NCBI GenBank assembly: GCA_001560915.1
Contig: CP014214.1
Coordinates: 1,550,001-1,614,000 of the forward strand
DNA from: a methanogenic archaeon ISO4-H5
GTDB lineage: Archaea; Thermoplasmatota; Thermoplasmata; Methanomassiliicoccales; Methanomethylophilaceae
DNA: 64,000 bases
Direction of reading: 5' to 3'
Shown: in pieces, positions 1-64,000 of the stretch
Position numbering within the stretch: the stretch's first letter is position 1
How the letters are laid out: each line of letters starts with the position of its first letter
Position numbers and translations under genes: made by a program
Notes under the pieces: generated by a model
Told to the model about the DNA's origin: nothing
The model's database searches: none
The model's input: the letters and a program-made list of their open reading frames with translations, nothing else

Positions 1-539
1 AGGACCTTGGCAAGGGGCTTGTATGGCTCGGACTGGGCATACTCGCTGCGGACGGTCAGACTGCTGAACTTCGCGTGAATGACTGCGAAGTACATGGAGT
101 TAGCCCCGTGCGCATTGGTGTTGTTGGTCAAGAAGGTCTTCATAGCATCCATGCTGTCCGCGGTAAGACCGGTTGCGGTGAAATCAGTCTTCATGTTAGC
201 GGTGTTGGCAAAAGGTACGGTCTCGGAATCCTCAACCACGGTGACGGAACATGTATCGTTTTCGCCTACAGCGGCACGGTACACGACACCGTTAAGCATG
301 ATCAGCTCACCGTTCAGGCCGTCAAAGGTCCCGATTCCCACGGAACCATGCTGTTTCAGTTCACCTACGGTGATGGAACCGGTGTAATCACCGAACATCA
401 GATCCTGCAGTAAGGATACCTGGTACAGGGTGTCGGATTCGGCCTCGGAATCCGCGGAAGCGGATTTGATAGCGAAACCGCACGCACCTGCAACGCACAG
501 GAACGTTACCGCAAGGAGTGCAGTTGTTTTGTTATCCAT
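1..539 (-). CDS. alsD: Alpha-acetolactate decarboxylase, 3' part cut by window edge
   Basis: The enzyme decarboxylates 2-acetolactate to acetoin. Translating the minus strand from the ATG at 539 gives a hydrophobic N-terminus (LLAVTFLCVAGACGF) that looks like a signal or anchor segment. It is followed by the family pattern LYQVSLLQDLMFGDYTG, then GELKQHGSVGIGTFDGLNGE and LIMLNGVVYRA. About 179 residues are in the window; the zinc-binding histidines expected near the C-terminus lie beyond the left edge. A TATA-like box about 23 bases upstream supports this start and a leaderless mRNA. A predicted exported acetolactate decarboxylase is unexpected in a methanogen. The family call is firm from the motifs; the physiological role is not known. 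Confidence 0.85.
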   Translation of the reverse strand, partial: MDNKTTALLAVTFLCVAGACGFAIKSASADSEAESDTLYQVSLLQDLMFGDYTGSITVGELKQHGSVGIGTFDGLNGELIMLNGVVYRAAVGENDTCSVTVVEDSETVPFANTANMKTDFTATGLTADSMDAMKTFLTNNTNAHGANSMYFAVIHAKFSSLTVRSEYAQSEPYKPLAKV

Positions 540-557
540 GAGGCACCGAAAACCGTG

Positions 558-566
558 TTATAAAAG
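558..566 (-). promoter_or_regulatory. TATA-like box of the acetolactate decarboxylase gene
   Basis: The minus strand reads CTTTTATAA here, centred about 23 bases upstream of the ATG at 539. That is the spacing of an archaeal TATA box to a transcription start at or next to the start codon. The rest of 567-780 holds no gene that I can support. Confidence 0.5.
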
Positions 567-780
567 AATATTTCTGATAGTAGCAGACATCTTAACTCCG
601 ATATACTGCAATCACAGCTAAAAGTAACATGTTTTGCAGTGGAAATTAAGGGGTGATAAACAACAGAAAAATGGAGAAGGGCGTTCGATGCTACGTTTAG
701 TGCGTGATAAGCTGCCAAGGAACTGAAGGGAAAACAACTTACGTGTTTTCCTTGCAATTATTTCGCTTTTATATGTGTGA

Positions 781-801
781 GGGTGGGCTCGAGGCCCACC
801 C
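781..801 (-). terminator. Strong hairpin just beyond the 16S 3' end
   Basis: An 8-bp perfect inverted repeat (gggtgggc / gcccaccc) with a 5-base loop lies 5 bases beyond the mature 16S 3' end. It could be a terminator or part of an rRNA processing structure. No T-run follows on the transcribed strand, so processing is as likely as termination. Confidence 0.5.
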
Positions 802-806
802 TGCGT

Positions 807-2273
<1,467 letters not shown>

Positions 2274-2530
2274 CAAATCTTATTGACTGTGATATGTCTT
2301 CAAGATGTAATGAAACTTTGAAACTGGCAGTTTACCACGTTTCACCTTATGTCCCGTGACGGCACACTCTGTTCGAATGTCCGTATTTCACGAGACATTC
2401 GTAGCATCGAACGTCAGAGCGCAAGAGTTCACGTTGTCCGGTTGGTCACCGGCGGGGATCTTGGCTCTCCATATTTGAACACACAGACCGGGGCCTGTGT
2501 CTTCGGTACTACCCCAGTATCTTAGGGTAG

Positions 2531-2651
2531 TATTTAACCATATCGAACCAGAACTTTTACCTTCCAGCCCGGCGAAACAGTGTCACCAGAATCACAAGCG
2601 GATTTCGGCGGTTGCATCGTCTGAACCACCCCATCCCTGGGTAATATTTAA
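2531..2651 (-). promoter_or_regulatory. Two TATA-like boxes upstream of the 16S gene
   Basis: The 400 bases between the 16S 5' end and the next gene hold no credible ORF. On the minus strand there are TATA-like boxes at 2531-2539 (GGTTAAATA) and 2641-2651 (TTAAATATTAC). They would start transcripts at roughly 2505 and 2617, leaving a leader of 230-340 bases. Tandem promoters are common for rRNA genes. The leader also contains short inverted repeats such as the one around 2440-2455. Confidence 0.4.
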
Positions 2652-2671
2652 GGGTTGTCTTACGCTTGTTT

Positions 2672-3874
2672 TCAGAGGCTGTTCTCACGGCCGGTTTCCG
2701 CATTGGCACGTATCTTCCTGATGAGCCAAAGATAGGTGAAGAGGAAAGCGGCCAGCGCGAAAACCGATGCGACGAATCCGATATCGTTCACCGACCTGAG
2801 GTCAATCACGATACCTCCGACGATGGAACCCGAGGCTATGCCCGCGTTGAAGATCCCCGACTGAAGAGACATCGCCACAGGCGCTGCATCCACCGGGGCC
2901 GCACGGAGGGTCTCGTTCTGAGATATCACACAGAACAGGGTATAGCACATTCCCCACAGCGCACAGAGGGCCATCAGCAGCACGAAGTTGCCCAGTGCGA
3001 GACCGAACATCATCATCGACAGCCCGGAGAACAGAAGGACCGCCGGAACGATACGGAACCTGGTACGGTCGTACATCTTGCTGAATATCATGCTGCCGAC
3101 GATCCCCGCCAGACCGAACACGGTGAGTGCGACAGTGACGGAACCGTCCGACATACCGGCCGCGTCCAGCAGGAAGGGCTCGATGTAACTGTAGCATGTG
3201 AAGTGGCCGGTGACGAACACCACGATCATCACATACACACCCACCAGGACCCTGTTGCGGTAGATGTCTGGCATCCGTTTCACCGTGAAGGTTCCCGGAT
3301 TCCTGACCTGCGGGAAGACAGCGGTCAGAAGGATCAGCGTCAATACTGATACTGCGGCGATGGCGAAGAAGGACATCCTCCATCCCATCGCAAGCCCTAT
3401 GACCCTTCCCAATGGAAGACCGAGGATCATGGCCACCGAGGTTCCCACCGCCATCACGCTGAGAGCGAAGCGATGGTATCTGAATTCCACCACACTGACC
3501 GCCAGCGGAGCGGCGATGGACCAGAACACCGAGTGTGCGAGGGCCACGCCGATACGGGAGGCCATAAGCATCCAGTATGAGGTGGAGATACCCGAAAGGA
3601 ACTGGAACACCGTGAATGTCAGCACCGCCATGAGCAGCATCGGACGGTAATCCACCTTCCTGAGCAGGAGCATCAGCGGCAGGGAGCATATCGCTACGGC
3701 CCAGGCATAGAACGATATGATCAGCCCGGTCTGCGATTCGGAGGTACCGAAATCGTCGGCGATGCTGGTCAGCAGGCCCACCGGCATAAACTCGGACATG
3801 TTGAAAATGAACACGGATACCGTAAGTCCGATCAATGGCAGCCACTGCCTGAAAGCCATACGGGTGTGACTCAT
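2672..3874 (-). CDS. sotB: SotB-like sugar efflux MFS transporter
   Basis: A 400-residue membrane protein with about 12 hydrophobic segments. Its N-terminus (FIFNMSEFMPVGLLTSIADD) and the stretches SRIGVALAHSVFWSIAAPLA, GLPLGRVIGLAMGWRMSFFA and CYSYIEPFL match the pattern of bacterial SotB/YdeA exporters, which expel sugars such as arabinose and IPTG. The family match is strong but the substrate is not visible. It is a single gene, divergent from the Sel1-repeat gene with about 80 bases between. Its closest relatives that I recognise are bacterial, so acquisition by transfer is plausible but untested. Confidence 0.85.
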   Translation of the reverse strand: MSHTRMAFRQWLPLIGLTVSVFIFNMSEFMPVGLLTSIADDFGTSESQTGLIISFYAWAVAICSLPLMLLLRKVDYRPMLLMAVLTFTVFQFLSGISTSYWMLMASRIGVALAHSVFWSIAAPLAVSVVEFRYHRFALSVMAVGTSVAMILGLPLGRVIGLAMGWRMSFFAIAAVSVLTLILLTAVFPQVRNPGTFTVKRMPDIYRNRVLVGVYVMIVVFVTGHFTCYSYIEPFLLDAAGMSDGSVTVALTVFGLAGIVGSMIFSKMYDRTRFRIVPAVLLFSGLSMMMFGLALGNFVLLMALCALWGMCYTLFCVISQNETLRAAPVDAAPVAMSLQSGIFNAGIASGSIVGGIVIDLRSVNDIGFVASVFALAAFLFTYLWLIRKIRANAETGRENSL

Positions 3875-3953
3875 TTTCTCCTATATTTACTATAAAGAAG
3901 GAGTTGGACGGACAAATCCTATTTTATGAGATACCCGATTCAGATACGATAAT

Positions 3954-4739
3954 ATGTCCGCCCAGATACCCCAACCCAACGAACTCCACCAGTTCCTCGT
4001 ACCCGAGACCGTATGGGAAACCTACCAGAGAGCCAAGTCCGGCAACGCCGAGTCGCAGTATGCGATGTACGCCGTTTACCGCTACGGAAGGGGAGTCGAT
4101 GTGGATCCCGTGCAGTCGGCGGCATGGTGCCTGCTCTCTGCGGAGCAGGGCTATCCCGATGCGCAGACCGCACTTGGTGTGATATTCAACAACGGAGAGG
4201 GGGTAGAGCAGAGCTGTACTGAAGCTGTGAAATGGTTCACCAAGGCAGCGGAACAGGGGGACGTCTACGCCATGGACAATCTTGCTGCGGCGTACTACTA
4301 CGGGGACGGGGTCGAGAAGAGTTTCGCCGAGGCCGTGAAATGGTGGACCAAAGCGGCGGAGGACGACCATGCCGATTCCCAGCTCAAACTGGCCACCGCA
4401 TATTACCTCGCGGAAGGTGCCGACAGAAACGTTCCCGAAGCCATCAAATGGTTCAAAAAATCCACCGAGAAGCACAGCAGGGATGCCATGCGCTCGCTCG
4501 GCAAGATCTACCGCGAAGGAGACGGAGTGGAGAAGGACGCTGCCGAGGCACTCAAGTGGTATAGCCTGCTTGCTAAGGAAGGAGACGGGGAGGCACAATT
4601 CATCGTGGGTGAGATGTACCTCGCCGGAGAAGGTACCGAAGCCGACAGGGATGCTGCCATCAACTGGTTCAGGCTGGCAGCCGAATACGATTATGACCCA
4701 GCACTCGAAAAACTGAAGGAACTCGGTGTTGAAGAGTGA
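3954..4739 (+). CDS. Sel1-like repeat protein
   Basis: A 261-residue soluble protein built of about six Sel1-type TPR-like repeats of about 36 residues. Each has the pattern A-xx-G-xx-x-A-xx-x-L-G-xx-Y-xx-G-x-G-V, as in AEQGYPDAQTALGVIFNNGE and AEQGDVYAMDNLAAAYYYGD. Such proteins are adaptor scaffolds for protein-protein contacts. There is no signal peptide or catalytic domain. A TATA-like box near 3918-3926 lies about 30 bases before the ATG, suggesting a leaderless mRNA. The partner is unknown. Confidence 0.85.
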   Translation: MSAQIPQPNELHQFLVPETVWETYQRAKSGNAESQYAMYAVYRYGRGVDVDPVQSAAWCLLSAEQGYPDAQTALGVIFNNGEGVEQSCTEAVKWFTKAAEQGDVYAMDNLAAAYYYGDGVEKSFAEAVKWWTKAAEDDHADSQLKLATAYYLAEGADRNVPEAIKWFKKSTEKHSRDAMRSLGKIYREGDGVEKDAAEALKWYSLLAKEGDGEAQFIVGEMYLAGEGTEADRDAAINWFRLAAEYDYDPALEKLKELGVEE

Positions 4740-4805
4740 TGAGGAGCGGTCCTCCGCAGATACCTGCGGGGACCTCTTCCCTTTCCTGTAAAAAGATTTC
4801 TTTTT

Positions 4806-6254
4806 TCAAAGAAGTGAGGACTCGAGTTCCTTGATCCTCTTGATGATCGCATCGATCTGGGTATGTTCCAGATTGGGATTGAGGAGGGTGAACTTCAGCA
4901 TGACGCGGCCGTCCATGACGGTCTGTCCGATGACGGTTCCCTCGCTGAGGAGCAGACGCCTGATCTTCTTGTTGACCTCATCGCCGCTCTTAAGTGCAAA
5001 CACCACGGAGGACAGCTCCGGTTCTACGGGAGCCATGAAGGCAGGATCCTCCGAGATCCTCTTGTAGAAGTACATCGCGTTGCCGACGGCGGTGTCGATG
5101 ATTTTCCCGTATCCGTCGACTCCCCTGGTCTGGAATGCCATGAAGACCTTGAGCGCGTCGAAGCGGCGGGTGGTCTGCATGCTCTTGCCGACGAGATTGA
5201 TGTATCCGTCCTCCTCATCTTCCTCGCGGTTGAGATAGTCCGCATGGAGTTCGAAGCACTTCAGCAGTTCCCTGTCCTTCACGAGGATGGCGGAACAGGA
5301 GATCGGAAGCAGGAACATCTTGTGGAAGTCCACGGTGATGGAATCACAGATGGAAATGGCTTTGATCCTGTCCCTGAACTGCCTGCTCATGATGAGTCCG
5401 GAACCGTAGGCGGCATCGGCATGGAGGTGCATTCCGTAACGGTCGCAGAGTTCCCTCATCCCGACGGCGTCGTCGATGGAGCCGAAGTCGGTGGTACCGA
5501 AGGTCGCTACCGCACAATAGGGATAGAGTCCTGCGGCGACATCATCCTCGAGCATCTTGGCGAAGGCCTTGACGTCGATCCTGCACTTGGAGTCCACGGG
5601 GATCTTCCTGACTGCCTGATATCCCATACCCAGGATGTGGCTCGCCTTGTCCATGGAAAAGTGCGAGATTTCCGAGGTGTAGATGCGAAGCTTGGTGTAT
5701 TCCGGGGGAAGACCGTTCATCTTCACGTCCCAGTTGAACTTCCTGGCACAGTACCAGTCGCGGGCCGCGATGATTGCGGAGATGTTGGACTGCGAACCGC
5801 CGGAGGTGATGCATCCGTCGCCTTTGTCGACGGGGAATCCGTACAGTGCCAGCAGGCCGTGGATCATGCTCTCTTCCAGCTCGGTGGCGGCGGGACCCTG
5901 GTCCCAGCTGTCCATACTGTCGTTGAAGCATGCAATGATGAGTTCGGAACAGATGGTCTCGGTGAGCGCCGGCGAATGCAGGTGCGGCATGTACTTGGTG
6001 GACCAGGTGCGGAGCAGATGGGGGAGGATCTCCTTCTCGGTCTCCTCCAGCACCTTCTCGAATCCCTTCCCCTGCTCGGGGAGGAATCCCAGTGCGTTGA
6101 TCTTCTCCCTCAGATCGTAGGGGCCGATTCCGGAGAACGCACTGTCGTCCGAGAATGAGTTGAAAATGGCGGAGAGGGTCTCCCGGATCATCCGAGAGAA
6201 CCTCTCCTGTATCTCTTTCGAATCTGACAGGAGGACCGGGTCAGTGGCAGACAT
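4806..6254 (-). CDS. ddc: PLP-dependent group II decarboxylase, probably L-2,4-diaminobutyrate decarboxylase
   Basis: A 482-residue protein of the glutamate/aromatic-amino-acid decarboxylase fold. The N-terminal half contains ITSGGSQSNISAI (cofactor phosphate contact) and the central HADAAYGSG. The PLP lysine lies in SITVDFHKMFLLP. Its start overlaps the end of the aminotransferase gene by 14 bases, so the two are co-transcribed. Paired with that enzyme, the expected reaction is L-2,4-diaminobutyrate to 1,3-diaminopropane plus CO2, as in the Acinetobacter dat-ddc pair. Substrate choice is inferred from the pairing; glutamate, aspartate or tyrosine decarboxylase is less likely here. Confidence 0.82.
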   Translation of the reverse strand: MSATDPVLLSDSKEIQERFSRMIRETLSAIFNSFSDDSAFSGIGPYDLREKINALGFLPEQGKGFEKVLEETEKEILPHLLRTWSTKYMPHLHSPALTETICSELIIACFNDSMDSWDQGPAATELEESMIHGLLALYGFPVDKGDGCITSGGSQSNISAIIAARDWYCARKFNWDVKMNGLPPEYTKLRIYTSEISHFSMDKASHILGMGYQAVRKIPVDSKCRIDVKAFAKMLEDDVAAGLYPYCAVATFGTTDFGSIDDAVGMRELCDRYGMHLHADAAYGSGLIMSRQFRDRIKAISICDSITVDFHKMFLLPISCSAILVKDRELLKCFELHADYLNREEDEEDGYINLVGKSMQTTRRFDALKVFMAFQTRGVDGYGKIIDTAVGNAMYFYKRISEDPAFMAPVEPELSSVVFALKSGDEVNKKIRRLLLSEGTVIGQTVMDGRVMLKFTLLNPNLEHTQIDAIIKRIKELESSLL

Positions 6255-7590
6255 CGGCGTCGACCTCTTTGACCGACTTCTCGAAGATGGAAAGCGCGGT
6301 CTTGATCTCGTCGTCGGTGATGTTGAGAGCGCAGAGACACCTCATGACGGAGCCGTTGCGTCCTCCCTTCTCCATGATGAGTCCGTTCTCGAGGCAGCGG
6401 CGCTGGACCTTGAGAGCGACCTCTCCTCCGGGTACGGGGTGTCCCATGATGTCCTTGGGTCCGTTGGGGTCGATGAACTCGATACCGAGCATGAGTCCCT
6501 TTCCGCGGACATCCCCGATGATGGAGACCTCGTCCTTCAGTTTGAGCAGACCCTCCTCGAGGATCTTTCCCTTGCGGGCGACATCGGCGAGGAATGCTGG
6601 GTCTTGGAGTTTCTTAAGGACCACGGTTCCTGCCACCATAGCGAGCTGGTTGCCGCGGAAGGTTCCCGCGTGGGCTCCGGGACCCCATACGTCCAGGTCC
6701 TTGTCGTACACGACGACAGCCATGGGCTGGGTTCCTCCGATGGCTTTGGAGATGAGGATGACGTCGGGAACGATTCCGGCATGCTCGAAGGCGAACACCT
6801 TTCCGGTACGTCCCATACCGCACTGGATTTCGTCGCAGATCATAGGGATGCCGAGCTCCCTGGTGATCCTGCGGACTGCCTGCAGGAACTCGACGGGTGC
6901 GGGGACCACTCCTCCCTCGCCCTGGATGGGCTCGAGGATGATGGCTGCGGGCTTGGTCACTCCGCTCTCGGGGTCCTTGAGTAAACGCTCGAGGTAGGCG
7001 ATGCAGGCCCTGGTTCCGGCCTCTCCGCCGATACCCATGGGGCAGCGGTAGGAGTAGGGGTAGGGCATGAACTGTACGCCGGGCATGATGTTCTGCACCT
7101 TGTTCTTGGCGGTGCAGTTACCGGTGAGCGCCATGGGTCCGTGTCCCATTCCGTGGTATCCTCCGGAGAATGCGATGACGGTTCCCCTGCCGGTGGCTGT
7201 CTTGCAGAGCTTGATGGCGGCGTCGGTGGCGTCGGTTCCCGAGGGGGAACAGAACTGGACCTTGGCCCTCTCTGCGAATTCCGGAGGGAGAATCGCGAAC
7301 AGATTCTCCAAGAACATTTCTTTCGTCGGAGTCATGATGTCCAACGCGTGGAGGGGTGCTCCGGACTGGATGAGATCGATCATGGCCTGGTTGACCTCAT
7401 CGTTGTTGTGGCCGAGTGCGAGCGTGCCCGCACCGTTGAGGAAATCGAGATAGCGTTTTCCTTCAACATCCTCCACCCAGCATCCTTTGGCCTTGGCTAA
7501 CGCGATCGGGAACTTACGCGGGTAGCTCCTGGCGGATGACTCAAAAACCGACTGACGGTCAATGAAGTACTGGTTAGTGTTCTGGTTCAT
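6241..7590 (-). CDS. dat: Diaminobutyrate--2-oxoglutarate aminotransferase
   Basis: A 449-residue class-III aminotransferase. It transfers an amino group between L-aspartate 4-semialdehyde and glutamate/2-oxoglutarate to form L-2,4-diaminobutyrate. Visible motifs are FCSPSGTDATDAAIKL (PLP phosphate), IILEPIQGEGGV, CDEIQCGMGRTG and the PLP lysine in LISKAIGG. FLNGAGTLALGHNN near the N-terminus is typical of the Dat/EctB group. No ectoine synthase follows; instead a decarboxylase gene overlaps the 3' end, which points to diaminopropane and not ectoine. A TATA-like TTCTTAAGC lies about 25-30 bases upstream of the ATG. Confidence 0.88.
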   Translation of the reverse strand: MNQNTNQYFIDRQSVFESSARSYPRKFPIALAKAKGCWVEDVEGKRYLDFLNGAGTLALGHNNDEVNQAMIDLIQSGAPLHALDIMTPTKEMFLENLFAILPPEFAERAKVQFCSPSGTDATDAAIKLCKTATGRGTVIAFSGGYHGMGHGPMALTGNCTAKNKVQNIMPGVQFMPYPYSYRCPMGIGGEAGTRACIAYLERLLKDPESGVTKPAAIILEPIQGEGGVVPAPVEFLQAVRRITRELGIPMICDEIQCGMGRTGKVFAFEHAGIVPDVILISKAIGGTQPMAVVVYDKDLDVWGPGAHAGTFRGNQLAMVAGTVVLKKLQDPAFLADVARKGKILEEGLLKLKDEVSIIGDVRGKGLMLGIEFIDPNGPKDIMGHPVPGGEVALKVQRRCLENGLIMEKGGRNGSVMRCLCALNITDDEIKTALSIFEKSVKEVDADVCH

Positions 7591-8087
7591 TAAATGCGGG
7601 GACTAAAAGCATTGCTTAAGAACTTTTTTCTCAGGGGGGTTTTCGCATTTTCCAAAATTGCCCTGTTTTATTCACAGGGGGTAATTATGGGGAAAAACGG
7701 GGCTTTTTTTTCGAGTCGGCCCGAACCTTGAGAGCCTGCCCGGAGAGGATATCGCACACGCGGACGGGGGCGGCGGACGGGTCCCGAAAATGATGGATTG
7801 GAAAATGTGACCTGAGTCATCATATCCTCAATTCTGCTGCTGATCGGGAATCTGGGATTGCCTCTGCTTGGTTCATTTCAGGGACCGAGACAAGCAAGCG
7901 GAACTACCCACACCCCCCTCCTCACTCTGATAGGTCGTGTTCGTTCCAGTGAGCACCATCAGGAAGTTAGGTAATATGGTATAATTTCGCCAGAAGCCTT
8001 TCCATTCACGGCTGCATATTTGACGAAAATTTAAAATTCTTAAAATTCTAAAATGGAATTTTAACAGAATTTTAATATCACCACAAG

Positions 8088-8109
8088 TCAGAATTCCCGA
8101 TGATTTGAA
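8088..8109 (+). repeat. 22-base direct repeat, copy 1 (copy 2 at 9953-9974)
   Basis: The 22 bases here, starting TCAGAATTCCCGATG, are identical to 9953-9974. The sequences on either side differ. Both copies lie in non-coding DNA some 240 and 460 bases upstream of a RelB-like gene. The origin is unknown; they may mark a vanished element or a shared binding site. Confidence 0.6.
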
Positions 8110-8150
8110 CAAATAACACATTGGGAACCAAAGGCAGGATGGTAAAAAAT

Positions 8151-8245
8151 CGTGGAGAGGAGGACACTCGGACACCTGAAGCCAGCAAGGAATGACCTGT
8201 TGTTTTCAAGGCCTTTTTTCGTACCTTCGATAATCGAAAAATCGA
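8151..8245 (-). repeat. Degenerate tRNA-Ser 3' end plus flank, copy C
   Basis: CGTGGAGAGGAGGA at 8151-8164 resembles the 3' end of tRNA-Ser at 12382-12395. The following 80 bases (ACACTCGGAC, then TTTTCAAG and GTACCTTCGA) align with 8736-8835 at about 70% by eye. It is best read as an old attachment-site scar, more decayed than copy B. Confidence 0.45.
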
Positions 8246-8291
8246 TTTGCCTTGGGATGATCCCAAAAACATGCGTTCAAAATCAGACACG

Positions 8292-8300
8292 TTTTTATAA
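8292..8300 (+). promoter_or_regulatory. TATA-like box of the first RelB-like gene
   Basis: TTTTTATAA is centred about 32 bases before the ATG at 8328. This puts the transcription start close to that ATG, so it is preferred to the in-frame GTG at 8307. Confidence 0.5.
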
Positions 8301-8327
8301 CAACGTGTGTATATCAAATGTAATACA

Positions 8328-8660
8328 ATGACCAAAACAGAACTGATCCATGTACGTATCGACCCATCGGTCAAAGAACAATCGGAGTGCATTCTAAACA
8401 GATTGGGAGTGAACATGTCATATGCGGTATCTATGTTCCTTAATCAGCTTATCCTCCGCAACGGATTCCCGTTTGCCGTCGAGATACCCGGCGAGAAGGA
8501 CAGATTGGAAGAACTGGCTGCGATAATAGAATCCACCGGCGGCAACGGAACGGTTTCCGTTCCGAATCAAAGGATACTACATCTGTATGCGACAGGACAG
8601 ATCGATTACGAGACAGCGGTATTCGCTATCAAGAGGAGTTTGAATATACAGGAAAAATAA
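8328..8660 (+). CDS. RelB/DinJ-family antitoxin-like protein, no toxin partner
   Basis: A 110-residue protein whose N-terminal half is a ribbon-helix-helix domain. It shows the strand TELIHVRIDP followed by VKEQSECILNRLGVNMSYAVSMFLNQLILRNGFPF, typical of RelB/DinJ antitoxins. These bind DNA as dimers and neutralise RelE/YafQ mRNA interferases. No RelE-like gene follows; the next 220 bases hold only the repeat copy B. The ATG at 8328 fits the TATA box. Its last codons reappear as a decayed remnant at 12285-12307, showing that this 3' end was duplicated. Confidence 0.7.
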   Translation: MTKTELIHVRIDPSVKEQSECILNRLGVNMSYAVSMFLNQLILRNGFPFAVEIPGEKDRLEELAAIIESTGGNGTVSVPNQRILHLYATGQIDYETAVFAIKRSLNIQEK

Positions 8661-8835
8661 TACCACTCGACCAACAGTATTGGCGGTACACTCTTTGGCG
8701 TATACTCTTGGTATACTGCGATATACAGAAAATGGCGTGGAGGGGGGGACACCCGGACCCCCCTGTGGCCAGTACCTTTTTTTTCCATTTTTTTCAAGAG
8801 GATTTTCTGTACCTTCGAAAACCGAAGATCGCCGG
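8639..8835 (-). repeat. Copy B of the tRNA-Ser flank with truncated tRNA 3' end
   Basis: 8639-8748 matches 12285-12395 at roughly 80-85% by eye. It includes the 3' codons of a RelB-like gene, a GTATAC-rich stretch and the first 10-16 bases of the tRNA 3' end (TGGCGTGGAG at 8733-8742). Beyond that it diverges from the tRNA but resembles copy C at 8151-8245. This is the pattern expected from insertion at, or duplication around, the tRNA-Ser 3' end. Confidence 0.65.
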
Positions 8836-8883
8836 CACATATACTTGAGCTGATCGGCCTTCGTTCCCTCAGACAGGAAATGC

Positions 8884-9759
8884 TCAGAGTACCCTGTACC
8901 TGGTGGAACGCCCGCCGCCGATCTTTTCCAGCCTTCCCTGTTCCAGGAGCGAGTTGAGCTCCTGCACCGCAGACGCTCTGGAATATCCGATCCCTTCCAA
9001 ATCGGAACGGGTTATGTACTCCTTCTCGGACAGAAGGTTTTCCAACTGGTCCGAACCGGACAGCATGGACGGCAGGGTTATGAAGAACAGTGCGTCGCTG
9101 ACCTTGATCGTGGGTTCGGCCTTGTGCAGATACTGCTTCATGATGCGGGGGATGCCGGTGCCGTAGGCCTCGATGTAGCCCAAGCGGTAGAATATATTGG
9201 CCAGGCCCGGATTCCTCGTGGAGGAGATCCCCGTCTTCAGGTCCTCTATCGAATAGATTTCGTTGAGTCCGCCGGGAGATGAGATGGTAAGCTTATCCGG
9301 GTACATGCTTATGAGTATCGTGCCCTGCATCGAATAATCGCGGTGCACCAACGCGTTAAGCACCGCCTCTCTGACCGCAACAATCGGATATGCAGTGGTA
9401 TCCTTGCGATCGATTCCTTCGATGACTGATCTTTTGGTATTGTGACCTGTGATGAATCTCATGGCCCCATCGAACTGCTCCAGCACAGATCCGTTGAATT
9501 CCGCACGATCCAGGAAGGACTCCTTGAACTCATCCTGGAACATTGCCGCTTTTACGGGGACATCGAATTGATCGGATAGCATGAACGCGAGGTTCGTGAA
9601 TCTCCCGTTGTCTATCATACGCAGTACCTTCATTTGTTCAGGGCCCAGTTCCAACCCGTTCTTGGAGAACACTGTTCTCGTGAAATCGAATGTAAGGTCC
9701 TGAAGTAGAGAGGATTGGACCTCATAAGGGTACTTGCTAAACCTATGCGGTGTTCTCAT
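8884..9759 (-). CDS. ATP-binding transcriptional regulator lacking its AlbA_2 domain
   Basis: About 291 residues. It matches the C-terminal two thirds of the AlbA_2/HATPase_c_4 family: a linker with GRFTNLAFMLSDQ, the ATPase segment AVREAVLNALVHRDYSMQG, YPDKLTISSPGGL and GLANIFYRLGYIEAYGTGI, then a winged helix (KEYITRSDLEGIGYSRASAV). Full-length relatives have about 470-490 residues with an N-terminal AlbA_2 domain, absent here. The reading frame begins just where that domain would end, next to a TATTCGTTT repeat array. It may be a truncated relic or a short functional form. The ATG at 9759 is preferred to the TTG one codon earlier. Confidence 0.75.
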   Translation of the reverse strand: MRTPHRFSKYPYEVQSSLLQDLTFDFTRTVFSKNGLELGPEQMKVLRMIDNGRFTNLAFMLSDQFDVPVKAAMFQDEFKESFLDRAEFNGSVLEQFDGAMRFITGHNTKRSVIEGIDRKDTTAYPIVAVREAVLNALVHRDYSMQGTILISMYPDKLTISSPGGLNEIYSIEDLKTGISSTRNPGLANIFYRLGYIEAYGTGIPRIMKQYLHKAEPTIKVSDALFFITLPSMLSGSDQLENLLSEKEYITRSDLEGIGYSRASAVQELNSLLEQGRLEKIGGGRSTRYRVL

Positions 9760-9791
9760 CAAATCATCTTCCCGAACGGCGTTTTGTAGCG

Positions 9792-9840
9792 TATTCGTTT
9801 ATTTATTCGTTTATATTCGTTTTATTCGTTTTATTCGTTT
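9792..9840. repeat. Five TATTCGTTT repeats upstream of the ATP-binding regulator
   Basis: TATTCGTTT occurs at 9792, 9804, 9814, 9823 and 9832, with spacings of 12, 10, 9 and 9 bases. The array sits 35-80 bases upstream of the minus-strand start at 9759 and contains AT-rich promoter-like sequence. It could be an operator array, slippage-prone promoter DNA, or the scar of the deletion that removed the gene's 5' part. Confidence 0.7.
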
Positions 9841-9952
9841 AATAATCATTTTGAAAAGACTGAAAACGCTTCTTCCGAGACCGCCTGTAATGTTCTAACC
9901 GAACGAGTTAGAGACAAAATACCAATTCCCGAGATATTCAGGTATAAATCTT

Positions 9953-9974
9953 TCAGAATTCCCGATGATTTGAA
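9953..9974 (+). repeat. 22-base direct repeat, copy 2
   Basis: Identical to 8088-8109. See that entry for context. Confidence 0.6.
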
Positions 9975-10079
9975 TAAGCGTGGGAAGGGTATGTTCGGAA
10001 CCCCTTCGACCAGTAATCGTGTCTATGAAAGGCCCGGAATCCTGATCTATATGGGGTGTGAGGACGGAATTCCGACTGA

Positions 10080-10373
10080 AAATGGTGTAGATCCTCTTAC
10101 CTCGGAATTGGGGACGTAAACCTTCTGCATAAGAATAACCGCCGTACCCTCTATCGGCACAGGCGACAGTATATAAACTGCATTGCAGATAAAACGGATG
10201 GTGAGGATGTGGAGTCTCTGACCGCCAGTAAGAAGTATCAAGAAGGGGTAAAGAAGGTCGGCCCCGGTTGCAAATTCTATTACAGGTGTATTTTTGATCC
10301 CGTTCCCAACAGCGACCTGAAGGATCCCGCCAAGTACGGAGTAGAGTCTGTTTCCGATGACCAGCAATCCTGA
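10080..10373 (+). pseudogene. Possible coding relic without start codon
   Basis: A plus-strand frame is open from the stop at 10077 to a TGA at 10371. Its second half has protein-like composition (SKKYQEGVKKVGPGCKFYYR, DPVPNSDLKDPAKYGVESV). There is no convincing start codon or domain, and the first part looks non-coding. I read it as a decayed gene end; the family is not recognised. The remaining bases of 9841-10080 hold nothing else I can support. Confidence 0.3.
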
Positions 10374-10411
10374 GGAAATGTTATGTGTACTGCAGTTGCA
10401 TTACATAACTG

Positions 10412-10720
10412 ATGAATGCGGGAATCATTTCTAACGAGCCTAAGACAGGTACCTTCCAGATGAGGATCAACCCCGAATACAAGAAACAATTGGAGGAATT
10501 GTTCGCCAAATGCGGGATGACCCTCTCCGAGGCTACGAATGTGTTCTTCCAGATGGCACTTACTACAGGTGGCCTCCCGTTCAACGTCAATTCTGATCCG
10601 AAAATTGTTCTCAGCGACAGATCTGTGGCATACCTGAAACGTGAATTCAGAAAAGGTCTGGAATCGGCAAAAAAGGATGGCTGGATCTCCGAGGATGCCA
10701 TGCACACCAAGTACAGGTGA
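10412..10720 (+). CDS. Second RelB/DinJ-family antitoxin-like protein
   Basis: A 102-residue protein with the RelB/DinJ pattern TGTFQMRINPEYKKQLEELF followed by AKCGMTLSEATNVFFQMAL and TTGGLPF. It is a ribbon-helix-helix DNA-binding fold with a toxin-binding tail. No RelE/YafQ-like ORF follows; the next gene is an AAA ATPase after a repeat array. An imperfect palindrome around TTATGT...ACATAA (10380-10407) lies just before the start and may be its operator. It is related only distantly to the first RelB-like protein. Whether either still neutralises a toxin is unknown. Confidence 0.7.
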   Translation: MNAGIISNEPKTGTFQMRINPEYKKQLEELFAKCGMTLSEATNVFFQMALTTGGLPFNVNSDPKIVLSDRSVAYLKREFRKGLESAKKDGWISEDAMHTKYR

Positions 10721-10754
10721 AACGGAATGATTAATGTGCCAAGGATCCGACAAG

Positions 10755-10871
10755 TTAAGGAATCAGGAAATTTTTACAATCTGTTGTTTAAGGAATCAGG
10801 AAATTTTTACAATCTGTTGTTTAAGGAATCAGGAAATTTTTAAGACAATGCTTATTAAGGAATCAGGAAAT
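10755..10871 (+). repeat. Four tandem 33-34 base repeats before the ATPase gene
   Basis: The word TTAAGGAATCAGGAAAT begins at 10755, 10788, 10821 and 10855, periods 33, 33 and 34. Units 1 and 2 are identical over their full length; unit 3 diverges after TTTTTA and unit 4 is partial. Each unit contains TATA-like AAATTTTTA, so the array may be multiplied promoter or operator DNA. It ends 9 bases before the GTG of the ATPase. It is not CRISPR: there are no unique spacers. Confidence 0.85.
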
Positions 10872-10879
10872 ATCATATT

Positions 10880-12229
10880 GTGAAAAGAAAGATTTACAAT
10901 CGTCTGCTGCAGTGGAAAAACGAGAGTAAGGGAAAAAGTGCACTCTTAATCGAGGGTGCACGCCGCGTGGGCAAAAGTTACATCGTCGAGGAATTCGGAA
11001 AGAACGAGTACGACACCTATGTCCTCATCAATTTCAGCAATACCGCACCGAGAATCAGGAATCTGTTCACAAACGATGTGCATGATATCCCGATGCTCCT
11101 GCAAAAACTATCAAATCTCACAGCTACACGTTTCATCGAGCGCAAGACACTCATAATCTTCGATGAGGTGCAGAAATGTCCGAGGGCGAGAGAAGCGATA
11201 AAATTCCTGGTGGAGGACGGGAGATACGATTACATCGAGACAGGGTCGCTCATTTCGATACATGAGAACGTGAAGGATATCATCATACCCTCCGAAGAGG
11301 AAAAGGTCAAGATGTACCCTTTGGATTTCGAAGAATTCTGTTGGGCGATAGGAGATGAAGTCACCGTCCCCGCTATCAGAGAACACTTCGAATCCAGAAC
11401 GCCAATGGGCGATGATGTCCATTCCGCCTTCCTGGACACATTCAGGAGATACATGATCGTCGGAGGTATGCCGAGGGCCGTTCTGGAATACGCATCCACA
11501 AAAGATTTCTCCAAAGTGGAGAACATAAAGAGGCAGATCATCGGACTGTACAAAGAGGATATAGGTAAACGCGCGAAGGCCAATAGGAGGAAGACTGCAG
11601 CCCTCTACGAGGCAATCCCGTCCGAACTGTCCAAACATGACAAGGTGTTCAATCTTTCCGATATAGACAAGAACGGAAAGTTCTCCAATTACGAGGATCC
11701 GATATACTGGCTCGAGGATTCGATGATTGTAAACACCTGCTATAATGCGACGGAACCAAGCATCGCGATGGGCCTTAATACGGACATCTCCTCATTGAAA
11801 CTCTATTCTGGCGATACCGGCTTACTGGTCAGTCTGGCGATTAATTCAGATGAATCTATCGAACACAAGGTGTACATTGACATCCTGCAGGACCGTCTCC
11901 ATCTGAACGAGGGGATGTTCGCTGAGAACATGGTGGCACAGATGCTTAGGGCGAACGGCCACAGACTGTTCTTCCACGCATTCTATAAGAATACAAAGAA
12001 CGGGAAGAAGGACAAGAACAGGTCAGAAGTAGATTTCCTTGTAAAACGCGGAAACAAAGTATCTGTGATTGAAGTAAAGACCGGGAAGAGCACCGAACAC
12101 ACATCTCTCGATTATGTGATGGATACGTATTCCAAACAACTCGGACAATGCTATGTCCTGCATACGAGGGACCTGAGAAAAGACGGAAATCTGCTGTATC
12201 TCCCCATATACATGGCCATATGTCTTTGA
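10880..12229 (+). CDS. AAA_14/DUF4143 family ATPase
   Basis: A 449-residue P-loop protein. The Walker A is IEGARRVGKSYIVEEF, Walker B KTLIIFDEVQKCPRA, and the sensor-like GRYDYIETGSLISI follows. The C-terminal DUF4143 part carries a PD-(D/E)XK-like pattern: E in NEGMFAENMVAQML, D in SEVDFLVKRG and VIEVKTGK. This family is common and poorly characterised in archaea and bacteria, often in mobile or accessory regions; possible roles are DNA repair or defence. The start is GTG, immediately after the repeat array. It is isolated from the neighbouring housekeeping genes. Confidence 0.85.
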   Translation: MKRKIYNRLLQWKNESKGKSALLIEGARRVGKSYIVEEFGKNEYDTYVLINFSNTAPRIRNLFTNDVHDIPMLLQKLSNLTATRFIERKTLIIFDEVQKCPRAREAIKFLVEDGRYDYIETGSLISIHENVKDIIIPSEEEKVKMYPLDFEEFCWAIGDEVTVPAIREHFESRTPMGDDVHSAFLDTFRRYMIVGGMPRAVLEYASTKDFSKVENIKRQIIGLYKEDIGKRAKANRRKTAALYEAIPSELSKHDKVFNLSDIDKNGKFSNYEDPIYWLEDSMIVNTCYNATEPSIAMGLNTDISSLKLYSGDTGLLVSLAINSDESIEHKVYIDILQDRLHLNEGMFAENMVAQMLRANGHRLFFHAFYKNTKNGKKDKNRSEVDFLVKRGNKVSVIEVKTGKSTEHTSLDYVMDTYSKQLGQCYVLHTRDLRKDGNLLYLPIYMAICL

Positions 12230-12284
12230 GATCTTTTTCGGGCATGATTCTGCGTGCTCCCTGACTTATTTGCAGTAGGGAGGC

Positions 12285-12378
12285 TTTGAATATACGGGAA
12301 GAATAACAACAATCGACCGACAGTATTGACGATGTACAACTTTGCGTATACTCGCGGTATACTGCAGTATACAGAAAA
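12285..12378 (-). repeat. Copy A of the tRNA-Ser distal flank
   Basis: This flank directly abuts the intact tRNA-Ser gene and matches 8639-8732 at about 80-85% by eye. Its first bases still encode the ending ALNIREE and a stop, equivalent to the SLNIQEK ending of the RelB-like protein at 8328-8660. A second such gene therefore once ended here and has lost the rest of its sequence. Confidence 0.65.
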
Positions 12379-12465
12379 TGGCGTGGAGAGGGGGATTCGA
12401 ACCCTCGAGTCGTAAACGACATCAGATTAGCAGTCTGACGCCTTACCGGGCTGGGCCATCTCCAC
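12379..12465 (-). tRNA. tRNA-Ser(GCU)
   Basis: The minus strand folds as a class II tRNA. The acceptor is GTGGAGA paired with TCTCCAC, with discriminator G and an encoded CCA. The anticodon stem-loop CAGACTGCTAATCTG has anticodon GCT, followed by a long variable arm and the T arm GAGGGTTCGAATCCCCCTC. A TATA-like TTTTATAATAC at 12487-12497 lies at promoter distance. The 3' end is partly duplicated at 8733-8748 and, more decayed, at 8151-8164. Confidence 0.95.
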
Positions 12466-12518
12466 AGTGAATCGGTGTAAAACGTAGTATTATAAAATCT
12501 GAACGGGGGAAAAACAGG

Positions 12519-13028
12519 TCACCCAAGGATAGGGAACCTCTTCACGAGGGGCAGTTCCTTCCACCATCCGTTGACGGATAGCTTGTCGAATCCGCCCAGG
12601 AAATAGACCGCCAAGGTCCCGACTGCCAAGAGGATGTGGTCATCTATGATCGGATTGTCCGCAGGCGGTACCACCAGCGTGTACATCACCAGCAGGAACG
12701 CCACCATCCCGAAGGTCGTCAGCTTGGAGGCGAACCCGAGCGTCAGCGTGATCCCCAGCACCAGTAGTGCCAGCAGCAGTACGATATCCACGGCGAGGTT
12801 GCCCGCGATGGCGGTGTAATGACCTTCGAAGATGCCGTCGGTAACCCAGACGACGAAGGATGAGGGGGACCCTCCCTGCACGAAACCCTGTCCGGCGGGG
12901 GTCGCGAAACCCAGACCGAACATCTTGTCGAAGAAGGGCCACAGCATTATCCATCCAAGAAGGATGCGGAGCACCGCCAGCACGTATCTGCCGGTCTCCT
13001 CCCTGTCGCGGAACACCTCGAAGTCCAT
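12519..13028 (-). CDS. DoxX/DoxD-like membrane protein
   Basis: About 169 residues with four hydrophobic segments (YVLAVLRILLGWIMLWPFFD, DIVLLLALLVLGITLTLGFA and TTFGMVAFLLVMYTLVV among them) and the DoxX-type end ILLAVGTLAVYFLGGFDKLS. Relatives include the DoxD subunit of archaeal thiosulfate:quinone oxidoreductase and many uncharacterised DoxX proteins. A methanogen of this type is not known to run thiosulfate oxidation, so function is open. The ATG at 13028 is chosen because longer starts would overlap the divergent phosphoesterase gene. Confidence 0.7.
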   Translation of the reverse strand: MDFEVFRDREETGRYVLAVLRILLGWIMLWPFFDKMFGLGFATPAGQGFVQGGSPSSFVVWVTDGIFEGHYTAIAGNLAVDIVLLLALLVLGITLTLGFASKLTTFGMVAFLLVMYTLVVPPADNPIIDDHILLAVGTLAVYFLGGFDKLSVNGWWKELPLVKRFPILG

Positions 13029-13106
13029 ATCAGACGGATAGAATACAAACTGGAAGATAAAGACAGGGGTGGAAAAGGTAAATACCCAGCGGGCGATTCT
13101 CACCCC

Positions 13107-13751
13107 ATGAAGTTCCTGGTTCTTACGGACCTGCACCAGAAGACGGAGAACATCCCCTGGATCAACTCCCTAGTAGACGAATACTCCCCCGACGCACTGC
13201 TCTACCTCGGCGACGTCACCGACCTGGGCACCTGCGAACAGGCCAAGGACATCCTTAGCAGTATCAAGGGTAGGAAGATCGTCCTGCCCGGAAACTGCGA
13301 CCCCCGTGATACCCCTTCGGAGATATCCTCCGTGGCGGAGGACCTTCACGGGAAATCCATTGAGATCAGCGGGATCTACATCGCCGGACTGGGAGGAGGC
13401 AACATCTCTCCTTTCAACTCCCCCTTCGAGCTCACCGAGGAGGAGATAGACGGAAAACTCCGTCCCATCTCCAAAAAGGGCATGCTGCTCATGACCCATG
13501 CCCCCGCCTACGACACTCTCGACCATATACCCAGCGGTGTTCCCGTAGGCAGCAAGGCAATCAGGGCCATCATCGATGAGTTCAAACCTATACTGGCACT
13601 TTCGGGGCACATCCACGAAGATTACGGAATCAAAGACCTCGGCGGCACCATCTGCGTGAACCCCGGACCTGCCATGGACAGGCGTGCGGCAGTGATCACC
13701 CTCACCGACGACCAGGTCGCAGTGAAGCTCATAGGCCCAGAAGGTGCGTGA
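13107..13751 (+). CDS. Calcineurin-like metallophosphoesterase
   Basis: A 214-residue enzyme with the complete metal-binding set: VLTDLH near the start, YLGDVTD, LPGNCD, MTHAPAYDT and LSGHIHEDYG. This is the compact MJ0936/YfcE-like single-domain group, which hydrolyses phosphodiesters with divalent metals; the substrate cannot be deduced. It is divergent from the DoxX-like gene and is followed after 49 bases by the S8e gene, which has its own TATA box. Confidence 0.85.
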   Translation: MKFLVLTDLHQKTENIPWINSLVDEYSPDALLYLGDVTDLGTCEQAKDILSSIKGRKIVLPGNCDPRDTPSEISSVAEDLHGKSIEISGIYIAGLGGGNISPFNSPFELTEEEIDGKLRPISKKGMLLMTHAPAYDTLDHIPSGVPVGSKAIRAIIDEFKPILALSGHIHEDYGIKDLGGTICVNPGPAMDRRAAVITLTDDQVAVKLIGPEGA

Positions 13752-13800
13752 ACCCCAGGTAACGTTTATATAGAAATCGTGATTAGCAGGGTCGATTAAC

Positions 13801-14181
13801 ATGGCACAATGGCAAGGTCAATCTAACAGGAAATCCACCGGCGGAAGGCTTGTCCTCGCACGTGGAAAGAGGAAATTCGAAATCAGCAGGGAAAAGCAGT
13901 ACACCAAGCTCGGAACCGAAACCCGCAGGCAGTACCGCGGAAGGGGCAAGTCCTACAAGACCGGAATGCTCGCTGCTGAGTTCGCCAACGTCGTCGACAA
14001 GAAGACGCAGACCGTCAAGAAAGTCAAGATCCTGAATGTTATCGCAAACCCCTCGGACCCCAACTTCGTCCAGCGTAACATTCTCAACAAGGGCGCAACC
14101 ATCAAGACCGAGCTCGGAGACGCAATCGTCACCTCCAGGCCCGGACAGGTCGGCGCTGTCAACGCAGTCCTCCTCAACTGA
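13801..14181 (+). CDS. rps8e: Ribosomal protein S8e
   Basis: A 126-residue basic protein of the small ribosomal subunit, archaeal/eukaryotic S8e family. It shows the characteristic N-terminus QGQSNRKSTGGRLVLARGKR and the end TRPGQVGAVNAVLL. TTTATATAG near 13765 is a good TATA box. A GC-rich hairpin follows the stop. The length is normal for the archaeal form. Confidence 0.96.
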   Translation: MAQWQGQSNRKSTGGRLVLARGKRKFEISREKQYTKLGTETRRQYRGRGKSYKTGMLAAEFANVVDKKTQTVKKVKILNVIANPSDPNFVQRNILNKGATIKTELGDAIVTSRPGQVGAVNAVLLN

Positions 14182-14199
14182 GGAAAGAACAAATCATTT

Positions 14200-14218
14200 C
14201 CCGGGGCCTGCCCCCGGG
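14200..14218 (+). terminator. GC-rich hairpin after S8e
   Basis: CCCGGGG and CCCCGGG form a 7-bp stem around a 5-base loop 18 bases after the S8e stop codon. The next gene has its own TATA box (CTTTTATAG near 14236), so this is a plausible transcript end. Confidence 0.45.
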
Positions 14219-14271
14219 GCCACACTTCTCACAACTTTTATAGGATTCACACCATATCCTGGAGTGATACC

Positions 14272-14565
14272 ATGGCATACGACGAGGACACCGCAATCAC
14301 GCTTTGGCCCGAATACTTCGATTCCAAACGTACCCGCGCACAGGGCAGGAAGCTCCCCAAGGAGCTCTGCGTGGAGAGGCCCTCGCTCGATATGATTGCC
14401 AAAGGTGCGGTACTCCTCGATCTCGAATTCGAGATCTATGAGGACAAGAGCTACCCCGGCAACTGGGCCGCCAAGAACGGATGCGTCCGTGTCGAGAAAG
14501 GCAAGATGAAGAAGACCCAGATTCTCGCCGAGGTAGGTAAGATCCTGGTCCAGAATCAGGCCTGA
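14272..14565 (+). CDS. srp19: Signal recognition particle 19 kDa protein
   Basis: A 97-residue SRP19. It binds the tips of helices 6 and 8 of SRP RNA and prepares it for SRP54. The family pattern is ALWPEYFDS-like (here TLWPEYFDSKRTRAQGRKLP), then VERPSLDMIAKGAVLLDLEF and CVRVEKGKMKKTQILAEVG. It is followed 3 bases later by the NAD(P)HX repair gene, implying one transcript. SRP RNA itself is not in the window as far as I can see. Confidence 0.93.
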   Translation: MAYDEDTAITLWPEYFDSKRTRAQGRKLPKELCVERPSLDMIAKGAVLLDLEFEIYEDKSYPGNWAAKNGCVRVEKGKMKKTQILAEVGKILVQNQA

Positions 14566-14568
14566 AGT

Positions 14569-15963
14569 ATGATTTCCAACCTTGATGCCAAGGTGATGGA
14601 TGCCAATGCGGAGGCATTGGGCATCAGTGTCGAAGCCCTCATGGGCAATGCCGGTAAAGCCGTCGCCGATTATCTGATAGAGAACTACCATGGCAAGAGA
14701 TTCGCCTTTGTCTGCGGCCACGGCAACAACGGAGGCGACGGATTCGCTGCCGCTGGACAGATGAAAGAGGAGAACGTACGCATATTCCTCATCGACCCCG
14801 TCGAAAAGATCAGGTCCCCTGTCGTAAAAGGATATCTAGATAAGAGCGGAATCAAGCCGGAACCGCTTCCCCACAGTTTTTCTGACGTGGATGTCCTGGT
14901 GGACTGCGGTCTCGGAACGGGACAGAACGGAGATCTCCGCGAGGCTTACGCTGATTTCGTATTCCAATCGGACGGATTCGACGGTGTCAAGATATCGGTG
15001 GATATGCCGACGGGGTTCGGTTCCCGTATCCGTTTCTGCCCTGACATAACGCTGACACTGCACGATGTGAAGGAATTCATGGAACGCAAGAACTGCGGAA
15101 ACATCGTAGTACTCAACATAGGTATGCCCGAAGAGGCCTCGGATCAGACCGGCCCGGGAGACTTCCTCAGATATCCGATTCCCGAAAAGGACAGTCATAA
15201 GGGGCGCAACGGGGAACTCCTCATCATCGGCGGAGGACCGTATTTCGGCGCTCCCGCCCTGGCGGCCATGGCCGCACTTCGTATCGGGACAGATCTGGTT
15301 ACCGTGGCCGTGCCCGAATCGGTGTATCACGAAGTCGCGTGCACCAACCCCACACTCATGGTCCATAAGGTCAGCGGAAACCACTTCAATATGTCCCATT
15401 TCGAGGAACTCTCCGATCTGGCGGTAAGATGCGGATGCGTCCTCATCGGACCGGGCATAGGCACCGATCCAGAAACTGTAGAATTCGTAAAGGCCTTCGC
15501 GAAAGAATGCAGCGTACCCATGGTAGTGGATGCTGACGGACTCAACGCACTCGGAAAGAAATACAAAGCGCCTCACCGTTATGTGATCCTCACCCCCCAC
15601 CACAAGGAATACGAGCGCATCGGAGGTAAGGAGGACGATGTTTACATCCGTGCCAATGTCATCGGATGCACCATTCTGCTGAAGGGTCCGACCGACCTCA
15701 TCAGCGACGGAAAGCGTCTGATGTCCAACAAGACCGGATGTGCAGCGATGACCGGTGCAGGAACGGGCGATGTTCTCGCGGGAATCACCGCAGGTCTTCT
15801 GTCCAAAGGCATGGAACCGTATGATTCCGCATGTCTGGCCGCTTATATCTCAGGTAAAGCGGGAGAGAAGGCCTTCGAAAAGAAATCCTACGGTCTGATC
15901 GCCACAGATGTCGTGGATTGCATATCAGATGTGCTCGTCGAACATCTAAACGGCAGGAATTGA
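14569..15963 (+). CDS. nnr: Bifunctional NAD(P)H-hydrate epimerase / ADP-dependent dehydratase
   Basis: A 464-residue repair enzyme. The N-terminal half is the YjeF_N epimerase with VCGHGNNGGDGFAAAG; the C-terminal half is the YjeF_C dehydratase with the ATP/ADP motif KTGCAAMTGAGTGDVLAGI and TPHHKEYERI. Together they rescue damaged, hydrated NADH and NADPH. The two-domain layout and length are normal. It is co-transcribed with srp19 upstream and a phosphoesterase gene only 2 bases downstream. Confidence 0.93.
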   Translation: MISNLDAKVMDANAEALGISVEALMGNAGKAVADYLIENYHGKRFAFVCGHGNNGGDGFAAAGQMKEENVRIFLIDPVEKIRSPVVKGYLDKSGIKPEPLPHSFSDVDVLVDCGLGTGQNGDLREAYADFVFQSDGFDGVKISVDMPTGFGSRIRFCPDITLTLHDVKEFMERKNCGNIVVLNIGMPEEASDQTGPGDFLRYPIPEKDSHKGRNGELLIIGGGPYFGAPALAAMAALRIGTDLVTVAVPESVYHEVACTNPTLMVHKVSGNHFNMSHFEELSDLAVRCGCVLIGPGIGTDPETVEFVKAFAKECSVPMVVDADGLNALGKKYKAPHRYVILTPHHKEYERIGGKEDDVYIRANVIGCTILLKGPTDLISDGKRLMSNKTGCAAMTGAGTGDVLAGITAGLLSKGMEPYDSACLAAYISGKAGEKAFEKKSYGLIATDVVDCISDVLVEHLNGRN

Positions 15964-15965
15964 CG

Positions 15966-16763
15966 ATGTCAATACAGCCTGTTCCGGGTATTCCAGCACT
16001 CAAAGTCGATGAAACTCTTGTTATCGGCGACCTTCACATAGGTGTTGAGGCACATCTCGGAAAGAAAGGAGTTCATCTCACATCCCGTACCGACCGCATG
16101 ATAGATTCGGTACTGGAAGCAGCCGGCACAGAGGTAGACCGTATCCTCATGATCGGAGACATCAAAGATTCCGTACCGGGTTCAACCAAACAGGAATACC
16201 GCGAGATACCTATGTTCTGCGACAGATTGCTCTCTCATTTCTCCGAAGTCGGCATAGTAAGGGGCAATCACGATACATCGATCGAGGAATTCGTACCCGG
16301 TGCGGTACGTATCTACCCTGCATCGGGGGCACGTATCGGTGATGTGGGATTCATACACGGACACACATGGCCCTCGGCAGAGGTCATGGCATGCAAGACA
16401 CTGGTCATGGGCCACGAACATCCGACGGTTCTTTTCAAGGATGGTGTCGGTGCGCATACCTCCGAACCGTGCTGGGTCAGGGGCAATTTCGCCAAGACCT
16501 CTGATGAGAAATACGAGAAACTACCAGAGAATTTCATCGTGGTGCCCGCATTCAACAGGTTGCTGGGCGGTTCGCCGGTCAATGTGATCGGCAGTGCACT
16601 CCTGGGACCCATCCTCAATTCCGACCTTCCCGATCTGGACAATGCACACCTCTATCTGCTGGACGGTTTGGATCTCGGCAGGAGATGCGACCTGATGGTC
16701 AAGAGTAACCGCTTCAAGAAATGGAACGACGACGAGAACTCGCCGCGCCACAATTCGCTTTGA
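15966..16763 (+). CDS. Mre11/SbcD-related archaeal metallophosphoesterase
   Basis: A 265-residue calcineurin-fold protein of the archaeal DNA-ligase-associated phosphoesterase type. The metal sites are IGDLHIGVEAHL, MIGDIKDS, VRGNHDTSIEE, GFIHGHTWPS and MGHEHPTV. The ATG at 15966 is chosen because it follows the previous stop by 2 bases and begins the conserved core. It is the third gene of the srp19 operon. The substrate is unknown; a nucleic-acid role is inferred from family neighbours only. Confidence 0.85.
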   Translation: MSIQPVPGIPALKVDETLVIGDLHIGVEAHLGKKGVHLTSRTDRMIDSVLEAAGTEVDRILMIGDIKDSVPGSTKQEYREIPMFCDRLLSHFSEVGIVRGNHDTSIEEFVPGAVRIYPASGARIGDVGFIHGHTWPSAEVMACKTLVMGHEHPTVLFKDGVGAHTSEPCWVRGNFAKTSDEKYEKLPENFIVVPAFNRLLGGSPVNVIGSALLGPILNSDLPDLDNAHLYLLDGLDLGRRCDLMVKSNRFKKWNDDENSPRHNSL

Positions 16764-16851
16764 TTATTTTCGGATTGTAACAAAAAGCGATTTCTATCTA
16801 CCCAGATCGATTTTTTCGACCGAGTATCCACTGAGATATGCTGAAAAAATG

Positions 16852-16907
16852 AGGGAGAGGACGTTGAACCTCTCCCTTAAAGAGTTTGAACCGGGGCTTG
16901 CGCCCCG
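16852..16907 (-). terminator. Two hairpins after the Hdr/Mvh operon
   Basis: GGGAGAGG and CCTCTCCC (16852-16875) form an 8-bp stem, and GGGGC...GCCCC (about 16893-16906) a second stem. They lie between the stop of mvhA and the end of the converging phosphoesterase gene, where termination of both operons is expected. Confidence 0.5.
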
Positions 16908-16918
16908 TTTGAAAGGTT

Positions 16919-18430
16919 TCAGTTCCTGGTGATGGTGTCGTAGACGGATCCGTCTGCGTTCCTGAGCTCGACAGTCAGAGGCATCTGGCCGGGCAGACTG
17001 TGGGTTGCGCAGGAGTTGCAGGGATCGTATGCCCTGAAGGCCATCTCACACATGTTGAGGAGACCGGGGGAAACCTCGAAGTTGTGGATGAGGGCCTTTG
17101 CGACCTTTGCGACGTCCATGCAGATAGGTCCGTTGTTGTTGGTGGTTCCGACAACAAGGTTGCATGCGGTGACGATTCCGTTCTCGTCGCAGGTATAGTC
17201 ATGGGTAAGGGTTCCACGGGGTGCCTCGACACATCCGACTCCGCGTCCTCCGGGGACGAGGTCGGTCTGCTTGATGTTGGCATCGGTGAGCTTGTCGGAG
17301 TTGGCGTCCTCGCGGAGCTTCTCTGCTGCGTAGAGCAGCTCGATAAGCCTTGCCCAGTGGGTGGCGAGGGTGAACTGCACAGGCTTCTTGTCGGGTGCAA
17401 GGAGTCCCCTGTACTCCTGGAGTGCCTCGTTGGCGAGAGGAGTGGAGATGGACTCACAGACGTTAAGCCTGGAGAGAGGGGTAGCACGGTAGATACCGCT
17501 CTCGGGTCCGTCAACAAGTCCCTTGTATCCAGGGTTCTTGAGGTAGGGGAACTTCTCGTAGGACCAGGGCTCGATTGCCTCTCCGATGTGGTCGAGGTAG
17601 TCGAAGGCGTCGTAGAGGTCGACCTCTTTTCCGTCCTGGTTCAGCACGCGGACCTTACCGTCGTGGAACTCCAGCTGCTTCTTGTCGTTGACAAGACCCA
17701 TCTGGTAGGTCTCGTGGTAGTACAGGTCCTTGTTGGTGATGATGTCGACGTACTCCTTGTTTGCAAGGACGACGTCGTGGAACACCTTAAGGGAGGTCTG
17801 AGCGAAGTCGACGAGTCCGTCAGCGTAGCTGCGGATCTCTGCTGCCTCTTCGTTGCTGATTGCCTTGGAAACTCCTCCAGGAACTCCCATGACGGGGTGG
17901 GTTGCCTTTCCACCGATGATCTCCTGGATCCTCTGTGCGTTGGCACGGGCTTTGAGGACTGCTCCTCCGAGCTCGAGTCCGACAGCGGCGACGACTCCGA
18001 GAACGTTCCTCTGGGCTGCAGGTGCTGCGGGTCCGCAGACGAAGTCTCCAGCTGCGAGGGCGTAGAAGTGTGCGATGTGGGAGTGCACGAAGTGTGCCTG
18101 GTAGAAGGTATCCCTGATGTGGAACGCTGCCTCGGTGGGCTTTGCGTTGTAACATCCGTCGATGGCCTTGGTGGATGCGAGGTGGTGTGCACCGGGGCAG
18201 ACACCGCAAAGCCTTGCGGTGATCTGGTTGAGCTCGGTGACTCTCCTGCCGATGCAGAATCTCTCGAATCCCCTGACCTCGGGGACCTGCCAGTATGCGT
18301 TCTTTACGTCTCCCTTCTCGTCGAGGAAGATTTCGATCTTTCCGTGTCCCTCGAGACGGGTGATAGGGTCAACAGTCACGCGGTTGCCGGTGACTTTCTG
18401 TTTCTCGTCCCAAATAATTGGTCCTGCCAT
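16919..18430 (-). CDS. mvhA: F420-non-reducing [NiFe]-hydrogenase large subunit MvhA
   Basis: A 503-residue catalytic subunit that oxidises H2 and feeds electrons through MvhG and MvhD to HdrA. The nickel ligands are visible in ARLCGVCPGAHH near the N-terminus and in DPCNSCATH near the C-terminus. Some 25 residues follow the final histidine, the usual tail removed by a maturation protease. VDPITRLEGHGKIEI at residues 20-34 is typical. GGAGG precedes the ATG. It is last in the hdrA-mvhD-mvhG-mvhA operon. Length and motifs are intact, so it should be active. Confidence 0.97.
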   Translation of the reverse strand: MAGPIIWDEKQKVTGNRVTVDPITRLEGHGKIEIFLDEKGDVKNAYWQVPEVRGFERFCIGRRVTELNQITARLCGVCPGAHHLASTKAIDGCYNAKPTEAAFHIRDTFYQAHFVHSHIAHFYALAAGDFVCGPAAPAAQRNVLGVVAAVGLELGGAVLKARANAQRIQEIIGGKATHPVMGVPGGVSKAISNEEAAEIRSYADGLVDFAQTSLKVFHDVVLANKEYVDIITNKDLYYHETYQMGLVNDKKQLEFHDGKVRVLNQDGKEVDLYDAFDYLDHIGEAIEPWSYEKFPYLKNPGYKGLVDGPESGIYRATPLSRLNVCESISTPLANEALQEYRGLLAPDKKPVQFTLATHWARLIELLYAAEKLREDANSDKLTDANIKQTDLVPGGRGVGCVEAPRGTLTHDYTCDENGIVTACNLVVGTTNNNGPICMDVAKVAKALIHNFEVSPGLLNMCEMAFRAYDPCNSCATHSLPGQMPLTVELRNADGSVYDTITRN

Positions 18431-18442
18431 TTTTCTTCCTCC

Positions 18443-19675
18443 TTATGCCTTCTCTTCGACAACGGTCCTCTGGATGAGGGACTTTCCGACGGTGAATGCG
18501 TAGAAGTATCCCAGGGGATCCTTGATTGTCTTCATGATTTCGATAATCTGCTGTTCGTCGCAAGTGGGATCGTCGTCCAGTACGGGGAACAGGGATGCGA
18601 TTGCGGTGAGTGCGGATGCACCGTGCTCCTGAACGAGCCTGGTGGGTCCGTAGCATCCACGGCAGGGCTGGCCGGCCTTGGTGCACTTTGCGTTGCATCC
18701 TCCGACGGTTGCGGGTCCGAGGCAAAGGATTCCCTGATCCATGAGGCACTTCTCGGGGTCGACGTTGACCTGGTAGGGCTCGTAGATCTTGGTGATCCTT
18801 GCGTACTCCTTCTTCCTGGGGCACTCGTCACAGAGACACTTCTCGGTGACTCCGATCTCAGCTCCCTTCGGGGGCAGGGCGACGCCGTTGTAGACGAAGT
18901 CGACAACTGCCTTCAGAAGGTGGGAGATGGACTCCTGCTGGGGAGGGCATCCGGGGATGTAGTAGTCCACATCGATGACCTGGTCGAGGGCCTTGACGGT
19001 GTCGTAGACGACGGGGAGGGTAAGGGTACCCTCGGGCACCTGGATCTCGGTCTGGGGGACGACGGGCTTGTCAGCGTGGTAGTCCTTCTGGAAGTTGGCG
19101 CTGGTGGGGGTCTTGGTGTAGACGTAGTCGAGGATCTCGGAAGCTCCTCCGGGGACCAGGTTGGCCAGGGAGGGGGTTCCTCCGAACATGGCGCAGGTTC
19201 CGTAGGCGACGACGAGGACGGATTTCTGCCTGAGCAGTTTCACCATGTGCTCGTTCTCGGAGTTCCTGACTGCACCGTTGATGAGGGAGACAGTGATTGC
19301 TCCATCATCGAGTGCCTCGATGTCCTTCTCTTTTCCATCGACTGCGATAGGCCACATGACGATGTCTGCGAACTGTGCGATGGTCAGAACCCTCTCGTTG
19401 GTGTCGAGGATGGAGACGTCGCATCCACCGCAGGCTGCTGCCCAGTAGATGGCGATCTTGATCTTACCGTTGGCGGGTGCAGGAGGGAGGAGCTCTCCCA
19501 GGTCTGCTGCGGGGTAAGGGTTGAATCCGGTCTTGGAGGTGGGCTGTCCAGCGTTTGCGACTGCTGCCTTTGCGGGAGCGGGTGCTGCTGCTGCCTTGGG
19601 TGCCTCCTCGGTCTTGGCTGCGGGCTCTGCGGCCTGTGCCTTGTTCTTTTTCTTGAATCTGTCGAAGAATCCCAT
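18443..19675 (-). CDS. mvhG: F420-non-reducing hydrogenase small subunit MvhG with N-terminal extension
   Basis: A 410-residue iron-sulfur subunit that carries electrons from the NiFe site. The conserved part starts near residue 70: IYWAAACGGCDVSILD, VAYGTCAMFGG, YYIPGCPPQQES, then a cysteine-rich end (CLCDECPRK, GGCNAKCTKAGQPCRGC). Before it lies a low-complexity segment rich in Ala, Pro and Lys beginning FDRFKKKNKAQ, absent from the usual roughly 300-residue MvhG. The ATG at 19675 follows GGAGGAGTG and lies 2 bases after the mvhD stop. The extension is in frame with good SD placement, so I take it as real. Confidence 0.95.
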   Translation of the reverse strand: MGFFDRFKKKNKAQAAEPAAKTEEAPKAAAAPAPAKAAVANAGQPTSKTGFNPYPAADLGELLPPAPANGKIKIAIYWAAACGGCDVSILDTNERVLTIAQFADIVMWPIAVDGKEKDIEALDDGAITVSLINGAVRNSENEHMVKLLRQKSVLVVAYGTCAMFGGTPSLANLVPGGASEILDYVYTKTPTSANFQKDYHADKPVVPQTEIQVPEGTLTLPVVYDTVKALDQVIDVDYYIPGCPPQQESISHLLKAVVDFVYNGVALPPKGAEIGVTEKCLCDECPRKKEYARITKIYEPYQVNVDPEKCLMDQGILCLGPATVGGCNAKCTKAGQPCRGCYGPTRLVQEHGASALTAIASLFPVLDDDPTCDEQQIIEIMKTIKDPLGYFYAFTVGKSLIQRTVVEEKA

Positions 19676-19677
19676 TT

Positions 19678-20139
19678 TCACTCCTCCTTGATTGCGGCGG
19701 CGTTGCTGAGCATGTCCTTCTGTTTCTGAGACCTGACGGGGCTGGGTCCGAGTGCCTTGATGACATCGACGAACTCGACGACGGTCTTCTGGAATTTCTC
19801 TCCCTCGGAAGCGGAGACCCACTGAAGCAGGAGCCTCTTGGGGTCGAATCCATACTGCTCGAGGACGAGCCTGATCAGTGCGATCCTCCTCCTGGCCCTG
19901 TAGTTACCGCCGATGTAGTGGCAGTCTGCGGGGTGGCATCCGAGAACCATCACACCGTCTGCTCCTTTGGAAAGGGCCCTGAGGATGAACTCGGGGTCGA
20001 TCCTTGCGGAGCACATGGTCCTGATGATACGGAAGTTGGGGGGCATCTGACGCCTTCCGACTCCTGCGTTGTCAGCACCGGCGTAGGAACACCAGTTGCA
20101 GCAGAAGGTCACGATGAGGGGTTCAAAGTTGTCTGCCAT
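19678..20139 (-). CDS. mvhD: Methyl-viologen-reducing hydrogenase delta subunit MvhD
   Basis: A 153-residue [2Fe-2S] protein linking the hydrogenase to heterodisulfide reductase. The cysteines sit in TFCCNWCSYAGAD near the N-terminus, RTMCSARID and VLGCHPADCHY. The ATG at 20139 is preferred to one three codons earlier because GGAGTGAT lies at the right distance and because it begins the conserved sequence. The gene lies between hdrA and mvhG with almost no gaps, as needed for equimolar complex assembly. Confidence 0.95.
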   Translation of the reverse strand: MADNFEPLIVTFCCNWCSYAGADNAGVGRRQMPPNFRIIRTMCSARIDPEFILRALSKGADGVMVLGCHPADCHYIGGNYRARRRIALIRLVLEQYGFDPKRLLLQWVSASEGEKFQKTVVEFVDVIKALGPSPVRSQKQKDMLSNAAAIKEE

Positions 20140-20144
20140 ATGTA

Positions 20145-23100
20145 TCACTCCTTCTCCATGATGGGGTCAAGCAGAGCATCGATCTCTGCGATGATCTGTG
20201 CGTTCCTGAATCCGCGCTGCTCCATTGCTCCGGAGGGGCATGCTGCTACACAGCATCCGCATCCCTTGCAGAGACCTGCGTTGACGGAAGACACGGGGTT
20301 TCCGTCGGGGCCGATGACGATGGAGATTGCGTTGTACTCACAGCATCCGACACAGGTTCCGCAACCGTTACAGTTGTTGGGGTTGGAGACAGATGCGGTG
20401 ATACCCTCGGATACGAGGTGGTCCTTGGTGATGATGGTCAGCATCCTGGATGCTGCACCGGATCCCTGAGCGATGCACTCGTCCATGAACTTGGGCCAGT
20501 GTGCGGCTCCTGCAACGAAGACTCCCTCGGTTGCGAAGTCGACGGGCCTGAGCTTCTGGTGGGCCTCGAAGTAGAATCCGTCCTTGGAGAGGGGGACCTT
20601 GACCATAATGGCGAGCTTCTCCTTCTCCTCCCTCATGGGTGCGATACCGACTGCGAGAGCAAGGGTGTCCACGGGGATCTTGACCTTCTCTCCGAGAGTG
20701 GTGTCGTATGCCTCGACGAAGTTGCCGTCGTATGCGGGCAGCTCGTTGTCGTTGCAGCGCCTGAGGAACCTGACTCCGAGAGAGGATGCCTCATAGTACA
20801 TGTCCTCGCGGAATCCGTAGGTCCTGATGTCCTTGTGGATGATGGTGACGTTGGCGGTGGGGTCCTTCTTCTTGATTGCGATCGCGTTGCGGATGGATGC
20901 AGCGCAGCAAACACGGGAACAGTAACCGACCTTCTCGTTCCTGGAACCGACGCACTGGATGAAGACGACGTTCTTGCCCTGGAACTTGCCAGCGTTGATC
21001 TCCTTCTCGAGCTCGACGTAGGTCTTGACCTTGGGGTCAGATCCGTAGTTGTACTCGACGGGTTTGTACTGGGCTGCTCCGACTGCGAACTCGACTGCTC
21101 CGACGGGGATCTCGGTTCCGTCCTCGAGGACGACGCGGAAGTTACCGACGTATCCGGGGATCTCCTTGACCTTTGCGTTGAGGTGCACGGTGATGTAGGG
21201 GCAGGCCTCGATCTTCTTGATGGTCTCGGCGAGGAACTCAGAGACGAGTTTTCCGTCCTCTGCGTGGGTGAAGTTGGTGGCGAATCCTCCGAGGTGGTCC
21301 TCGCGCTCGAAGATGTGAACAGGGATCTTCTGGGCGGCGATGTCCAGAGCGGTGGTCATACCGGTGATACCTCCACCGATGACGGCTGCGGCCTGGGTGA
21401 CGGGGATCTCAGCTCCCTCGAGAGGCTCGAGGAGGCATGCCTTTGCGATGGCCATCCTGACGAGGTCCTTTGCCTTCTCGGTTGCTGCCTCGGGGCTGTG
21501 CATGTGGATCCAGGAGCACTGGTCACGGATGTTGGCCATGTTGTAGAGGTACATGTTGAGTCCACCGTTCCTGCATGCTTCCCTGAACAGAGGCTCGTGG
21601 GTCCTGGGGGTGCAGGATGCGACGACGACCCTGTTGAGGTCGTAGTCGGTGATGAACTGGGAGATCTCGTTGAGAGTGTCCTGTGCGCACGCGTATTTGG
21701 TCTCTTTAGAAACGACAACGTGAGGCAGGGTCTCTGCGTACTTGGCGACCTCGGGTACGTTCACGACGGAACCGATGTTGATACCGCAGTGGCAGACCCA
21801 TACACCGACACGGGGCTCCTTTCCGGAGACGTCCTTCTCAGGGGGGTAGACCTTGGGCTTGCAGGGTTCCCAGCTGGGGTCGTTGACGATGTTGGCACCG
21901 GCCTTGGCGGCTGCACCGGAAGCCTCTGCGACGGAGGTAGGAATGTCCTTAGGTGCTGCGAATGCACCGGTGACGTAGATTCCGGGCCTGGTGGTCTCGA
22001 GGGGGTTGAAGACAGTGGTCTTTGCGAATCCGTACTGGTTGAGCTCGATTCCGAGAACCTTTGCGAACTCCTCTGCTCCCTCAGGGGCCTCAAGTCCGAT
22101 AGAGAGAACGACCATGTCGAAGGTCTTGGAGACACCGTTGTTGTCCTTGTCGGTGTAGTTGACGATGACCTGTTTGGTGACGGGGTCTTCCTCGAGGTTG
22201 GAGACACGTGCACCGCGGTGCATGTGGATACCGTACTCGGTCTCTCCCCTGATGATGTAGGCCTCGAACTCCTTTCCGTAGGACCTGATGTCCATGAAGA
22301 AGATGTCCTCGTCGACATCTCCGTGCTCCTTGGTGATCATTGCCTGCTTGGTTGCGTACATACAGCAGACAGAGGAGCAGTACTGCCTCCATTTCTTCTT
22401 GTGAGACCTGGAACCGCAGCACTGAATCCATGCGACGGACTTGGGTCCCTTGGTGGCCTCGTTGTGCTTGTCGGGTACTCCCCACTTGTCCTTGACAATG
22501 GTGGAAGGTACGGGGATGTGACCGTCGAAGGGTCCTGCTGCTCCCTCGAGCCTCTCGTACTCGATGGCAGTGACGACGTTGGCGATCCTTCCGTATCCGT
22601 ACTCGGTTGCGGCCTTTGCGTCCCAGACGCTGAATCCGCAGGCGGCGATGACGGATCCGACCTCGATGGTCTCGATCTTGTCCTTGTCATCGTAGTGGAT
22701 GGCATTCTTACCGCAGGTCTTAGCGCAGACACCGCACTTGCCATCGAGGATCATCTTACACTTGGTAGGGTCAATGAGTGCTTTCCTGGGGACAGCCTGA
22801 GCGTGGGGGATGTAGATTGCCCTCCTGGTGGTCAGTCCGTAGTTGTACTCATCGGGGATGCCCCTGGTGGGACATTTTGCGACACAGTCACCGCAAGCGG
22901 TACAGGACTCCTCGTCGACGTACCTGGCTTTCTTCTTCAGGGTGACGGTGAAGTTTCCGGCCTCTCCCTCGATCTTCTCGACCTCAGTGTAGGTCATGAG
23001 CGTGATGTTGGGGTGTCCAGCAGCATCAGCCATCTTAGGCGACAGGATACATGCGGAACAGTCGTTGGTCGGGAAGGTCTTGTCAAGCATACACATCGTT

Positions 23101-23219
23101 CCACCGATCGTGGGCAGCCTGTCCACGAGGTAGACATGGATGTTTCTGTCTGCAAGGTCCAGGGATGCCTGAATACCGGCAATTCCTCCGCCAATCACTA
23201 GTGCAGATTTGGTTGTCAT
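20145..23219 (-). CDS. hdrA: Heterodisulfide reductase subunit A, double-length form
   Basis: A 1024-residue flavoprotein of the electron-bifurcating Hdr-Mvh complex; classical HdrA has about 650 residues. It contains two FAD-binding starts, VIGGGIAGIQASLDLA at the N-terminus and VIGGGITGMTTALDIA near residue 612. There are 4Fe-4S clusters around residues 100-120 (SCTACGDCVAKCP) and 155-170 (CGVCAKTCG), and two C-terminal ferredoxin motifs (CNGCGTCVGCCEY, CKGCGCCVAACPSG). It therefore looks like two HdrA-type flavin modules fused. No hdrB or hdrC is nearby, so these must be encoded elsewhere. GGAGGC precedes the ATG. Confidence 0.95.
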   Translation of the reverse strand: MTTKSALVIGGGIAGIQASLDLADRNIHVYLVDRLPTIGGTMCMLDKTFPTNDCSACILSPKMADAAGHPNITLMTYTEVEKIEGEAGNFTVTLKKKARYVDEESCTACGDCVAKCPTRGIPDEYNYGLTTRRAIYIPHAQAVPRKALIDPTKCKMILDGKCGVCAKTCGKNAIHYDDKDKIETIEVGSVIAACGFSVWDAKAATEYGYGRIANVVTAIEYERLEGAAGPFDGHIPVPSTIVKDKWGVPDKHNEATKGPKSVAWIQCCGSRSHKKKWRQYCSSVCCMYATKQAMITKEHGDVDEDIFFMDIRSYGKEFEAYIIRGETEYGIHMHRGARVSNLEEDPVTKQVIVNYTDKDNNGVSKTFDMVVLSIGLEAPEGAEEFAKVLGIELNQYGFAKTTVFNPLETTRPGIYVTGAFAAPKDIPTSVAEASGAAAKAGANIVNDPSWEPCKPKVYPPEKDVSGKEPRVGVWVCHCGINIGSVVNVPEVAKYAETLPHVVVSKETKYACAQDTLNEISQFITDYDLNRVVVASCTPRTHEPLFREACRNGGLNMYLYNMANIRDQCSWIHMHSPEAATEKAKDLVRMAIAKACLLEPLEGAEIPVTQAAAVIGGGITGMTTALDIAAQKIPVHIFEREDHLGGFATNFTHAEDGKLVSEFLAETIKKIEACPYITVHLNAKVKEIPGYVGNFRVVLEDGTEIPVGAVEFAVGAAQYKPVEYNYGSDPKVKTYVELEKEINAGKFQGKNVVFIQCVGSRNEKVGYCSRVCCAASIRNAIAIKKKDPTANVTIIHKDIRTYGFREDMYYEASSLGVRFLRRCNDNELPAYDGNFVEAYDTTLGEKVKIPVDTLALAVGIAPMREEKEKLAIMVKVPLSKDGFYFEAHQKLRPVDFATEGVFVAGAAHWPKFMDECIAQGSGAASRMLTIITKDHLVSEGITASVSNPNNCNGCGTCVGCCEYNAISIVIGPDGNPVSSVNAGLCKGCGCCVAACPSGAMEQRGFRNAQIIAEIDALLDPIMEKE

Positions 23220-23270
23220 TTTATGCCTCCGTTCCCAATTGTTGGTTGGAATGATTATTAAGAAGGCGGG

Positions 23271-23281
23271 ATTTATTAAAA
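23271..23281 (-). promoter_or_regulatory. TATA-like box of the Hdr/Mvh operon
   Basis: The minus strand reads TTTTAATAAAT here, about 50 bases upstream of hdrA, which allows a short leader carrying the GGAGGC ribosome-binding site. The 340-base divergent region up to 23565 is very AT-rich and holds no gene. Confidence 0.4.
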
Positions 23282-23565
23282 CCCTTATTACAGTACTTTT
23301 AAATATTATTAATAGATTTTATTACTCCTTTTCTTACTGGTCGAATTTCTTATCGAACAAAATTTAGGGTTGTCAAAACATTTCTATGGCCAGCATATCA
23401 AAATCAGCCTCAAAATCGGTTTTTCAAAAAAGGTTAATTCAACCAATTTTTGAGTAAGAAAATCGACATACGAATTAATTAATTCTTATGCATTTTAGGA
23501 ATTACCTAAAATTTTTACCGCTGGACGAAATCATAATAAACTTTATAACCTATCAACGGAACGAA

Positions 23566-24075
23566 ATGAGTACCACCTTACTGCTGGCACTATTGATCTG
23601 GATGGTCGTTATTGCAACCATCTGCATAGAGCTGTACATCCATCGTTACAGGCTCTTCCTCCGCCCCTCATCGGGCAGATTCCAGCACTTTTTACACCCG
23701 CTTCCCTACCCGGAAGAGGGTGAGGACTCGGCGTTCTGCGACCTCTGCCACGGCAAGCTGGGGACCTCGGAAATCGCGGTCTGCGCATGCGGGAAGAAGT
23801 TCCATCCCGAGTGCATTGCGGAGACGGAATGCCCCGGCTGCGGCAACGATCTGCGCCACATGCAGGTCCGCAGTCCGTCGGTCTTCATGTGCCCCCAATG
23901 CCTGGTCCCGGCCCCCGGCGGACAGTGTCCCGAATGCGGTGCCACATACCCCCGCAGGGACGGTACCTTCAGGTGTTCCGAGTGCGGCTCGAACGTGCTG
24001 CCTTCCGAACTCGCATGCCGCAGATGCGGCTGCAGATACGTCGCTAGGAGAACCAACGGTTATAAGCCCCGGTAA
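23566..24075 (+). CDS. Membrane-anchored zinc-finger protein, RING-like plus zinc ribbons
   Basis: A 169-residue protein with one N-terminal membrane helix (TLLLALLIWMVVIATICIEL). A cysteine/histidine-rich cytoplasmic part follows: CDLCHGKL, CACGKKFHPEC and CPGCG (RING/PHD-like spacing), then three CxxC pairs resembling zinc ribbons (CPQC...CPEC, CSEC, CRRCGC). The function is unknown; archaeal RING-like proteins have been proposed in ubiquitin-like or membrane-linked pathways. TTTATAACC at about 23542-23550 lies 20-25 bases before the chosen ATG, implying a leaderless message. It is divergent from hdrA and upstream of the RNase P gene. Confidence 0.65.
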   Translation: MSTTLLLALLIWMVVIATICIELYIHRYRLFLRPSSGRFQHFLHPLPYPEEGEDSAFCDLCHGKLGTSEIAVCACGKKFHPECIAETECPGCGNDLRHMQVRSPSVFMCPQCLVPAPGGQCPECGATYPRRDGTFRCSECGSNVLPSELACRRCGCRYVARRTNGYKPR

Positions 24076-24091
24076 CGTTGGAGGCATCAAG

Positions 24092-24406
24092 ATGACCGTC
24101 AAATCGAAGCGCGGAAGGAGGAGGTACCTGGTGTTCACCGTCCCCGGATCCGCGTCCCGCGAAAGCATGATCCGCAGCATCCCCGGAGGCAAGAGGTTCA
24201 ACGTCATCCAGTGCGCAGAGGGGATGGCTATCGTACGCTGCGCTCCCGACGAGATAGAGGAGTGCACCGATGCCGTGAGATGCGCGGAACCCTCCGCCGA
24301 ACTGGTCACCCTGTCGGGCACCCTAAAGACCCTCAGGGACCGCTATCCCGTGCTGAAACGCAACGCTCCGCCGAAGCCCTCCCGCGCCCCCAAGCCCAAG
24401 GTCTGA
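24092..24406 (+). CDS. rnp2: RNase P protein component 2 (Pop5/Rpp14 family)
   Basis: A 104-residue protein starting MTVKSKRGRRRYLVFTV and containing FNVIQCAEGMAIVRCAPDE. This fits the archaeal Pop5 fold, where the core of RNase P matures tRNA 5' ends. Position supports the call: in many archaea this gene directly precedes the proteasome-alpha/SBDS/exosome operon, as here. The sequence is short and divergent, so the name rests on both pattern and context. Confidence 0.75.
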   Translation: MTVKSKRGRRRYLVFTVPGSASRESMIRSIPGGKRFNVIQCAEGMAIVRCAPDEIEECTDAVRCAEPSAELVTLSGTLKTLRDRYPVLKRNAPPKPSRAPKPKV

Positions 24407-24468
24407 CGGTCTCCTTCTCACGATATAATTAATAGGGCGAAGCAAGTACTCCCCCAAGAGGAATCAAT

Positions 24469-25218
24469 ATGCAACCAGGACAAATGGCATATGATCGGGG
24501 AATCACCGTTTTCTCCCCCGACGGAAGGCTGTTTCAGGTGGAATACGCCCGCGAGGCCGTCAAGAAAGGAACGACGACCATCGGAATCAAGTTCAAAGAC
24601 GGCGTAATTCTCATCGTCGATAAGAGGGTCTCCAGCAAACTCGTGGAGAAATCTATCGAAAAAATCTACGACATCGACGACTACATCGGATGCGCCAGCT
24701 CCGGTCTCGTTGCCGATGCCAGGATCCTCGTGGACGACGCCAGGAAAGAGGCGCAGATCCACAAGGTCAACTACGGCGAGAACATCGGCGTAGAGATGCT
24801 CACCAAGAAGGTCTGCGATTACGAGCAGAACTTCACCCAGTACGGCGGGGCACGTCCCTTCGGAACCTCCCTGCTGGTCGCAGGAACCGACGACGTCGGA
24901 ATCCACCTCTTCGAGACCGACCCGTCAGGAGCCCTCGTCGCTTACAAAGCTACCTGCATCGGCTCCGGCCGCCCTGTCGTCATGGACATCCTCGAGAAGG
25001 AGTTCAAGGACGATATGACCTACGATGCTGCCCTCAAGCTCGGACTCAAGGCACTCTCCACCGCCATCGACGAGAAGCTCAAGGCAGACTCCATCGAGGT
25101 CGGAGTGGTCCGCACCGACGCCAAATTCAGAAGGCTCACCGAGGACGAGATGTCCAAGGTCCTCGCCAAGAGTGCTGAAAAGCCCAAGGCAGCCTCCAAG
25201 AAGACCGAGAAGGCCTGA
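24469..25218 (+). CDS. psmA: Proteasome alpha subunit
   Basis: A 249-residue 20S proteasome alpha subunit forming the outer gating rings. The signature YDRGITVFSPDGRLFQVEYA is at the N-terminus, followed by FKDGVILIVDKRV. The TATA-like TATAATTAATA lies near 24422-24432. It heads the conserved array with SBDS and the exosome. The tail (residues about 235-249) is Lys/Ala rich, normal for the family. Confidence 0.97.
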   Translation: MQPGQMAYDRGITVFSPDGRLFQVEYAREAVKKGTTTIGIKFKDGVILIVDKRVSSKLVEKSIEKIYDIDDYIGCASSGLVADARILVDDARKEAQIHKVNYGENIGVEMLTKKVCDYEQNFTQYGGARPFGTSLLVAGTDDVGIHLFETDPSGALVAYKATCIGSGRPVVMDILEKEFKDDMTYDAALKLGLKALSTAIDEKLKADSIEVGVVRTDAKFRRLTEDEMSKVLAKSAEKPKAASKKTEKA

Positions 25219-25229
25219 AGGCGGATAGT

Positions 25230-25928
25230 TTGGTCGAACTCGACGATGCAATAATCGCCAGACTCGAGAGCCACGGCGAGAGGTTCGAGATCCTTCTCGA
25301 CCCCGTCGCCATGGACGAGATCAAGAAAGGCAAGGAAATCGATCTCAGCGAGTACCTGGCAGTGGAGGATGTTTTCAAGGATGCCCACAAGGGCACCCGT
25401 CCCGAGAAATCGAAGATCAACGAGGTATTCGGCACCGAGGATATCATTGCCATCGCCAAACACATCATCGAGAAGGGCGAGGTCCAGATGACCACCGAGC
25501 AGCGCAAGGAGCTGGTCGATGCGAAGAAGAAGCAGATCATCGCCTACATCGCGGCCAACGCAATCAACCCCCAGACCAAACTGCCCCACCCCCCGCTCCG
25601 TATCGAGCTGGCCCTCGAGGAAGGCAAATTCCACGCGGATATCTCCCGTCCCTTCGACAAACAGGTCGAGGACGCCATGAAGGTACTCCGCCCCCTGCTG
25701 CCCATCCGTTTCGAGAAGAGCCGCATCGCCATCAAACTCCACGGCGACGACTACGGAAGGTGCTACGACGACCTCATCAAGTACGGTATGGTCGAGAGGG
25801 AGGAGTGGGCCGCGGACGGTTCGTGGATCGGGCTCATGGAGATCCCCGCGGGACTCCTGCCCGAACTCCAGGAGAAGCTCAGGCAGAAGACCAAGGGAAC
25901 CGCCTCGGTCAAGCTGCTGAGCGCATGA
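25230..25928 (+). CDS. sdo1: SBDS ribosome maturation protein homologue
   Basis: A 232-residue SBDS/Sdo1 protein that helps release aIF6 from the large ribosomal subunit. It has the three-domain layout: an N-terminal FYSH part with ARLESHGERFEILLDP, a middle helical part (TTEQRKELVDAKKKQIIAYIAANAINPQTK) and a C-terminal ferredoxin-like domain. The start is TTG, 11 bases after the psmA stop. The stop overlaps an ATG that could also start rrp4. Confidence 0.93.
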   Translation: MVELDDAIIARLESHGERFEILLDPVAMDEIKKGKEIDLSEYLAVEDVFKDAHKGTRPEKSKINEVFGTEDIIAIAKHIIEKGEVQMTTEQRKELVDAKKKQIIAYIAANAINPQTKLPHPPLRIELALEEGKFHADISRPFDKQVEDAMKVLRPLLPIRFEKSRIAIKLHGDDYGRCYDDLIKYGMVEREEWAADGSWIGLMEIPAGLLPELQEKLRQKTKGTASVKLLSA

Positions 25929-25948
25929 TTACATTCAAGAGTGATAAA

Positions 25949-26665
25949 ATGGAAAAAAGAAGCGCCAGAAGGACACGTGAGATCGTGATCCCCGGAGACG
26001 TGCTCGGCAATGCTGACGAGTACAAGGCCGGAGAGAACGCTTACGAGCTGGACGGCAAGATCCGCGCCAACGTTGTAGGAACCAAGACCTACACCAACGA
26101 CGCGGTCGGAGTAACCGTGATGGGTGGATTCTACATGCCCGTCACCGGCGATACAGTCATAGGAATAATCAACGACGTGGGTCCCTCCAACTGGATGTTG
26201 GACATCAACGCCCCCTACCCCGCACCCCTGCATGTCAGCGAGGTCCCGTGGAAGGTGGAGTTCGGAGACACCTCCAGATTCCTCACCGTGGGCGACGTCG
26301 TCCTGCTGAAGATCCTCATGGTCGACGAGAGCAAGAAGATTCAGGTCACCATGAAGGATTCCGGCCTCAGGAAGATCGAGGGCGGACAGCTGGTGGAGAT
26401 CTCCTATTCCAAGATCTCCAGGGTCATCGGCAAGAGCGGATCCATGATCCAGATGCTGAAGAACATGACCGACTGCCGCATTTTCGTCGGCCAGAACGGA
26501 AGGATCTGGATCGACGGAGACGGAGAGAACGTGGATGTCGCCGCAGAGGCGATCAGAATTATCGAGAGAGAGTCCCGGTCCGCCAACCTCACGGACAGGG
26601 TCAGGGAGTTCATCGAGAAAAGACTCCCGCAGTCCGAAGAGGACGAAGAGGAGGATTCCGAATGA
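25949..26665 (+). CDS. rrp4: Exosome RNA-binding subunit Rrp4
   Basis: About 238 residues. The S1 domain is in the middle and the KH domain follows (SKISRVIGKSGSMIQMLKN); an N-terminal part begins REIVIPGDVLG. With Rrp41 and Rrp42 it forms the archaeal exosome, which degrades or tails RNA 3' ends. The ATG at 25949 follows GTGAT, complementary to the 16S 3' end; an alternative ATG at 25925 overlaps the sdo1 stop. An acidic C-terminus overlaps the rrp41 start. Confidence 0.94.
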   Translation: MEKRSARRTREIVIPGDVLGNADEYKAGENAYELDGKIRANVVGTKTYTNDAVGVTVMGGFYMPVTGDTVIGIINDVGPSNWMLDINAPYPAPLHVSEVPWKVEFGDTSRFLTVGDVVLLKILMVDESKKIQVTMKDSGLRKIEGGQLVEISYSKISRVIGKSGSMIQMLKNMTDCRIFVGQNGRIWIDGDGENVDVAAEAIRIIERESRSANLTDRVREFIEKRLPQSEEDEEEDSE

Positions 26666-27411
26666 GCGGACATACAGACATGGTATTGGTAAACGAGGAC
26701 GGCATCAGGATCGATGGCCGTAGGATTGACGAGAAAAGGCCCATCAAGATCGAGGCGGGCGTCCTGAAGAACGCGGACGGTTCCTGCTACCTCGAGATCG
26801 GCAAGAACAAGGTCCTGTGCGCCGTATACGGCCCCAGGGAGTGCAAACCCAGGCACCTGCAGGACCCCACCAAGGCCGTCGTCCAGGTCAAATACAACAT
26901 GGAAGCCTACTCCGTCACCGACAGGAAGAGGCCCGGAACCGACAGGAGGTCCGTCGAGATCTCCAAGCTCATCGCCGAGGCCCTCGAGAATGTCGTCCAG
27001 ACCGAGCTCTACCCCCGCGCATCCATCGATGTGTACATCGAGATCCTCCAGGCCAACGCCGGAACCAGGTGCGCCGGACTCACCGCCGCATCCGTGGCAA
27101 TCGCCGATGCAGGAATCCCCATGAGGGACCTGGTGCCCGCCATCGCCTGCGGAAAGGCCGACGGCAACGTCCTCCTCGACCTCAACAAGGAAGAGGACAA
27201 CTACGGACAGGCCGATGTGCCCCTCGCCATCGTCCCCTCCACCGACGAGATCGTCCTCCTCCAGATGGACGGTAACATGACCAGGGCCGAACTCGACCAC
27301 GGACTCGACATGGCCTTCGCGGCCGCCCACGAGGTCTACGAGCTCCAGAGGGACGCGCTGAAGAGGCGCTACACCGAGATGTCCAAGAAGGAGGGTGATT
27401 CCGATGAGTAA
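26662..27411 (+). CDS. rrp41: Exosome catalytic subunit Rrp41
   Basis: A 249-residue RNase PH-fold subunit carrying the phosphorolytic site. Conserved parts are DGIRIDGRRIDEKRPIKIEA, VYGPRECKPRH and TDRRSVEISKLIAEALE. It overlaps rrp4 by 4 bases (ATGA) and rrp42 by 8 bases, so translation is coupled. The chosen ATG begins the conserved sequence. Confidence 0.96.
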   Translation: MSGHTDMVLVNEDGIRIDGRRIDEKRPIKIEAGVLKNADGSCYLEIGKNKVLCAVYGPRECKPRHLQDPTKAVVQVKYNMEAYSVTDRKRPGTDRRSVEISKLIAEALENVVQTELYPRASIDVYIEILQANAGTRCAGLTAASVAIADAGIPMRDLVPAIACGKADGNVLLDLNKEEDNYGQADVPLAIVPSTDEIVLLQMDGNMTRAELDHGLDMAFAAAHEVYELQRDALKRRYTEMSKKEGDSDE

Positions 27412-28180
27412 CTACGTAACTTCACAGATCAAGAGAGACCACCTCATGAACCTCCTCGCAGAGGGCAGGAGGGAGGACGGCAGGCAGCTCGACGAGGTCA
27501 GGAAGATCACCGTCGAGACCGGCGTCATCGAATCCGCCGAGGGTTCCGCCAAGGTCAGCCTCGGAAACACCACCGTCATGGCGGGAATCAAGATCATCCC
27601 CGGCGCACCTTACATGGACGCCCCCGGAGACGGAGTCATCACCACCGGTGCTGAACTCATCCCCCTGGCACACGCCAGCTTCGAGCCCGGACCTCCCAGC
27701 GAGGACGCCATCGAACTCGCACGTGTGGTCGACCGCGGTATCCGCGAGTCCGGAATGATCGATGTCAAGAAACTCTGCATCAAAGAGGGCGAGGAGATCT
27801 GGATGGTCTTCATCGACATCTACGCTCTCGACTACGACGGCAACCTCTTCGACGCATGCAACCTCGCTGCTGTATGTGCCCTCAGGTCCGCCAAGGTCCC
27901 GTGGAAGCAGTACGGAAAGGGCGAGGAGGACCTCCCCATGCCCGTCACCTGTCTCCCCATCTCTGTAACAGAGTGCAAAATAGGTAATGATTTAATAGTA
28001 GACCCTAATTTCGACGAAGAAGCTATAGCTGCAGCCCGTCTGACGGTTACAACCGACGACGATGGCAACTTCAGGGCCATGCAGAAGGGCGGCAGGGGAT
28101 CCATTACCCGCAGCGACCTGTCCCTATGTCTGGACAGGGCCGTCGAAATCGGTAAACAGATCAGAAAAATCATTGGGTGA
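27404..28180 (+). CDS. rrp42: Exosome non-catalytic subunit Rrp42
   Basis: A 258-residue RNase PH-fold partner of Rrp41. It shows EGRREDGRQLDEVRKITVE, FEPGPPSEDAIELARVVDR and SGMIDVKKLCIKEGEEIW, typical of archaeal Rrp42. The ATG at 27404 has GGAGGGTGAT upstream. A short AT-rich patch around 27975-28010 stands out from the GC-rich surroundings but stays in frame. Confidence 0.95.
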   Translation: MSNYVTSQIKRDHLMNLLAEGRREDGRQLDEVRKITVETGVIESAEGSAKVSLGNTTVMAGIKIIPGAPYMDAPGDGVITTGAELIPLAHASFEPGPPSEDAIELARVVDRGIRESGMIDVKKLCIKEGEEIWMVFIDIYALDYDGNLFDACNLAAVCALRSAKVPWKQYGKGEEDLPMPVTCLPISVTECKIGNDLIVDPNFDEEAIAAARLTVTTDDDGNFRAMQKGGRGSITRSDLSLCLDRAVEIGKQIRKIIG

Positions 28181-28186
28181 TTAAAA

Positions 28187-28447
28187 ATGTCAAAGAGAAC
28201 TGAGAAAGCAGGAACAGCAGGCAGGTTCGGAGCAAGGTACGGAGTCGTTGTCCGCAACAGGGTCAAGGCAATCGAGGCCCACGAGAAGGCAAAACACGAG
28301 TGCCCCAACTGCCACCACATGAACGTCAAGAGGGTCTCTGCCGGAATCTGGCAGTGCAGCCGCTGCGGCAACAAGTTCGCAGCCGGTGCATACAGCCCTA
28401 AGATCAAGAGGGCAGAGGACATGTCCACTGCCTCCGTTGAGCAGTAA
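28187..28447 (+). CDS. rpl37ae: Ribosomal protein L37Ae
   Basis: An 86-residue large-subunit zinc protein. The Cys4 finger is CPNCHH...WQCSRCGN, preceded by GRFGARYGVVVRNRVK. It follows rrp42 by 6 bases, a conserved archaeal arrangement. Confidence 0.96.
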   Translation: MSKRTEKAGTAGRFGARYGVVVRNRVKAIEAHEKAKHECPNCHHMNVKRVSAGIWQCSRCGNKFAAGAYSPKIKRAEDMSTASVEQ

Positions 28448-28464
28448 GCTTACCGGTGATCCCG

Positions 28465-28605
28465 ATGTCCGATTACAGATGCGCCAACTGCGGCGAGCCC
28501 ATCAAGAATGAATACGGCGACAGGGCACACCAGTGCGACAAGTGCGGCTCCTGGATCTTCATCAAAGAAAGACCCAACGAGAAGAAGACACTCAAGTCGG
28601 ACTGA
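28465..28605 (+). CDS. rpoP: RNA polymerase subunit P (Rpo12)
   Basis: A 46-residue zinc-ribbon subunit of RNA polymerase: YRCANCGEPI...HQCDKCGSWIFIKERP. It lies between L37Ae and Pcc1, its usual archaeal position. GGTGAT precedes the ATG by 5 bases. The gene is short but the motif is unmistakable. Confidence 0.94.
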   Translation: MSDYRCANCGEPIKNEYGDRAHQCDKCGSWIFIKERPNEKKTLKSD

Positions 28606-28606
28606 T

Positions 28607-28846
28607 ATGCCTTCAGCCGTCCTCACCATCGCAGAGAGCGGTGCGGCCAATACGGTCTCCTCACTGAGCCCGGAGGCCCGCCGCGACCTCATGCGTACCC
28701 ATACGGAGATACGCATGGAGGGCGATGAAGCGGTCATGACGATTGAAGCCGCTGACACCTCAGCCATGAGGGCGGCACTCAATTCGTTCCTCGAATGCGT
28801 CATGATCACTGAGGACATCGATAAGATTACGAAGGGAACACTATGA
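28607..28846 (+). CDS. pcc1: KEOPS complex subunit Pcc1
   Basis: A 79-residue Pcc1/CTAG-like protein, the dimerisation module of KEOPS, which makes the t6A modification of tRNA. The pattern SLSPEARRDL...MEGDEAVMTIEAADTSAMRAALNSFLE fits the family. It starts one base after the rpoP stop and overlaps prefoldin beta by 4 bases. The sequence is short, so context carries part of the call. Confidence 0.85.
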   Translation: MPSAVLTIAESGAANTVSSLSPEARRDLMRTHTEIRMEGDEAVMTIEAADTSAMRAALNSFLECVMITEDIDKITKGTL

Positions 28847-29211
28847 ACGGAATGAGCCCTCAGCTTCAGAACCAGATTACCCAATACCAACAGACCCAGC
28901 AGCAGCTCCAGGCCACCACCACCCAGAAGGTCCAGATGCAGTCCCAGCAGAAGGAGATGCAGAGGAGTCTGGAAGAGCTGAACAAATCCACCGGCGACGT
29001 CTACAAGACTGCCGGAGCCCTCCTCATCAAGGTGGACGACAAAGAAGCCGTCAAAGCAGACCTGGAGGAGAGCCTTGAGACCCTGGAGATCAGGATTAAG
29101 AGCCTCGAAAGGCAGGAACAGAGCCTTCGCGAGAGGTTCGAGGCCCTCCAGGACTCCATCAACAGGGCCATGGGCAACGCCCCCGCCCGCTCCGCTGACG
29201 AAGAGGAGTGA
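28843..29211 (+). CDS. pfdB: Prefoldin beta subunit
   Basis: A 122-residue coiled-coil chaperone subunit that delivers unfolded proteins to the thermosome. Two long helices (QLQNQITQYQQTQQQLQATT and RIKSLERQEQSLRERFEALQ) flank a short hairpin with VYKTAGALLIKV. It is last in the exosome superoperon; a GC-rich hairpin follows. Confidence 0.95.
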   Translation: MNGMSPQLQNQITQYQQTQQQLQATTTQKVQMQSQQKEMQRSLEELNKSTGDVYKTAGALLIKVDDKEAVKADLEESLETLEIRIKSLERQEQSLRERFEALQDSINRAMGNAPARSADEEE

Positions 29212-29228
29212 ACCCGCTTACCTTTTCA

Positions 29229-29244
29229 GGGGCCTTCGGGCCCC
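29229..29244 (+). terminator. GC hairpin with TTCG tetraloop after prefoldin beta
   Basis: GGGGCC-TTCG-GGCCCC forms a 6-bp stem with a stable tetraloop 18 bases after the prefoldin stop. It is a likely 3' end of the exosome superoperon. A new TATA-like box (CATATAAG, near 29256) follows for the ABC genes. Confidence 0.5.
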
Positions 29245-29293
29245 GGCACATTTCCCATATAAGATTTTAAGGCAATTATCCTATTGACCCCCT

Positions 29294-30016
29294 ATGACTG
29301 ATGCCTTGATACTGAATGACGTACGCAAGAGCTACGGCGAACGCGAGGCCGTAAAAGGTATCTCATTCTCCATCAAGGAAGGGGAAATCTTCGGACTCAT
29401 CGGGCCCAACGGAGCCGGCAAGACCACCACGCTCCGTATGATCTGCACATTGCTCGAACCCACGTCTGGCACTATCACTATATGCGGCCACGACAACCGC
29501 TCGGAGGCAGCCGAAGTAAGGAAGATCCTCAGCTATCTCCCAGAGGATGCGGGAGCCTACAAGGACCTGACCGGCAGGGACTACCTGAAATTCATGGCAG
29601 GATTCTTCACTTCCGGAGAGGAGTTCGAGAGAATGGTGGCCAAGGCCATCGAAGTCAGCAATCTGTGCGACCGTATCGACTCCAAGATCAGCACCTACAG
29701 CAAGGGAATGTCCAGGAGGCTGCTCATCGCCAGGGCGATTATGTCCGAGCCCAGGCTGGCGGTAATGGACGAGATCACATCCGGACTCGATGTGATGAAC
29801 GCATTCGAGATCCGCGAACTTGTCAGAGAACTCACAAACCACGGCGTTACTGTCCTTATTTCATCACATAACATGTACGAGGTCGAGAACCTCTGCGACC
29901 GTGTTGCGATGATCAATCACGGAGAGCTCATCCTCTGCGGGACCCCGAAGGAACTCAAGGAGCAGTTCGATGCGAACAACCTCGAAGAGGTCTTCATCAA
30001 GGCGGTGAGAAAATGA
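29294..30016 (+). CDS. ABC transporter ATP-binding protein (NatA-like)
   Basis: A 240-residue ATPase: Walker A GLIGPNGAGKTTTLRM, signature TYSKGMSRRLLIARAI, Walker B LAVMDEITSGLDV and the switch histidine in ISSHNMYE. It pairs with the permease whose start overlaps its stop by 4 bases. The NatAB type exports sodium or small compounds; the substrate here is unknown. Confidence 0.9.
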   Translation: MTDALILNDVRKSYGEREAVKGISFSIKEGEIFGLIGPNGAGKTTTLRMICTLLEPTSGTITICGHDNRSEAAEVRKILSYLPEDAGAYKDLTGRDYLKFMAGFFTSGEEFERMVAKAIEVSNLCDRIDSKISTYSKGMSRRLLIARAIMSEPRLAVMDEITSGLDVMNAFEIRELVRELTNHGVTVLISSHNMYEVENLCDRVAMINHGELILCGTPKELKEQFDANNLEEVFIKAVRK

Positions 30017-31416
30017 ACCATCTCGCCAACATAACCAAGAAGGAACTGAAGGAACTCCTGACGCCTGGCACTATCGTCTCCATCATCATGGTGGTCATCC
30101 TCTTCTCCTGCCTCGGAACCATGATGAGTGGTCAGAGCGAAGATGTTGCGGCCCCCAAAGAGATAGGCATCGTATACGGCGGAGAACTGGATACCGAGCT
30201 TACGCATTACACTCCTATGGGTGGCGATACGATTAGTGTCACCCCCAGATGGCTCATTACCAACGCATACAGCTCGACATACGGGGTCACAGACCCTACG
30301 GTCATAGCGAACCATCTCCACTTCATGACTGCGGCATACGGGCAGGATCAGGCTATACTCGATGAGATGAGATCTAACAACTACGAGTATGTCCTTTCCA
30401 TCCCCACCGAGTTGAAAGAGAATTACACTGCCAAACAACAGACGACGATCTCCACATACTTCGTCTACAAGCAGGGCGGGCTGTTCAGCAGCGTATCCAG
30501 CTCAACCGGCACACTCATGGTCGACAAGATGTCCACCCTGCTCACTTACGCAATCGAGGCCAGTTCCGACCCCGCCACTGCGGTATTCGCTACCAAACCT
30601 ATCACATCGGACATCGATTACTCCTACACGGAGGTCGCAGGCCAAGTCCGTCAGGGAGTAACTCCGTATCAGATTTACAGCTCCATGATGGGTCAAACCC
30701 TCATCGTCCCCATCATCGTCATGATTGTGATCATCATGGTCGGCAGCGTGGTCATCTCCTCCATGGGAAGCGAGAAGGAGAACAAGACACTCGAGACCCT
30801 GCTTACCATGCCCATCCGCAGGACCACCATCGTGGGCGGAAAACTGCTGGCGGCAGCCATCATGGGACTCGTCTACGGAGTCTGTTACATGGGCGGAATG
30901 ATGATGTATTCCAAAGGACTGACCAGCGGACTCACCGACAGTTCTGTGGATCTGGCACAGTACGGTCTCGTGATGGACACCTTCGACTGGATTATCCTCC
31001 TGGTGGTCCTCTTCCTCGCCATCTTCAGCGCACTGGGTATCTGCATGATTCTCGGTGCCTTCACCAAGAACTACAAGATGGCGCAGACCATGACACTGCC
31101 CATCAGCGGACTGGCGATCATCCCCATGTTCGTATTCATGTTCTCTAGCTGGGAGAGCCTCGGTACCGTGGGTCAGGCATTGATGTTCCTGATACCATTC
31201 TCGCATCCGATGATGGCCATGGACAACCTGATATTCGGCGATATGAGCATCGTACTGTTCGGAATCGCCTATCTGGTGGTATTCGACATCATCATGATTC
31301 TTATCACGGTAAGGATATACAACTCAGACATACTGATCACCGGTCTCGGCCAGAACAAGACCGTGGTCAGGATTCAGAAGATATTCACTAAGAGGGGAGA
31401 GCATGAGGACGAATGA
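30013..31416 (+). CDS. ABC-2 type permease (NatB-like)
   Basis: A 467-residue membrane protein. One N-terminal helix is followed by a roughly 190-residue external domain and five C-terminal helices (IIVMIVIIMVGSVVISSMGS, WIILLVVLFLAIFSALGICM and others). The motif EKENKTLETLLTMPIRRTTI is typical of NatB/ABC-2 exporters. It is translated together with the preceding ATPase, and the next gene overlaps its end by 14 bases. Confidence 0.88.
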   Translation: MNHLANITKKELKELLTPGTIVSIIMVVILFSCLGTMMSGQSEDVAAPKEIGIVYGGELDTELTHYTPMGGDTISVTPRWLITNAYSSTYGVTDPTVIANHLHFMTAAYGQDQAILDEMRSNNYEYVLSIPTELKENYTAKQQTTISTYFVYKQGGLFSSVSSSTGTLMVDKMSTLLTYAIEASSDPATAVFATKPITSDIDYSYTEVAGQVRQGVTPYQIYSSMMGQTLIVPIIVMIVIIMVGSVVISSMGSEKENKTLETLLTMPIRRTTIVGGKLLAAAIMGLVYGVCYMGGMMMYSKGLTSGLTDSSVDLAQYGLVMDTFDWIILLVVLFLAIFSALGICMILGAFTKNYKMAQTMTLPISGLAIIPMFVFMFSSWESLGTVGQALMFLIPFSHPMMAMDNLIFGDMSIVLFGIAYLVVFDIIMILITVRIYNSDILITGLGQNKTVVRIQKIFTKRGEHEDE

Positions 31417-32398
31417 GATACTCAACAGGCTCCGCGGGAGCAAAAAGATCATCCTGACGCACGGGAACTCCGACATGGATGCCATCGGTTCGGCATACGC
31501 CCTCAAGAGCTGCTTCGAACCCGCTGATATCTGGGCACCGGCAGGTGTGGACCGTGTGGCCAAGATGGTGGCTGACAAACTGGAGATCCCCATCCTGGAG
31601 ACCGCCGATTTCAAGGATTACGACCTTGTCGTAGTGGTGGACACATCCTCTCCCGACCTCCTCCAGACCGAAGGGCTGACGGTACCTCCGAACAGTCTGA
31701 TCATCGACCATCACGCGCCCACCGGTAAGTGGGACGACATGGATTTCAACTGTGACGAATCCCGCACATCCTGCTGCGAGATCGTCTACGACCTCATCAC
31801 CTCCGCAGGTATCGAGATAGACCGCAAGACCGGTCTGGCACTTCTCGGAGGGATGCTCACGGACAGCGGACACTTCCAGTTCGCCGACAGCAGGATGCTG
31901 AGGACCTTCGCCGACATCCTTGACAAGTGCCAGATCCCTATGGACGAGGCCCTTCTCCTGGTACGCGCACCGGTCAGCATGTCCGAACGTACAGCTGCCA
32001 TGAAGGCCATCGGCCGTTCCAAGTTCGAGAAGGTGGCTGACATGATCGTCGCCGTATCCTACGGAAGCAGCTTCGAGGCCGCATCCTGCAGGGCACTGAT
32101 GGCCTCCGGAGCCGATGTGGTCTTCGTCGGATCGCAGAGGGACGAGGAGTTCCGTGTAAGTGCCAGAGCAACCCAGGAGATGGTGAGGAGAGGTATCAAG
32201 CTCGACGCCATCATGGGCCAGCTCAGCAAGGAGACCACCACCGACGGTGGAGGTCACGGCGGAGCCGCAGGCATGACCGGGATCGGCGATGCAGAGGCCA
32301 TGGTTCACATGTGCATGATGAAGACCATGGACGAGTTCCGCAACATCAAAAAGAAGATGGAAGCGGAAAGGGACTCGCCGGGTTCCCCCGGCGAGTGA
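31403..32398 (+). CDS. DHH/DHHA1 phosphoesterase (NrnA/RecJ-like)
   Basis: A 331-residue enzyme with the DHH core: ILTHGNSDMDAIGSA, VVVVDTSSP and LIIDHHAPTG, plus the DHHA1 end GGGHGGAAGMTG. Relatives hydrolyse short oligoribonucleotides, cyclic dinucleotide products or pAp. The single-module size fits NrnA-like enzymes better than RecJ. The gene overlaps the permease, perhaps only because of compact packing. Confidence 0.85.
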   Translation: MRTNEILNRLRGSKKIILTHGNSDMDAIGSAYALKSCFEPADIWAPAGVDRVAKMVADKLEIPILETADFKDYDLVVVVDTSSPDLLQTEGLTVPPNSLIIDHHAPTGKWDDMDFNCDESRTSCCEIVYDLITSAGIEIDRKTGLALLGGMLTDSGHFQFADSRMLRTFADILDKCQIPMDEALLLVRAPVSMSERTAAMKAIGRSKFEKVADMIVAVSYGSSFEAASCRALMASGADVVFVGSQRDEEFRVSARATQEMVRRGIKLDAIMGQLSKETTTDGGGHGGAAGMTGIGDAEAMVHMCMMKTMDEFRNIKKKMEAERDSPGSPGE

Positions 32399-32410
32399 TA
32401 AACTTTTTTC
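32373..32410 (+). terminator. Intrinsic-type terminator between convergent genes
   Basis: ACTCGCCGGG and CCCGGCGAGT form a 10-bp stem with a TTCC loop at 32373-32396, followed by a T6 run at 32405-32410. The stem covers the last codons of the DHH gene. It lies between it and the converging tyrS. Confidence 0.65.
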
Positions 32411-32413
32411 CGT

Positions 32414-33562
32414 TTAACGGAGTTTTCCGAGACCCTTCAGGATCTCGACTACCTTGTCGTAGTTCTCGGGATGTGCCGTGAAGAACTCGTTGACAGGTGC
32501 CAGCACCTTGTTGATACCCTCGGCGACTCCGGATTTGAGATCAACGGGCCCGAGTGCTCCGGAGAAGTATGCCTCGGTGAGGGCCTCGTAGGAATCGTAG
32601 GATACGTTTCCGCCGTACTTCTCGGGACGCTCGATGTCCATCCTTCCGAACCTGGGGAAGATGATGTACTTGGCGATCATCAGCATGGGGTTGGTACTCT
32701 CGTTCTCCTTCTCGGGAGGACAGTAGGCCTTCTTGATCTTCTGCCTGACTGAGTCGGGGGTGTCGTGGATGTTGATGCTGCTGGTGGGGTCGCTCTTCGA
32801 CATCTTCATGTCGATCATGGCCGCGGACTGCTCGTCCATCGACTTGGCCTCCTCGCGGACGGTCTTATCCTTGGCACCGTCGCCGTTCATCCTCGCTCCG
32901 CCCTTCAGTCCGGGGAGCAGGGGAGTGTGGATGGCGATGGGTTTCTTCCATCCGAACTTCTCGGCGACCTCGCGGGCCAGCATATTGACCCTCCTCTGAT
33001 CGATTCCAGCGTAAGCGACATCCACTCCAAGCTGGAACATGTCGACGCACTGCATGAGGGGGTAGATGATCTTGGAGGAGTCGAGCTCCGCCTCATCCTC
33101 CTTCCTTCCCATGATGGTCATGGTCCTCTTGATCCTGGACAGGGAGGTAATCTTACCTACCTTGATGATATTCTCCCAGTAGGAGAGGTCGTTGACGACG
33201 TCCTGCGCGTACCTGAACTCCACCTTATCCGCAGGTACACCCAAGGCGACGAAACAGTCCTCCATGTACCTGGCGACAGCACGGATGTTGTCGAGATTGC
33301 CGCCGACCTTGTCGTTGATGGATGCGTGCCAGTCGGCCCAGAGGATGATGACCTTGAAACCTGCGTCGCAGAGGTCCTTGATCTTGGCGGTCACGAGTGC
33401 CCATCCCATGTGGACGATTCCGGATGGCTCGAAACCGATATAGGCCAGAGGCTGCTCCTTGGTCTCAAGGACGGTCCTGAGCTCTTCCTCGCTCACGACC
33501 TCCATCGTGTTCCTTTTGATAAGCGCAAGTCTCTCTTCCACAGTCATGTTGTTTGATGCCAT
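32414..33562 (-). CDS. tyrS: Tyrosyl-tRNA synthetase
   Basis: A 382-residue class I synthetase charging tRNA-Tyr. The HIGH-type motif is IVHMGWALV within YIGFEPSGIVHMG, and the KMSKS loop is KMSKSDPTSS. This is the archaeal/eukaryotic type without the bacterial S4-like tail. The ATG at 33562 is preferred to an upstream TTG. It is a single gene; its substrate tRNA is also in the window at 60273-60384. Confidence 0.96.
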   Translation of the reverse strand: MASNNMTVEERLALIKRNTMEVVSEEELRTVLETKEQPLAYIGFEPSGIVHMGWALVTAKIKDLCDAGFKVIILWADWHASINDKVGGNLDNIRAVARYMEDCFVALGVPADKVEFRYAQDVVNDLSYWENIIKVGKITSLSRIKRTMTIMGRKEDEAELDSSKIIYPLMQCVDMFQLGVDVAYAGIDQRRVNMLAREVAEKFGWKKPIAIHTPLLPGLKGGARMNGDGAKDKTVREEAKSMDEQSAAMIDMKMSKSDPTSSINIHDTPDSVRQKIKKAYCPPEKENESTNPMLMIAKYIIFPRFGRMDIERPEKYGGNVSYDSYEALTEAYFSGALGPVDLKSGVAEGINKVLAPVNEFFTAHPENYDKVVEILKGLGKLR

Positions 33563-33574
33563 CTTTATCGACAA

Positions 33575-33803
33575 CCGTTGTGGTACGGATATGCTCCTTC
33601 CTTAAAAAAATAGGGGGAGAGCAGCCCTGGGAAGAGACGGATTCCTGTCGATAATAAAGTGGGTATATAAACCGCTTTAATAACGGTCCGAATAGTTAAA
33701 TTCAGTATAGTATAATCGAACATAATAAAATTTTTCTAAATTTTTTTAATATAATCTATTTTAAGAAAATGAATATAAATACTAATTTAGTATATTATCA
33801 AAT
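33575..33803. promoter_or_regulatory. AT-rich divergent promoter region
   Basis: From 33660 on, the sequence is almost entirely A and T. TATAAATAC at 33773-33781 lies 25-30 bases before the ATG of the Fic gene, implying a leaderless mRNA. No gene is present. Confidence 0.45.
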
Positions 33804-34946
33804 ATGGATGAATCAAAATTCATCTCTTCCATAGCAGGAAAAGTAAGATTCGATACGGACGGCATGTTTTCATACTTCCAACCAAGCGAACTGCCTTTCG
33901 ACCTGCAGATCGGTAAGGACATGATCAGAAAGTCCCGCGAGACGCTCATCTCCCTCAGCAATCTGAACGGAAGGGTATCGGGCATGGAAGAGGAGGAAAA
34001 GGACATCCTTCTGAACACGCTTGTACTCAAGGAATCGGTCCATAGCTCATCCATCGAAGGAACCAGGTCCACGATCGGAGACATGTACCGTTCGGAGAAG
34101 GACAAGGTGGATGAAACCGTCCGGAGGGATGTCGAAGAGATCAACAACTATCGGGAAGCCCTCCTCAGCGGTATCGCACACCTTAAGAACGGCGGGAAGA
34201 TCGATGTCAGGCTTATGCACAGCCTTCACCGGACCCTGATGAACGGTGTCCGCGGAGGCAACAAATCTCCCGGGGAATTCAAAACCTCCCAGAATGCCAT
34301 CGGTACCCCTGGCGATACCCTAGAGACTGCCAAGATGGTCCCTGCGCCGCCTGCTGCGGTAGAACGTCTCATAGACAATCTCCTTGACTACATCGATTCC
34401 GACGAGGACCCCCTAATAAAGATCGCTTTGATCCACTACCAGTTCGAAACGATACACCCATACAGAGACGGCAACGGGAGGATCGGGAGGCTGTTGATCA
34501 TGCTGCTCCTCTGTAAGGAAGGCATCCTGACCTACCCTGTGATCTACCCAAGCGAATACTTCGACAGGAACCGCAGCAGATACATCGACCTCCTCTTCGA
34601 GGTGAGTTCGGAAGACCGGTTCACGGAATGGTTCTCTTTCTTCCTGGGTGCTTTGAAAGAACAGGCTGACAGATCGTTCGCTATGATCTCCGCCCTGGCC
34701 GCATACAGAAAGCAGCTGTACTCCCGCTGTGCCAGCAAAACGGAAACGGATCTGGTCAAACTCTTCTTCGTGAATCCGTACCTGAGTTCGAAGGATGTTG
34801 CAGACAAATGCGGAGTATCCTCGCCAACTGCGATGAAACTCCTCTCCAAGATGGAATCCGCAGGTATCCTAAGAGAGACCACCGGGCGGAAGAAGGGCAG
34901 GCTGTACGTGGCCGACGGGGTTCTGGATATCCTCATGAGTCGCTAA
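33804..34946 (+). CDS. Fic-domain protein with winged helix
   Basis: A 380-residue protein of the Fic family, which usually transfers AMP to a target protein. The core motif HPYRDGNGRIGR (residues about 218-229) is complete, including the catalytic histidine. An N-terminal SSSIEGT motif carries the autoinhibitory glutamate. The C-terminus is a winged helix (LSSKDVADKCGVSSPTAMKLLSKM), a common bacterial layout. No antitoxin-like partner is adjacent. Its target is unknown; a stress or transcription role is possible. Confidence 0.9.
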   Translation: MDESKFISSIAGKVRFDTDGMFSYFQPSELPFDLQIGKDMIRKSRETLISLSNLNGRVSGMEEEEKDILLNTLVLKESVHSSSIEGTRSTIGDMYRSEKDKVDETVRRDVEEINNYREALLSGIAHLKNGGKIDVRLMHSLHRTLMNGVRGGNKSPGEFKTSQNAIGTPGDTLETAKMVPAPPAAVERLIDNLLDYIDSDEDPLIKIALIHYQFETIHPYRDGNGRIGRLLIMLLLCKEGILTYPVIYPSEYFDRNRSRYIDLLFEVSSEDRFTEWFSFFLGALKEQADRSFAMISALAAYRKQLYSRCASKTETDLVKLFFVNPYLSSKDVADKCGVSSPTAMKLLSKMESAGILRETTGRKKGRLYVADGVLDILMSR

Positions 34947-34986
34947 GGGAGAAAACGCTTATCCCGACGATGCGATACCGTTCCCG

Positions 34987-35547
34987 ATGTATGATGATCT
35001 GGTGGAAAGCCTGGAATCCTCGCCCGTGGTAATGAAGAACGGATACCCCTACTTCGTCCACCCGCTCACCGACGGCGTCCCCCATATGGATCCCAAGGTC
35101 CTGAAGGAGGTCCTCGCGTGGATGTACGAGGTCTGCGACTTCGACTGCGATTACCTCGTTGCACCTGAGGCCATGGGCATACCGCTGGCAGTTCCCATAT
35201 CTCTTGAGAAGGGCATCCCCTACACCGTCGTCAGGAAGAAGATCTACGGGCTCCCCGGAGAGGTGGTCTTCGACCAGAAGACTGGATACTCAGGGAACAG
35301 GATGAGTCTCAACGGCCTGAAGAAAGGGGACAGGGTCGTAATCATCGACGATGTCATCAGTACCGGAGGGACGCTGGTGGCATTGATCGAGGCAATCAGA
35401 TCCACCGGTGCTGAAATCACGGATATCCTCATTCCGGTCGAGAAGAACGACGGTAAGGACCTGGTTCTCGAAAAGACCGGCCTCAAGGTCAAGACCCTGG
35501 TGAAGGTCTCGGTGACGGACGGTAAGGTCCGGTGCAGTATCTGCTAA
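34987..35547 (+). CDS. hpt: Archaeal HGPRTase-like phosphoribosyltransferase
   Basis: A 186-residue type I phosphoribosyltransferase, probably for hypoxanthine/guanine salvage. The family pattern is YFVHPLTDGVPHMDP, YLVAPEAMGIPLAVPIS, RKKIYGLPGEV and the PRPP loop VVIIDDVISTGGTL. It closely follows the archaeal Hpt type, as opposed to adenine PRTase. A TATA-like CGCTTATCC lies about 27 bases before the ATG. Confidence 0.88.
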   Translation: MYDDLVESLESSPVVMKNGYPYFVHPLTDGVPHMDPKVLKEVLAWMYEVCDFDCDYLVAPEAMGIPLAVPISLEKGIPYTVVRKKIYGLPGEVVFDQKTGYSGNRMSLNGLKKGDRVVIIDDVISTGGTLVALIEAIRSTGAEITDILIPVEKNDGKDLVLEKTGLKVKTLVKVSVTDGKVRCSIC

Positions 35548-35591
35548 CTGTAATACTCCCTTCTTAAAAGGTCCAAACCGTGGACTCCGCG

Positions 35592-36851
35592 ATGGGTCCG
35601 GAAATCATCGCATTAGTCCTGGCCGCAGGTATCATCGGCGCCGCCATCGGTACGTTCACCGGGATCGTTCCCGGCATACACGTCAACACCGCTGCGACCG
35701 TTCTCCTAGGTTCATATCCCCTGATGGAGGAGGTCGTATCAGACTTCTGCGACCCCTCTTTCACACCGATCCTGATATCCTGCTGCATCATGTCCGCAGC
35801 GACGGTCCACTCGTTCGTTGACTTCGTTCCCTCGGTGTTCATCGGCGCTCCGGACCCTGACGATTCCCTCACTGTCCTCCCCGGTCACAGACTTCTCTCG
35901 GAGGGCAGGGGTATGGCTGCAGTCAGGGCTGCGGCGATAGGCAGCGCGGTGGGTTCCGTAGCTGCACTGGCACTGTCGATTCCGCTGCAATGGCTGATGC
36001 TCCGCGGAGGTTCGGAGATCATCGACTGCTTCACCTTTGGAGTGGTGACCGTGACCATCCTGGTGATAATCCTCGTGTCCTCCGACAGGCTGATCACGGC
36101 CGCGATGCTCCTTCTCACCGGGTTCATGGGAATAGCGATTAACTCAGAAATCATCCCTGTGATTGGCATCATGGAAGGGGGCACACTCCTCTTCCCGCTC
36201 CTTACGGGACTCTTCGGACTCCCTCCTCTTCTGGATAATGCGGCCGGCGGGAGGATCCCCGCCCAATACGATGAGGGCAATGACCCAGTAGGTCCGATGC
36301 CCGGGATCAAAGGTGTTGCCACGGGCATACTTGCGGGATGGTTTCCCGGCATAACCGCCACAGCGGGGGCCACTCTGGCCTCTGCTGTCACCCGCGAGAA
36401 CGATCCCGCCAGATTCATATCCATGACCGCCAGCATAGGGACCGTCACCTCGGTGTTCTCACTGGTGACGCTGTCCGTCTCCGGAAGCGGAAGGTCGGGA
36501 CCGTCGATGGCCGTCAAACAGGTCATCGGGGATTCGCTCGGCGGATTCTGTTCCGAGGCATTCGTCCTGATCTTGCTCAGCATGGCCCTCGCCACTCTGC
36601 TGGGATATGTATCCACCATCGGTGCGGGAAAGCTCATGGTCAGGATATCCGACAGAATCTCCCCCGTAGCGATGGGGGATGCGGTGCTGGGACTCATCGT
36701 GATATTGGTCCTGCTCTTCACGGGGCCGTTCGGACTCGCTGTCCTGGTGGTATCGGCTGCGGTGGGGCGCATACCTCCGGCACTCGGAGTCAGCAGAGTA
36801 TGCCTGACAGGATGTCTGATGCTCCCGGTGGTTCTCAATGTATTTTTGTGA
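35592..36851 (+). CDS. TctA-family (DUF112) membrane protein
   Basis: About 419 residues with roughly ten membrane segments and the TctA signature TFTGIVPGIHVNTAATVLLG, mirrored by GWFPGITATAGATLASAV in the second half. Bacterial TctA works with TctB and TctC in citrate uptake; archaeal members stand alone, as here, and their substrate is unknown. TTCTTAAAAG at about 35561-35570 supports a start at the ATG 35592, in preference to the in-frame GTG at 35580. Confidence 0.8.
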   Translation: MGPEIIALVLAAGIIGAAIGTFTGIVPGIHVNTAATVLLGSYPLMEEVVSDFCDPSFTPILISCCIMSAATVHSFVDFVPSVFIGAPDPDDSLTVLPGHRLLSEGRGMAAVRAAAIGSAVGSVAALALSIPLQWLMLRGGSEIIDCFTFGVVTVTILVIILVSSDRLITAAMLLLTGFMGIAINSEIIPVIGIMEGGTLLFPLLTGLFGLPPLLDNAAGGRIPAQYDEGNDPVGPMPGIKGVATGILAGWFPGITATAGATLASAVTRENDPARFISMTASIGTVTSVFSLVTLSVSGSGRSGPSMAVKQVIGDSLGGFCSEAFVLILLSMALATLLGYVSTIGAGKLMVRISDRISPVAMGDAVLGLIVILVLLFTGPFGLAVLVVSAAVGRIPPALGVSRVCLTGCLMLPVVLNVFL

Positions 36852-36884
36852 AATGCTAAATACATCCAGTCCATAGAAAACGGT

Positions 36885-38282
36885 ATGAACGAGCTGCTTG
36901 ACAGGAAACATACCGGTATGTTACTGGCAGTGGTCTTCTTTGCCACATTCATGGACGGAGTAGATGGCAGTATCGTCAACGTCGCCCTCCCCGACATAGG
37001 CAGTTCGTTCGGTGTCGATACGGGAACCGTATCATGGGTGTCCATCACCTACATGATGATCCTGGCAGGCACCCTCGTGGCTTTCGCCAGGATAGCCGCC
37101 GACAAAGGTATCAGACTGATCATGGCGCTCGGACTGTTCATCTTCACGGTCAGTTCCTTCGTCTGCGGCATATCGGTCTCTTTCCCCATGCTCATCGCGG
37201 CCAGGGCCGTTCAGGCGGTGGGAGCGGGCATGATGGCCGCTGCCGGTCCCATGTGCTGCGTGGTCCACCTCCCCCCGGAGAAACTGGCCTTCGGACTTTC
37301 CATCGTGACCATCGGGGCCTCGGTAGGATTCGCCATCGGCCCCGCACTGGGCGGAGCCATCGTGAACTTCGCTGATTGGGAATGGATCTTCCTGATAAAC
37401 ATCCCGCTGGGAGCGATTGCCATCCCGCTCATGCTCAAGGCCGTGCCCAAGAGCATCGAACCCGCCAGGAAATCCACTCTGGACCATACGGGGGCCATTC
37501 TCCTGCTGGTGGCCATCGTCCTCATCACGTTCTCGATCGAGACCCTCTCCCATTCGGATATGAGAAGGTACTCCGTGATCGCGGCGGCGGTGGGACTGTG
37601 CGTCCTGTTCGCATTCATATATGTGGAGAAACACCGCGAGAATCCCCTGCTGAAACTGTCCATGTTCAGACGCTGGGACTTCTCGCTGATCTTCACAACC
37701 CTGATGGAGATCAACATGGTCTTCATGGGCATCCTCTATCTGGTCCCCTTCTACGCGGAGATCTGCCTGGGGATGTCCTCGCTCACCACCGGACTGTTCC
37801 TTCTGTCCTCACCGCTCCTCACCGCCATCCTCGGCATGCCCATAGCAAGGATGTCCGACGTAAGAGGCAGGAAGATATTCTGCGTCCTGTCGGGAGTATT
37901 CGCCATGATGGCCTTCGCAATATTCATGTTCGCGTCCGACAACATGCATTGGGTACTGTTCCTTGCCACCATGATCCTTATGGGTCTCTCGTGGGCATGT
38001 GTCGGAGGACCCATGGCCTCTCGTCTGGTGGAACATGCCGGTAACGAACCTGAGATGGCCTCTTCCCTGACCAACGAGGCATATTATATCGGAGGCGCCA
38101 TAGGTACCGCCCTGGCGGCACTTGCATTCACCATAGCATCCGGTACCGACGGAATCGACATCGACTCGGTAACCTCCGCCCAGTTCCTCAGCGGCATAAC
38201 CGCCACCGCTGCGATACTGTTCATTATCTCCCTGACCATCGCGGTGCTGTCATTCATCGTGAAAGATGAAAAGAGATTCTGA
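36885..38282 (+). CDS. MFS transporter of the DHA2 (14-helix) drug exporter type
   Basis: A 465-residue membrane protein with about 14 hydrophobic segments. Motif C-like GASVGFAIGPALGGAIV and the start FMDGVDGSIVNVALPDIG are typical of EmrB/QacA-type proton antiporters. The substrate is unknown. It is close behind the TctA-like gene (33 bases) and convergent with the thioesterase gene. Confidence 0.88.
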   Translation: MNELLDRKHTGMLLAVVFFATFMDGVDGSIVNVALPDIGSSFGVDTGTVSWVSITYMMILAGTLVAFARIAADKGIRLIMALGLFIFTVSSFVCGISVSFPMLIAARAVQAVGAGMMAAAGPMCCVVHLPPEKLAFGLSIVTIGASVGFAIGPALGGAIVNFADWEWIFLINIPLGAIAIPLMLKAVPKSIEPARKSTLDHTGAILLLVAIVLITFSIETLSHSDMRRYSVIAAAVGLCVLFAFIYVEKHRENPLLKLSMFRRWDFSLIFTTLMEINMVFMGILYLVPFYAEICLGMSSLTTGLFLLSSPLLTAILGMPIARMSDVRGRKIFCVLSGVFAMMAFAIFMFASDNMHWVLFLATMILMGLSWACVGGPMASRLVEHAGNEPEMASSLTNEAYYIGGAIGTALAALAFTIASGTDGIDIDSVTSAQFLSGITATAAILFIISLTIAVLSFIVKDEKRF

Positions 38283-38284
38283 GC

Positions 38285-38704
38285 TCAGCGGAGCTTCGCA
38301 TCGGCCCTGGCCATGAACTTGTCAGAATGGACGATGAAGCGCTCGTGGAATCCTGTACCTACATCGCCGAAGGCATCGGTGACCGATACTGCGAATCTGA
38401 TACGGGCCCTGTCCACTTCGGTTATGGTGACCCTGCATAAGACCTCGGACCCTACCGGAGAAGCGGATACATGCCTGATGTCCACCAGGGTTCCCACGGT
38501 GGTGTCCCCCTCGGAAAGATACGGTGCCACAGCGGCCGAGGCCGCCTCCTCCACCAGGAGGATCATCCTGGGCGTCGCGAGTACAGGAAGTGTGCCGCTC
38601 CCCCATGAGAGTGCTGTATCCTTTTCTCCGACCGTGAGCTTCTTCTCGAAAACGAGTCCTGGGACTATCATGAATTCCCCATTCTGGAACCGATATTTGG
38701 ACAT
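38285..38704 (-). CDS. FlK-like hotdog thioesterase
   Basis: About 139 residues of the fluoroacetyl-CoA thioesterase/FlK-like hotdog family. The catalytic set appears present: T in LATPRMILLVEEAA, E in the same helix and H in GTLVDIRHVSAS. The natural substrate is probably an acyl-CoA; the FlK name does not imply fluoroacetate. The ATG at 38704 begins the conserved region; a longer start is possible at 38740. It is divergent from the large helicase gene. Confidence 0.75.
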   Translation of the reverse strand: MSKYRFQNGEFMIVPGLVFEKKLTVGEKDTALSWGSGTLPVLATPRMILLVEEAASAAVAPYLSEGDTTVGTLVDIRHVSASPVGSEVLCRVTITEVDRARIRFAVSVTDAFGDVGTGFHERFIVHSDKFMARADAKLR

Positions 38705-38778
38705 TGGGGAACTCCTGCAACATCCAATCCACGGAACCAATTTATTAGGGAATAAACATACCCTCCGCGGATGGGACC

Positions 38779-41700
38779 ATGAGCTTGGAGAACGAATTAT
38801 TCCACGAGCTGTTATTGAAGAGGGATGACCTCAGAAAAAAGAATGCGAATGCCAGCGGAAGGGAGCCGCCCATATGCAGCGACGCCGCCCTTCAGGAGAT
38901 GGCACAGCGTGTACCGACCAAGCTTGAGGATTTCAAAGCCATCGAGGGAATCGGCGACCGTTTCGTGGAACAATACGGACCCGCTTTCCTGGCAATCACC
39001 AAGAAATATGCGGTTACTGCCGCCAAGGGTTCCGCCATCGACCGCCGTCTGGCCCAGACCCTGAGGGAACTGCAGAAGAAGCTCGTCAACATCAGCAAGG
39101 CGAACCGTCTCCTCTTCCAGCCCAAGACCAGCAAGAAGTATTCCTTCGACCCCTGCGTCACCGGCAAGGGCACCGAGGCCCTGGGTCTCATATTCGGAAA
39201 CAAGAGGGTCGTCAATCTGTGCGACTCCAAATCCAAAGAGGACGCCAAGGCATTCAAACGCGTCAACGAGATCATCAGGGAGGTCAGCCGCGACCAGAGG
39301 GAGAAGGGAGCCTTCGACCTCTATCTGGCCTATCCCTTCGTAGAAGGACGCCTGGTCGGCGACGACGATTTCCCCATCCGCGCCCCGCTCGCCCTCTTCC
39401 CCGTGACCCTCGAGAAGGAAGGTACGGCCATCAAGCTCAGGATGGACGACTCCAGGGATGCGGTATTCAACAACACCCTCCTGCTCGCGGCCATGAAGAT
39501 CGGAGGCAGGAACCGTCCCCTGCCCGACAATGTCATCGAGACCTACGACGAGAAGAACTTCATCAACGACCTCAAACAGTTCTACGAGAGCGAGGGAATG
39601 CATCTCGTATTCCCCTCCAAGAAATCCGTTACCGAATTCGTCGAATACAAGGTAGCCGAGTTCCCCGACTATGCCCCCGGGGACCTGCATGTGGTCCACA
39701 ACATCGTGGTCGGGAAATATCCCTCCTACTCCAGCTTCATCCAGAGGGACTTCGACACCCTCCTCTCCGGCAAGGAGATCAACAACAGCCTCGCCGACCT
39801 CATCAAGGACCTCAACAACGAGGATTTCTACTCCGACTACCCCATGCCCCTGTCCGACGAGGACATGAAGTCCCAGGGAGTCATGGCATCGGAGAAGGAC
39901 CTCTATTACATCAACTCGCTCAACAGCGCCCAGGAGAACATCCTGACCGCCATCCAGAAGAAGGACGAACTCGTCGTCCAGGGACCTCCCGGCACCGGTA
40001 AGTCGCAGGTCATCACCGGGCTCATCTCCGCCGCGGTCGCCACCGGCAAGACCGTGCTGATGGTCTCGGAAAAGAAAACGGCACTGGATGTCGTGTACTC
40101 GAGGATGGGTACACTTTCGAAGTTCTGCATGCAGATCGACGACACCGCCGACAAGGACAGCTTCTACAAGCAGCTGTCCACCATGCTCAGCATCCAGCCC
40201 GTGGCCAACAGCGTCAGCCTGGATGCCATATCCGCGGAGATCGACCGCGACATCGGAAAACTCACGCACATCGCATCGGAGGTCTACGACGAAGGCGACT
40301 TCGGGGTCCCTGCCTGCAGCCTGTACGCCATGGACAGGTGGCTGGACCTCAGCGACAAGGTGCAGTACGAGACATACAAGCGTTACAAGGACAACGTCGC
40401 CGCCTCCCTCACCCGCACCGACTTCTCGACGATCAAGGACCTGCACATGAAGTTCGCCAACCCCTCGCTTATCAACAACATCCGCGACTACGAGAACGTC
40501 CTCGACAAATCCCCATGGATGGCCTTCATGAAATCGGACCTCAGCAGCTACGAGCTCAGCGAGATGAAAGCTGACCTGGAGAGGCTAGATGCCGAGGTCA
40601 GGGACCTCAACAGCAAGGGATTCATCTCCAGGCTCTTCTCCAAGGGAAAGGTCACCCGCGACGCCACCGACCTTGCCAACAAATACTTCACCAACTTCAG
40701 CAACAAGACCATCGAGGAGATCAAGAACGACCCGGTCTCCCTCATCGACACCGTTGACGATTACGACGTGTTCTGCGCCAGGTCCACCGTGTACCGCGGC
40801 CTGACCGACCTGGAGAAAGAGTACGGCAGAAGCGTCCTGGACCTCAGCAAGGTGACCAAGAGCTCGGACGCCACCACCAACGACGAGATCTACAGGTTCA
40901 TCCTCAACGACCACCTGCAGAGGTTCGATGCCTCCCACAAGGACATCCTCCAGGAGCTCCACGACTTCGACAGCATCATCAGCAACATCGACCGCAACAT
41001 GGAACAGAAGCGCGCCATGACCCGCAGGCTGATGGAGGGCATCCTCAGCAACGACCTCAGGTATATCACCGAATCCAAGAGGAGGGGCGACATAGCCAGG
41101 ATCGTCGAGAACAAGAGGAAGTGGAGCCTCAACAAGTTCATCAACCGTTACGGATTCGAACTGTTCAAGGGAATCCGCGTATGGCTGCTCACCCCCGAGG
41201 TCGTATCCGACATCATCCCCATGGAGATGGGTCTGTTCGACCTGCTTATCTTCGACGAGGCTTCGCAGATGTACGTCGAGAAGGGTATCCCCTCCATCTA
41301 CCGTGCCAAGAAGGTCGTCATCGCCGGTGACCACAAACAGCTGAGGCCTTCCAGCCTCGGTACCGGAAGGGTCACCTACGACGAGGACGAGGATGACGAG
41401 GAGGAGATGATGAACGGCGCCCTCGAGGAGGAGAGCCTCCTGGATCTCGCCCGTGCAAGGTACGACAGCATCCTGCTCAACTTCCATTACAGGTCCCGTT
41501 ACGAGGAGCTCATCGCCTTCTCCAACTATGCGTTCTACGGCGGCAAGCTGTATGTGTCGCCCAACATCGTCCAGCCCGAGAGGCCTCCCATCGAGGTCAT
41601 AAAAGTGGACGGTACCTGGGTCGACAGGCACAACGAGGCCGAAGCCGACAAGGTCGTGGAGCTCCTCAGGGAGTTCTTCCTGACCAGGCAGAACCGCGAG

Positions 41701-42519
41701 ACCGTCGGTATCATCACCTTCAACGTGTCGCAGCGCGACCTGGTCTACGACAGGATCGAGGAGTACGCCGCCACCGACCCCGCATTCGCCACCGCAGTCT
41801 CGGAGGAGATGAAGCGTTTCGACAACGGAGAGGATGTCGGTCTCTTCGTGAAGAACATCGAGTCCGTGCAGGGTGACGAGAGGGATGTCATCATCTTCTC
41901 CGTGGCCTACGCCAAGAACGAGGACGGCAAGCTCATGCAGAGGTTCGGATGGCTCAACATGCGCGGAGGGGAGAACAGGCTCAACGTCGCCATCTCCCGT
42001 GCCAAGAAGAAGATCTTCATCGTCGATTCCATCGAACCCGAGGACCTCCAGGTCGACGGCCTCAAGAGCGACGGCCCCAGGATCCTCAAGAAATATCTCC
42101 AGTACGCCAAGGCCGTCAGCGACGGAAACACCCCGCTGGCACATTCCATCCTGCAGAGCTTCATCCCCTCCAGGGACGAGTATGCAGACGAGATCGGCAG
42201 CGAGACCCCTGTCATGAACAGGGTGTACACTGCTCTGGTCAGGAAGGGATACACCGTCGAGAAGAACATCGGTATCGGCGGATACACCATCGATCTGGCG
42301 GTCAAGCAGGACAATAGGTTCATCCTAGGTATCGAATGCGACAGCCACATCTACTCGCTCTCGAAGGACACCAGGGAGAGGGATTACCACCGCCAGAAAT
42401 ACCTCGAATCAAGGGGATGGCACATCCACAGGGTATGGACCCCGGGTATGTACAAGAACCCCGAGGCGGAGATCTCCAAGATCGTCACGGCCATCGAGCA
42501 TGCGGAATTGGCTCCCTGA
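38779..42519 (+). CDS. Giant SF1 helicase: HRDC, DUF4011, helicase and C-terminal nuclease
   Basis: A 1246-residue protein. In order: an HRDC-like domain (residues about 25-75, CSDAALQEMAQRVPTKLEDF then GIGDRFVEQYG); a DUF4011-type segment with QKKLVNISKANRLLF; Walker A VVQGPPGTGKSQVI near residue 408; Walker B LIFDEASQMYVEKG; GDHKQLRPSSLG; SVQGDERDVIIFS; NVAISRAKKKIF. The end (residues about 1140-1240) is a Vsr/MTES_1575-like nuclease with IDLAVKQDNRFILGIECD and RDYHRQKYLESRGWHIHRVW. Proteins of this layout often occur in defence or repair contexts, but here it stands alone among ordinary genes. All helicase motifs look intact. Confidence 0.9.
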   Translation: MSLENELFHELLLKRDDLRKKNANASGREPPICSDAALQEMAQRVPTKLEDFKAIEGIGDRFVEQYGPAFLAITKKYAVTAAKGSAIDRRLAQTLRELQKKLVNISKANRLLFQPKTSKKYSFDPCVTGKGTEALGLIFGNKRVVNLCDSKSKEDAKAFKRVNEIIREVSRDQREKGAFDLYLAYPFVEGRLVGDDDFPIRAPLALFPVTLEKEGTAIKLRMDDSRDAVFNNTLLLAAMKIGGRNRPLPDNVIETYDEKNFINDLKQFYESEGMHLVFPSKKSVTEFVEYKVAEFPDYAPGDLHVVHNIVVGKYPSYSSFIQRDFDTLLSGKEINNSLADLIKDLNNEDFYSDYPMPLSDEDMKSQGVMASEKDLYYINSLNSAQENILTAIQKKDELVVQGPPGTGKSQVITGLISAAVATGKTVLMVSEKKTALDVVYSRMGTLSKFCMQIDDTADKDSFYKQLSTMLSIQPVANSVSLDAISAEIDRDIGKLTHIASEVYDEGDFGVPACSLYAMDRWLDLSDKVQYETYKRYKDNVAASLTRTDFSTIKDLHMKFANPSLINNIRDYENVLDKSPWMAFMKSDLSSYELSEMKADLERLDAEVRDLNSKGFISRLFSKGKVTRDATDLANKYFTNFSNKTIEEIKNDPVSLIDTVDDYDVFCARSTVYRGLTDLEKEYGRSVLDLSKVTKSSDATTNDEIYRFILNDHLQRFDASHKDILQELHDFDSIISNIDRNMEQKRAMTRRLMEGILSNDLRYITESKRRGDIARIVENKRKWSLNKFINRYGFELFKGIRVWLLTPEVVSDIIPMEMGLFDLLIFDEASQMYVEKGIPSIYRAKKVVIAGDHKQLRPSSLGTGRVTYDEDEDDEEEMMNGALEEESLLDLARARYDSILLNFHYRSRYEELIAFSNYAFYGGKLYVSPNIVQPERPPIEVIKVDGTWVDRHNEAEADKVVELLREFFLTRQNRETVGIITFNVSQRDLVYDRIEEYAATDPAFATAVSEEMKRFDNGEDVGLFVKNIESVQGDERDVIIFSVAYAKNEDGKLMQRFGWLNMRGGENRLNVAISRAKKKIFIVDSIEPEDLQVDGLKSDGPRILKKYLQYAKAVSDGNTPLAHSILQSFIPSRDEYADEIGSETPVMNRVYTALVRKGYTVEKNIGIGGYTIDLAVKQDNRFILGIECDSHIYSLSKDTRERDYHRQKYLESRGWHIHRVWTPGMYKNPEAEISKIVTAIEHAELAP

Positions 42520-42579
42520 CGATCAATCCCTAAGTTTCCAGAAAATGCGGATATACGGGAGCATCCAGCAAATCTGTGG

Positions 42580-42590
42580 ATTATATATCC
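42580..42590 (+). promoter_or_regulatory. TATA box of the nitrogenase-like operon
   Basis: ATTATATATCC is centred 27 bases before the ATG at 42612. It would put the transcription start at that ATG, so the longer in-frame start at 42576 is rejected and the mRNA is probably leaderless. Confidence 0.6.
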
Positions 42591-42611
42591 ATTGATATAT
42601 TTCCCCCATAT

Positions 42612-44726
42612 ATGTACAAGTTGGCGGTCTACGGAAAAGGGGGTATCGGGAAATCATCGATATCGTCCAACCTATCGTATATCCTTTCAACAAGGGGCCT
42701 GAAGGTTCTCCACGTCGGATGCGACCCCAAACACGATAGCACCAGACTGCTCACGGACGGGATCCCCCAGAGTACGTTCATGGAATCCCTTACCGAAAAA
42801 GGGAAGGATGAAGTCATAGCGAAAGGATCTAACGGCATCTACTGTATGGAATGCGGCGGTGCCGAACCGGGTATCGGATGTGCCGGAAAGGGTATGACCG
42901 CTATGTTCAATTATATCTCGGAACACACACCGGAGGATACGCAGGTAAGGGTCTGCGATGTCCTGGGGGATGTCGTGTGCGGAGGTTTCTCCGTGCCCAT
43001 GCGCAGGAACAACGTGGATGGAATCGTAATAATCGCATCCGAGGAGTTCATGTCCATATATGCCGCCAACAACATCCTCAGAGGTATCGCCAACCTCAAC
43101 GGCACGGCCTGCGTCCTCGGGATGGTGATCAACAGCCGCGACCCTGAGGATTCCGCAAGAATCGAATCGTTCGCCAAAGCGGCGGGGATAAGGATCCTCG
43201 GCATCGTTTCCCGCAGCGCCCTCTTCTCCAAAGCGGAATCCAGCGGCAAGACAGTCAGCGAACTGTTCCCAGATTCTCCCTCTTACAGGGAGCTGGCACA
43301 TATAGCGGATATGATCCAGGATGCAATGGCTGGCAGGCTGGAACCTCTGCCTGCCAAACCTCTCTCCGACCGTGCCATGATGCAGATCGCGGCCGGAAAA
43401 GAAGTGACCGATGACGAACCCCCCAAGGTACGAACATCCTGCAGTTTCGACTCCTACGACAGGGAACGCAACGTCGTATACAGCGGGGACTTCGTCATGC
43501 CGGCATGCACCTCCCACGGTGCGTTCGAGATGCTGGCGAACCTGACCGATGCCGCCATGATTCTTCACGGGGCGAACAACTGCGCGTTCCTGGACGAGTA
43601 TGCCTGGAACAGGGAGACCTATTGGGTCAGTTTCAGTTCCGGGAGATCCAGGAAATGCAACATATACTCGACCGGGCTCGATGAGAAGACGGTATTCACC
43701 GGAGACACCGAGATTCTGAAGAAGACCATACATAAGGCGGCCTCCGACGGGTTCCGCTACATCTTCGTAATACCCACATGCACTTCCGAGATCATCGGGA
43801 CCGACATACGCGGCATAGCGGAGAGCGCCGAGGAAGAAGGCGTTACGATCATACCCGTATCCGCGGACAGAAGTTTCCTTTCCAGTAAATTCGGTTCCTA
43901 CACCGGTTCGGTCCTGGCACTGTCCAGCATGATGGATTGGGGCGCCCCCAGAATCCCTGGCACAGTCTCATTCATCGGCATGGATAACTACCCGAAGAGG
44001 GACGAGAACAGCAGGTACATGGATTCCGTCCTGGCGAATTTCGGACTTAGACGCAACGGCGACTTCATCGCAGTAGAGACTGTTGCCGAGCTGATGAAGG
44101 TCCCCACCTCCCAATACCTCATAGCGATGGGACAGACGTTCTTCACCAAGCGCATAATGGATGTGGTTTCGGACCGTCGCGACATCCTGCACCTGGAGTC
44201 GATGGACGGCATGAAAGGGCTGCGCACCTGGTGCGAGACCCTCGGAAAGGTTACCGGCAGACCCGAGGATGCGGAGAGATTCCTCGAAACGGAGGAGAGG
44301 CTCTACCGTTCCGAGATATCCGAGATAAGAAAGAGGACCGAGGGAAGGAAGGCCATCATCTATACAGGTTCCGACACCGACTCCCTTGACTGGTATGTCG
44401 AGGTCCTCGATGATCTCGGAATCGAGGTACTGGCTATAGTCCTCTGGAAGAAGAGATTCGAGGACCGCTCCAGGAAGAAATGCACCTACTCCGGGATCAA
44501 GAGGATGCCTGATGTGGAGCTATGCCATCTCAAAAGTACGGCCGAATCCCTGGGAGCGGACCTGATAATCTCCGGGGATACAAGGGCCGGACGTGCGGGA
44601 ATCCCCTGGTCGGGGATGGCAGTCCCTTACATCGGACGTATCGGTGCGGTACAATGGGCCAAACGCCTCAGCAGGTGCCTCAGCATCAAACCCGGAGAAG
44701 GGTGGAACATGGAGGTCTCCCAATGA
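42612..44726 (+). CDS. Nitrogenase-like fusion: NifH-type reductase joined to NifD-type component
   Basis: A 704-residue protein. Residues 1-255 are a complete NifH/ChlL/CfbC-like ATPase: YGKGGIGKSS at 7-16, and the 4Fe-4S cysteines C90 (EPGIGCAGKG) and C123 (DVLGDVVCGGF). A roughly 30-residue linker leads to a NifD/E/BchN-like part with C299 (PACTSHGAF), C324 (HGANNCAF) and C390 (IPTCTSEIIGTD). The spacings of 25 and 66 match the P-cluster ligand positions of NifD. STGLDEKTVFTGDTEILKKTI-type sequence confirms the family. NifH-type reductases are normally separate homodimers, so the fusion is unusual. The role is inferred: reduction of a tetrapyrrole, given the chelatase in the operon. An atypical CfbC-CfbD for F430 is the main alternative. 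Confidence 0.9.
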   Translation: MYKLAVYGKGGIGKSSISSNLSYILSTRGLKVLHVGCDPKHDSTRLLTDGIPQSTFMESLTEKGKDEVIAKGSNGIYCMECGGAEPGIGCAGKGMTAMFNYISEHTPEDTQVRVCDVLGDVVCGGFSVPMRRNNVDGIVIIASEEFMSIYAANNILRGIANLNGTACVLGMVINSRDPEDSARIESFAKAAGIRILGIVSRSALFSKAESSGKTVSELFPDSPSYRELAHIADMIQDAMAGRLEPLPAKPLSDRAMMQIAAGKEVTDDEPPKVRTSCSFDSYDRERNVVYSGDFVMPACTSHGAFEMLANLTDAAMILHGANNCAFLDEYAWNRETYWVSFSSGRSRKCNIYSTGLDEKTVFTGDTEILKKTIHKAASDGFRYIFVIPTCTSEIIGTDIRGIAESAEEEGVTIIPVSADRSFLSSKFGSYTGSVLALSSMMDWGAPRIPGTVSFIGMDNYPKRDENSRYMDSVLANFGLRRNGDFIAVETVAELMKVPTSQYLIAMGQTFFTKRIMDVVSDRRDILHLESMDGMKGLRTWCETLGKVTGRPEDAERFLETEERLYRSEISEIRKRTEGRKAIIYTGSDTDSLDWYVEVLDDLGIEVLAIVLWKKRFEDRSRKKCTYSGIKRMPDVELCHLKSTAESLGADLIISGDTRAGRAGIPWSGMAVPYIGRIGAVQWAKRLSRCLSIKPGEGWNMEVSQ

Positions 44727-46024
44727 TGACAGAACCTGACGGATTTCTCGGAGCGGTATTGGCCGCACAGGGGTGCGGACTGAAAGCTATGATCAACGGA
44801 CCCGGAGGGTGCAGATCGCGTACCGTCAACCTCTACCGCGAACTATCTGTCGAATACTCCGGCGAGGAGAGTGGGTGCTGCCGCTCGAAATACATGAGCA
44901 GGCAATCCAACATCCCCTGCACCTATCTGAATTCCGACGACATGATCCTGGGTTCCGGGAACAAGATCTCCGACGGGCTGTCCTCGGTGGCATCGGCCAC
45001 GGATAAAGACATCGTGCTCATCGACACCCTCGGCGCGTCCGTTCAGGTGACCGACATGGAAGCGGCAGTGAAACGTTCGGGCACGGAGGACAGGGTAATA
45101 CTGACCGAGGGGGATCTCTCGGGCCTCTCGCTGGCAGAAGGATTCGACAGGACCGTACGCTCCGTCATGGAACGCACAGGTCTCGCTTCCGGGGAAAGGA
45201 AGAACTCCGTGGCGATTCTGGGATATTCTCTGGCAGACAGTTCCTGGCTATACGGAAAACGTAACATATCTGAGATGCTGGCACTGCTGGGAATCACTGA
45301 TGTTGTATTCGTCGGGTGCGGTTCGGATAAAGAGGCTATCAGAAAGGCCGGAACGTGCTCCGCATCCATATCGATTCATCCCGAGATGTCCTCGCTCACT
45401 GCGGAATACCTCTCGGATATGGGAGTCAGGAACATCACGCCTAGGGTGGGGTCGCCCATCGGATATCCTTCCATACGCTCGTTCGTCACCCAGGTCTCGG
45501 ATGCACTCGGACTTTCTCCGGATACTGCACTGCACGCCGTCGACGAGGAGGAAAAGGCAGTCAAGAGGATACTGAACAACTGTGACAAGGATATCCGCGG
45601 ATTCAGGGGCCAGCTGATGACCCTGGAGGCGATTCCTTCCGATCTCCTGCCGCTGATGGAATGGATGTACAACATGTTCTCGCTGGTTCCGGGATCGGTC
45701 AGATACAGGTTCTCTAAGACCTCACCGTACGATGAGAGGATAACTTCCTTCCTGGACGTGGTCGGCTGTTCCGGGGCCCTGGGTGCCGAAGCGGATCCGC
45801 TCGCCACACATGCTGTATTCTCCGACGGACTCTCCGCGAGACTCTATTCCATGGAGCACCCGCATGCATCCTGTGTCGAAATCGGTATGCCCTATTCCCG
45901 CAAAACCGAACTCACCGACAAGAGCCTGGTCGGATTCGGAGGTGCGAGATACCTCCTCGACAGTCTTGTCAACGGCATCGGCAGATTCAGCTGCGGACAG
46001 CCTACGATGGCAGATTTCAGATAA
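44723..46024 (+). CDS. Nitrogenase-like NifK/BchB/BchZ-type partner subunit
   Basis: About 433 residues; overlaps the fusion gene by 4 bases with GGAGGT upstream. The N-terminus aligns with the NifD/K start: MINGPGGCRSRT gives one canonical cysteine, C30. The first ligand position (near residue 5-6) is Pro/Asp and the third (LIDTLGASVQVTDM, where the D-like half has PTCTSEIIGTD) has no Cys. It therefore offers one ligand against three in the fused D-like half, as in DPOR and COR. Additional cysteines C18, C52, C53 and C66 are present but off the canonical positions. Later blocks (RVGSPIGYPSIRSFV) are NifK/E/N-like. Confidence 0.82.
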   Translation: MMTEPDGFLGAVLAAQGCGLKAMINGPGGCRSRTVNLYRELSVEYSGEESGCCRSKYMSRQSNIPCTYLNSDDMILGSGNKISDGLSSVASATDKDIVLIDTLGASVQVTDMEAAVKRSGTEDRVILTEGDLSGLSLAEGFDRTVRSVMERTGLASGERKNSVAILGYSLADSSWLYGKRNISEMLALLGITDVVFVGCGSDKEAIRKAGTCSASISIHPEMSSLTAEYLSDMGVRNITPRVGSPIGYPSIRSFVTQVSDALGLSPDTALHAVDEEEKAVKRILNNCDKDIRGFRGQLMTLEAIPSDLLPLMEWMYNMFSLVPGSVRYRFSKTSPYDERITSFLDVVGCSGALGAEADPLATHAVFSDGLSARLYSMEHPHASCVEIGMPYSRKTELTDKSLVGFGGARYLLDSLVNGIGRFSCGQPTMADFR

Positions 46025-46054
46025 CCTAAATATTAAAAACCACATGTCTGGCAC

Positions 46055-46810
46055 ATGAAAGGAATCCTCATCTGTGCACATGGTTCGACAGAGTCTGAGA
46101 CAGGCAGTGCGGTAAGAGAACACAGCGCCCGCGTATCGTCGCTGACCGGCTTTCCGGTGTATTACGGATTCAACGCCAGCGAGGAACCTTCCATAACGGA
46201 TGCTTTACACAAGATGTCGGCGGACGGTTTCGATAACGTCATCGTCATCCCCCTTTTCTTCGCACCGGGATTCTTGGCGAACAAAATAGTTCCCAAAGCA
46301 CTGGGCATGGAACCCGAGACCACTGAGGGCGAGGTTACGATAGAAGGGCATACTATCAGAATCCGTATAACCGGTGTGTTCGGCGACCATCCCGGAATGA
46401 AAGACGTCCTTCGGGAGGTGATATCCTCGTGCGGAGCGTCTGCGAAAGACACCGCGGTCATTCTGATCGGACACGGTTCCAAGGACGGAAAGAATTCTGC
46501 TACGGTCAGATACAATGCGTCCTTCGTATCCGAAATGGGTTACGAGGTGTTCTGTGCATACAATGAGATGCAGTCCCCGACGGTTGAGGAAGCCCTGAAG
46601 AGCGCTTTGGGAACAGGATGCAAACAGATAATCGCCATCCCCATGTTCGTCTCTCCCAGCGTCCACAGCACCGAGGAGATCCCCGCGAAACTCGGTATCA
46701 AGGAAGGCAGGAAGACTGCCGTCGGAAATACCGAAGTGATCTACTGTCAGGAGATCGGCATGCATCCCAAGATAGCCGATATCCTGGCCGAACGTGCGGG
46801 AAGCGTCTGA
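46055..46810 (+). CDS. Two-domain CbiX-type metallochelatase
   Basis: A 251-residue protein made of two tandem CbiX-like domains. Each starts with the active-site pattern: LICAHGSTESETG at residue 5 and VILIGHGSKDGKN at about 137. Archaeal CbiX-S/CfbA chelatases are usually single domains of about 130 residues acting as dimers; this one is the duplicated, CbiX-L/SirB-like form. Such enzymes insert cobalt, nickel or iron into sirohydrochlorin. It lies 30 bases after the NifK-like gene on the same strand, so a tetrapyrrole is the likely shared substrate. The metal cannot be read from sequence. Confidence 0.85.
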   Translation: MKGILICAHGSTESETGSAVREHSARVSSLTGFPVYYGFNASEEPSITDALHKMSADGFDNVIVIPLFFAPGFLANKIVPKALGMEPETTEGEVTIEGHTIRIRITGVFGDHPGMKDVLREVISSCGASAKDTAVILIGHGSKDGKNSATVRYNASFVSEMGYEVFCAYNEMQSPTVEEALKSALGTGCKQIIAIPMFVSPSVHSTEEIPAKLGIKEGRKTAVGNTEVIYCQEIGMHPKIADILAERAGSV

Positions 46811-47563
46811 TCAGTAAAGCTTCTTCCTGATCACGATGTGGCATATCGCATAGAACGCTGCCAAGTAAATCAGCATCACGAGGATGGGGATCCACTGATC
46901 CCCAATCCAACCGATGCCAGGGGCATTCGCTGCGGCACGCAGCAGGCTGGTCGTGTGGGATAGCGGTAGCGCCCAGACTATGTATGATGCGGCCTGGGGC
47001 AGAGCATCTACATCGAACAGCGTTCCGCACATGAACGACATGGGCAGAATCAGGACACTGTTGAACATCATCAGCGTGGGAGTGGAGTTGGCGAGAAGAC
47101 CCGCGGCGACTCCCAGCAGCGAGAAGGTGATGCTCGACAGGATCATCATGAGAATCAGCCACGGTGTGATGAAAAGACCATCGGTCAGTAACATACCCAG
47201 ACATAGGATGATTACTCCGCTCATGAGTCCTCTGATGATTCCCATTATACACTTTCCGAAGATTATGGAGGTCGTATGCATGGGGCAGAGGATCAGCTCA
47301 TCGAAACTGGAATGGAACAGCCTCTGGATGAGGATCTTCTGCGATGAGGATGAGAACCCGGAATTCATCGAGGAGATCGCCACGATACCCGGGATCACAT
47401 ATGCAATGTATCCCGAATCCCCGGAACGCATACCGTAACCGAATGCGATCAGGTACAGCAGCGGACCTACCAGCGAGGAGACCATCACCTGGATCGCGTT
47501 GCGCTTCATGTAGCACAGGTCCCCATAGGCGACCCTGAACGTCTCCGACAGGATATTGTGCAT
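46811..47563 (-). CDS. ABC-2 type permease
   Basis: A 250-residue membrane protein with six hydrophobic segments (LVGPLLYLIAFGYGM, GLMSGVIILCLGMLL and LMMFNSVLILPMSFMCGTLF among them), typical of DrrB/NodJ-like exporters. Its ATG overlaps the stop of the ATPase gene, its obvious partner. The stop abuts that of the chelatase gene on the other strand. The substrate is unknown; as the last member of the importer operon it may expel a product or toxic intermediate. Confidence 0.85.
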   Translation of the reverse strand: MHNILSETFRVAYGDLCYMKRNAIQVMVSSLVGPLLYLIAFGYGMRSGDSGYIAYVIPGIVAISSMNSGFSSSSQKILIQRLFHSSFDELILCPMHTTSIIFGKCIMGIIRGLMSGVIILCLGMLLTDGLFITPWLILMMILSSITFSLLGVAAGLLANSTPTLMMFNSVLILPMSFMCGTLFDVDALPQAASYIVWALPLSHTTSLLRAAANAPGIGWIGDQWIPILVMLIYLAAFYAICHIVIRKKLY

Positions 47564-48426
47564 CAGAGCTTCCTCCCGGTCAGTTCGAGGAACACATCCT
47601 CCAGATTGGTCTCGCGGATGCTGATGTTGTTGTTCTCCCCTATCTCGAGAGATGCTTTCTTGGCAGAATCTCTGTCGTCGAAGTACGAGAAGGATTCGTT
47701 ACCCTCGGGGTCGGTGGATACCAGGGTTATGTTCCCAATGCGGGATTTCAGTTCGTCGGGTGTGCCCTCGGCAATCATCTTCCCTTTGTTGATGATGCCG
47801 ACACGGTCGCATAGCGAGTCCGCCTCGAATATGTAGTGTGTGGTGAGGAAAATCGTGGTTCCGCGCTTGTTGATGCTGCGGATCATCTTCCACAGCATGT
47901 TCCTCGACTGGGTGTCCAATCCGGTGGTGGGTTCGTCCATGAAAAGTATGTCTGGGTCATGGATCAGCGAACATACGATGGCCACCCTCTTCTTCCATCC
48001 TCCGGAGAGTTTGGAGACCAGTGTGTCCATACGGCGGTCCAGCTCCATTATGGATGAAAGCTCCGCCATGCGCTGCTTCGCCTCCTTCAGCGAGAGGTTC
48101 TGCATGAGTGCATGATGCAGGATGTTCTCCTTGACCGAGATGTCCTTGTCAAGACTGTTCTGCTGCTGGATCATCCCTATGTTCCGGCGGGCATCTATGA
48201 AACGGGTCTTGGTGTCGAAGCCCTCGATCTTTATGGTTCCCTCGTCGGGGAGATCGACGGTGGTCAGCATACGGACAGTGGTGGTCTTGCCCGCACCGTT
48301 AGGTCCGAGGAATCCGTAGATCTCACCTTTGCGGACGGTTATGTCCAGATGGTCTACGGCAGTGAGATCTCCGAATCTCTTGACGAGACCGAAACCTTCG
48401 ATGATCGGTTCTTCCGTCAATACCAC
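47563..48426 (-). CDS. ABC exporter ATP-binding protein (DrrA-like)
   Basis: A 287-residue ATPase: Walker A GFLGPNGAGKTTTVRML, signature KLSGGWKKRVAIVCSL, Walker B ILFMDEPTTGLD, switch LTTHYIFEAD. The end continues into a DUF4162-like domain. Starts at 48426 (GTG) or 48420 (TTG, overlapping the stop of the preceding permease gene); both give near-identical proteins. It is coupled to permeases on both sides. Confidence 0.88.
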   Translation of the reverse strand: MVLTEEPIIEGFGLVKRFGDLTAVDHLDITVRKGEIYGFLGPNGAGKTTTVRMLTTVDLPDEGTIKIEGFDTKTRFIDARRNIGMIQQQNSLDKDISVKENILHHALMQNLSLKEAKQRMAELSSIMELDRRMDTLVSKLSGGWKKRVAIVCSLIHDPDILFMDEPTTGLDTQSRNMLWKMIRSINKRGTTIFLTTHYIFEADSLCDRVGIINKGKMIAEGTPDELKSRIGNITLVSTDPEGNESFSYFDDRDSAKKASLEIGENNNISIRETNLEDVFLELTGRKL

Positions 48427-49481
48427 ACCTTCCTAGCTCCCTTGATGAGAAGCATGATGAATATCGGACCACCGATAATCGCCGTGATGACTCCCACGTG
48501 CATGGTGTCGGAGGCCATCTTCGCAATCAGATCGCAGATCACCAGCACTGCAGCCCCCACGGCCGCGGAACACGGAAGAAGACGTTTGAGATTGGAACCC
48601 ACCAGGATCCTGGCGATATGCGGAGCGACGAGTCCCATGAATCCGATGGTACCGCAGTAACCGACGATCACTGCGGTCATTATCGCTATGACCACGAGAC
48701 ACACCATGCGCACCAGTCTGGTGCGCACACCCATGGATTTCGCACTGTTCTCACCCGCGGTCATCATCGTGACCTGATGGCTGAGCACCCAAAGCAGGAT
48801 GATACCTATGAGGGTGGAACCCGCGATTATCCAGATATTGTCCCACCTGGCAGATCCGACCGTTCCGACGTTCCACATGTACAGCGATTCCACCGCCTCA
48901 GGGTCCGCATACAGGGTCATGAGCGAGGTGGCTGCCCTGAACACGTACATGACGGCGATTCCTGCCAGGATCATGGTGGTCGGGGTGATCGAACGCCTTT
49001 GAGAAATCGCCAGGATGGCGAATGTCGGGACCAGTGCCAGGATAGATGCGTTGATCGTGAGTCCCAGATTATAATCGTCGACCGGGATGATGGATATCCC
49101 GAGCATGATGTACAATGCCGCACCGAACGATGCTCCCGACGCCACACCGGTCGTGTACGGTTCGGCAAGGGGGTTGCGCAGAAGCGACTGCATCACGACT
49201 CCGGCGACTGCCAGACCCGCACCGGCCACGACTCCGAGTATGGCCCGGGGGACGTACATCTCCCATACGATGAGATTCTCGTAATAGTCGGGATACGTGT
49301 CTCCTCCGAGATGCACAGACAGGATGTCCCACGTTACCGAAGGATTGAGCGTGGAGAATCTGGAACAGAATATCGATACCGCTGCGACGGCCACTGCCAC
49401 CACCGCAAGGGCCGTTGCCAGAATGTATCTGCGCCGGATCCCCGCACGGTATTCGGTCTCCAGAGGGCTGCACTCATCCAT
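48417..49481 (-). CDS. FecCD-family ABC permease 2
   Basis: A 354-residue permease with about ten helices. FecCD/BtuC motifs are visible: ARAILGVVAGAGLAVAGVVM, NPLAEPYTTGVASGASFGA and GTIGFMGLVAPHIARILVG. This family imports iron-siderophores, haem or cobalamin. Its ATG overlaps the stop of the other permease (TGATG). Having two different FecCD genes suggests a heterodimeric channel. Confidence 0.92.
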   Translation of the reverse strand: MDECSPLETEYRAGIRRRYILATALAVVAVAVAAVSIFCSRFSTLNPSVTWDILSVHLGGDTYPDYYENLIVWEMYVPRAILGVVAGAGLAVAGVVMQSLLRNPLAEPYTTGVASGASFGAALYIMLGISIIPVDDYNLGLTINASILALVPTFAILAISQRRSITPTTMILAGIAVMYVFRAATSLMTLYADPEAVESLYMWNVGTVGSARWDNIWIIAGSTLIGIILLWVLSHQVTMMTAGENSAKSMGVRTRLVRMVCLVVIAIMTAVIVGYCGTIGFMGLVAPHIARILVGSNLKRLLPCSAAVGAAVLVICDLIAKMASDTMHVGVITAIIGGPIFIMLLIKGARKVWY

Positions 49482-50590
49482 CAGAAACCCTCTCCGTACT
49501 TCTGCTTCCTGCGGACGATCATGTAGAGGAACAGCGGCGCACCGATGATGGACACGATAAGTCCGACACGCAGCTCCATCTCCGTGTAACCGTACATGTT
49601 CGGAAGCCTGGATAACAGGTCAGCCAACAGCATGAATGCCGCGCCGGACACCATGGAGGCGGGGATAAGATAGCGGTTATCGCCGCCGGTGACCATGCGC
49701 ACGATGTGCGGAGCCACCAATCCGACGAAACCGATGATGCCCACGAAACTCACCAGAGCGGCCACGGTGACGGACACCACTATCATGCATATCGTACGGA
49801 AGGTATCGACGTCCAGTCCCAGACTGGAGGCACTGTCATCGCCTAGTGCCAGCAGGTTGAGTTTATTGCTCACGAAGATTAGGAAAGCACCGCATACCGC
49901 GGTCACGATGAACGGTATCCTGCAGTCGTTCCAGGATACACCGTTGAAGTTACCGATCTGCCACAGATAAGCCTCTTTCAGGGTCTCTGCATCGGTTGTT
50001 ACCATTATCGCGGTCTCCAGACCGCTGAATATGTAGGATAAAGCAACACCCACCAGAATGGTCGTAGCCGGACTCATGTTGACGAAACGCGAGAGGAGGA
50101 TGATGACCACGGCAGGAATCATTCCGCCCAGGAAGGCATTGGATACCAGACCGATAGACGAATTGAACATGGAAAACGAATATCCGACGACGATGGCTGC
50201 CACTGCTCCGAAACACGCTCCGTCGGAGATACCGACTGTGTAAGGATCGGCGAGCGGGTTCTTCATAAGAGCCTGCATGGTGACTCCGCAGGCAGCGAGT
50301 CCCATACCGACGATGATCGCCATGCAGATACGCGGGAGACGGAAGTTCCACAGATTGTAATCCGCCACCCATGATTCGAGATCGGTGGTACGGTCGTAGG
50401 TCTTTCCGGCCAGGTGATCGATTATGTATCTGTAGCTTTCGACGAACCCTACACCCACATCATTCTGGGACAGGGATACGCCTGCGATTATGATTACAAC
50501 ACAGATGATCCCGAAAATCAGGAGCAGCTTACGGAAGGTATAACGCCCGTACGCCAGCTCTATCTCGCTCTTCTGCTCGTCACTGACCAT
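49481..50590 (-). CDS. FecCD-family ABC permease 1
   Basis: A 369-residue permease of the same family: LPRICMAIIVGMGLAACGVT, NPLADPYTVGISDGACFGA and GIIGFVGLVAPHIVRMVTGG. It overlaps the ATPase gene by about 11 bases and the second permease by 1 base. Together with permease 2 it should form the membrane channel of the importer. The substrate class is metal chelate or corrinoid. Confidence 0.92.
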   Translation of the reverse strand: MVSDEQKSEIELAYGRYTFRKLLLIFGIICVVIIIAGVSLSQNDVGVGFVESYRYIIDHLAGKTYDRTTDLESWVADYNLWNFRLPRICMAIIVGMGLAACGVTMQALMKNPLADPYTVGISDGACFGAVAAIVVGYSFSMFNSSIGLVSNAFLGGMIPAVVIILLSRFVNMSPATTILVGVALSYIFSGLETAIMVTTDAETLKEAYLWQIGNFNGVSWNDCRIPFIVTAVCGAFLIFVSNKLNLLALGDDSASSLGLDVDTFRTICMIVVSVTVAALVSFVGIIGFVGLVAPHIVRMVTGGDNRYLIPASMVSGAAFMLLADLLSRLPNMYGYTEMELRVGLIVSIIGAPLFLYMIVRRKQKYGEGF

Positions 50591-51461
50591 CGGAAACCTC
50601 TTTGGATATCTCGGGAACGGATGTGCTGGAACATGCGTCTTCGCAATGAACGGAAGCTTCGATCTCCCCCTCGCATCCGCAGTTCTCGAACGATGGGTCC
50701 TTGATGATCATGAACGGACGTCCCTCGGACTGGATGACCTCGGATTCCACGCCGTATACCTCGCGGATATTCTCGGCGGTTATGATCTCCTCGGGAGTCC
50801 CGACGGCGAACACCTTCCCTTTGGAAAGCATGATGATATTGTCGGAATACTTGGCCGCCAGATTCAGATCGTGACTTATCATTACCACCATGACGCCCTT
50901 GCGTACGGACAGGGTCTTGAGAAGACGCGTGACCTCCATCTGGTGTCTTATGTCGAGATTCGCCGTTGGTTCGTCCAGAAGGAGGATCTGGGGTTCCTGG
51001 GCCAGTCCCCTGGCGAGCATGACACGCTGATGCTGTCCTGCTGAAAGCTCGTTGAAGTTGCGCATAGCCAGCGGCTTGATGTCCATGAGCTCCATGGCCT
51101 CTTCGACGACCACCATGTCATCGTGAAGGGACTTCCATTTCCTGTGCGGATTACGTCCCATGAGGATCGTATCCACCACTGTCATCGGGAACGTGTCTGT
51201 GGCAGCATAGGGGACATATCCCACTACCTTGGCCAGTTCCTTGGCGCCGTATTCCGTCACGGGTTTTTCGTCGACCAGAACAGTACCCTTGGTGGGTTGG
51301 AGGATCCGGTCGATACAGTGTATCAGAGTGGATTTCCCGACACCGTTGGGTCCGATGATGGAGACCAGCTGCGGCTTCCTGATACTGATATTGATCCCAT
51401 TGAGAACGATGGCCTCCTGGGAGTAGGAATACTCCAGGTCCTGAATGTCCACTTGCACCAT
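50580..51461 (-). CDS. FecE/BtuD-type importer ATPase with cysteine-rich tail
   Basis: About 293 residues. Walker A SIIGPNGVGKSTLIHC, signature ELSAGQHQRVMLARGL, Walker B ILLLDEPTANLD and switch MISHDLNL are all present. Beyond the normal end is a roughly 35-residue tail with C261, C263, H272, C273 and C277 (ENCGCEGE then ASVHCEDAC), unusual for this family and suited to binding a metal or cluster. The ATG at 51461 begins the conserved sequence, 43 bases after the stop of the binding-protein gene. Longer in-frame starts exist but run into that gene. Confidence 0.88.
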   Translation of the reverse strand: MVQVDIQDLEYSYSQEAIVLNGINISIRKPQLVSIIGPNGVGKSTLIHCIDRILQPTKGTVLVDEKPVTEYGAKELAKVVGYVPYAATDTFPMTVVDTILMGRNPHRKWKSLHDDMVVVEEAMELMDIKPLAMRNFNELSAGQHQRVMLARGLAQEPQILLLDEPTANLDIRHQMEVTRLLKTLSVRKGVMVVMISHDLNLAAKYSDNIIMLSKGKVFAVGTPEEIITAENIREVYGVESEVIQSEGRPFMIIKDPSFENCGCEGEIEASVHCEDACSSTSVPEISKEVSDGQ

Positions 51462-51504
51462 GTTATCAAAATGGAAGAAAGGGGATTTCTCCCCCGGTTT
51501 GTAC

Positions 51505-53649
51505 TCACTTGGCTCCGTTGCACTTGCACTTGGCAATGCAGGACTGGTCTCCGGCGGAAACGGTGATGTTCACAACCTCTGCAGTCGTATCATCGACACG
51601 CTTGAGGACGACGGTCACCTTTCCGTCACACTCGTCGAAACTGACGACCTTCACGATGGAGTCGTTGCTGCTGGTGACGGCCAGGTCATCAATGTTGGCT
51701 GCTTCGGGTGCGACAGTGAAGACGAACTCGTAATCGTAGGATGAGGTGCCCCTCATGGTCTTGTAGTCCTGGACCACACCTTTCGATACGGTCTGGCCTT
51801 CCGTCCAGGTGATTCCGGTAACAGCTTTGTCACTGACAGTAACGACACATGTGTCCGAGACGTCGCCCACGGATGCAGTAATGGTTGCGATACCAATGGC
51901 CTTGGCGATGACGACCCCATCTCCTACCGCCACGATACTGTCGTCGCTGCTGGTCAGAGAGAAGCTGTCGATGCTTGCGTTGGAAGGAGTGATGGTGTAT
52001 GTCAGGGTGGCTTTGCCATCTTTTCCGAGAGATACTGTATCTTTGGAGAGCTGGATCTCGGTGGCCTTTACATCCTGGACGGTGACGGTACAGGTATCGG
52101 TGGCATCACCGATCGAAATAGTGATGGTGGCGATACCGGCAGCCAGTGCGGTGATCTTTCCGAGCGAGACCGTGGCAACAGAGGTGTTGTCAGAGGTCCA
52201 GATAGGAGTGGTGTCGGTAGCACCGTCGTTAATGGTGTATGTAAGCTGGGCACTGTTACTGAGTCCGAGAGTCAGAGATTCCTCGGAAAGGGTCACGGAT
52301 TTAGCGGGCACGTATCCGGATCCCTCCTTGAATGACCACATGACGGTGTGATCGGCGGCCTTCCAATCCTTCAGATCAGTGAATGAATCGACGAAATCCT
52401 GGAAGACGGTTGCTCCGTATCCTTTGCCGACACTGTCGGTGTACATGACCTCGGCCATGTATGCCAGCCTGGCGGGCAGAGGGATGAGTCCGTTGAGGAG
52501 GTAGTAGCCTCCGTTCTTGAACATAGTGGTCTCGGAGAAGTAAGCAGAATACTCCTTGAGATTGTCCTTGATAGTCTCCGCATCCATATCGAGGCTGTGA
52601 CCTCCCATGGACTTGAAGTGGATCATGTAATTGGCATTGTATTTGGACTCGTACAGCCAGGTGTCTCCGTTGCTGGGGTTGAACTTCTTGGTGCTGGTGG
52701 TCCAGTCAGCAATGTTCTTACCGCCGGCGAGGACAGTGGCCGCATAGTAGTCGGAGGGAGTTCCGCTGACGGAATTACTCATAACGACACTGAGAACGGT
52801 GGCGGTACCGAACTTGCTGCCGGTCTTGTTCTTGATGGTGTCGGTGACATCCTCGACCAGATCGATGTAGTTGGCAGCCTTGTCGGACTTCTGAACGAGG
52901 ATTCCGATGGTGGCCACGGACTGGAGACTGGTGGTTGCGCTGTCAAAGTTGAACTGGAGGACCTTTGCTCCGATCGAATCATAGAACGACCTGGCGGCAT
53001 CTCCGTTGTAACCGCCCATTCCGCTCTCCTCGAGGATGGCGGCCTGGAACGTGGTCTTAGACAGATCGGAGATGTCTTGCTCAGTGGCATTGGAGGTCAG
53101 GCGGGGGATCTTTCCGGAAAATCCATCCGCATTGGTGACAGACATGAGCTCTTTGTCGATATCGTTGAGGTAGGTATCGTTGGTAGCAAGACAGACGATG
53201 TTGTCCTGCAGATCGAGGACATTGGCAACGGTACGTCCGTTTACCTGTCCGAAAAAGAAGATACTCTTCAGGGGGAAGGGCACTGTGACGACATTCTTCA
53301 GGGCATCGATGACCTTGACAGTGGCATCGGCAGGCTGGGTTCCGTCCACAAGGGACTTGACAAAGTCATAGTCGGCCTGTTCGACGGTTCCGTTGTTGTC
53401 AGCGTCTGCCAGGGGATAATCCTTCAGGAGGCTGGGGGTGTCCATCACCTTTTTGATGATATTCAAATCCGCGTCGCTGAATTTGGTATCTCCGTCGGCA
53501 TTACCGTAGACGAGACCGTATGAACCGGCCACATCGGCGGCTTTTTCGTTACTGCTGCCGTTGTTATTGGAGAGGACCACAAAGGCTCCTGCTCCTGCGG
53601 CAACCACTACGATTGCCACGACGGCGATTATCAGGGATTTTGATGACAT
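51505..53649 (-). CDS. Surface substrate-binding protein with dockerin-like and BIG2 domains
   Basis: A 714-residue exported protein, first gene of the importer operon. An N-terminal anchor helix (SLIIAVVAIVVVAAGAGAFV) without lipobox is followed by two EF-hand/dockerin-like repeats (GNADGDTKFSDADLNII and ADADNNGTVEQADYDFV). Next comes a periplasmic-binding-protein region (about 90-450; YDSIGAKVLQFNF, GILVQKSDKAANYI), then two BIG2 Ig-like domains and a third related one (from about 465). The end has three close cysteines, SCIAKCKCNG. A TATA-like TTTATAAAC at 53676-53684 fits the ATG at 53649. The likely ligand is a metal chelate or tetrapyrrole. Confidence 0.82.
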   Translation of the reverse strand: MSSKSLIIAVVAIVVVAAGAGAFVVLSNNNGSSNEKAADVAGSYGLVYGNADGDTKFSDADLNIIKKVMDTPSLLKDYPLADADNNGTVEQADYDFVKSLVDGTQPADATVKVIDALKNVVTVPFPLKSIFFFGQVNGRTVANVLDLQDNIVCLATNDTYLNDIDKELMSVTNADGFSGKIPRLTSNATEQDISDLSKTTFQAAILEESGMGGYNGDAARSFYDSIGAKVLQFNFDSATTSLQSVATIGILVQKSDKAANYIDLVEDVTDTIKNKTGSKFGTATVLSVVMSNSVSGTPSDYYAATVLAGGKNIADWTTSTKKFNPSNGDTWLYESKYNANYMIHFKSMGGHSLDMDAETIKDNLKEYSAYFSETTMFKNGGYYLLNGLIPLPARLAYMAEVMYTDSVGKGYGATVFQDFVDSFTDLKDWKAADHTVMWSFKEGSGYVPAKSVTLSEESLTLGLSNSAQLTYTINDGATDTTPIWTSDNTSVATVSLGKITALAAGIATITISIGDATDTCTVTVQDVKATEIQLSKDTVSLGKDGKATLTYTITPSNASIDSFSLTSSDDSIVAVGDGVVIAKAIGIATITASVGDVSDTCVVTVSDKAVTGITWTEGQTVSKGVVQDYKTMRGTSSYDYEFVFTVAPEAANIDDLAVTSSNDSIVKVVSFDECDGKVTVVLKRVDDTTAEVVNITVSAGDQSCIAKCKCNGAK

Positions 53650-53675
53650 AATATCCAACTGACAATACATCCAAT

Positions 53676-53743
53676 AGTTTATAAATTTAGGCATCACTAA
53701 AAATAACTATTACGGCTGTTTAAAAGTTTTAGTTATGCCTAAA
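53676..53743 (-). promoter_or_regulatory. TATA box and two inverted DtxR-like operators
   Basis: TTTAGGCATCACTAAA at 53686-53701 and TTTAGTTATGCCTAAA at 53728-53743 are inverted copies differing at one base. Each is an imperfect palindrome TTTAG-N6-CTAAA, close to the TTAGG...CCTAA boxes of archaeal DtxR-type metal-dependent repressors. The first touches the TATA-like sequence (53676-53688), so binding would block transcription of the importer operon. Metal repression is inferred. Confidence 0.6.
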
Positions 53744-54063
53744 TTATAAATCCAATACCGAAACAATATTATTTTCAAAAACATCAATTGATTTCGGTGG
53801 AAAAAGGGGAAAAATATCGCCTTCGAAAGGTAGCTGCACTCTGATCATCGAGATGGAAAATATGCACTATACTTGCATCATCCATCAACAAAAATGTATT
53901 TTTTTGTAATTTTATTTAAATATGAAATCGTCCGAATTTTGGCAAATAAGGTATTTTTATGTTATGATTCCCGTAAGAACGGACCGTCCTCCAGGAACCA
54001 GAATAGGAGATTTGACCTCGCTCCAGGGGTCAAAACTTTATAGGCGCTGCCAGATATTTAGGT
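53744..54063. other. AT-rich intergenic region with CopZ promoter
   Basis: No gene is visible. AAACTTTATAG at 54034-54044 is a TATA-like box about 24 bases before the copZ ATG, again predicting a leaderless mRNA. The remainder is A/T-rich without a clear repeat. Confidence 0.45.
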
Positions 54064-54279
54064 ATGGCAAAACTTAAACTCAAGATTGAAGGAATGGCCT
54101 GTGAAAAGTGCGTCGCAAAGGTAGAGGAGGCTCTGAAGAACAAGGGCGTCTCCGACCTCCACGTCAAGATAGGCTCCGCCTCATGCACCTACGATGAGTC
54201 CTCGGTCTCCGAGGAACAGCTCGTCGAGGCCGTGGTGGACGCAGGGTTCCCCGCCAAGGTCAAGAAGGGCCTGTTCTGA
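54064..54279 (+). CDS. copZ: Heavy-metal-associated domain protein, CopZ-like copper chaperone
   Basis: A 71-residue HMA domain: [17 protein letters not shown] with the metal-binding CxxC, and the end [16 protein letters not shown]. It carries Cu(I) to the ATPase encoded one base downstream. Size and fold are typical. Confidence 0.9.
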
Positions 54280-54280
54280 T

Positions 54281-56530
54281 ATGAGCGAACAGAAGGAGAC
54301 GTTCCGCATCGGCGGCATGTCATGCGCCGCCTGTGCGGTGAAAATCGAGACGTTCACCAAGAAGCTCCCCGGCGTCACCGACAGCGTGGCCAATTTCGGC
54401 AACAACACTGCCACAATCACCTACGATGATGAGAGATCCTCCCGTGAGGAGGTCGTCAAGGCCATCGTCAAGGCCGGCTACACGGTCATCGAGGGAGATA
54501 CCACCGAAGCTGACCGCAGGGAAGCCAGGGAAAGGAAGATCAATCTCGCCATCGCGATGGTCTTCGCCATCCCCCTCACGATCTACGCGATGGTGGGCAT
54601 GCTCACCGACATAAACGTCCCCTTCGAACACGACAACAACCACATCACCTACGCCGTCATTCAGATGGTGTTGTGCATCCCGGTCCTGTGGTCGGGAAGG
54701 AGATTCTACATCCGCGGGATACCCGCACTCCTGCGCAGAAGTCCGAACATGGACACTCTCGTGGCCCTCGGAACAGGTATCGGATTCTGCTACAGTCTTT
54801 ACCTTCTGGGTATGATGATTTCGGTCAACGAACCCGAAGCCAACATGGACTACATGATGCATCTTGCCTTCGATTCCGCGGCCATGATTATCGCCTTCGT
54901 CTCCATCGGGAAGTACCTGGAGGCCATGGGCAAGGTCAAGACCAACGATGCGGTCAGCGAACTGCTGAAGAAGGAACCGCAGGAGGCCTCCGTCATCCGC
55001 GACGGGAAGGAAACCAGGATCCCTGTATCGGAGATAGCGATCGGCGATACGGTCCTGGTGAGGGCGGGCGAGAGCATCCCGGTAGACGGGGTCATCACGG
55101 AAGGCGACTCCGATATCGATGAGTCCATGCTCACCGGCGAGAGCATCCCCGTGATGAAGAAAACCGGAGACACGGTATACACTGCTACCGTCAACGGCTC
55201 CGGCAGCCTCCGCATCAGGACGCAACAGACCGGCAAGAACACCCTTCTGCATCAGATAATAACAATGATCGAAGGTGCACAGGGCACCAAAGCCCCCATC
55301 GCACGCATGGCAGACAAGGTCGCAGGAGTATTCGTCCCTGCGGTGCTCCTCATCGCTGCGGTGTGCTGTGCGGCATGGTTCCTTTCCGGCAGGAGTGTGT
55401 CGTTCTCCATCACGGTCATGGTGTCCGTGCTGGTGATCTCCTGTCCCTGCGCCCTCGGACTGGCGACTCCTCTGGCGATCATAGTGGGCACCGGCAATGC
55501 GGCGAGACAGGGCATCCTGTTCAAGAACGCCGCCACCCTGGAGGCCGCGGGGAACATAGACCTGGTGGTCCTCGACAAGACGGGAACTATCACCGAAGGC
55601 CATCCGGAAGTGACCGATATTGTTCCGCTGAATATGACCGAAAACGAACTGCTGGCACTTACGGCTTCGGCAGAGTTCGGATCGCAGCACCCCATCGCCA
55701 AGGCCATCGTCAGAAGCGCTGAGGAAAGGGGCATGGAAATCGCATCTGTATCCGGATTCGACACCGTGGTCGGAAAGGGAATTGTCTGCACCGTGAACGG
55801 CAGGAAGGTCGCAGTGGGCAATGCATCCCTTATGGAGGAAGTCGGCACGGACATCTCCGCCGCTGCTGAACACTACAATTCGCTCACCGCAGAGGCCAAG
55901 ACCTGCATGTTCGTCTCTGCGGACGGAACCATCGCAGGAATCGTGGCGGTAGCTGACCCGCTCAGACCCACCTCATCAGAGGCTGTTTCACTCATCAAAT
56001 CGATGGGTGCCATGCCGGTCATGGTGACCGGGGACAACAGACAGACCGCGGAGGCCGTGGCACACGCCGTCGGTATCAATGAAGTCAAGTCCGAAGTCCT
56101 TCCCCAGGACAAGCTGGCTATCGTGAAGAAATACCAGATTATGCAGAAGACCGTGGCCATGGCCGGAGACGGGATAAACGATGCCCCCGCACTGACCCAG
56201 GCCAACGTAGGCATGGCAGTGGGTTCCGGCACAGACATCGCCATAGGCGCGGCGGACGTGGTCCTCATGAACAGCGATCCGAGATCGGTGCCTGTCGCCA
56301 TGGACATCGGCAGGAAGACGGTCACCAACATCCGTCAGAATCTATTCCTTGCCTTCGTTTACAATGCGATATGTATACCCATCGCAGCAGGACTCCCGTA
56401 CCTTCTGGGTATGGGGGAATTCAGCCACATGCCCATGCTGGCGGCCGCGGCCATGTCCTGCTCCTCGGTATCGGTTACCCTCAACGCTCTGAGGATGCGC
56501 GGATACAGACCGGCGTTCGCGAATCAGTGA
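54281..56530 (+). CDS. copA: Cu(I)-exporting P1B-type ATPase
   Basis: A 749-residue pump. It has one N-terminal HMA domain ([13 protein letters not shown]), eight expected membrane helices, the metal-site helix [14 protein letters not shown], phosphorylation motif [13 protein letters not shown] motif SQHPIAKAI and hinge [19 protein letters not shown]. The CPC in helix 6 indicates Cu(I)/Ag(I). The ATG at 54281 follows the copZ stop by one base. The 3' end overlaps the convergent diphthamide gene by 7 bases. Confidence 0.95.
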
Positions 56531-57192
56531 ACGGGACGCAGCGATTTCACGCGGAGCGTTCCGTCGTTACGCTTCCATTCCTTCTCAGCCTCGGCGATCT
56601 CGAAACCATGGGAAAAACCGGGAATATACAGAGTCATCGACTCGTATTCCCCTCCCTCGCCCATGATGCTGATGCCGTACTTCGACCTGAGTGCCTTCAG
56701 ATCCTTCAGGGTGTCATGGTTGATTGGGCGCCCCAGCCATGATTCGTCGAATCCCTCGGCATAGCATCCCACGATCACGGCTCTGATGCCTGAGTCGATG
56801 ATCTGCTCCATGAGCATGTCCTGATCCTTCCTCCACATAGGTGATATGACCTTAAGACCCAGATCTCCGCAGACGAGGTTCATCCTATCCCACTGGTAAT
56901 CGGACCATACGGCTCCGGTGACGACTCCGTCGATGTCCAATCCCTCGAGGGCCCTGCGGAGTCCCTCCATATCGCTGTCCTCTTCGCCGGTGCTGCTGCC
57001 GAGGATTACTTCCTTGCCCATGGCCTCCGCCAGAGTCGGGACGACGTTGAGGTTGGGGGTGTGGAAGATCCATGAAGCCCGGTCCTGGGGGACGATGTTC
57101 ACCAGATACGGCACCTCGTGGCCGCTCTGCTCCGCGACATACAGTGAAAACGACGAATCCTTGCCGCCGGAGTACAGTGAGGCCAAACGCAT
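56524..57192 (-). CDS. dph6: Diphthine--ammonia ligase
   Basis: A 222-residue ATP-pyrophosphatase. [14 protein letters not shown] is the PP-loop; [44 protein letters not shown] and [11 protein letters not shown] are typical of Dph6. It completes diphthamide on elongation factor aEF2. It is a single gene divergent from rpiA. Confidence 0.92.
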
Positions 57193-57253
57193 GTTACCTT
57201 ATCTGGCGCTACATTAAAGTAAATTTTCGTTAATGGGGGTTTGGTGAGACTTG

Positions 57254-57946
57254 ATGGCAGAGGTAGACCAGAACGAGATGAAGAGGATTGCAGCGGAGAA
57301 AGCGGTCGAGACTTTTGTGAAGGACGGCATGACCGTCGGACTCGGAACCGGCTCCACAGCATATTACGTCATCCTCAAGGTCGCCGAGCTCGTCAAGAAA
57401 GGTTACAAGCTGAAATGCGTCGCCACCTCGGTCGCATCCGAGAATCTGGCACTAGAGAACGGCATCCCCATCGTAGACCTCAACGACGTCGACCATGTAG
57501 ATGTCACCATCGACGGTGCGGACGAGGTCGATCCCAAGATGAACCTCATCAAGGGTCTCGGAGGAGCACTCCTCAGGGAGAAGATCGTGGCCGCCGCCTC
57601 TGTGGAGGAGATAATCGTCGTGGACGAGAGCAAGCTGGTCGAGAAGATCGGTACCAGGTGCTCCCTGCCCGTGGAGGTCCTCCCCTTCGGACACCTCAAA
57701 ACCGCCTACGGACTGAAGAGGCAGGGCTGCGAGCCCGTCCTGAGGATGAAGGGCAGCGAACCGTTCGTCACCGACGGGGGCAACCTGATCTACGACTGCC
57801 GCTTCGAAGGCGGTATCGATTACCTCTCATTCAAGGAGTCCGCCCTGGACGCCATCCCCGGTGTCGTGGAATGCGGTCTCTTCATCAACATGGTGAGGGC
57901 CGTCGTCATCGCCCACAAGGACGGGTCCGTAGAGATTCGCGAGTGA
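57254..57946 (+). CDS. rpiA: Ribose-5-phosphate isomerase A
   Basis: A 230-residue enzyme interconverting ribose-5-P and ribulose-5-P. Motifs are MTVGLGTGSTAYY, VDVTIDGADEVDPKMNLIKGLGGALLREKI and VDESKLVEKIG. GGTGAG precedes the ATG. It is followed by hairpins and the ribosomal operon. Confidence 0.96.
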   Translation: MAEVDQNEMKRIAAEKAVETFVKDGMTVGLGTGSTAYYVILKVAELVKKGYKLKCVATSVASENLALENGIPIVDLNDVDHVDVTIDGADEVDPKMNLIKGLGGALLREKIVAAASVEEIIVVDESKLVEKIGTRCSLPVEVLPFGHLKTAYGLKRQGCEPVLRMKGSEPFVTDGGNLIYDCRFEGGIDYLSFKESALDAIPGVVECGLFINMVRAVVIAHKDGSVEIRE

Positions 57947-57952
57947 AACCGC

Positions 57953-58003
57953 TGGACAGTACCGTCCAGATGCCTTTCTATTCCTTTATTATAGGAATAA
58001 AGG
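57953..58003 (+). terminator. Two hairpins after rpiA
   Basis: CTGGAC...GTCCAG (57953-57970) and CCTTTATT...AATAAAGG (57983-58003) are successive stems downstream of rpiA. ACTTTAAATAG at 58011-58021 then serves as TATA box for the L44e operon. Confidence 0.5.
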
Positions 58004-58070
58004 TAGGCGAACTTTAAATAGAACCTGCGTATAAGCGCACTCTGCATTAGCGTTTCATTAGGTGATTACA

Positions 58071-58349
58071 ATGAAAATGCCGAGAACTATCAAAACATAC
58101 TGCCCCTTCTGTGCGGCACACACCAGCCACGCAGTCGAGAGGGTAAAGAAGAAGAAAGCAAGCGAGCTCAAATGGGGTCAGAGGAGATTCAGGGAAGTCA
58201 CCTCCGGATACGGAGGTTTCCCCAGGCCTAAGCCCGAGGGACGTGAGAAGCCCACCAAGAGGGTCAACATCAGGTTCAGGTGCGAACAGTGCAAGAAGGC
58301 ACACCTCACCACCTGCATCAGGGCCAAGAAATTCGAGCTCACGGAGTGA
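58071..58349 (+). CDS. rpl44e: Ribosomal protein L44e
   Basis: A 92-residue large-subunit zinc protein with [13 protein letters not shown] and the second pair in [17 protein letters not shown] at 58061-58066 decides the start at 58071. It heads a conserved archaeal operon with S27e, aIF2-alpha, Nop10 and PAC2. Confidence 0.96.
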
Positions 58350-58354
58350 TTCCA

Positions 58355-58522
58355 ATGGTTAACAACTTTGTCAAAGTCAAATGCCCCGACTGCGGAAACG
58401 AGCAGATCGTCTTCAAGAGGGCAGCAACCAAAGTACTTTGCCACGTTTGCGGATCCGTCCTCGTTACTCCCAAGGGAGGAAACGGAGAGATCAGCGGCGA
58501 AGTGCTTGAGGTGGTTGGCTGA
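58355..58522 (+). CDS. rps27e: Ribosomal protein S27e
   Basis: A 55-residue zinc-finger protein: [26 protein letters not shown]. It starts 5 bases after the L44e stop and its own stop overlaps the aIF2-alpha ATG. Length is normal for archaeal S27e. Confidence 0.96.
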
Positions 58523-59304
58523 TGTCCAGGGCCAGGGGCTTCCCCGAGAATGGAGAACTTGTCGTCTGCACCGTCACCTCGGTGAAGAACTTTGGTGCGT
58601 TCGTCACTCTCGACGAATACGACAACAAGGAAGGATTCATTCACGTTAGGGATGTTGCCACTGGCTGGGTTAAATACATCAGAGACTACATCAGAGAAGG
58701 ACAGAAAATCGTCTGTAAGGTTCTCGGCGTCGACTCTCAGAAAGGTCACATCGACCTTTCTCTGAAGTCCGTCAACGATCACCAGAAAAGAGAGAGAATC
58801 CAGCAGTGGAAGAACGAGAACAAGGCAGAAAAGCTCCTTGAGATCGTCGCCCAGAGGCTTTCTACCAGCGTCGATGACGCCTACGACCTCTTCGGCAACA
58901 CCCTGCTGGAGGACTACGGGACCCTCTACGATGCCTTCGAAAGCGTCGTAGCGGACCCCGAATCGTTCAAGGAAGACTACGAGGGCGACTGGATTGTCAC
59001 CTTCATCGAAGTCGCCCAGGAGAACATAACCCTCCCTGCAGTGCAGATCGAGGGTACCCTCGAGATGACCTCCTCCGCCCCCAACGGCGTCGAGCTCATC
59101 AGGAAGGCACTCCTTGCCGGAATCGAGGCCGCCGACGGTGCAGATGCAAAGATCACCAGCGTCGGTTCCCCCAGATACAGGATCGTAGTCAACGCTGCGG
59201 AGTACAAGACCGCCGAGGACATCCTCAAAAGGGTGTCCGCCACCGCCATCAAGAGTCTCGAAGACGACGGCGGGGTCGCGGTCCTGAAGCGCGAGAGCAA
59301 GTGA
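58522..59304 (+). CDS. eif2a: Translation initiation factor aIF2 alpha
   Basis: A 260-residue subunit of aIF2, which brings initiator tRNA to the ribosome. The N-terminal S1 domain contains VTSVKNFGAFVTLDEY and KEGFIHVRDVATGWVKYIRD; a helical middle and a C-terminal alpha/beta domain follow. Neighbours on both sides are the usual archaeal ones. Confidence 0.96.
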   Translation: MSRARGFPENGELVVCTVTSVKNFGAFVTLDEYDNKEGFIHVRDVATGWVKYIRDYIREGQKIVCKVLGVDSQKGHIDLSLKSVNDHQKRERIQQWKNENKAEKLLEIVAQRLSTSVDDAYDLFGNTLLEDYGTLYDAFESVVADPESFKEDYEGDWIVTFIEVAQENITLPAVQIEGTLEMTSSAPNGVELIRKALLAGIEAADGADAKITSVGSPRYRIVVNAAEYKTAEDILKRVSATAIKSLEDDGGVAVLKRESK

Positions 59305-59305
59305 G

Positions 59306-59494
59306 ATGAACTCTCAGCTGCGCAAATGTCCCAGATGCGGACGTTACACACTTTTTGATACCTGCGCGCAGTGCTCCGAGAAAACCGTTTCGCCGATACC
59401 CCCGAGGTATTCCCCCGAGGATCTGTACGGCAAATACCGCCGTATCGCCATCAAACAGGAGTATGGAGAGAATGGAAAGTATCGTAAAGTATGA
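59306..59494 (+). CDS. nop10: H/ACA ribonucleoprotein subunit Nop10
   Basis: A 62-residue protein with the zinc ribbon RKCPRCGRYTLFDTCAQC and the basic YSPEDLYGKYRR segment. It is part of the RNA-guided pseudouridylation complex. It overlaps the next gene by about 30 bases in another frame. Confidence 0.94.
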   Translation: MNSQLRKCPRCGRYTLFDTCAQCSEKTVSPIPPRYSPEDLYGKYRRIAIKQEYGENGKYRKV

Positions 59495-60218
59495 TTACAA
59501 ACCCGTTCTGAAGGACCCCATCCTCATCGAGGCCCTGCCCGGGATCGGCAACGTCGGAAAAGTGGCCGGAGACCATCTGGCACAGTTACTGAAAGCGGAG
59601 AGATTCGCTGTCATTTATTCCATGAACTTCCCCGCCCAGGTGATCCCCGGCGAGGACAATGTCGTTAAGATGGCGTGCAACGAACTGTGGCATGCCAAGA
59701 CCCCTTCCGGTCAGGATCTGGTTTTCCTGAAAGGAGATTATCAGGGTTCCACACCCGAAGGACAGTTCATCCTGGCCCAGGACATGCTGGAGATTATGAT
59801 GTCCTACGGAGTATCCCGCATCATCACTCTGGGCGGATTCGGCACCGGCCAGATTGTGAAGGAACGCCATGTGTACGGCGCGGTTTCCAGGATAGAACTC
59901 AAGGATGAACTCACGGACTGCGGAGTCACCTTCCTGCCCGGAGAACCCCGCGCAGGCATAGTCGGTGCCGCGGGACTGCTCATCGGACTCGGACAGATGA
60001 ACGGCATCGACTCCTTCTGCCTCATGGGGGAGACGTCCGGATTCTTCATCGACCACGGAAGTGCGATAGAGATACTGAAGGTCCTGGGGAAGATGTTCGG
60101 TATCGAAGACCTCGACCTGAAGGACCTGGAAGCAGAGTCCCAGAAGCTCGCGGAACTTACCGACAAAGCAGCCGAGCAGATGGTCGAGAAGACCACCGAT
60201 TTGGGCTATATCGGATGA
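59463..60218 (+). CDS. PAC2-family protein (proteasome assembly chaperone-like)
   Basis: About 251 residues of the archaeal PAC2/DUF75 family: IEALPGIGNVGKVAGDHL, NELWHAKTPSGQDLVFLKGD, LGGFGTGQIV and GAAGLLIGLGQMNGIDSFCLMGET. Relatives are proposed proteasome assembly chaperones or ATP-grasp-associated proteins. The start may be 59463 or 59472. The position after nop10 is conserved in archaea. Confidence 0.88.
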   Translation: MERMESIVKYDYKPVLKDPILIEALPGIGNVGKVAGDHLAQLLKAERFAVIYSMNFPAQVIPGEDNVVKMACNELWHAKTPSGQDLVFLKGDYQGSTPEGQFILAQDMLEIMMSYGVSRIITLGGFGTGQIVKERHVYGAVSRIELKDELTDCGVTFLPGEPRAGIVGAAGLLIGLGQMNGIDSFCLMGETSGFFIDHGSAIEILKVLGKMFGIEDLDLKDLEAESQKLAELTDKAAEQMVEKTTDLGYIG

Positions 60219-60272
60219 GGAAAACCGCCTCGCCCATAGCTATTTATATCGTTGACCTATCCTCCAAATAAT

Positions 60273-60384
60273 CCCCACTTAGCTCAGACTGGCTAGAGCG
60301 GCTGACTGTAGAGTGTTCTCGGAGAGATCCGATACAGCCGCTGAAATCAGCAGGTCCCCTGTTCAAATCAGGGAGTGGGGACCA
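60273..60384 (+). tRNA. tRNA-Tyr(GUA) with intron
   Basis: The acceptor CCCCACT pairs with AGTGGGG, with discriminator A and encoded CCA. The anticodon stem GCTGA/TCAGC encloses the loop CTGTAGA with anticodon GTA. A 34-base intron (about 60312-60345) sits at the canonical position 37/38 and can form the bulge-helix-bulge needed by the archaeal splicing endonuclease. The T arm is CCCTGTTCAAATCAGGG. TATTTATATC near 60241 is the TATA box. A mobile element follows directly. Confidence 0.94.
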
Positions 60385-60551
60385 TTATTATCCAGCATCT
60401 CCGGAAAAATCAAAGTAAGGTTCCGTGTCGAAAATTTGCACGGTACCACCTGCGAACCCCCTCCGAGATGCATACCTCCGCTTCCTTTGGAAGCCCCCGG
60501 ATTCGGGGTTACCATAAAAATTGTTGATTCAGTCTTCGGAGGCAATTTACC

Positions 60552-62165
60552 ATGATTCCCTCCGATGCGTTCATGGACCTGATAGCCATCGGATACCGTG
60601 TCGAGTACGGGTACCTCTTCTTCGACAGATACCGCTACGGAAGGATATCCGAGGATGCACTGCTCACCGAAGGTGATCCTTCCATTCCCATCCCGTGGAC
60701 GGAGATAGCCGGGTTCGAGGATACCGACCAGGGTTCCTTCGGACACAACCTCAGTATCATCAGACCCGACGGTACCAGAATGGAACTGAAACGTTCCGAA
60801 CTGCCTGCCGCCGAGAAATACTCGGGACTGAGACCGAATCCGAACGGACATGGATTCCTGATGCCATACAGCATATCTGACCTGATGAATGCCTGGAGGT
60901 ACGTCTTCCCTGACTTCAGGGAGAAATGCTGGAAGGAGATCACGACAAACTACATCATGATGGATCTATCCCTCATCGGAGAAAAGGGACTAAAGAGCCT
61001 CGACGATCCTATGATCACACGCATCGCAGCGTTCGTTCAGGACAAACTGACGAAACTGGGATGTACCGGAAGGCATCCGGGGAAGGACATCATCAGGGAT
61101 GTCTTCATAGCTGAAGCGGAGCTCAACTCCAGGAACGCTTTCCTGGACATGATGCGCACCCATTTCTGGGACAAGCAACCCCGTTTGGACAGATTATTCA
61201 TCGATGTCTTCGGCGCAAGGATGCGCGGACTGTCCCCGGAGGATTCCGAGACCGTGCTGAAGGATGTGTGCAAATGCTGGTTCCTCGGAGCCGTAGCACG
61301 TCAGCACAAGGCAATTCAACTCGACATCATCCCCATCATGATCGGAGCCACGGGAACGAGGAAGTCCTCCGCAGTCAGATGGATGGCCACTTGCGATGAA
61401 TTCTACAGGGATCCGCTCGATATCAGCGAGAAGAGATTTGTCGAAGATACGAAGGGCGGACTCATAATCGAACTGGCGGAGATGAAGGCCACCAAGGGCA
61501 TGGACAATGATTACCTGAAGGGATTCATCTCCAGAGCATCCGACCACATCAGGCTGCCGTACGACAGGTGTGCCAGCGAGAACATCAGAAGATTCGTGAT
61601 CATCGGTACGACAAATGAAGCGGAGTTCCTATCGGATCCGACCGGAAACAGGAGATACTTCCCATTCGAAGTGAGTCCGGAAAGAGCGGTCGTAGGATTC
61701 GGCGAGAATGGGTTCAGGTCCTCCGAAGCGAAGGAATACATCCTCCAAGTATGGGCGGAAGCCTATCACAGATACATGTCCAAGGAAGGCTGGGAACTCG
61801 ATCCGAGAACGGTACAGCTGGCCAAGGAGGCTCAGGAGGCCTCTACCATCAACAATCCGAACGTCGATATGCTGTCCGAACTGCTGGATGAACTTTATCC
61901 TCTTCCAGGCGAAAGGGTCTGCAGAAAAGATCTGGAACATATTCTGATAACGAACTCGATGGCATACGGGGAAGAGGCTGCCGAAGCTGCAGACATTTGG
62001 ATGAGGACACCGCATCCCGAATGGAGCGGGATCGATGTCAATAGGATCAACGCCGATGGACGCAGGGAATGGCTGAAGAAAAGCACAACCGTCCAAAGAT
62101 GCAGGGAGAGACTGCATCCACCAGGATACAAGGCACCGGCCCTGACCCACAGGTTGGGCGAGTGA
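60552..62165 (+). CDS. VapE-like (virulence-associated E) P-loop protein
   Basis: A 537-residue protein. The C-terminal half fits the VapE/VirE family: IPIMIGATGTRKSSAVRWMA (P-loop variant), LIIELAEMKATKGMDND, KGFISRASDHIRLPYDR and RRFVIIGTTNEAEFLSDPTGNRRYFPFEV. These are phage or plasmid helicase-like replication proteins. The N-terminal 150 residues lack a recognisable primase motif. GGAGGC precedes the ATG. The P-loop reads GATGTRKSS, with Arg where Gly is more usual. Confidence 0.8.
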   Translation: MIPSDAFMDLIAIGYRVEYGYLFFDRYRYGRISEDALLTEGDPSIPIPWTEIAGFEDTDQGSFGHNLSIIRPDGTRMELKRSELPAAEKYSGLRPNPNGHGFLMPYSISDLMNAWRYVFPDFREKCWKEITTNYIMMDLSLIGEKGLKSLDDPMITRIAAFVQDKLTKLGCTGRHPGKDIIRDVFIAEAELNSRNAFLDMMRTHFWDKQPRLDRLFIDVFGARMRGLSPEDSETVLKDVCKCWFLGAVARQHKAIQLDIIPIMIGATGTRKSSAVRWMATCDEFYRDPLDISEKRFVEDTKGGLIIELAEMKATKGMDNDYLKGFISRASDHIRLPYDRCASENIRRFVIIGTTNEAEFLSDPTGNRRYFPFEVSPERAVVGFGENGFRSSEAKEYILQVWAEAYHRYMSKEGWELDPRTVQLAKEAQEASTINNPNVDMLSELLDELYPLPGERVCRKDLEHILITNSMAYGEEAAEAADIWMRTPHPEWSGIDVNRINADGRREWLKKSTTVQRCRERLHPPGYKAPALTHRLGE

Positions 62166-62166
62166 T

Positions 62167-62261
62167 GTTACACTGTTACAGTGTTACACCGAATTCATAC
62201 GCACGCGCATGTATGCATGCTCAAATCATATAATCACTGTAACAAGTGTAACAGTGTAACA
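62167..62261. repeat. Inverted GTGTAAC iteron array
   Basis: 62167-62188 and 62239-62261 are near-perfect inverted repeats made of the word GTTACAC/GTGTAAC. The left arm reads GTTACACTGTTACAGTG...; the right arm ends TGTAACAGTGTAAC. The roughly 50-base centre has alternating purine-pyrimidine stretches (GCACGCGCATGTATGCATGC). It follows the VapE-like stop and precedes a convergent gene, so it may be the element's replication origin or a regulator binding site. Confidence 0.7.
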
Positions 62262-62551
62262 AGTAAGAGAATGACTAAAAAATTCCGAAACCCACTCGAA
62301 AAACCACTTCACCAGGACAGAGTATACACAAAAACGGAACCTCATCCGATGAATGAGTCGTCCGGGAGTGCAATTGATGTATACTCCGCCTCTGTGTACC
62401 TCTTTTCGATTACCGATTCCGACGTGAAGATGGTAACCTCACATGCCGTTTCTGAGCGATGCTGTCACCGACAGACTCGAAAAACTGCTCGTATTTCGGG
62501 GAGACAAGATAGATATATACGCGCGCGAGGGGTGTTTCGGTGGTGGAGGAT
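62262..62551. other. Non-coding stretch inside the mobile element
   Basis: No credible gene. The sequence is A-rich near the iterons and contains TATAGATATATACGCGCGCG-like alternating bases near 62505-62528, close to the end of the convergent ATPase gene. Confidence 0.3.
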
Positions 62552-63742
62552 TTACTCTCCGCCGGTTTTGATACGTTTGTAACGATCGGGGTTGGTCTCG
62601 GACTTATCTGCTGACCAAACGTACCCCAGCTGCTCGGATTTCCTCCTCAGGGTGGTCGCCGGTATGCCGAAGGCCCTGGATATCGATTCGTCCGTTAGTC
62701 CCATAGACTTGATCTTCGCCGCCGCGGTCACCAGGATATCCTCCGAGCTCTTCGCCCCCTCCGATTCGATCTCCTTCATGTCGCGGTAGAATCCTCTGAT
62801 GGCATCGACCATCTCGTAACTGGAGACGTTGCCCGTGGCAGAGATGAAGGCCTTGAAATCGAATCCGTCCCCGACGGAGAACTCCGCCGAGGCCTTGTGG
62901 TCATAACAGAACTCCCCCTCCTTCAGTTTCTCCGGAGGAGCGGTCCAGGAAAGACGTGGTACCCACATGCCCACTGGGTCCTCCTTCGCGCTGTACTGCA
63001 TGAATATCGCATCGCGGGGATCCCTTTTCGAATGGAGTCTGTTGATTACCGCTTTGGCTTGTTTCTCATCCTTCATCCACATGATGTTGACGTTGCCGGC
63101 GACCTCCTCATCGTCTATGAAATACCTGAATGCAGGCCCCATGTTCTTGACAACAGGTGATAAGAGCCAGACTGCGATATTGAACTTCCTTATGATGCCC
63201 ATGAACGTCTTCATGGAGGTCACGGTGGCGGTACCGTTGTGCTCCCCGAGAAGAAAGTTCTGGGCCTCGTCGAGGATTAGGAGGAGATTCTCTCCTTTCT
63301 CCAGAACATCGGCGGCTATCGGGAAGAGTTCCTTCATCGATATTATGTGATGCACTCCTTTCGGATAGTCGGTAACGAATCTGTTCCCCTCCTTCCTCAG
63401 GAAGATCACATTGGTGGCGATCCTCCATCTGCCGAGTTCGGGATACTTCCCGCTGACCAGCATCTGTCCGAATGAGATCGCGGCATGGGTCTTTCCGCCT
63501 CCCCTGCGGCCGGAAGTCACCATGAGAGAGCCCGGTTTGAAAGCCATCTGATAGTACTCAAGAGCGGGATCCACTTTGGGTTTGGGCGCTTCGGTCTTCT
63601 TCGCTGCCTTTTCCCTCCACTCGGCCATCTCTGCACGGCCTTCGGGTGTGTTGCAGTGTGCCAGTATCGCTCTCGATATCGAGGATTTGGTGTAATCCCT
63701 CCCCTCCTGCCTGTGACGGCGTTTCGAACGATAATCATTCAT
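62552..63742 (-). CDS. Mobile-element P-loop ATPase with C-terminal helix-turn-helix
   Basis: About 396 residues. Walker A is SLMVTSGRRGGGKTHAAISF, Walker B NLLLILDEAQNFLLG; FNIAVWLLSPVVKNM could be the sensor strand. The C-terminus (GLTDESISRAFGIPATTLRRKS) is a helix-turn-helix. The N-terminus is very basic (DYRSKRRHRQEGRDYTK). The layout resembles FtsK/HerA-like or Zot-like DNA-moving ATPases of archaeal viruses, but I cannot place it in a named family. The start at 63742 (or 63754) overlaps the upstream gene's stop. Confidence 0.65.
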   Translation of the reverse strand: MNDYRSKRRHRQEGRDYTKSSISRAILAHCNTPEGRAEMAEWREKAAKKTEAPKPKVDPALEYYQMAFKPGSLMVTSGRRGGGKTHAAISFGQMLVSGKYPELGRWRIATNVIFLRKEGNRFVTDYPKGVHHIISMKELFPIAADVLEKGENLLLILDEAQNFLLGEHNGTATVTSMKTFMGIIRKFNIAVWLLSPVVKNMGPAFRYFIDDEEVAGNVNIMWMKDEKQAKAVINRLHSKRDPRDAIFMQYSAKEDPVGMWVPRLSWTAPPEKLKEGEFCYDHKASAEFSVGDGFDFKAFISATGNVSSYEMVDAIRGFYRDMKEIESEGAKSSEDILVTAAAKIKSMGLTDESISRAFGIPATTLRRKSEQLGYVWSADKSETNPDRYKRIKTGGE

Positions 63743-63980
63743 CGAAAACCGCATCCTCTATCTCTTCGCAGCAATCCAGATCCAGCATCTCCTCCAGCAG
63801 CCCGGTCGTGAGGAGGAGCGAGGTTATCTGTCCGATGCATCTCGCATAGGCCAATTGGCTTATGGGGGCCCTCTTGGGAATCGAGCCTTCCGGGATTACG
63901 TTCACCGTCCTTCCCAGACAGTACCCGATGTACGCCTGCAGATTGAGCAGATCGTCGGAATAACGTTCCCCGTATTCCAT
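63735..63980 (-). CDS. Small mobile-element protein, possibly truncated by the window edge
   Basis: An 81-residue acidic protein from the ATG at 63980, ending CCEEIEDAVFDE. The frame stays open upstream to the edge and reads RECLSC before the methionine, so the real start may lie outside the window. It overlaps the ATPase gene by 8 bases, so the two are co-expressed. The family is not recognised. Confidence 0.5.
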   Translation of the reverse strand: MEYGERYSDDLLNLQAYIGYCLGRTVNVIPEGSIPKRAPISQLAYARCIGQITSLLLTTGLLEEMLDLDCCEEIEDAVFDE

Positions 63981-64000
63981 GCAGGACAGGCACTCCCGGT

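Follow-up and report, generated by a model that had tools for sequence, protein, structure and literature searches.

A recurrent NifH–NifD-type fusion in the nitrogenase superfamily, with links to cobalamin riboswitches, BtuCDF-type importers and chelatases

In all characterized members of the nitrogenase superfamily, the reductase is a free protein that docks onto its catalytic partner and leaves; what, then, is to be made of a reductase that resides in one polypeptide with its NifD-type partner? The question is raised by a gene of the methanogenic archaeon ISO4-H5 (Methanomassiliicoccales, Methanomethylophilaceae), probably a methylotroph, whose genome is represented by one 1.94 Mb contig (99.9% complete), within a 64,000-nucleotide stretch of contig CP014214.1 (positions 1,550,001 to 1,614,000), hereafter the window. 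As the initial annotation had claimed, a single frame of 704 codons with no internal stop encodes a complete NifH-type ATPase (H), with the P-loop GKGGIGKS and the cluster cysteines C90 and C123, followed by a NifD-type domain (D) with cysteines C299, C324 and C390, each at the position assigned there (Table 1). The two domains of this HD protein are joined by a linker, again as annotated, but the linker is not very short; it comprises ~37 residues and is predicted to be disordered. An AlphaFold2 model built on an alignment of HD and its relatives has a mean pLDDT of 81.5, and in it residues 271–295 are a floppy tether between two well-folded parts. When the whole HD model was searched with Foldseek, only NifH chains were among the best 50 matches.

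Table 1. Features of the fused gene and its surroundings in the window.
Feature	Coordinates	Strand	Evidence
Fused NifH–NifD-like protein (HD), 704 aa	42612..44726	+	Frame and translation, profile matches, recurrence
NifH-type reductase domain, residues 3–259	42618..43388	+	Pfam PF00142 (Fer4_NifH), E 2.3e-66
C90 codon of H domain	42879–42881	+	Conservation in aligned fusions
C123 codon of H domain	42978–42980	+	Conservation in aligned fusions
HD linker, residues 262–298	43395..43505	+	Disordered core 271–295, AlphaFold2 pLDDT < 50
NifD-type domain, residues 299–665	43506..44606	+	Pfam PF00148 (Oxidored_nitro), 6.6e-43
D-domain cluster cysteines C299, C324, C390	43506–43508, 43581–43583, 43779–43781	+	Same columns Cys in true NifD
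K-like partner, 433 aa	44723..46024	+	Pfam PF00148, next gene in 99/101 loci, AlphaFold2, Foldseek
Tandem CbiX/CfbA-like metallochelatase	46055..46810	+	NCBIfam F430_CfbA above cut-off, Pfam CbiX
ABC-2 type permease, probable exporter	46811..47563	-	Pfam PF01061
ABC ATPase of exporter	47563..48426	-	Pfam PF00005
BtuC/FecCD-type permease	48417..49481	-	NCBIfam matches BtuC, FecCD, FhuB
Second BtuC/FecCD-like permease	49481..50590	-	ORF translation; sequence resemblance and position, without own domain scan
BtuD/FecE-type ABC ATPase	50580..51536	-	NCBIfam
Putative substrate-binding protein, dockerin-like and Big_2	51505..53697	-	Pfam Big_2; binding role suggested by position

The frame continues through the H–D junction without a stop. 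Because the host genome is a single, nearly complete contig and the same fused frame recurs in ~100 loci elsewhere, in many independent genomes, a sequencing error, frameshift or assembly join is ruled out. Full-length, single-frame matches to HD were found in most of the 147 genomes of the order, and 103 fused frames, often several per genome, were recovered from fetched regions of these genomes. These fusions fall into about ten clades; the one that includes HD of the window has 24 members (100% support), and the nearest relative of HD is 53% identical. Residue conservation, counted over 101 aligned fusions, is close to complete: the P-loop and C123 are invariant, C90 is present in 100/100 rows that have a residue there (one row is without its N-terminus), C324 and C390 are each found in 101/101, and C299 in 98/101. 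The same genome encodes a second, divergent fusion (C1:1373452-1375587, also seen as L040:8447-10660 on the minus strand) with an in-frame TAG in its D half, which may represent pyrrolysine read-through or gene decay; a conserved pyrrolysine codon is ruled out, as TAGs in fused genes of other genomes lie at unrelated positions.

Fused members also occur outside the order, in Bacillota and other bacteria, with loci of Sporobacter (L143), Treponema (L145) and Clostridium tetanomorphum (L147), in Lachnospiraceae (L148, L156), Peptococcaceae (L149), Oscillospiraceae (L158), Myxococcota (L150) and SIT11 (L151), and in the archaea Methanoregula (L144) and Methanosarcina KYL-1 (L157). The fusion is no isolated case, being widespread in the order and present in several bacterial phyla. 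A search around G151, covering 394 genomes of the order of the Sporobacter MAG, returned separate NifH only and no further bacterial fusion. The Myxococcota MAG carries an H-H-D protein (L150:2627-5884) with two complete NifH-type domains, the P-loop and cluster cysteines intact in both, followed by K.

Phylogenetic trees set the family apart. In an H tree of 112 rows, a branch with an SH-aLRT support of 99% separates the fused family from the remainder, and the sole 'unfused' row on its side, L154, comes from a contig that ends just after H; in the D/K tree, the D partners (99%) and the K partners (100%) each form a clade of their own. The references NifHDK/EN, CfbC and Roseobacter BchL/N/B all fall outside the fused H, D and K clades; these are quick trees in which long branches, such as BchL, are uncertain. 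The fused clade thus falls inside none of the characterized groups represented in the trees, BchXYZ and MarHDK being absent from them; placement of both halves inside such a group was an outcome that the initial annotation had named as refuting. The nearest unfused sequences belong to a Bacillota MAG (L162), Methanomicrobiales (L173/L188) and Negativicutes (L175/L181). An H-X-D protein of 999 aa from Bradymonadales (L200:5241-8240), with a NifH-type N-terminus, a long middle and a distant NifD-type C-terminus, is independent of the main clade, and H–D fusion has therefore arisen at least twice. The P-loop and both cluster cysteines of the reductase place the family in the superfamily, while in 103 frames the reductase is fused rather than free to dock and leave; we read the free reductase as a property common to all characterized members yet not one that defines a superfamily delimited by homology.

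Directly downstream of 99/101 aligned fusions, typically within 12 bases, lies a K-like (NifK/BchB-like) gene, and the system is hence a two-gene operon, HD and K. In the window, the K start overlaps the HD stop in the sequence ATGA at 44723–44726, with GGAGGT upstream. The AlphaFold2 model of K (pLDDT 88.6) matches NifK and BchB in Foldseek, the top TM-score among the matches listed being that to DPOR BchB (3aeq, 0.80/0.82).

The cysteines of D and K point to the type of metal cluster that they would hold. C299, C324 and C390 of D occupy the columns in which true NifD has its P-cluster cysteines. In K, the only invariant cysteine is C30, which lies within a GPxGC motif; C66 is shared by 73% of the sequences. 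This pattern was confirmed on a set including bacteria. The [4Fe-4S] cluster of COR is bound by three cysteines from BchY and one from BchZ, and that of DPOR by three cysteines from BchN and an aspartate from BchB. The fused family shows, at the level of sequence pattern, the 3+1 ligand set of one such DPOR/COR-type [4Fe-4S] cluster, and C30 of K would be its fourth ligand. Both nitrogenase and MarHDK, the latter with a P-cluster and an [Fe8S9C] cluster, require six cysteines for the P-cluster and one for the cofactor (PMC12552129). The P-cluster set of three cysteines in D and three in K is incomplete here, with 3/3 in D and one invariant cysteine in K, and the FeMo-co ligands (NifD Cys275, His442) are absent from D, where the two columns hold N, G, Y, S and gaps or P, respectively.

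The genes that adjoin archaeal fusions encode FecCD/BtuC permeases, ABC ATPases, binding proteins of the Peripla_BP_2 or dockerin-bearing kind and ABC-2 exporters, together with CobN/Mg-chelatase, ChlI-like AAA proteins, CbiZ, CbiK and CbiX. As controls we took 40 regions, each of 17 kb, drawn from eight genomes of the order; relative to these, the surroundings of 67 fusions were enriched in importer genes (40/67 versus 3/40, p 3e-8), in chelatase/corrinoid genes (21/67 versus 2/40, p 8e-4) and in ABC-2 exporters (24/67 versus 0/40). Across the 147 genomes, fusion and CobN occur together in 79, the fusion only in 10, CobN only in 5 and neither in 53 (Fisher p 9e-24, a value that ignores kinship and completeness and is inflated by the non-independence of the genomes), and in 10/16 near-complete genomes CobN and a fusion are no more than 20 kb apart (expected, 1.7). 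The Methanoregula locus has the order ChlI – ChlD-like – (transport genes) – HD – K – ABC-2 exporter – CobN. No CobN is found near the window fusion, both copies on the contig lying at a distance of at least ~0.7 Mb, and clade R2, which includes the second fusion of the host genome, has almost none of these importer and chelatase neighbors. The CfbA-like gene of the window, a second copy beside that of the complete cfbC-A-E-D-B operon located separately in the same genome (L041), has counterparts near only 2/67 fusions, which weakens it as the main functional clue.

Several further neighbors were recorded. A homologue of the putative binding protein of the window carries a Pfam dockerin domain, and dockerin-domain proteins like it adjoin many fusions in relatives. 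Near the second fusion, L040:15904-18960 (minus strand) combines a FecCD permease with a PQQ-type beta-propeller region and extra domains. Methyltransferases with an ArsR-type helix-turn-helix occur near fusions of the window's clade (L058:15026-16123 and others, clade W), 11/12 members of this methyltransferase family being so placed. At 38779-42519, the window encodes a protein of 1246 aa that combines HRDC, helicase and MTES_1575 nuclease domains and strongly matches the PADLOC candidate defence family PDC-S37 and Hhe.

Four of the eight bacterial fused loci (L143, L145, L149 and L151) possess an upstream cobalamin riboswitch on the strand of the fusion. The distance from the end of the aptamer to the fused gene is 166 nt in L149; in L151, HD-K is separated from the riboswitch by genes for an ECF transporter and a DUF4430 protein. 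Among the unfused sisters, a cobalamin riboswitch directly precedes H in L175 and L192, the Phascolarctobacterium faecium locus (L175) reading btuFCD – riboswitch – H – D – K – btuF – btuC – cobN, and L162 has two cobalamin riboswitches that are followed, in this order, by a gene for a TonB receptor, by ExbBD/TonB-like genes and by BtuF, BtuC, H, D and K. The riboswitches shared by bacterial fused loci and unfused sisters suggest that the ancestral setting, in bacteria at least, was probably the acquisition of tetrapyrroles in response to B12. The initial annotation had not linked the fusion to cobalamin riboswitches, B12-type transport or chelatases. None was detected in L181, L159, L147, L148, L150 or L158 (for L147, the C. 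tetanomorphum locus, even at a lax threshold), nor near the archaeal window fusion. The control scan was small, nine loci of which seven are neither fused nor sister (L152, L153, L160, L164, L165, L166 and L168), and 0/7 of these had a cobalamin riboswitch. Separately, a fluoride riboswitch (L143:6167-6240, minus strand) precedes a crcB-like gene beside heme/siroheme synthesis genes that lie downstream of the fused operon of L143.

We propose, with a probability of roughly 60% for the statement as a whole, that HD-K is an ATP-driven enzyme with a tethered reductase component and that it reduces a tetrapyrrole linked to corrinoid supply; that the substrate is a corrinoid in preference to heme we hold with less confidence than this. 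HD and K would constitute a two-polypeptide enzyme in which, judging by C90, C123 and the P-loop, ATP would be bound by the H domain and a [4Fe-4S] cluster would sit between two H domains; tethered by the linker beside its acceptor, the H domain would not diffuse. D and K together would hold one [4Fe-4S] relay cluster, as in DPOR and COR, with no FeMo-co-like cofactor. A D2K2-type assembly would have only two H domains, that is, one H dimer for two docking sites, so that only one half of HD-K may be active at any time, unless the H domains of a neighbor are borrowed; the H-H-D protein of L150 would provide a full H dimer per D. The most likely substrate would be a corrinoid, a corrinoid precursor or a related metallotetrapyrrole tied to the cobalamin economy of the cell, taken up via the adjoining BtuFCD-type importer; HD-K would reduce its ring or its metal, and a CobN/ChlI or CbiX-type chelatase would insert or strip the metal. 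Ring reduction has precedents in DPOR, COR and CfbCD. Reduction of the metal would aid de-chelation by CobN/HmuS-type proteins, and heme iron reduction has been reported for such proteins (PMC12583661). Against this proposal stand the siderophores and heme that FecCD/BtuC transporters also carry, clade R2, which has almost none of the neighbors, and the window fusion itself, which is without a nearby CobN or riboswitch.

The same breadth of FecCD-type importers would suit a role of HD-K in the use of heme or dietary tetrapyrroles by import, reduction, CobN/HmuS-like de-metallation to obtain iron and release of the spent ring via the ABC-2 exporter, which is the recurrent neighbor of fusions that this scheme would account for. 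In gut bacteria, the CobN relative HmuS takes iron from heme and needs a reductant, and for archaeal CobN/HmuS relatives the function is stated as unclear (PMC12583661). The riboswitches are cobalamin-specific, and CbiZ, a cobinamide-salvage enzyme, is found in some clusters; both argue against heme, which we regard as an unlikely substrate.

Cobalamin riboswitches also control B12-independent isoenzymes, a precedent by which HD-K could be a B12-independent substitute, for instance in a MarHDK-like sulfur/methionine route, induced when cobalamin is scarce. NifB is encoded in the genome, and cofactor supply would be possible; NifB is nearly universal in the order, equally present in genomes without the fusion, and is useless as a test for a large cofactor. 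The single invariant cysteine of K and the loss of the cofactor Cys and His, unlike MarHDK (PMC12552129), and a setting beside CobN, BtuFCD and CbiZ rather than sulfur genes, make this slightly less likely still.

More improbable is a role of HD-K as a CfbCD variant in the synthesis or repair of coenzyme F430, or of another nickel tetrapyrrole like it, aided by the adjoining CfbA-like chelatase. The H half does score best against the CfbC model among NCBIfam matches, albeit far below the cut-off (235.6 versus 402 bits), and the CfbA-like gene is just downstream of K. The D half barely matches CfbD (23.4 bits, cut-off 268.4), the same genome already has its complete cfb operon, and CfbA-like genes are rare near fusions. 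Fused forms occur in Clostridium and Treponema, and to our knowledge bacteria such as these do not use F430. Finally, replacement of the precorrin-6A reductase CbiJ in corrin biosynthesis, which would be a B12-regulated tetrapyrrole reduction, is highly improbable, with CbiJ present in the host genome, where such replacement is rejected, and in 65/89 genomes that have the fusion, and with several paralogues per genome misfitting a single pathway step.

Returning to the tethered tetrapyrrole reductase, we tentatively extend the proposal, at slightly under even odds, to an undescribed cobalamin-regulated corrinoid/tetrapyrrole reductase family in which the reductase is permanently tethered and electron delivery is intramolecular; with CobN-type chelatases, it would form a scavenging/remodeling system multiplied in gut methanogens, which would explain what the archaeal CobN/HmuS relatives do and give them a first role. 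Nitrogenase-type electron transfer is thought to require cyclic docking and release, a rule that a natural tether, and further the H-H-D protein with its two tethered reductase domains, could put directly to the test. The association with cobalamin riboswitches and CobN would add a new class of substrates to those of the superfamily. Surveys based on nifH will count the fused genes as nitrogen-fixation-like genes.

How does HD-K compare with what has been described? The initial annotation knew of no described example, and no functional description was found; Borrel et al. 2014 (PMC4153887) nevertheless label one gene of Ca. M. intestinalis in passing as a 'fused nifH/nifE', in a table that lists replication-origin boxes. 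This is apparently the same kind of gene as HD, present there as a label only, without family, partner, phylogeny or function. No report that connects nitrogenase-like genes to cobalamin riboswitches or to CobN/BtuC was found in the literature searched, which was limited to papers available without subscription.

NifEN and NifDK share the fold and the three cysteines of the D half, whose top score is against NifE (87 bits, below cut-off), but differ from HD-K in their FeMo-co ligands, in the P-cluster cysteine set of K and in their unfused reductase. MarHDK has the same H, D and K composition, and the D profile matches MarD (9d9u/9fmg) among solved structures; MarHDK differs in its P-cluster and [Fe8S9C] ligands (PMC12552129) and in its neighboring genes. 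CfbCD is likewise a system of methanogens in which a NifH-type ATPase acts on a metallotetrapyrrole; however, CfbD is a homodimer and CfbC is free, whereas here D is fused to H and a K partner is added. BchXYZ and BchLNB share with HD-K the NifH-type ATPase, the heteromeric PF00148 pair and the [4Fe-4S]-type pattern of three cysteines in the D-type subunit and one ligand from the K-type subunit, and they likewise work beside a CobN/ChlH-type chelatase, there in (bacterio)chlorophyll synthesis. Their reductase is separate, whereas HD is fused; H and D/K lie outside the Bch branch (represented in the trees by Roseobacter BchL, N and B only), and the hosts of HD-K are non-phototrophic, the system being tied instead to cobalamin riboswitches and importers.

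Follow-up and report, generated by a model that had tools for sequence, protein, structure and literature searches.

Two inverted, almost identical 16-bp sites in front of an FecCD-type importer operon of the methanogenic archaeon ISO4-H5 are, we conclude with good confidence, operators of the only DtxR-family regulator in this genome, which when loaded with metal would repress the importer together with the ABC-2 exporter genes behind it; the second site may serve a divergent promoter. The sites lie in a window of 64,000 nt, by which we mean the whole stretch of DNA that was analyzed (positions 1550001-1614000 of the genome, which is a single contig 1,937,883 bp long). Since both sites match those of the cell's only DtxR-type repressor, plentiful iron very probably shuts the importer off; the part played by iron, and repression itself, are inferred.

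Table 1. Coordinates of the sites, boxes and genes discussed (window positions unless marked as genome positions)
Feature	Position	Strand	Remarks
Operator A	53686..53701	-	plus-strand reading TTTAGGCATCACTAAA, minus-strand reading TTTAGTGATGCCTAAA; lies just ahead of the TATA-like box of the importer
Operator B	53728..53743	+	reads TTTAGTTATGCCTAAA, reverse complement TTTAGGCATAACTAAA; inverted copy of A
TATA-like box of the importer operon, TTTATAAA	53678..53685	-	abuts operator A; offset as at dtxR and feo promoters of relatives
Mirror-image TATA-like box, TTATAAAT	53744..53751	+	abuts operator B; possible divergent promoter
Weak operator-like site	54057..54072	+	covers the start codon of copZ; 15.5 bits, relatives-trained matrix
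Substrate-binding protein, 714 aa, C-terminal Big_2 domains	51505..53649	-	residues 1-448 model like siderophore/iron binding proteins
Importer ATPase, FecE/BtuD/heme type	50580..51536	-	family matches
FecCD-family permease 1	49481..50590	-	PF01032 3.9e-82
FecCD-family permease 2	48417..49481	-	PF01032 3.7e-81
ABC-2 exporter ATPase	47563..48426	-	probably same operon; its relatives bear DtxR operators elsewhere
ABC-2 exporter permease	46811..47563	-	PF01061 4.1e-21
Exact TTAGGYATNWCTAA	1255043 (genome)		before dtxR
Exact TTAGGYATNWCTAA	1299002 (genome)		upstream of the operon that holds feoA, feoB and the gene for a 348-aa protein
Exact TTAGGYATNWCTAA	405193 (genome)		ABC-2 ATPase/cobI intergenic region

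The paired sites and their motif

An earlier note on this DNA had described the sites as inverted to each other and one base apart, which the sequence bears out: the plus-strand reading of operator A and the reverse complement of operator B have a single base different. The inverted arms stretch to 19 nt (53684-53702 and 53727-53745) with 95% complementarity and a spacing of 24 nt, and the operators are 42 bp apart from center to center. At up to one mismatch, the pattern TTTAG-N6-CTAAA has four matches in the window against 0.47 expected, the two perfect ones being the A/B pair, and in 100 shuffled versions of the window the count never reached four. The likeness to DtxR/IdeR boxes proposed for this pattern holds, but the motif itself is better given as the 14-bp TTAGG-N4-CCTAA half-site, from which each window site departs by one mismatched base.

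Comparison of the window sites with those at dtxR, feo and 405192 yielded TTAGGYATNWCTAA, which occurs exactly at five places in the genome (reversed control, 0): the window pair and the three listed in Table 1. The genome scan that had been proposed as a check thus finds the exact motif shared by dtxR itself, the feo operon, the ABC-2/cobI region and the window pair. Looser searches gave no enrichment over reversed controls: with one mismatch allowed, TTTAG-N6-CTAAA was found at 29 places versus 64 for its control and TTAGG-N4-CCTAA at 20 versus 81, so that placement and conservation, and not the genome-wide count, carry the case. Likewise, TTAGGYATNWCTAA at up to two mismatches on both strands had 57 matches against 134, and we therefore put weight on the best matches only; since TTAGGYATNWCTAA was drawn from the genome's own sites, the independent tests described below (a palindrome scan and a matrix trained on relatives) weigh more. 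The TTTAG-N6-CTAAA places cluster as pairs or triples at feo (1295218-1295287 and 1298937/1299001), in the window and at 1715846/1715873.

Nine of the 20 one-mismatch TTAGG-N4-CCTAA places are at dtxR, feo, a deleted feo2 operon, the ABC-2 exporter or the window importer, and the other 11 lie near genes of no evident iron role, among them 271436, upstream of a gene for ribosomal protein S3Ae, 759550, upstream of one resembling CAAX proteases, and 727998, upstream of one judged by eye to encode a rubredoxin. Random occurrence near unrelated genes had been named at the outset as grounds for rejecting the motif; the exact TTAGGYATNWCTAA places are those at dtxR, feo, the ABC-2/cobI region and the window pair, and at one mismatch 11 of 20 lack an evident iron role. 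Seventeen of the 20 fall outside called ORFs, with the ATG at 53649 taken as the importer start, although an AT-rich motif favors AT-rich gaps in any case.

The site pair at 1715846/1715873 (1715846-1715888; L020:6847-6889) consists of two perfect operators that face no iron gene. The same neighborhood in genome G006 (L279) has an aldehyde dehydrogenase (ALDH) gene, tRNA-Val and two perfect operators 27 bp apart, followed by genes for a FeoA-like protein, FeoA and FeoB2 and then by a zinc-ribbon gene, tRNA-Val and tRNA-Gly; in G008, which likewise retains the operon, both halves of the feo2 neighborhood are found on separate contigs (L281 and L278), whose continuity we assumed. The ISO4-H5 genome keeps the flanks and both operators and has lost the feo genes, and the simplest reading of this comparison is that the feo2 (feoA-feoB2) operon was deleted in its lineage and its operators left over. 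A small-RNA gene at this place, considered as another candidate, was ruled out by the synteny. At the retained feo locus (G000:C1:1295031-1297666), two small Cys-rich proteins follow feoB, with a FeoB_associated match just below the cut-off, and the second of them is accompanied by a separate group of three operator-like sites.

Sites in relatives, the regulator and its metal

In 60 other genomes, exact TTAGGYATNWCTAA has 18 matches against 8 for the control; four adjoin dtxR orthologues, five are upstream of feoB orthologues, and another four neighbor a FecCD importer or a binding protein (L156, L157, L158 and L162). We also performed an unbiased palindrome scan, in which every 5-base word and its reverse complement were combined at gaps of 0 to 12 (1024 words by 13 gaps) over 200 bp upstream of dtxR and 1500 bp upstream of feoB, at the 30 best-matching dtxR and 30 best-matching feoB loci from the 56 and 61 genomes with a match; two of the 30 feoB loci were dropped as partial genes, and the counts take in the ISO4-H5 genome and its nearest relative, G008. 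With one mismatch between arms, TTAGG-N4-CCTAA came first at both genes, being present at 24 of the 30 dtxR loci and 24 of the 28 feoB loci. When the arms had to be perfect, it led at dtxR with 8 loci (the next word had 4) and took second place at feoB with 13, after the overlapping TTTAG-N6-CTAAA (15; next, 4). The runners-up were mostly shifted forms of the same sites, and some GC-rich words reached 15 at feoB.

A weight matrix built from 67 sites at other loci only, with those of ISO4-H5 and G008 left out (consensus AATTTAGGTATACCTAAATT), ranked operator B second (22.8 bits) and operator A eighth (21.8 bits) among 282,675 positions of the ISO4-H5 genome, a ranking biased because most of these stretches had been chosen for motif matches. 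The other top-scoring sites were 1298938 and 1299002 (feo), 1255043 (dtxR), 1715847/1715874, 405193, 759550 and 271436. Within the window, where the ranking is unbiased, the pair comes first and second, the next site scores 15.5 bits, and 100 window shuffles never exceeded 17.1. The absence of an equivalent site at the nitrogenase-like operon, which the earlier note had remarked on, is confirmed by a best nearby match of only 14.1 bits (46016). That the sites are palindromes arisen by chance in AT-rich DNA between genes, or belong to an unrelated regulator, would accord with the 35% GC of the region and the lack of enrichment of the mismatched motif, but the shuffles, the relatives-trained matrix and the conserved placement at dtxR and feoB have already largely refuted this reading, which we regard as very improbable.

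In the set of 61 genomes, the perfect form TTTAGG-N4-CCTAAA was found at 60 places (control, 8), being present in 25 genomes and absent from 36. Outside ISO4-H5, the perfect sites number 58 and fall at 51 places, each of which was checked for nearby ORFs and compared by BLAST with ISO4-H5 proteins; Pfam was run on 30 neighboring proteins from 26 of them, and some assignments to feo or dtxR were made by distance to feoB and dtxR matches. The most frequent partner was feo (11 places), followed by dtxR (3), Peripla_BP_2 binding proteins, fusions of a nicotianamine-synthase-like (NAS) domain to FeoA, and flavodoxins (2 each), and ABC-2 ATPase, ZIP, Mntp and a ZT_dimer fragment (1 each), giving a metal or iron link at 24 of the 51 places; DUF3793 genes (4) and other ABC genes (2) account for part of the remainder, and 21 places are unrelated, unassigned or inside ORFs. 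The operators are hence common to the regulator gene and iron-uptake genes and conserved in relatives at dtxR and feoB.

The location of DUF3793 genes directly behind perfect operators in four genomes (L223, L235, L238 and L239) and of flavodoxins likewise in two (L219 and L260) suggests that DUF3793 is part of an iron-starvation response. The NAS-FeoA fusions (L261:607-1542, minus strand; L262:1580-2497, plus strand), from two genomes of one genus, are also directly behind a perfect operator; a FeoB-like frame comes next, and in L262 a methyltransferase lies on the opposite side. The fusions possibly mark an iron-controlled metallophore pathway.

The DtxR-family regulator on which the proposal depends, a protein of 223 aa, is encoded by the one gene that PF01325 and PF02742 each detect in the genome (1254354-1255025, minus strand), with helix-turn-helix and dimerization domains over the cut-off (PF01325, E 4.5e-21; PF02742, E 6.5e-20), FeoA as a third domain, and a best match to a solved DtxR-family structure at E 1.8e-18; a near-identical operator lies 17 bp upstream of it. 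In an alignment of 15 of the 30 orthologues fetched, H79, E83, H98, E105 and H106 are invariant (15 of 15), position 10 is always Asp, and position 102 is Cys in 7, Ser in 4 and His in 4. The residues at these positions serve as metal ligands in IdeR-type proteins, and Asp10 is of the MntR type. The ISO4-H5 protein, with Asp10 and His102, does not have the Met10 and Cys102 that characterize the primary metal site of iron-type IdeR; passages of PMC10317159 describe the ligand roles and say that Met10 and Cys102 favor iron in IdeR. By sequence the metal could therefore also be manganese, whereas the sharing of operator sites with feo favors iron.

A manganese sensor of the MntR kind, with the importer and feo repressed by Mn(II) instead of, or besides, Fe(II), would fit Asp10 in all 15 orthologues, the variable position 102, the best NCBIfam match of the regulator (the MntR model, below its cut-off), and the perfect sites by an Mntp gene (L264) and a ZIP gene (L243). 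We consider it unlikely, given the prevalence of feo among the partners, the flavodoxins, NAS-FeoA fusions and Peripla_BP_2 proteins that also number among them, and the invariance of the other metal ligands. In favor of the proposed regulon, a paper on nickel uptake (PMC10617489) reports FeoB, FeoA and DtxR raised together in Methanococcus voltae on FeS2.

The importer, its promoter and the second operator

The operon has the components of an FecCD-type importer, namely FecCD permeases, a FecE-type ATPase and a class III binding protein. The binding part of this protein had no Pfam match; a model of its first 448 residues (mean pLDDT 83.1, pTM 0.84) best matched YiuA (E 2e-14, 16% identity), FepB-like proteins, CeuE and HtsA, with Ni-His, molybdate, heme and B12 binders also among the fold matches. 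The importer ATPase stayed below every cut-off among the best 25 of its 191 matches, as did the permeases (16 of 16 for each). We take the system for a probable importer of iron chelates, although proteins of this fold also bind those other ligands. The binding protein also has an Asp/Asn-rich stretch before its binding domain, and it has eight matches in its own genome, several of them to the N-terminal or Big_2 part only.

The single binding protein gave no match in a search of the named genomes, whereas an alignment recovered 32 loci (475,821 bp). Three of these (L174, L175 and L176) hold close importer orthologues, and an operator is found upstream in L176 only, about 40 bp ahead of the gene for the binding protein, and this operator is the sole match at up to one mismatch in the 32 loci. 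There is none upstream of the importer in L174 or L175, the latter having an 18.7-bit site about 8.8 kb off, and none at that threshold in the other 29 loci, whose binding proteins are more distant. The binding-protein regions of L150 (the same locus as L174), L151 to L154, L164 and L165 and the paralogous importers of ISO4-H5 (L148 and L149) likewise have no operator. In L156, L157 and L158, however, an operator does precede another FecCD importer or its binding protein. The ABC-2 exporter looks like a recurrent member of the regulon, because relatives of its ATPase have an operator in front at 405193 in the same genome and in L156 and L256.

Next to the operon, window positions 38779-46810 encode a NifH-NifD-like fusion (716 aa), a NifK-like protein (500 aa), CfbA over its NCBIfam cut-off, and what we take to be a CobN-like protein. 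The NifD-like part reaches 23.4 of the 268.4 bits of the CfbD model, and owing to this poor score the cluster may not be the standard F430 pathway.

The TATA box said to abut one site is indeed there, adjoining operator A. Across 48 dtxR and feo promoters, TATA-like words (eight hexamers of our choosing) peak 10 to 19 bp past the operator center, with 34 occurrences versus 0 to 11 in the other 10-bp bins; operator A with TTTATAAA has this layout, and operator B with TTATAAAT has it in mirror image. On the computed arrangement of the sites, their motif, the regulator gene, the sites shared with dtxR and feo, and the TATA offset, we infer binding and the direction of control as follows. Each site would act as a 14-bp half-box, of the size bound by one dimer of an IdeR-type protein. 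Loaded with metal, most likely ferrous iron, DtxR would bind just ahead of the TATA box, on the position recognized by TFB, and block TBP/TFB or the polymerase, so that neither the FecCD-type importer nor the ABC-2 exporter behind it is expressed; when iron is short it would leave, and the importer, feoAB and dtxR would be expressed. Operator B sits likewise on the back-to-back promoter-like sequence of the plus strand.

The suggestion that the pair controls the importer operon is supported for operator A, at the importer's box, but operator B need not serve the importer; since each site abuts its own outward TATA-like box, it may belong to a divergent promoter. That both sites serve the importer alone, as two DtxR dimers that cooperate or loop the DNA, with the plus-strand box due to chance, is a credible if tentative alternative: 42 bp is about four helical turns and would put the dimers on the same face, relatives have paired operators (e.g., G058, G044 and G045), feo promoters carry a second operator about 27 bp away, and the plus strand beyond operator B runs for more than 300 bp without a clear gene. 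It is opposed by the layout of several feo promoters in relatives, where two operators flank one TATA box, unlike the one outward box per site seen here, and by the mirror symmetry itself, an inverted self-match that spans 73 bp including both boxes (75% identity, E 3.8e-4).

A hidden gene or small RNA on the plus strand was sought and dropped. The longest ORF before copZ is 56 aa, in a region of 35% GC; plus-strand frames past operator B had no protein homologue besides themselves among the frames of relatives' loci; and 53650-54075 had no Rfam match near a gathering score, hence no credible RNA family. Against 61 genomes, besides the self and inverted matches, this interval gave 26 short pieces (33 bp or less, E 0.003 to 0.1), seven of which cover an operator. 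The closest relatives lack the window importer operon, which leaves such a gene some room. The copZ gene at 54064 has an apparent TATA-like sequence of its own near 54037, and G006 has a one-mismatch operator site at its copZ start (L163:3318-3331). We think it doubtful, though worth stating, that the two inverted sites form a bidirectional promoter, back to back and repressed by iron, whose plus-strand arm makes a transcript of roughly 150 to 300 nt, either a regulatory RNA or a copZ-copA leader; in that case one DtxR switch would link the import of iron with either copper handling or a small RNA of this archaeon.

Comparison with known systems

If operators A and B are, as we conclude, sites of DtxR, they provide a concrete iron regulon, open to test, for a host-associated methanogen lineage; they connect an importer of the FecCD type, so far unassigned, and with it an ABC-2 exporter, to the iron status of the cell and so narrow their substrates; and they offer a clean operator-TATA geometry for studying how an archaeal DtxR blocks transcription. 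An archaeal parallel is MDR1 of Archaeoglobus fulgidus, which like the regulator proposed here is a repressor of the DtxR type that depends on metal and acts at the promoter of an ABC importer; MDR1 has several operators near the transcription start, whereas the window has one operator abutting each TATA-like box. Archaeal DtxR-family regulons were reportedly the subject of work by Leyn and Rodionov in 2015, which PMC11349517 and PMC10317159 cite. In the open-access papers covered, mostly by title and abstract, we found no iron regulon described for this methanogen lineage, and the main text of PMC8351635 makes no mention of DtxR. The likeness extends to other archaeal DtxR-family regulators of metal homeostasis, among them that of Haloferax, whose siderophore ABC operons are described in sections of PMC11349517 as preceded by a regulator signal.

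Actinobacterial IdeR/DtxR operators at iron-uptake promoters have the same CCTAA repeats and spacing, in the form of a 14-bp half-site, TTAGGNNNNCCTAA, that according to excerpts of PMC8464063 is bound by one IdeR dimer; the window sites differ from it by one mismatch each. The classical 19-bp IdeR box (TTAGGTTAGSCTAACCTAA) has four CCTAA repeats for two dimers, with outer repeats 9 bp apart, whereas the arms of the window sites are 4 bp apart and there are no inner repeats, for which reason we expect one dimer per site. The actinobacterial operators lie at a -10 box or start site, and those of the window abut an archaeal TATA-like box. Set beside the half-sites described in those excerpts (PMC8464063), the window sites are ordinary in kind, as 14-bp sites of the IdeR type, and new in place.
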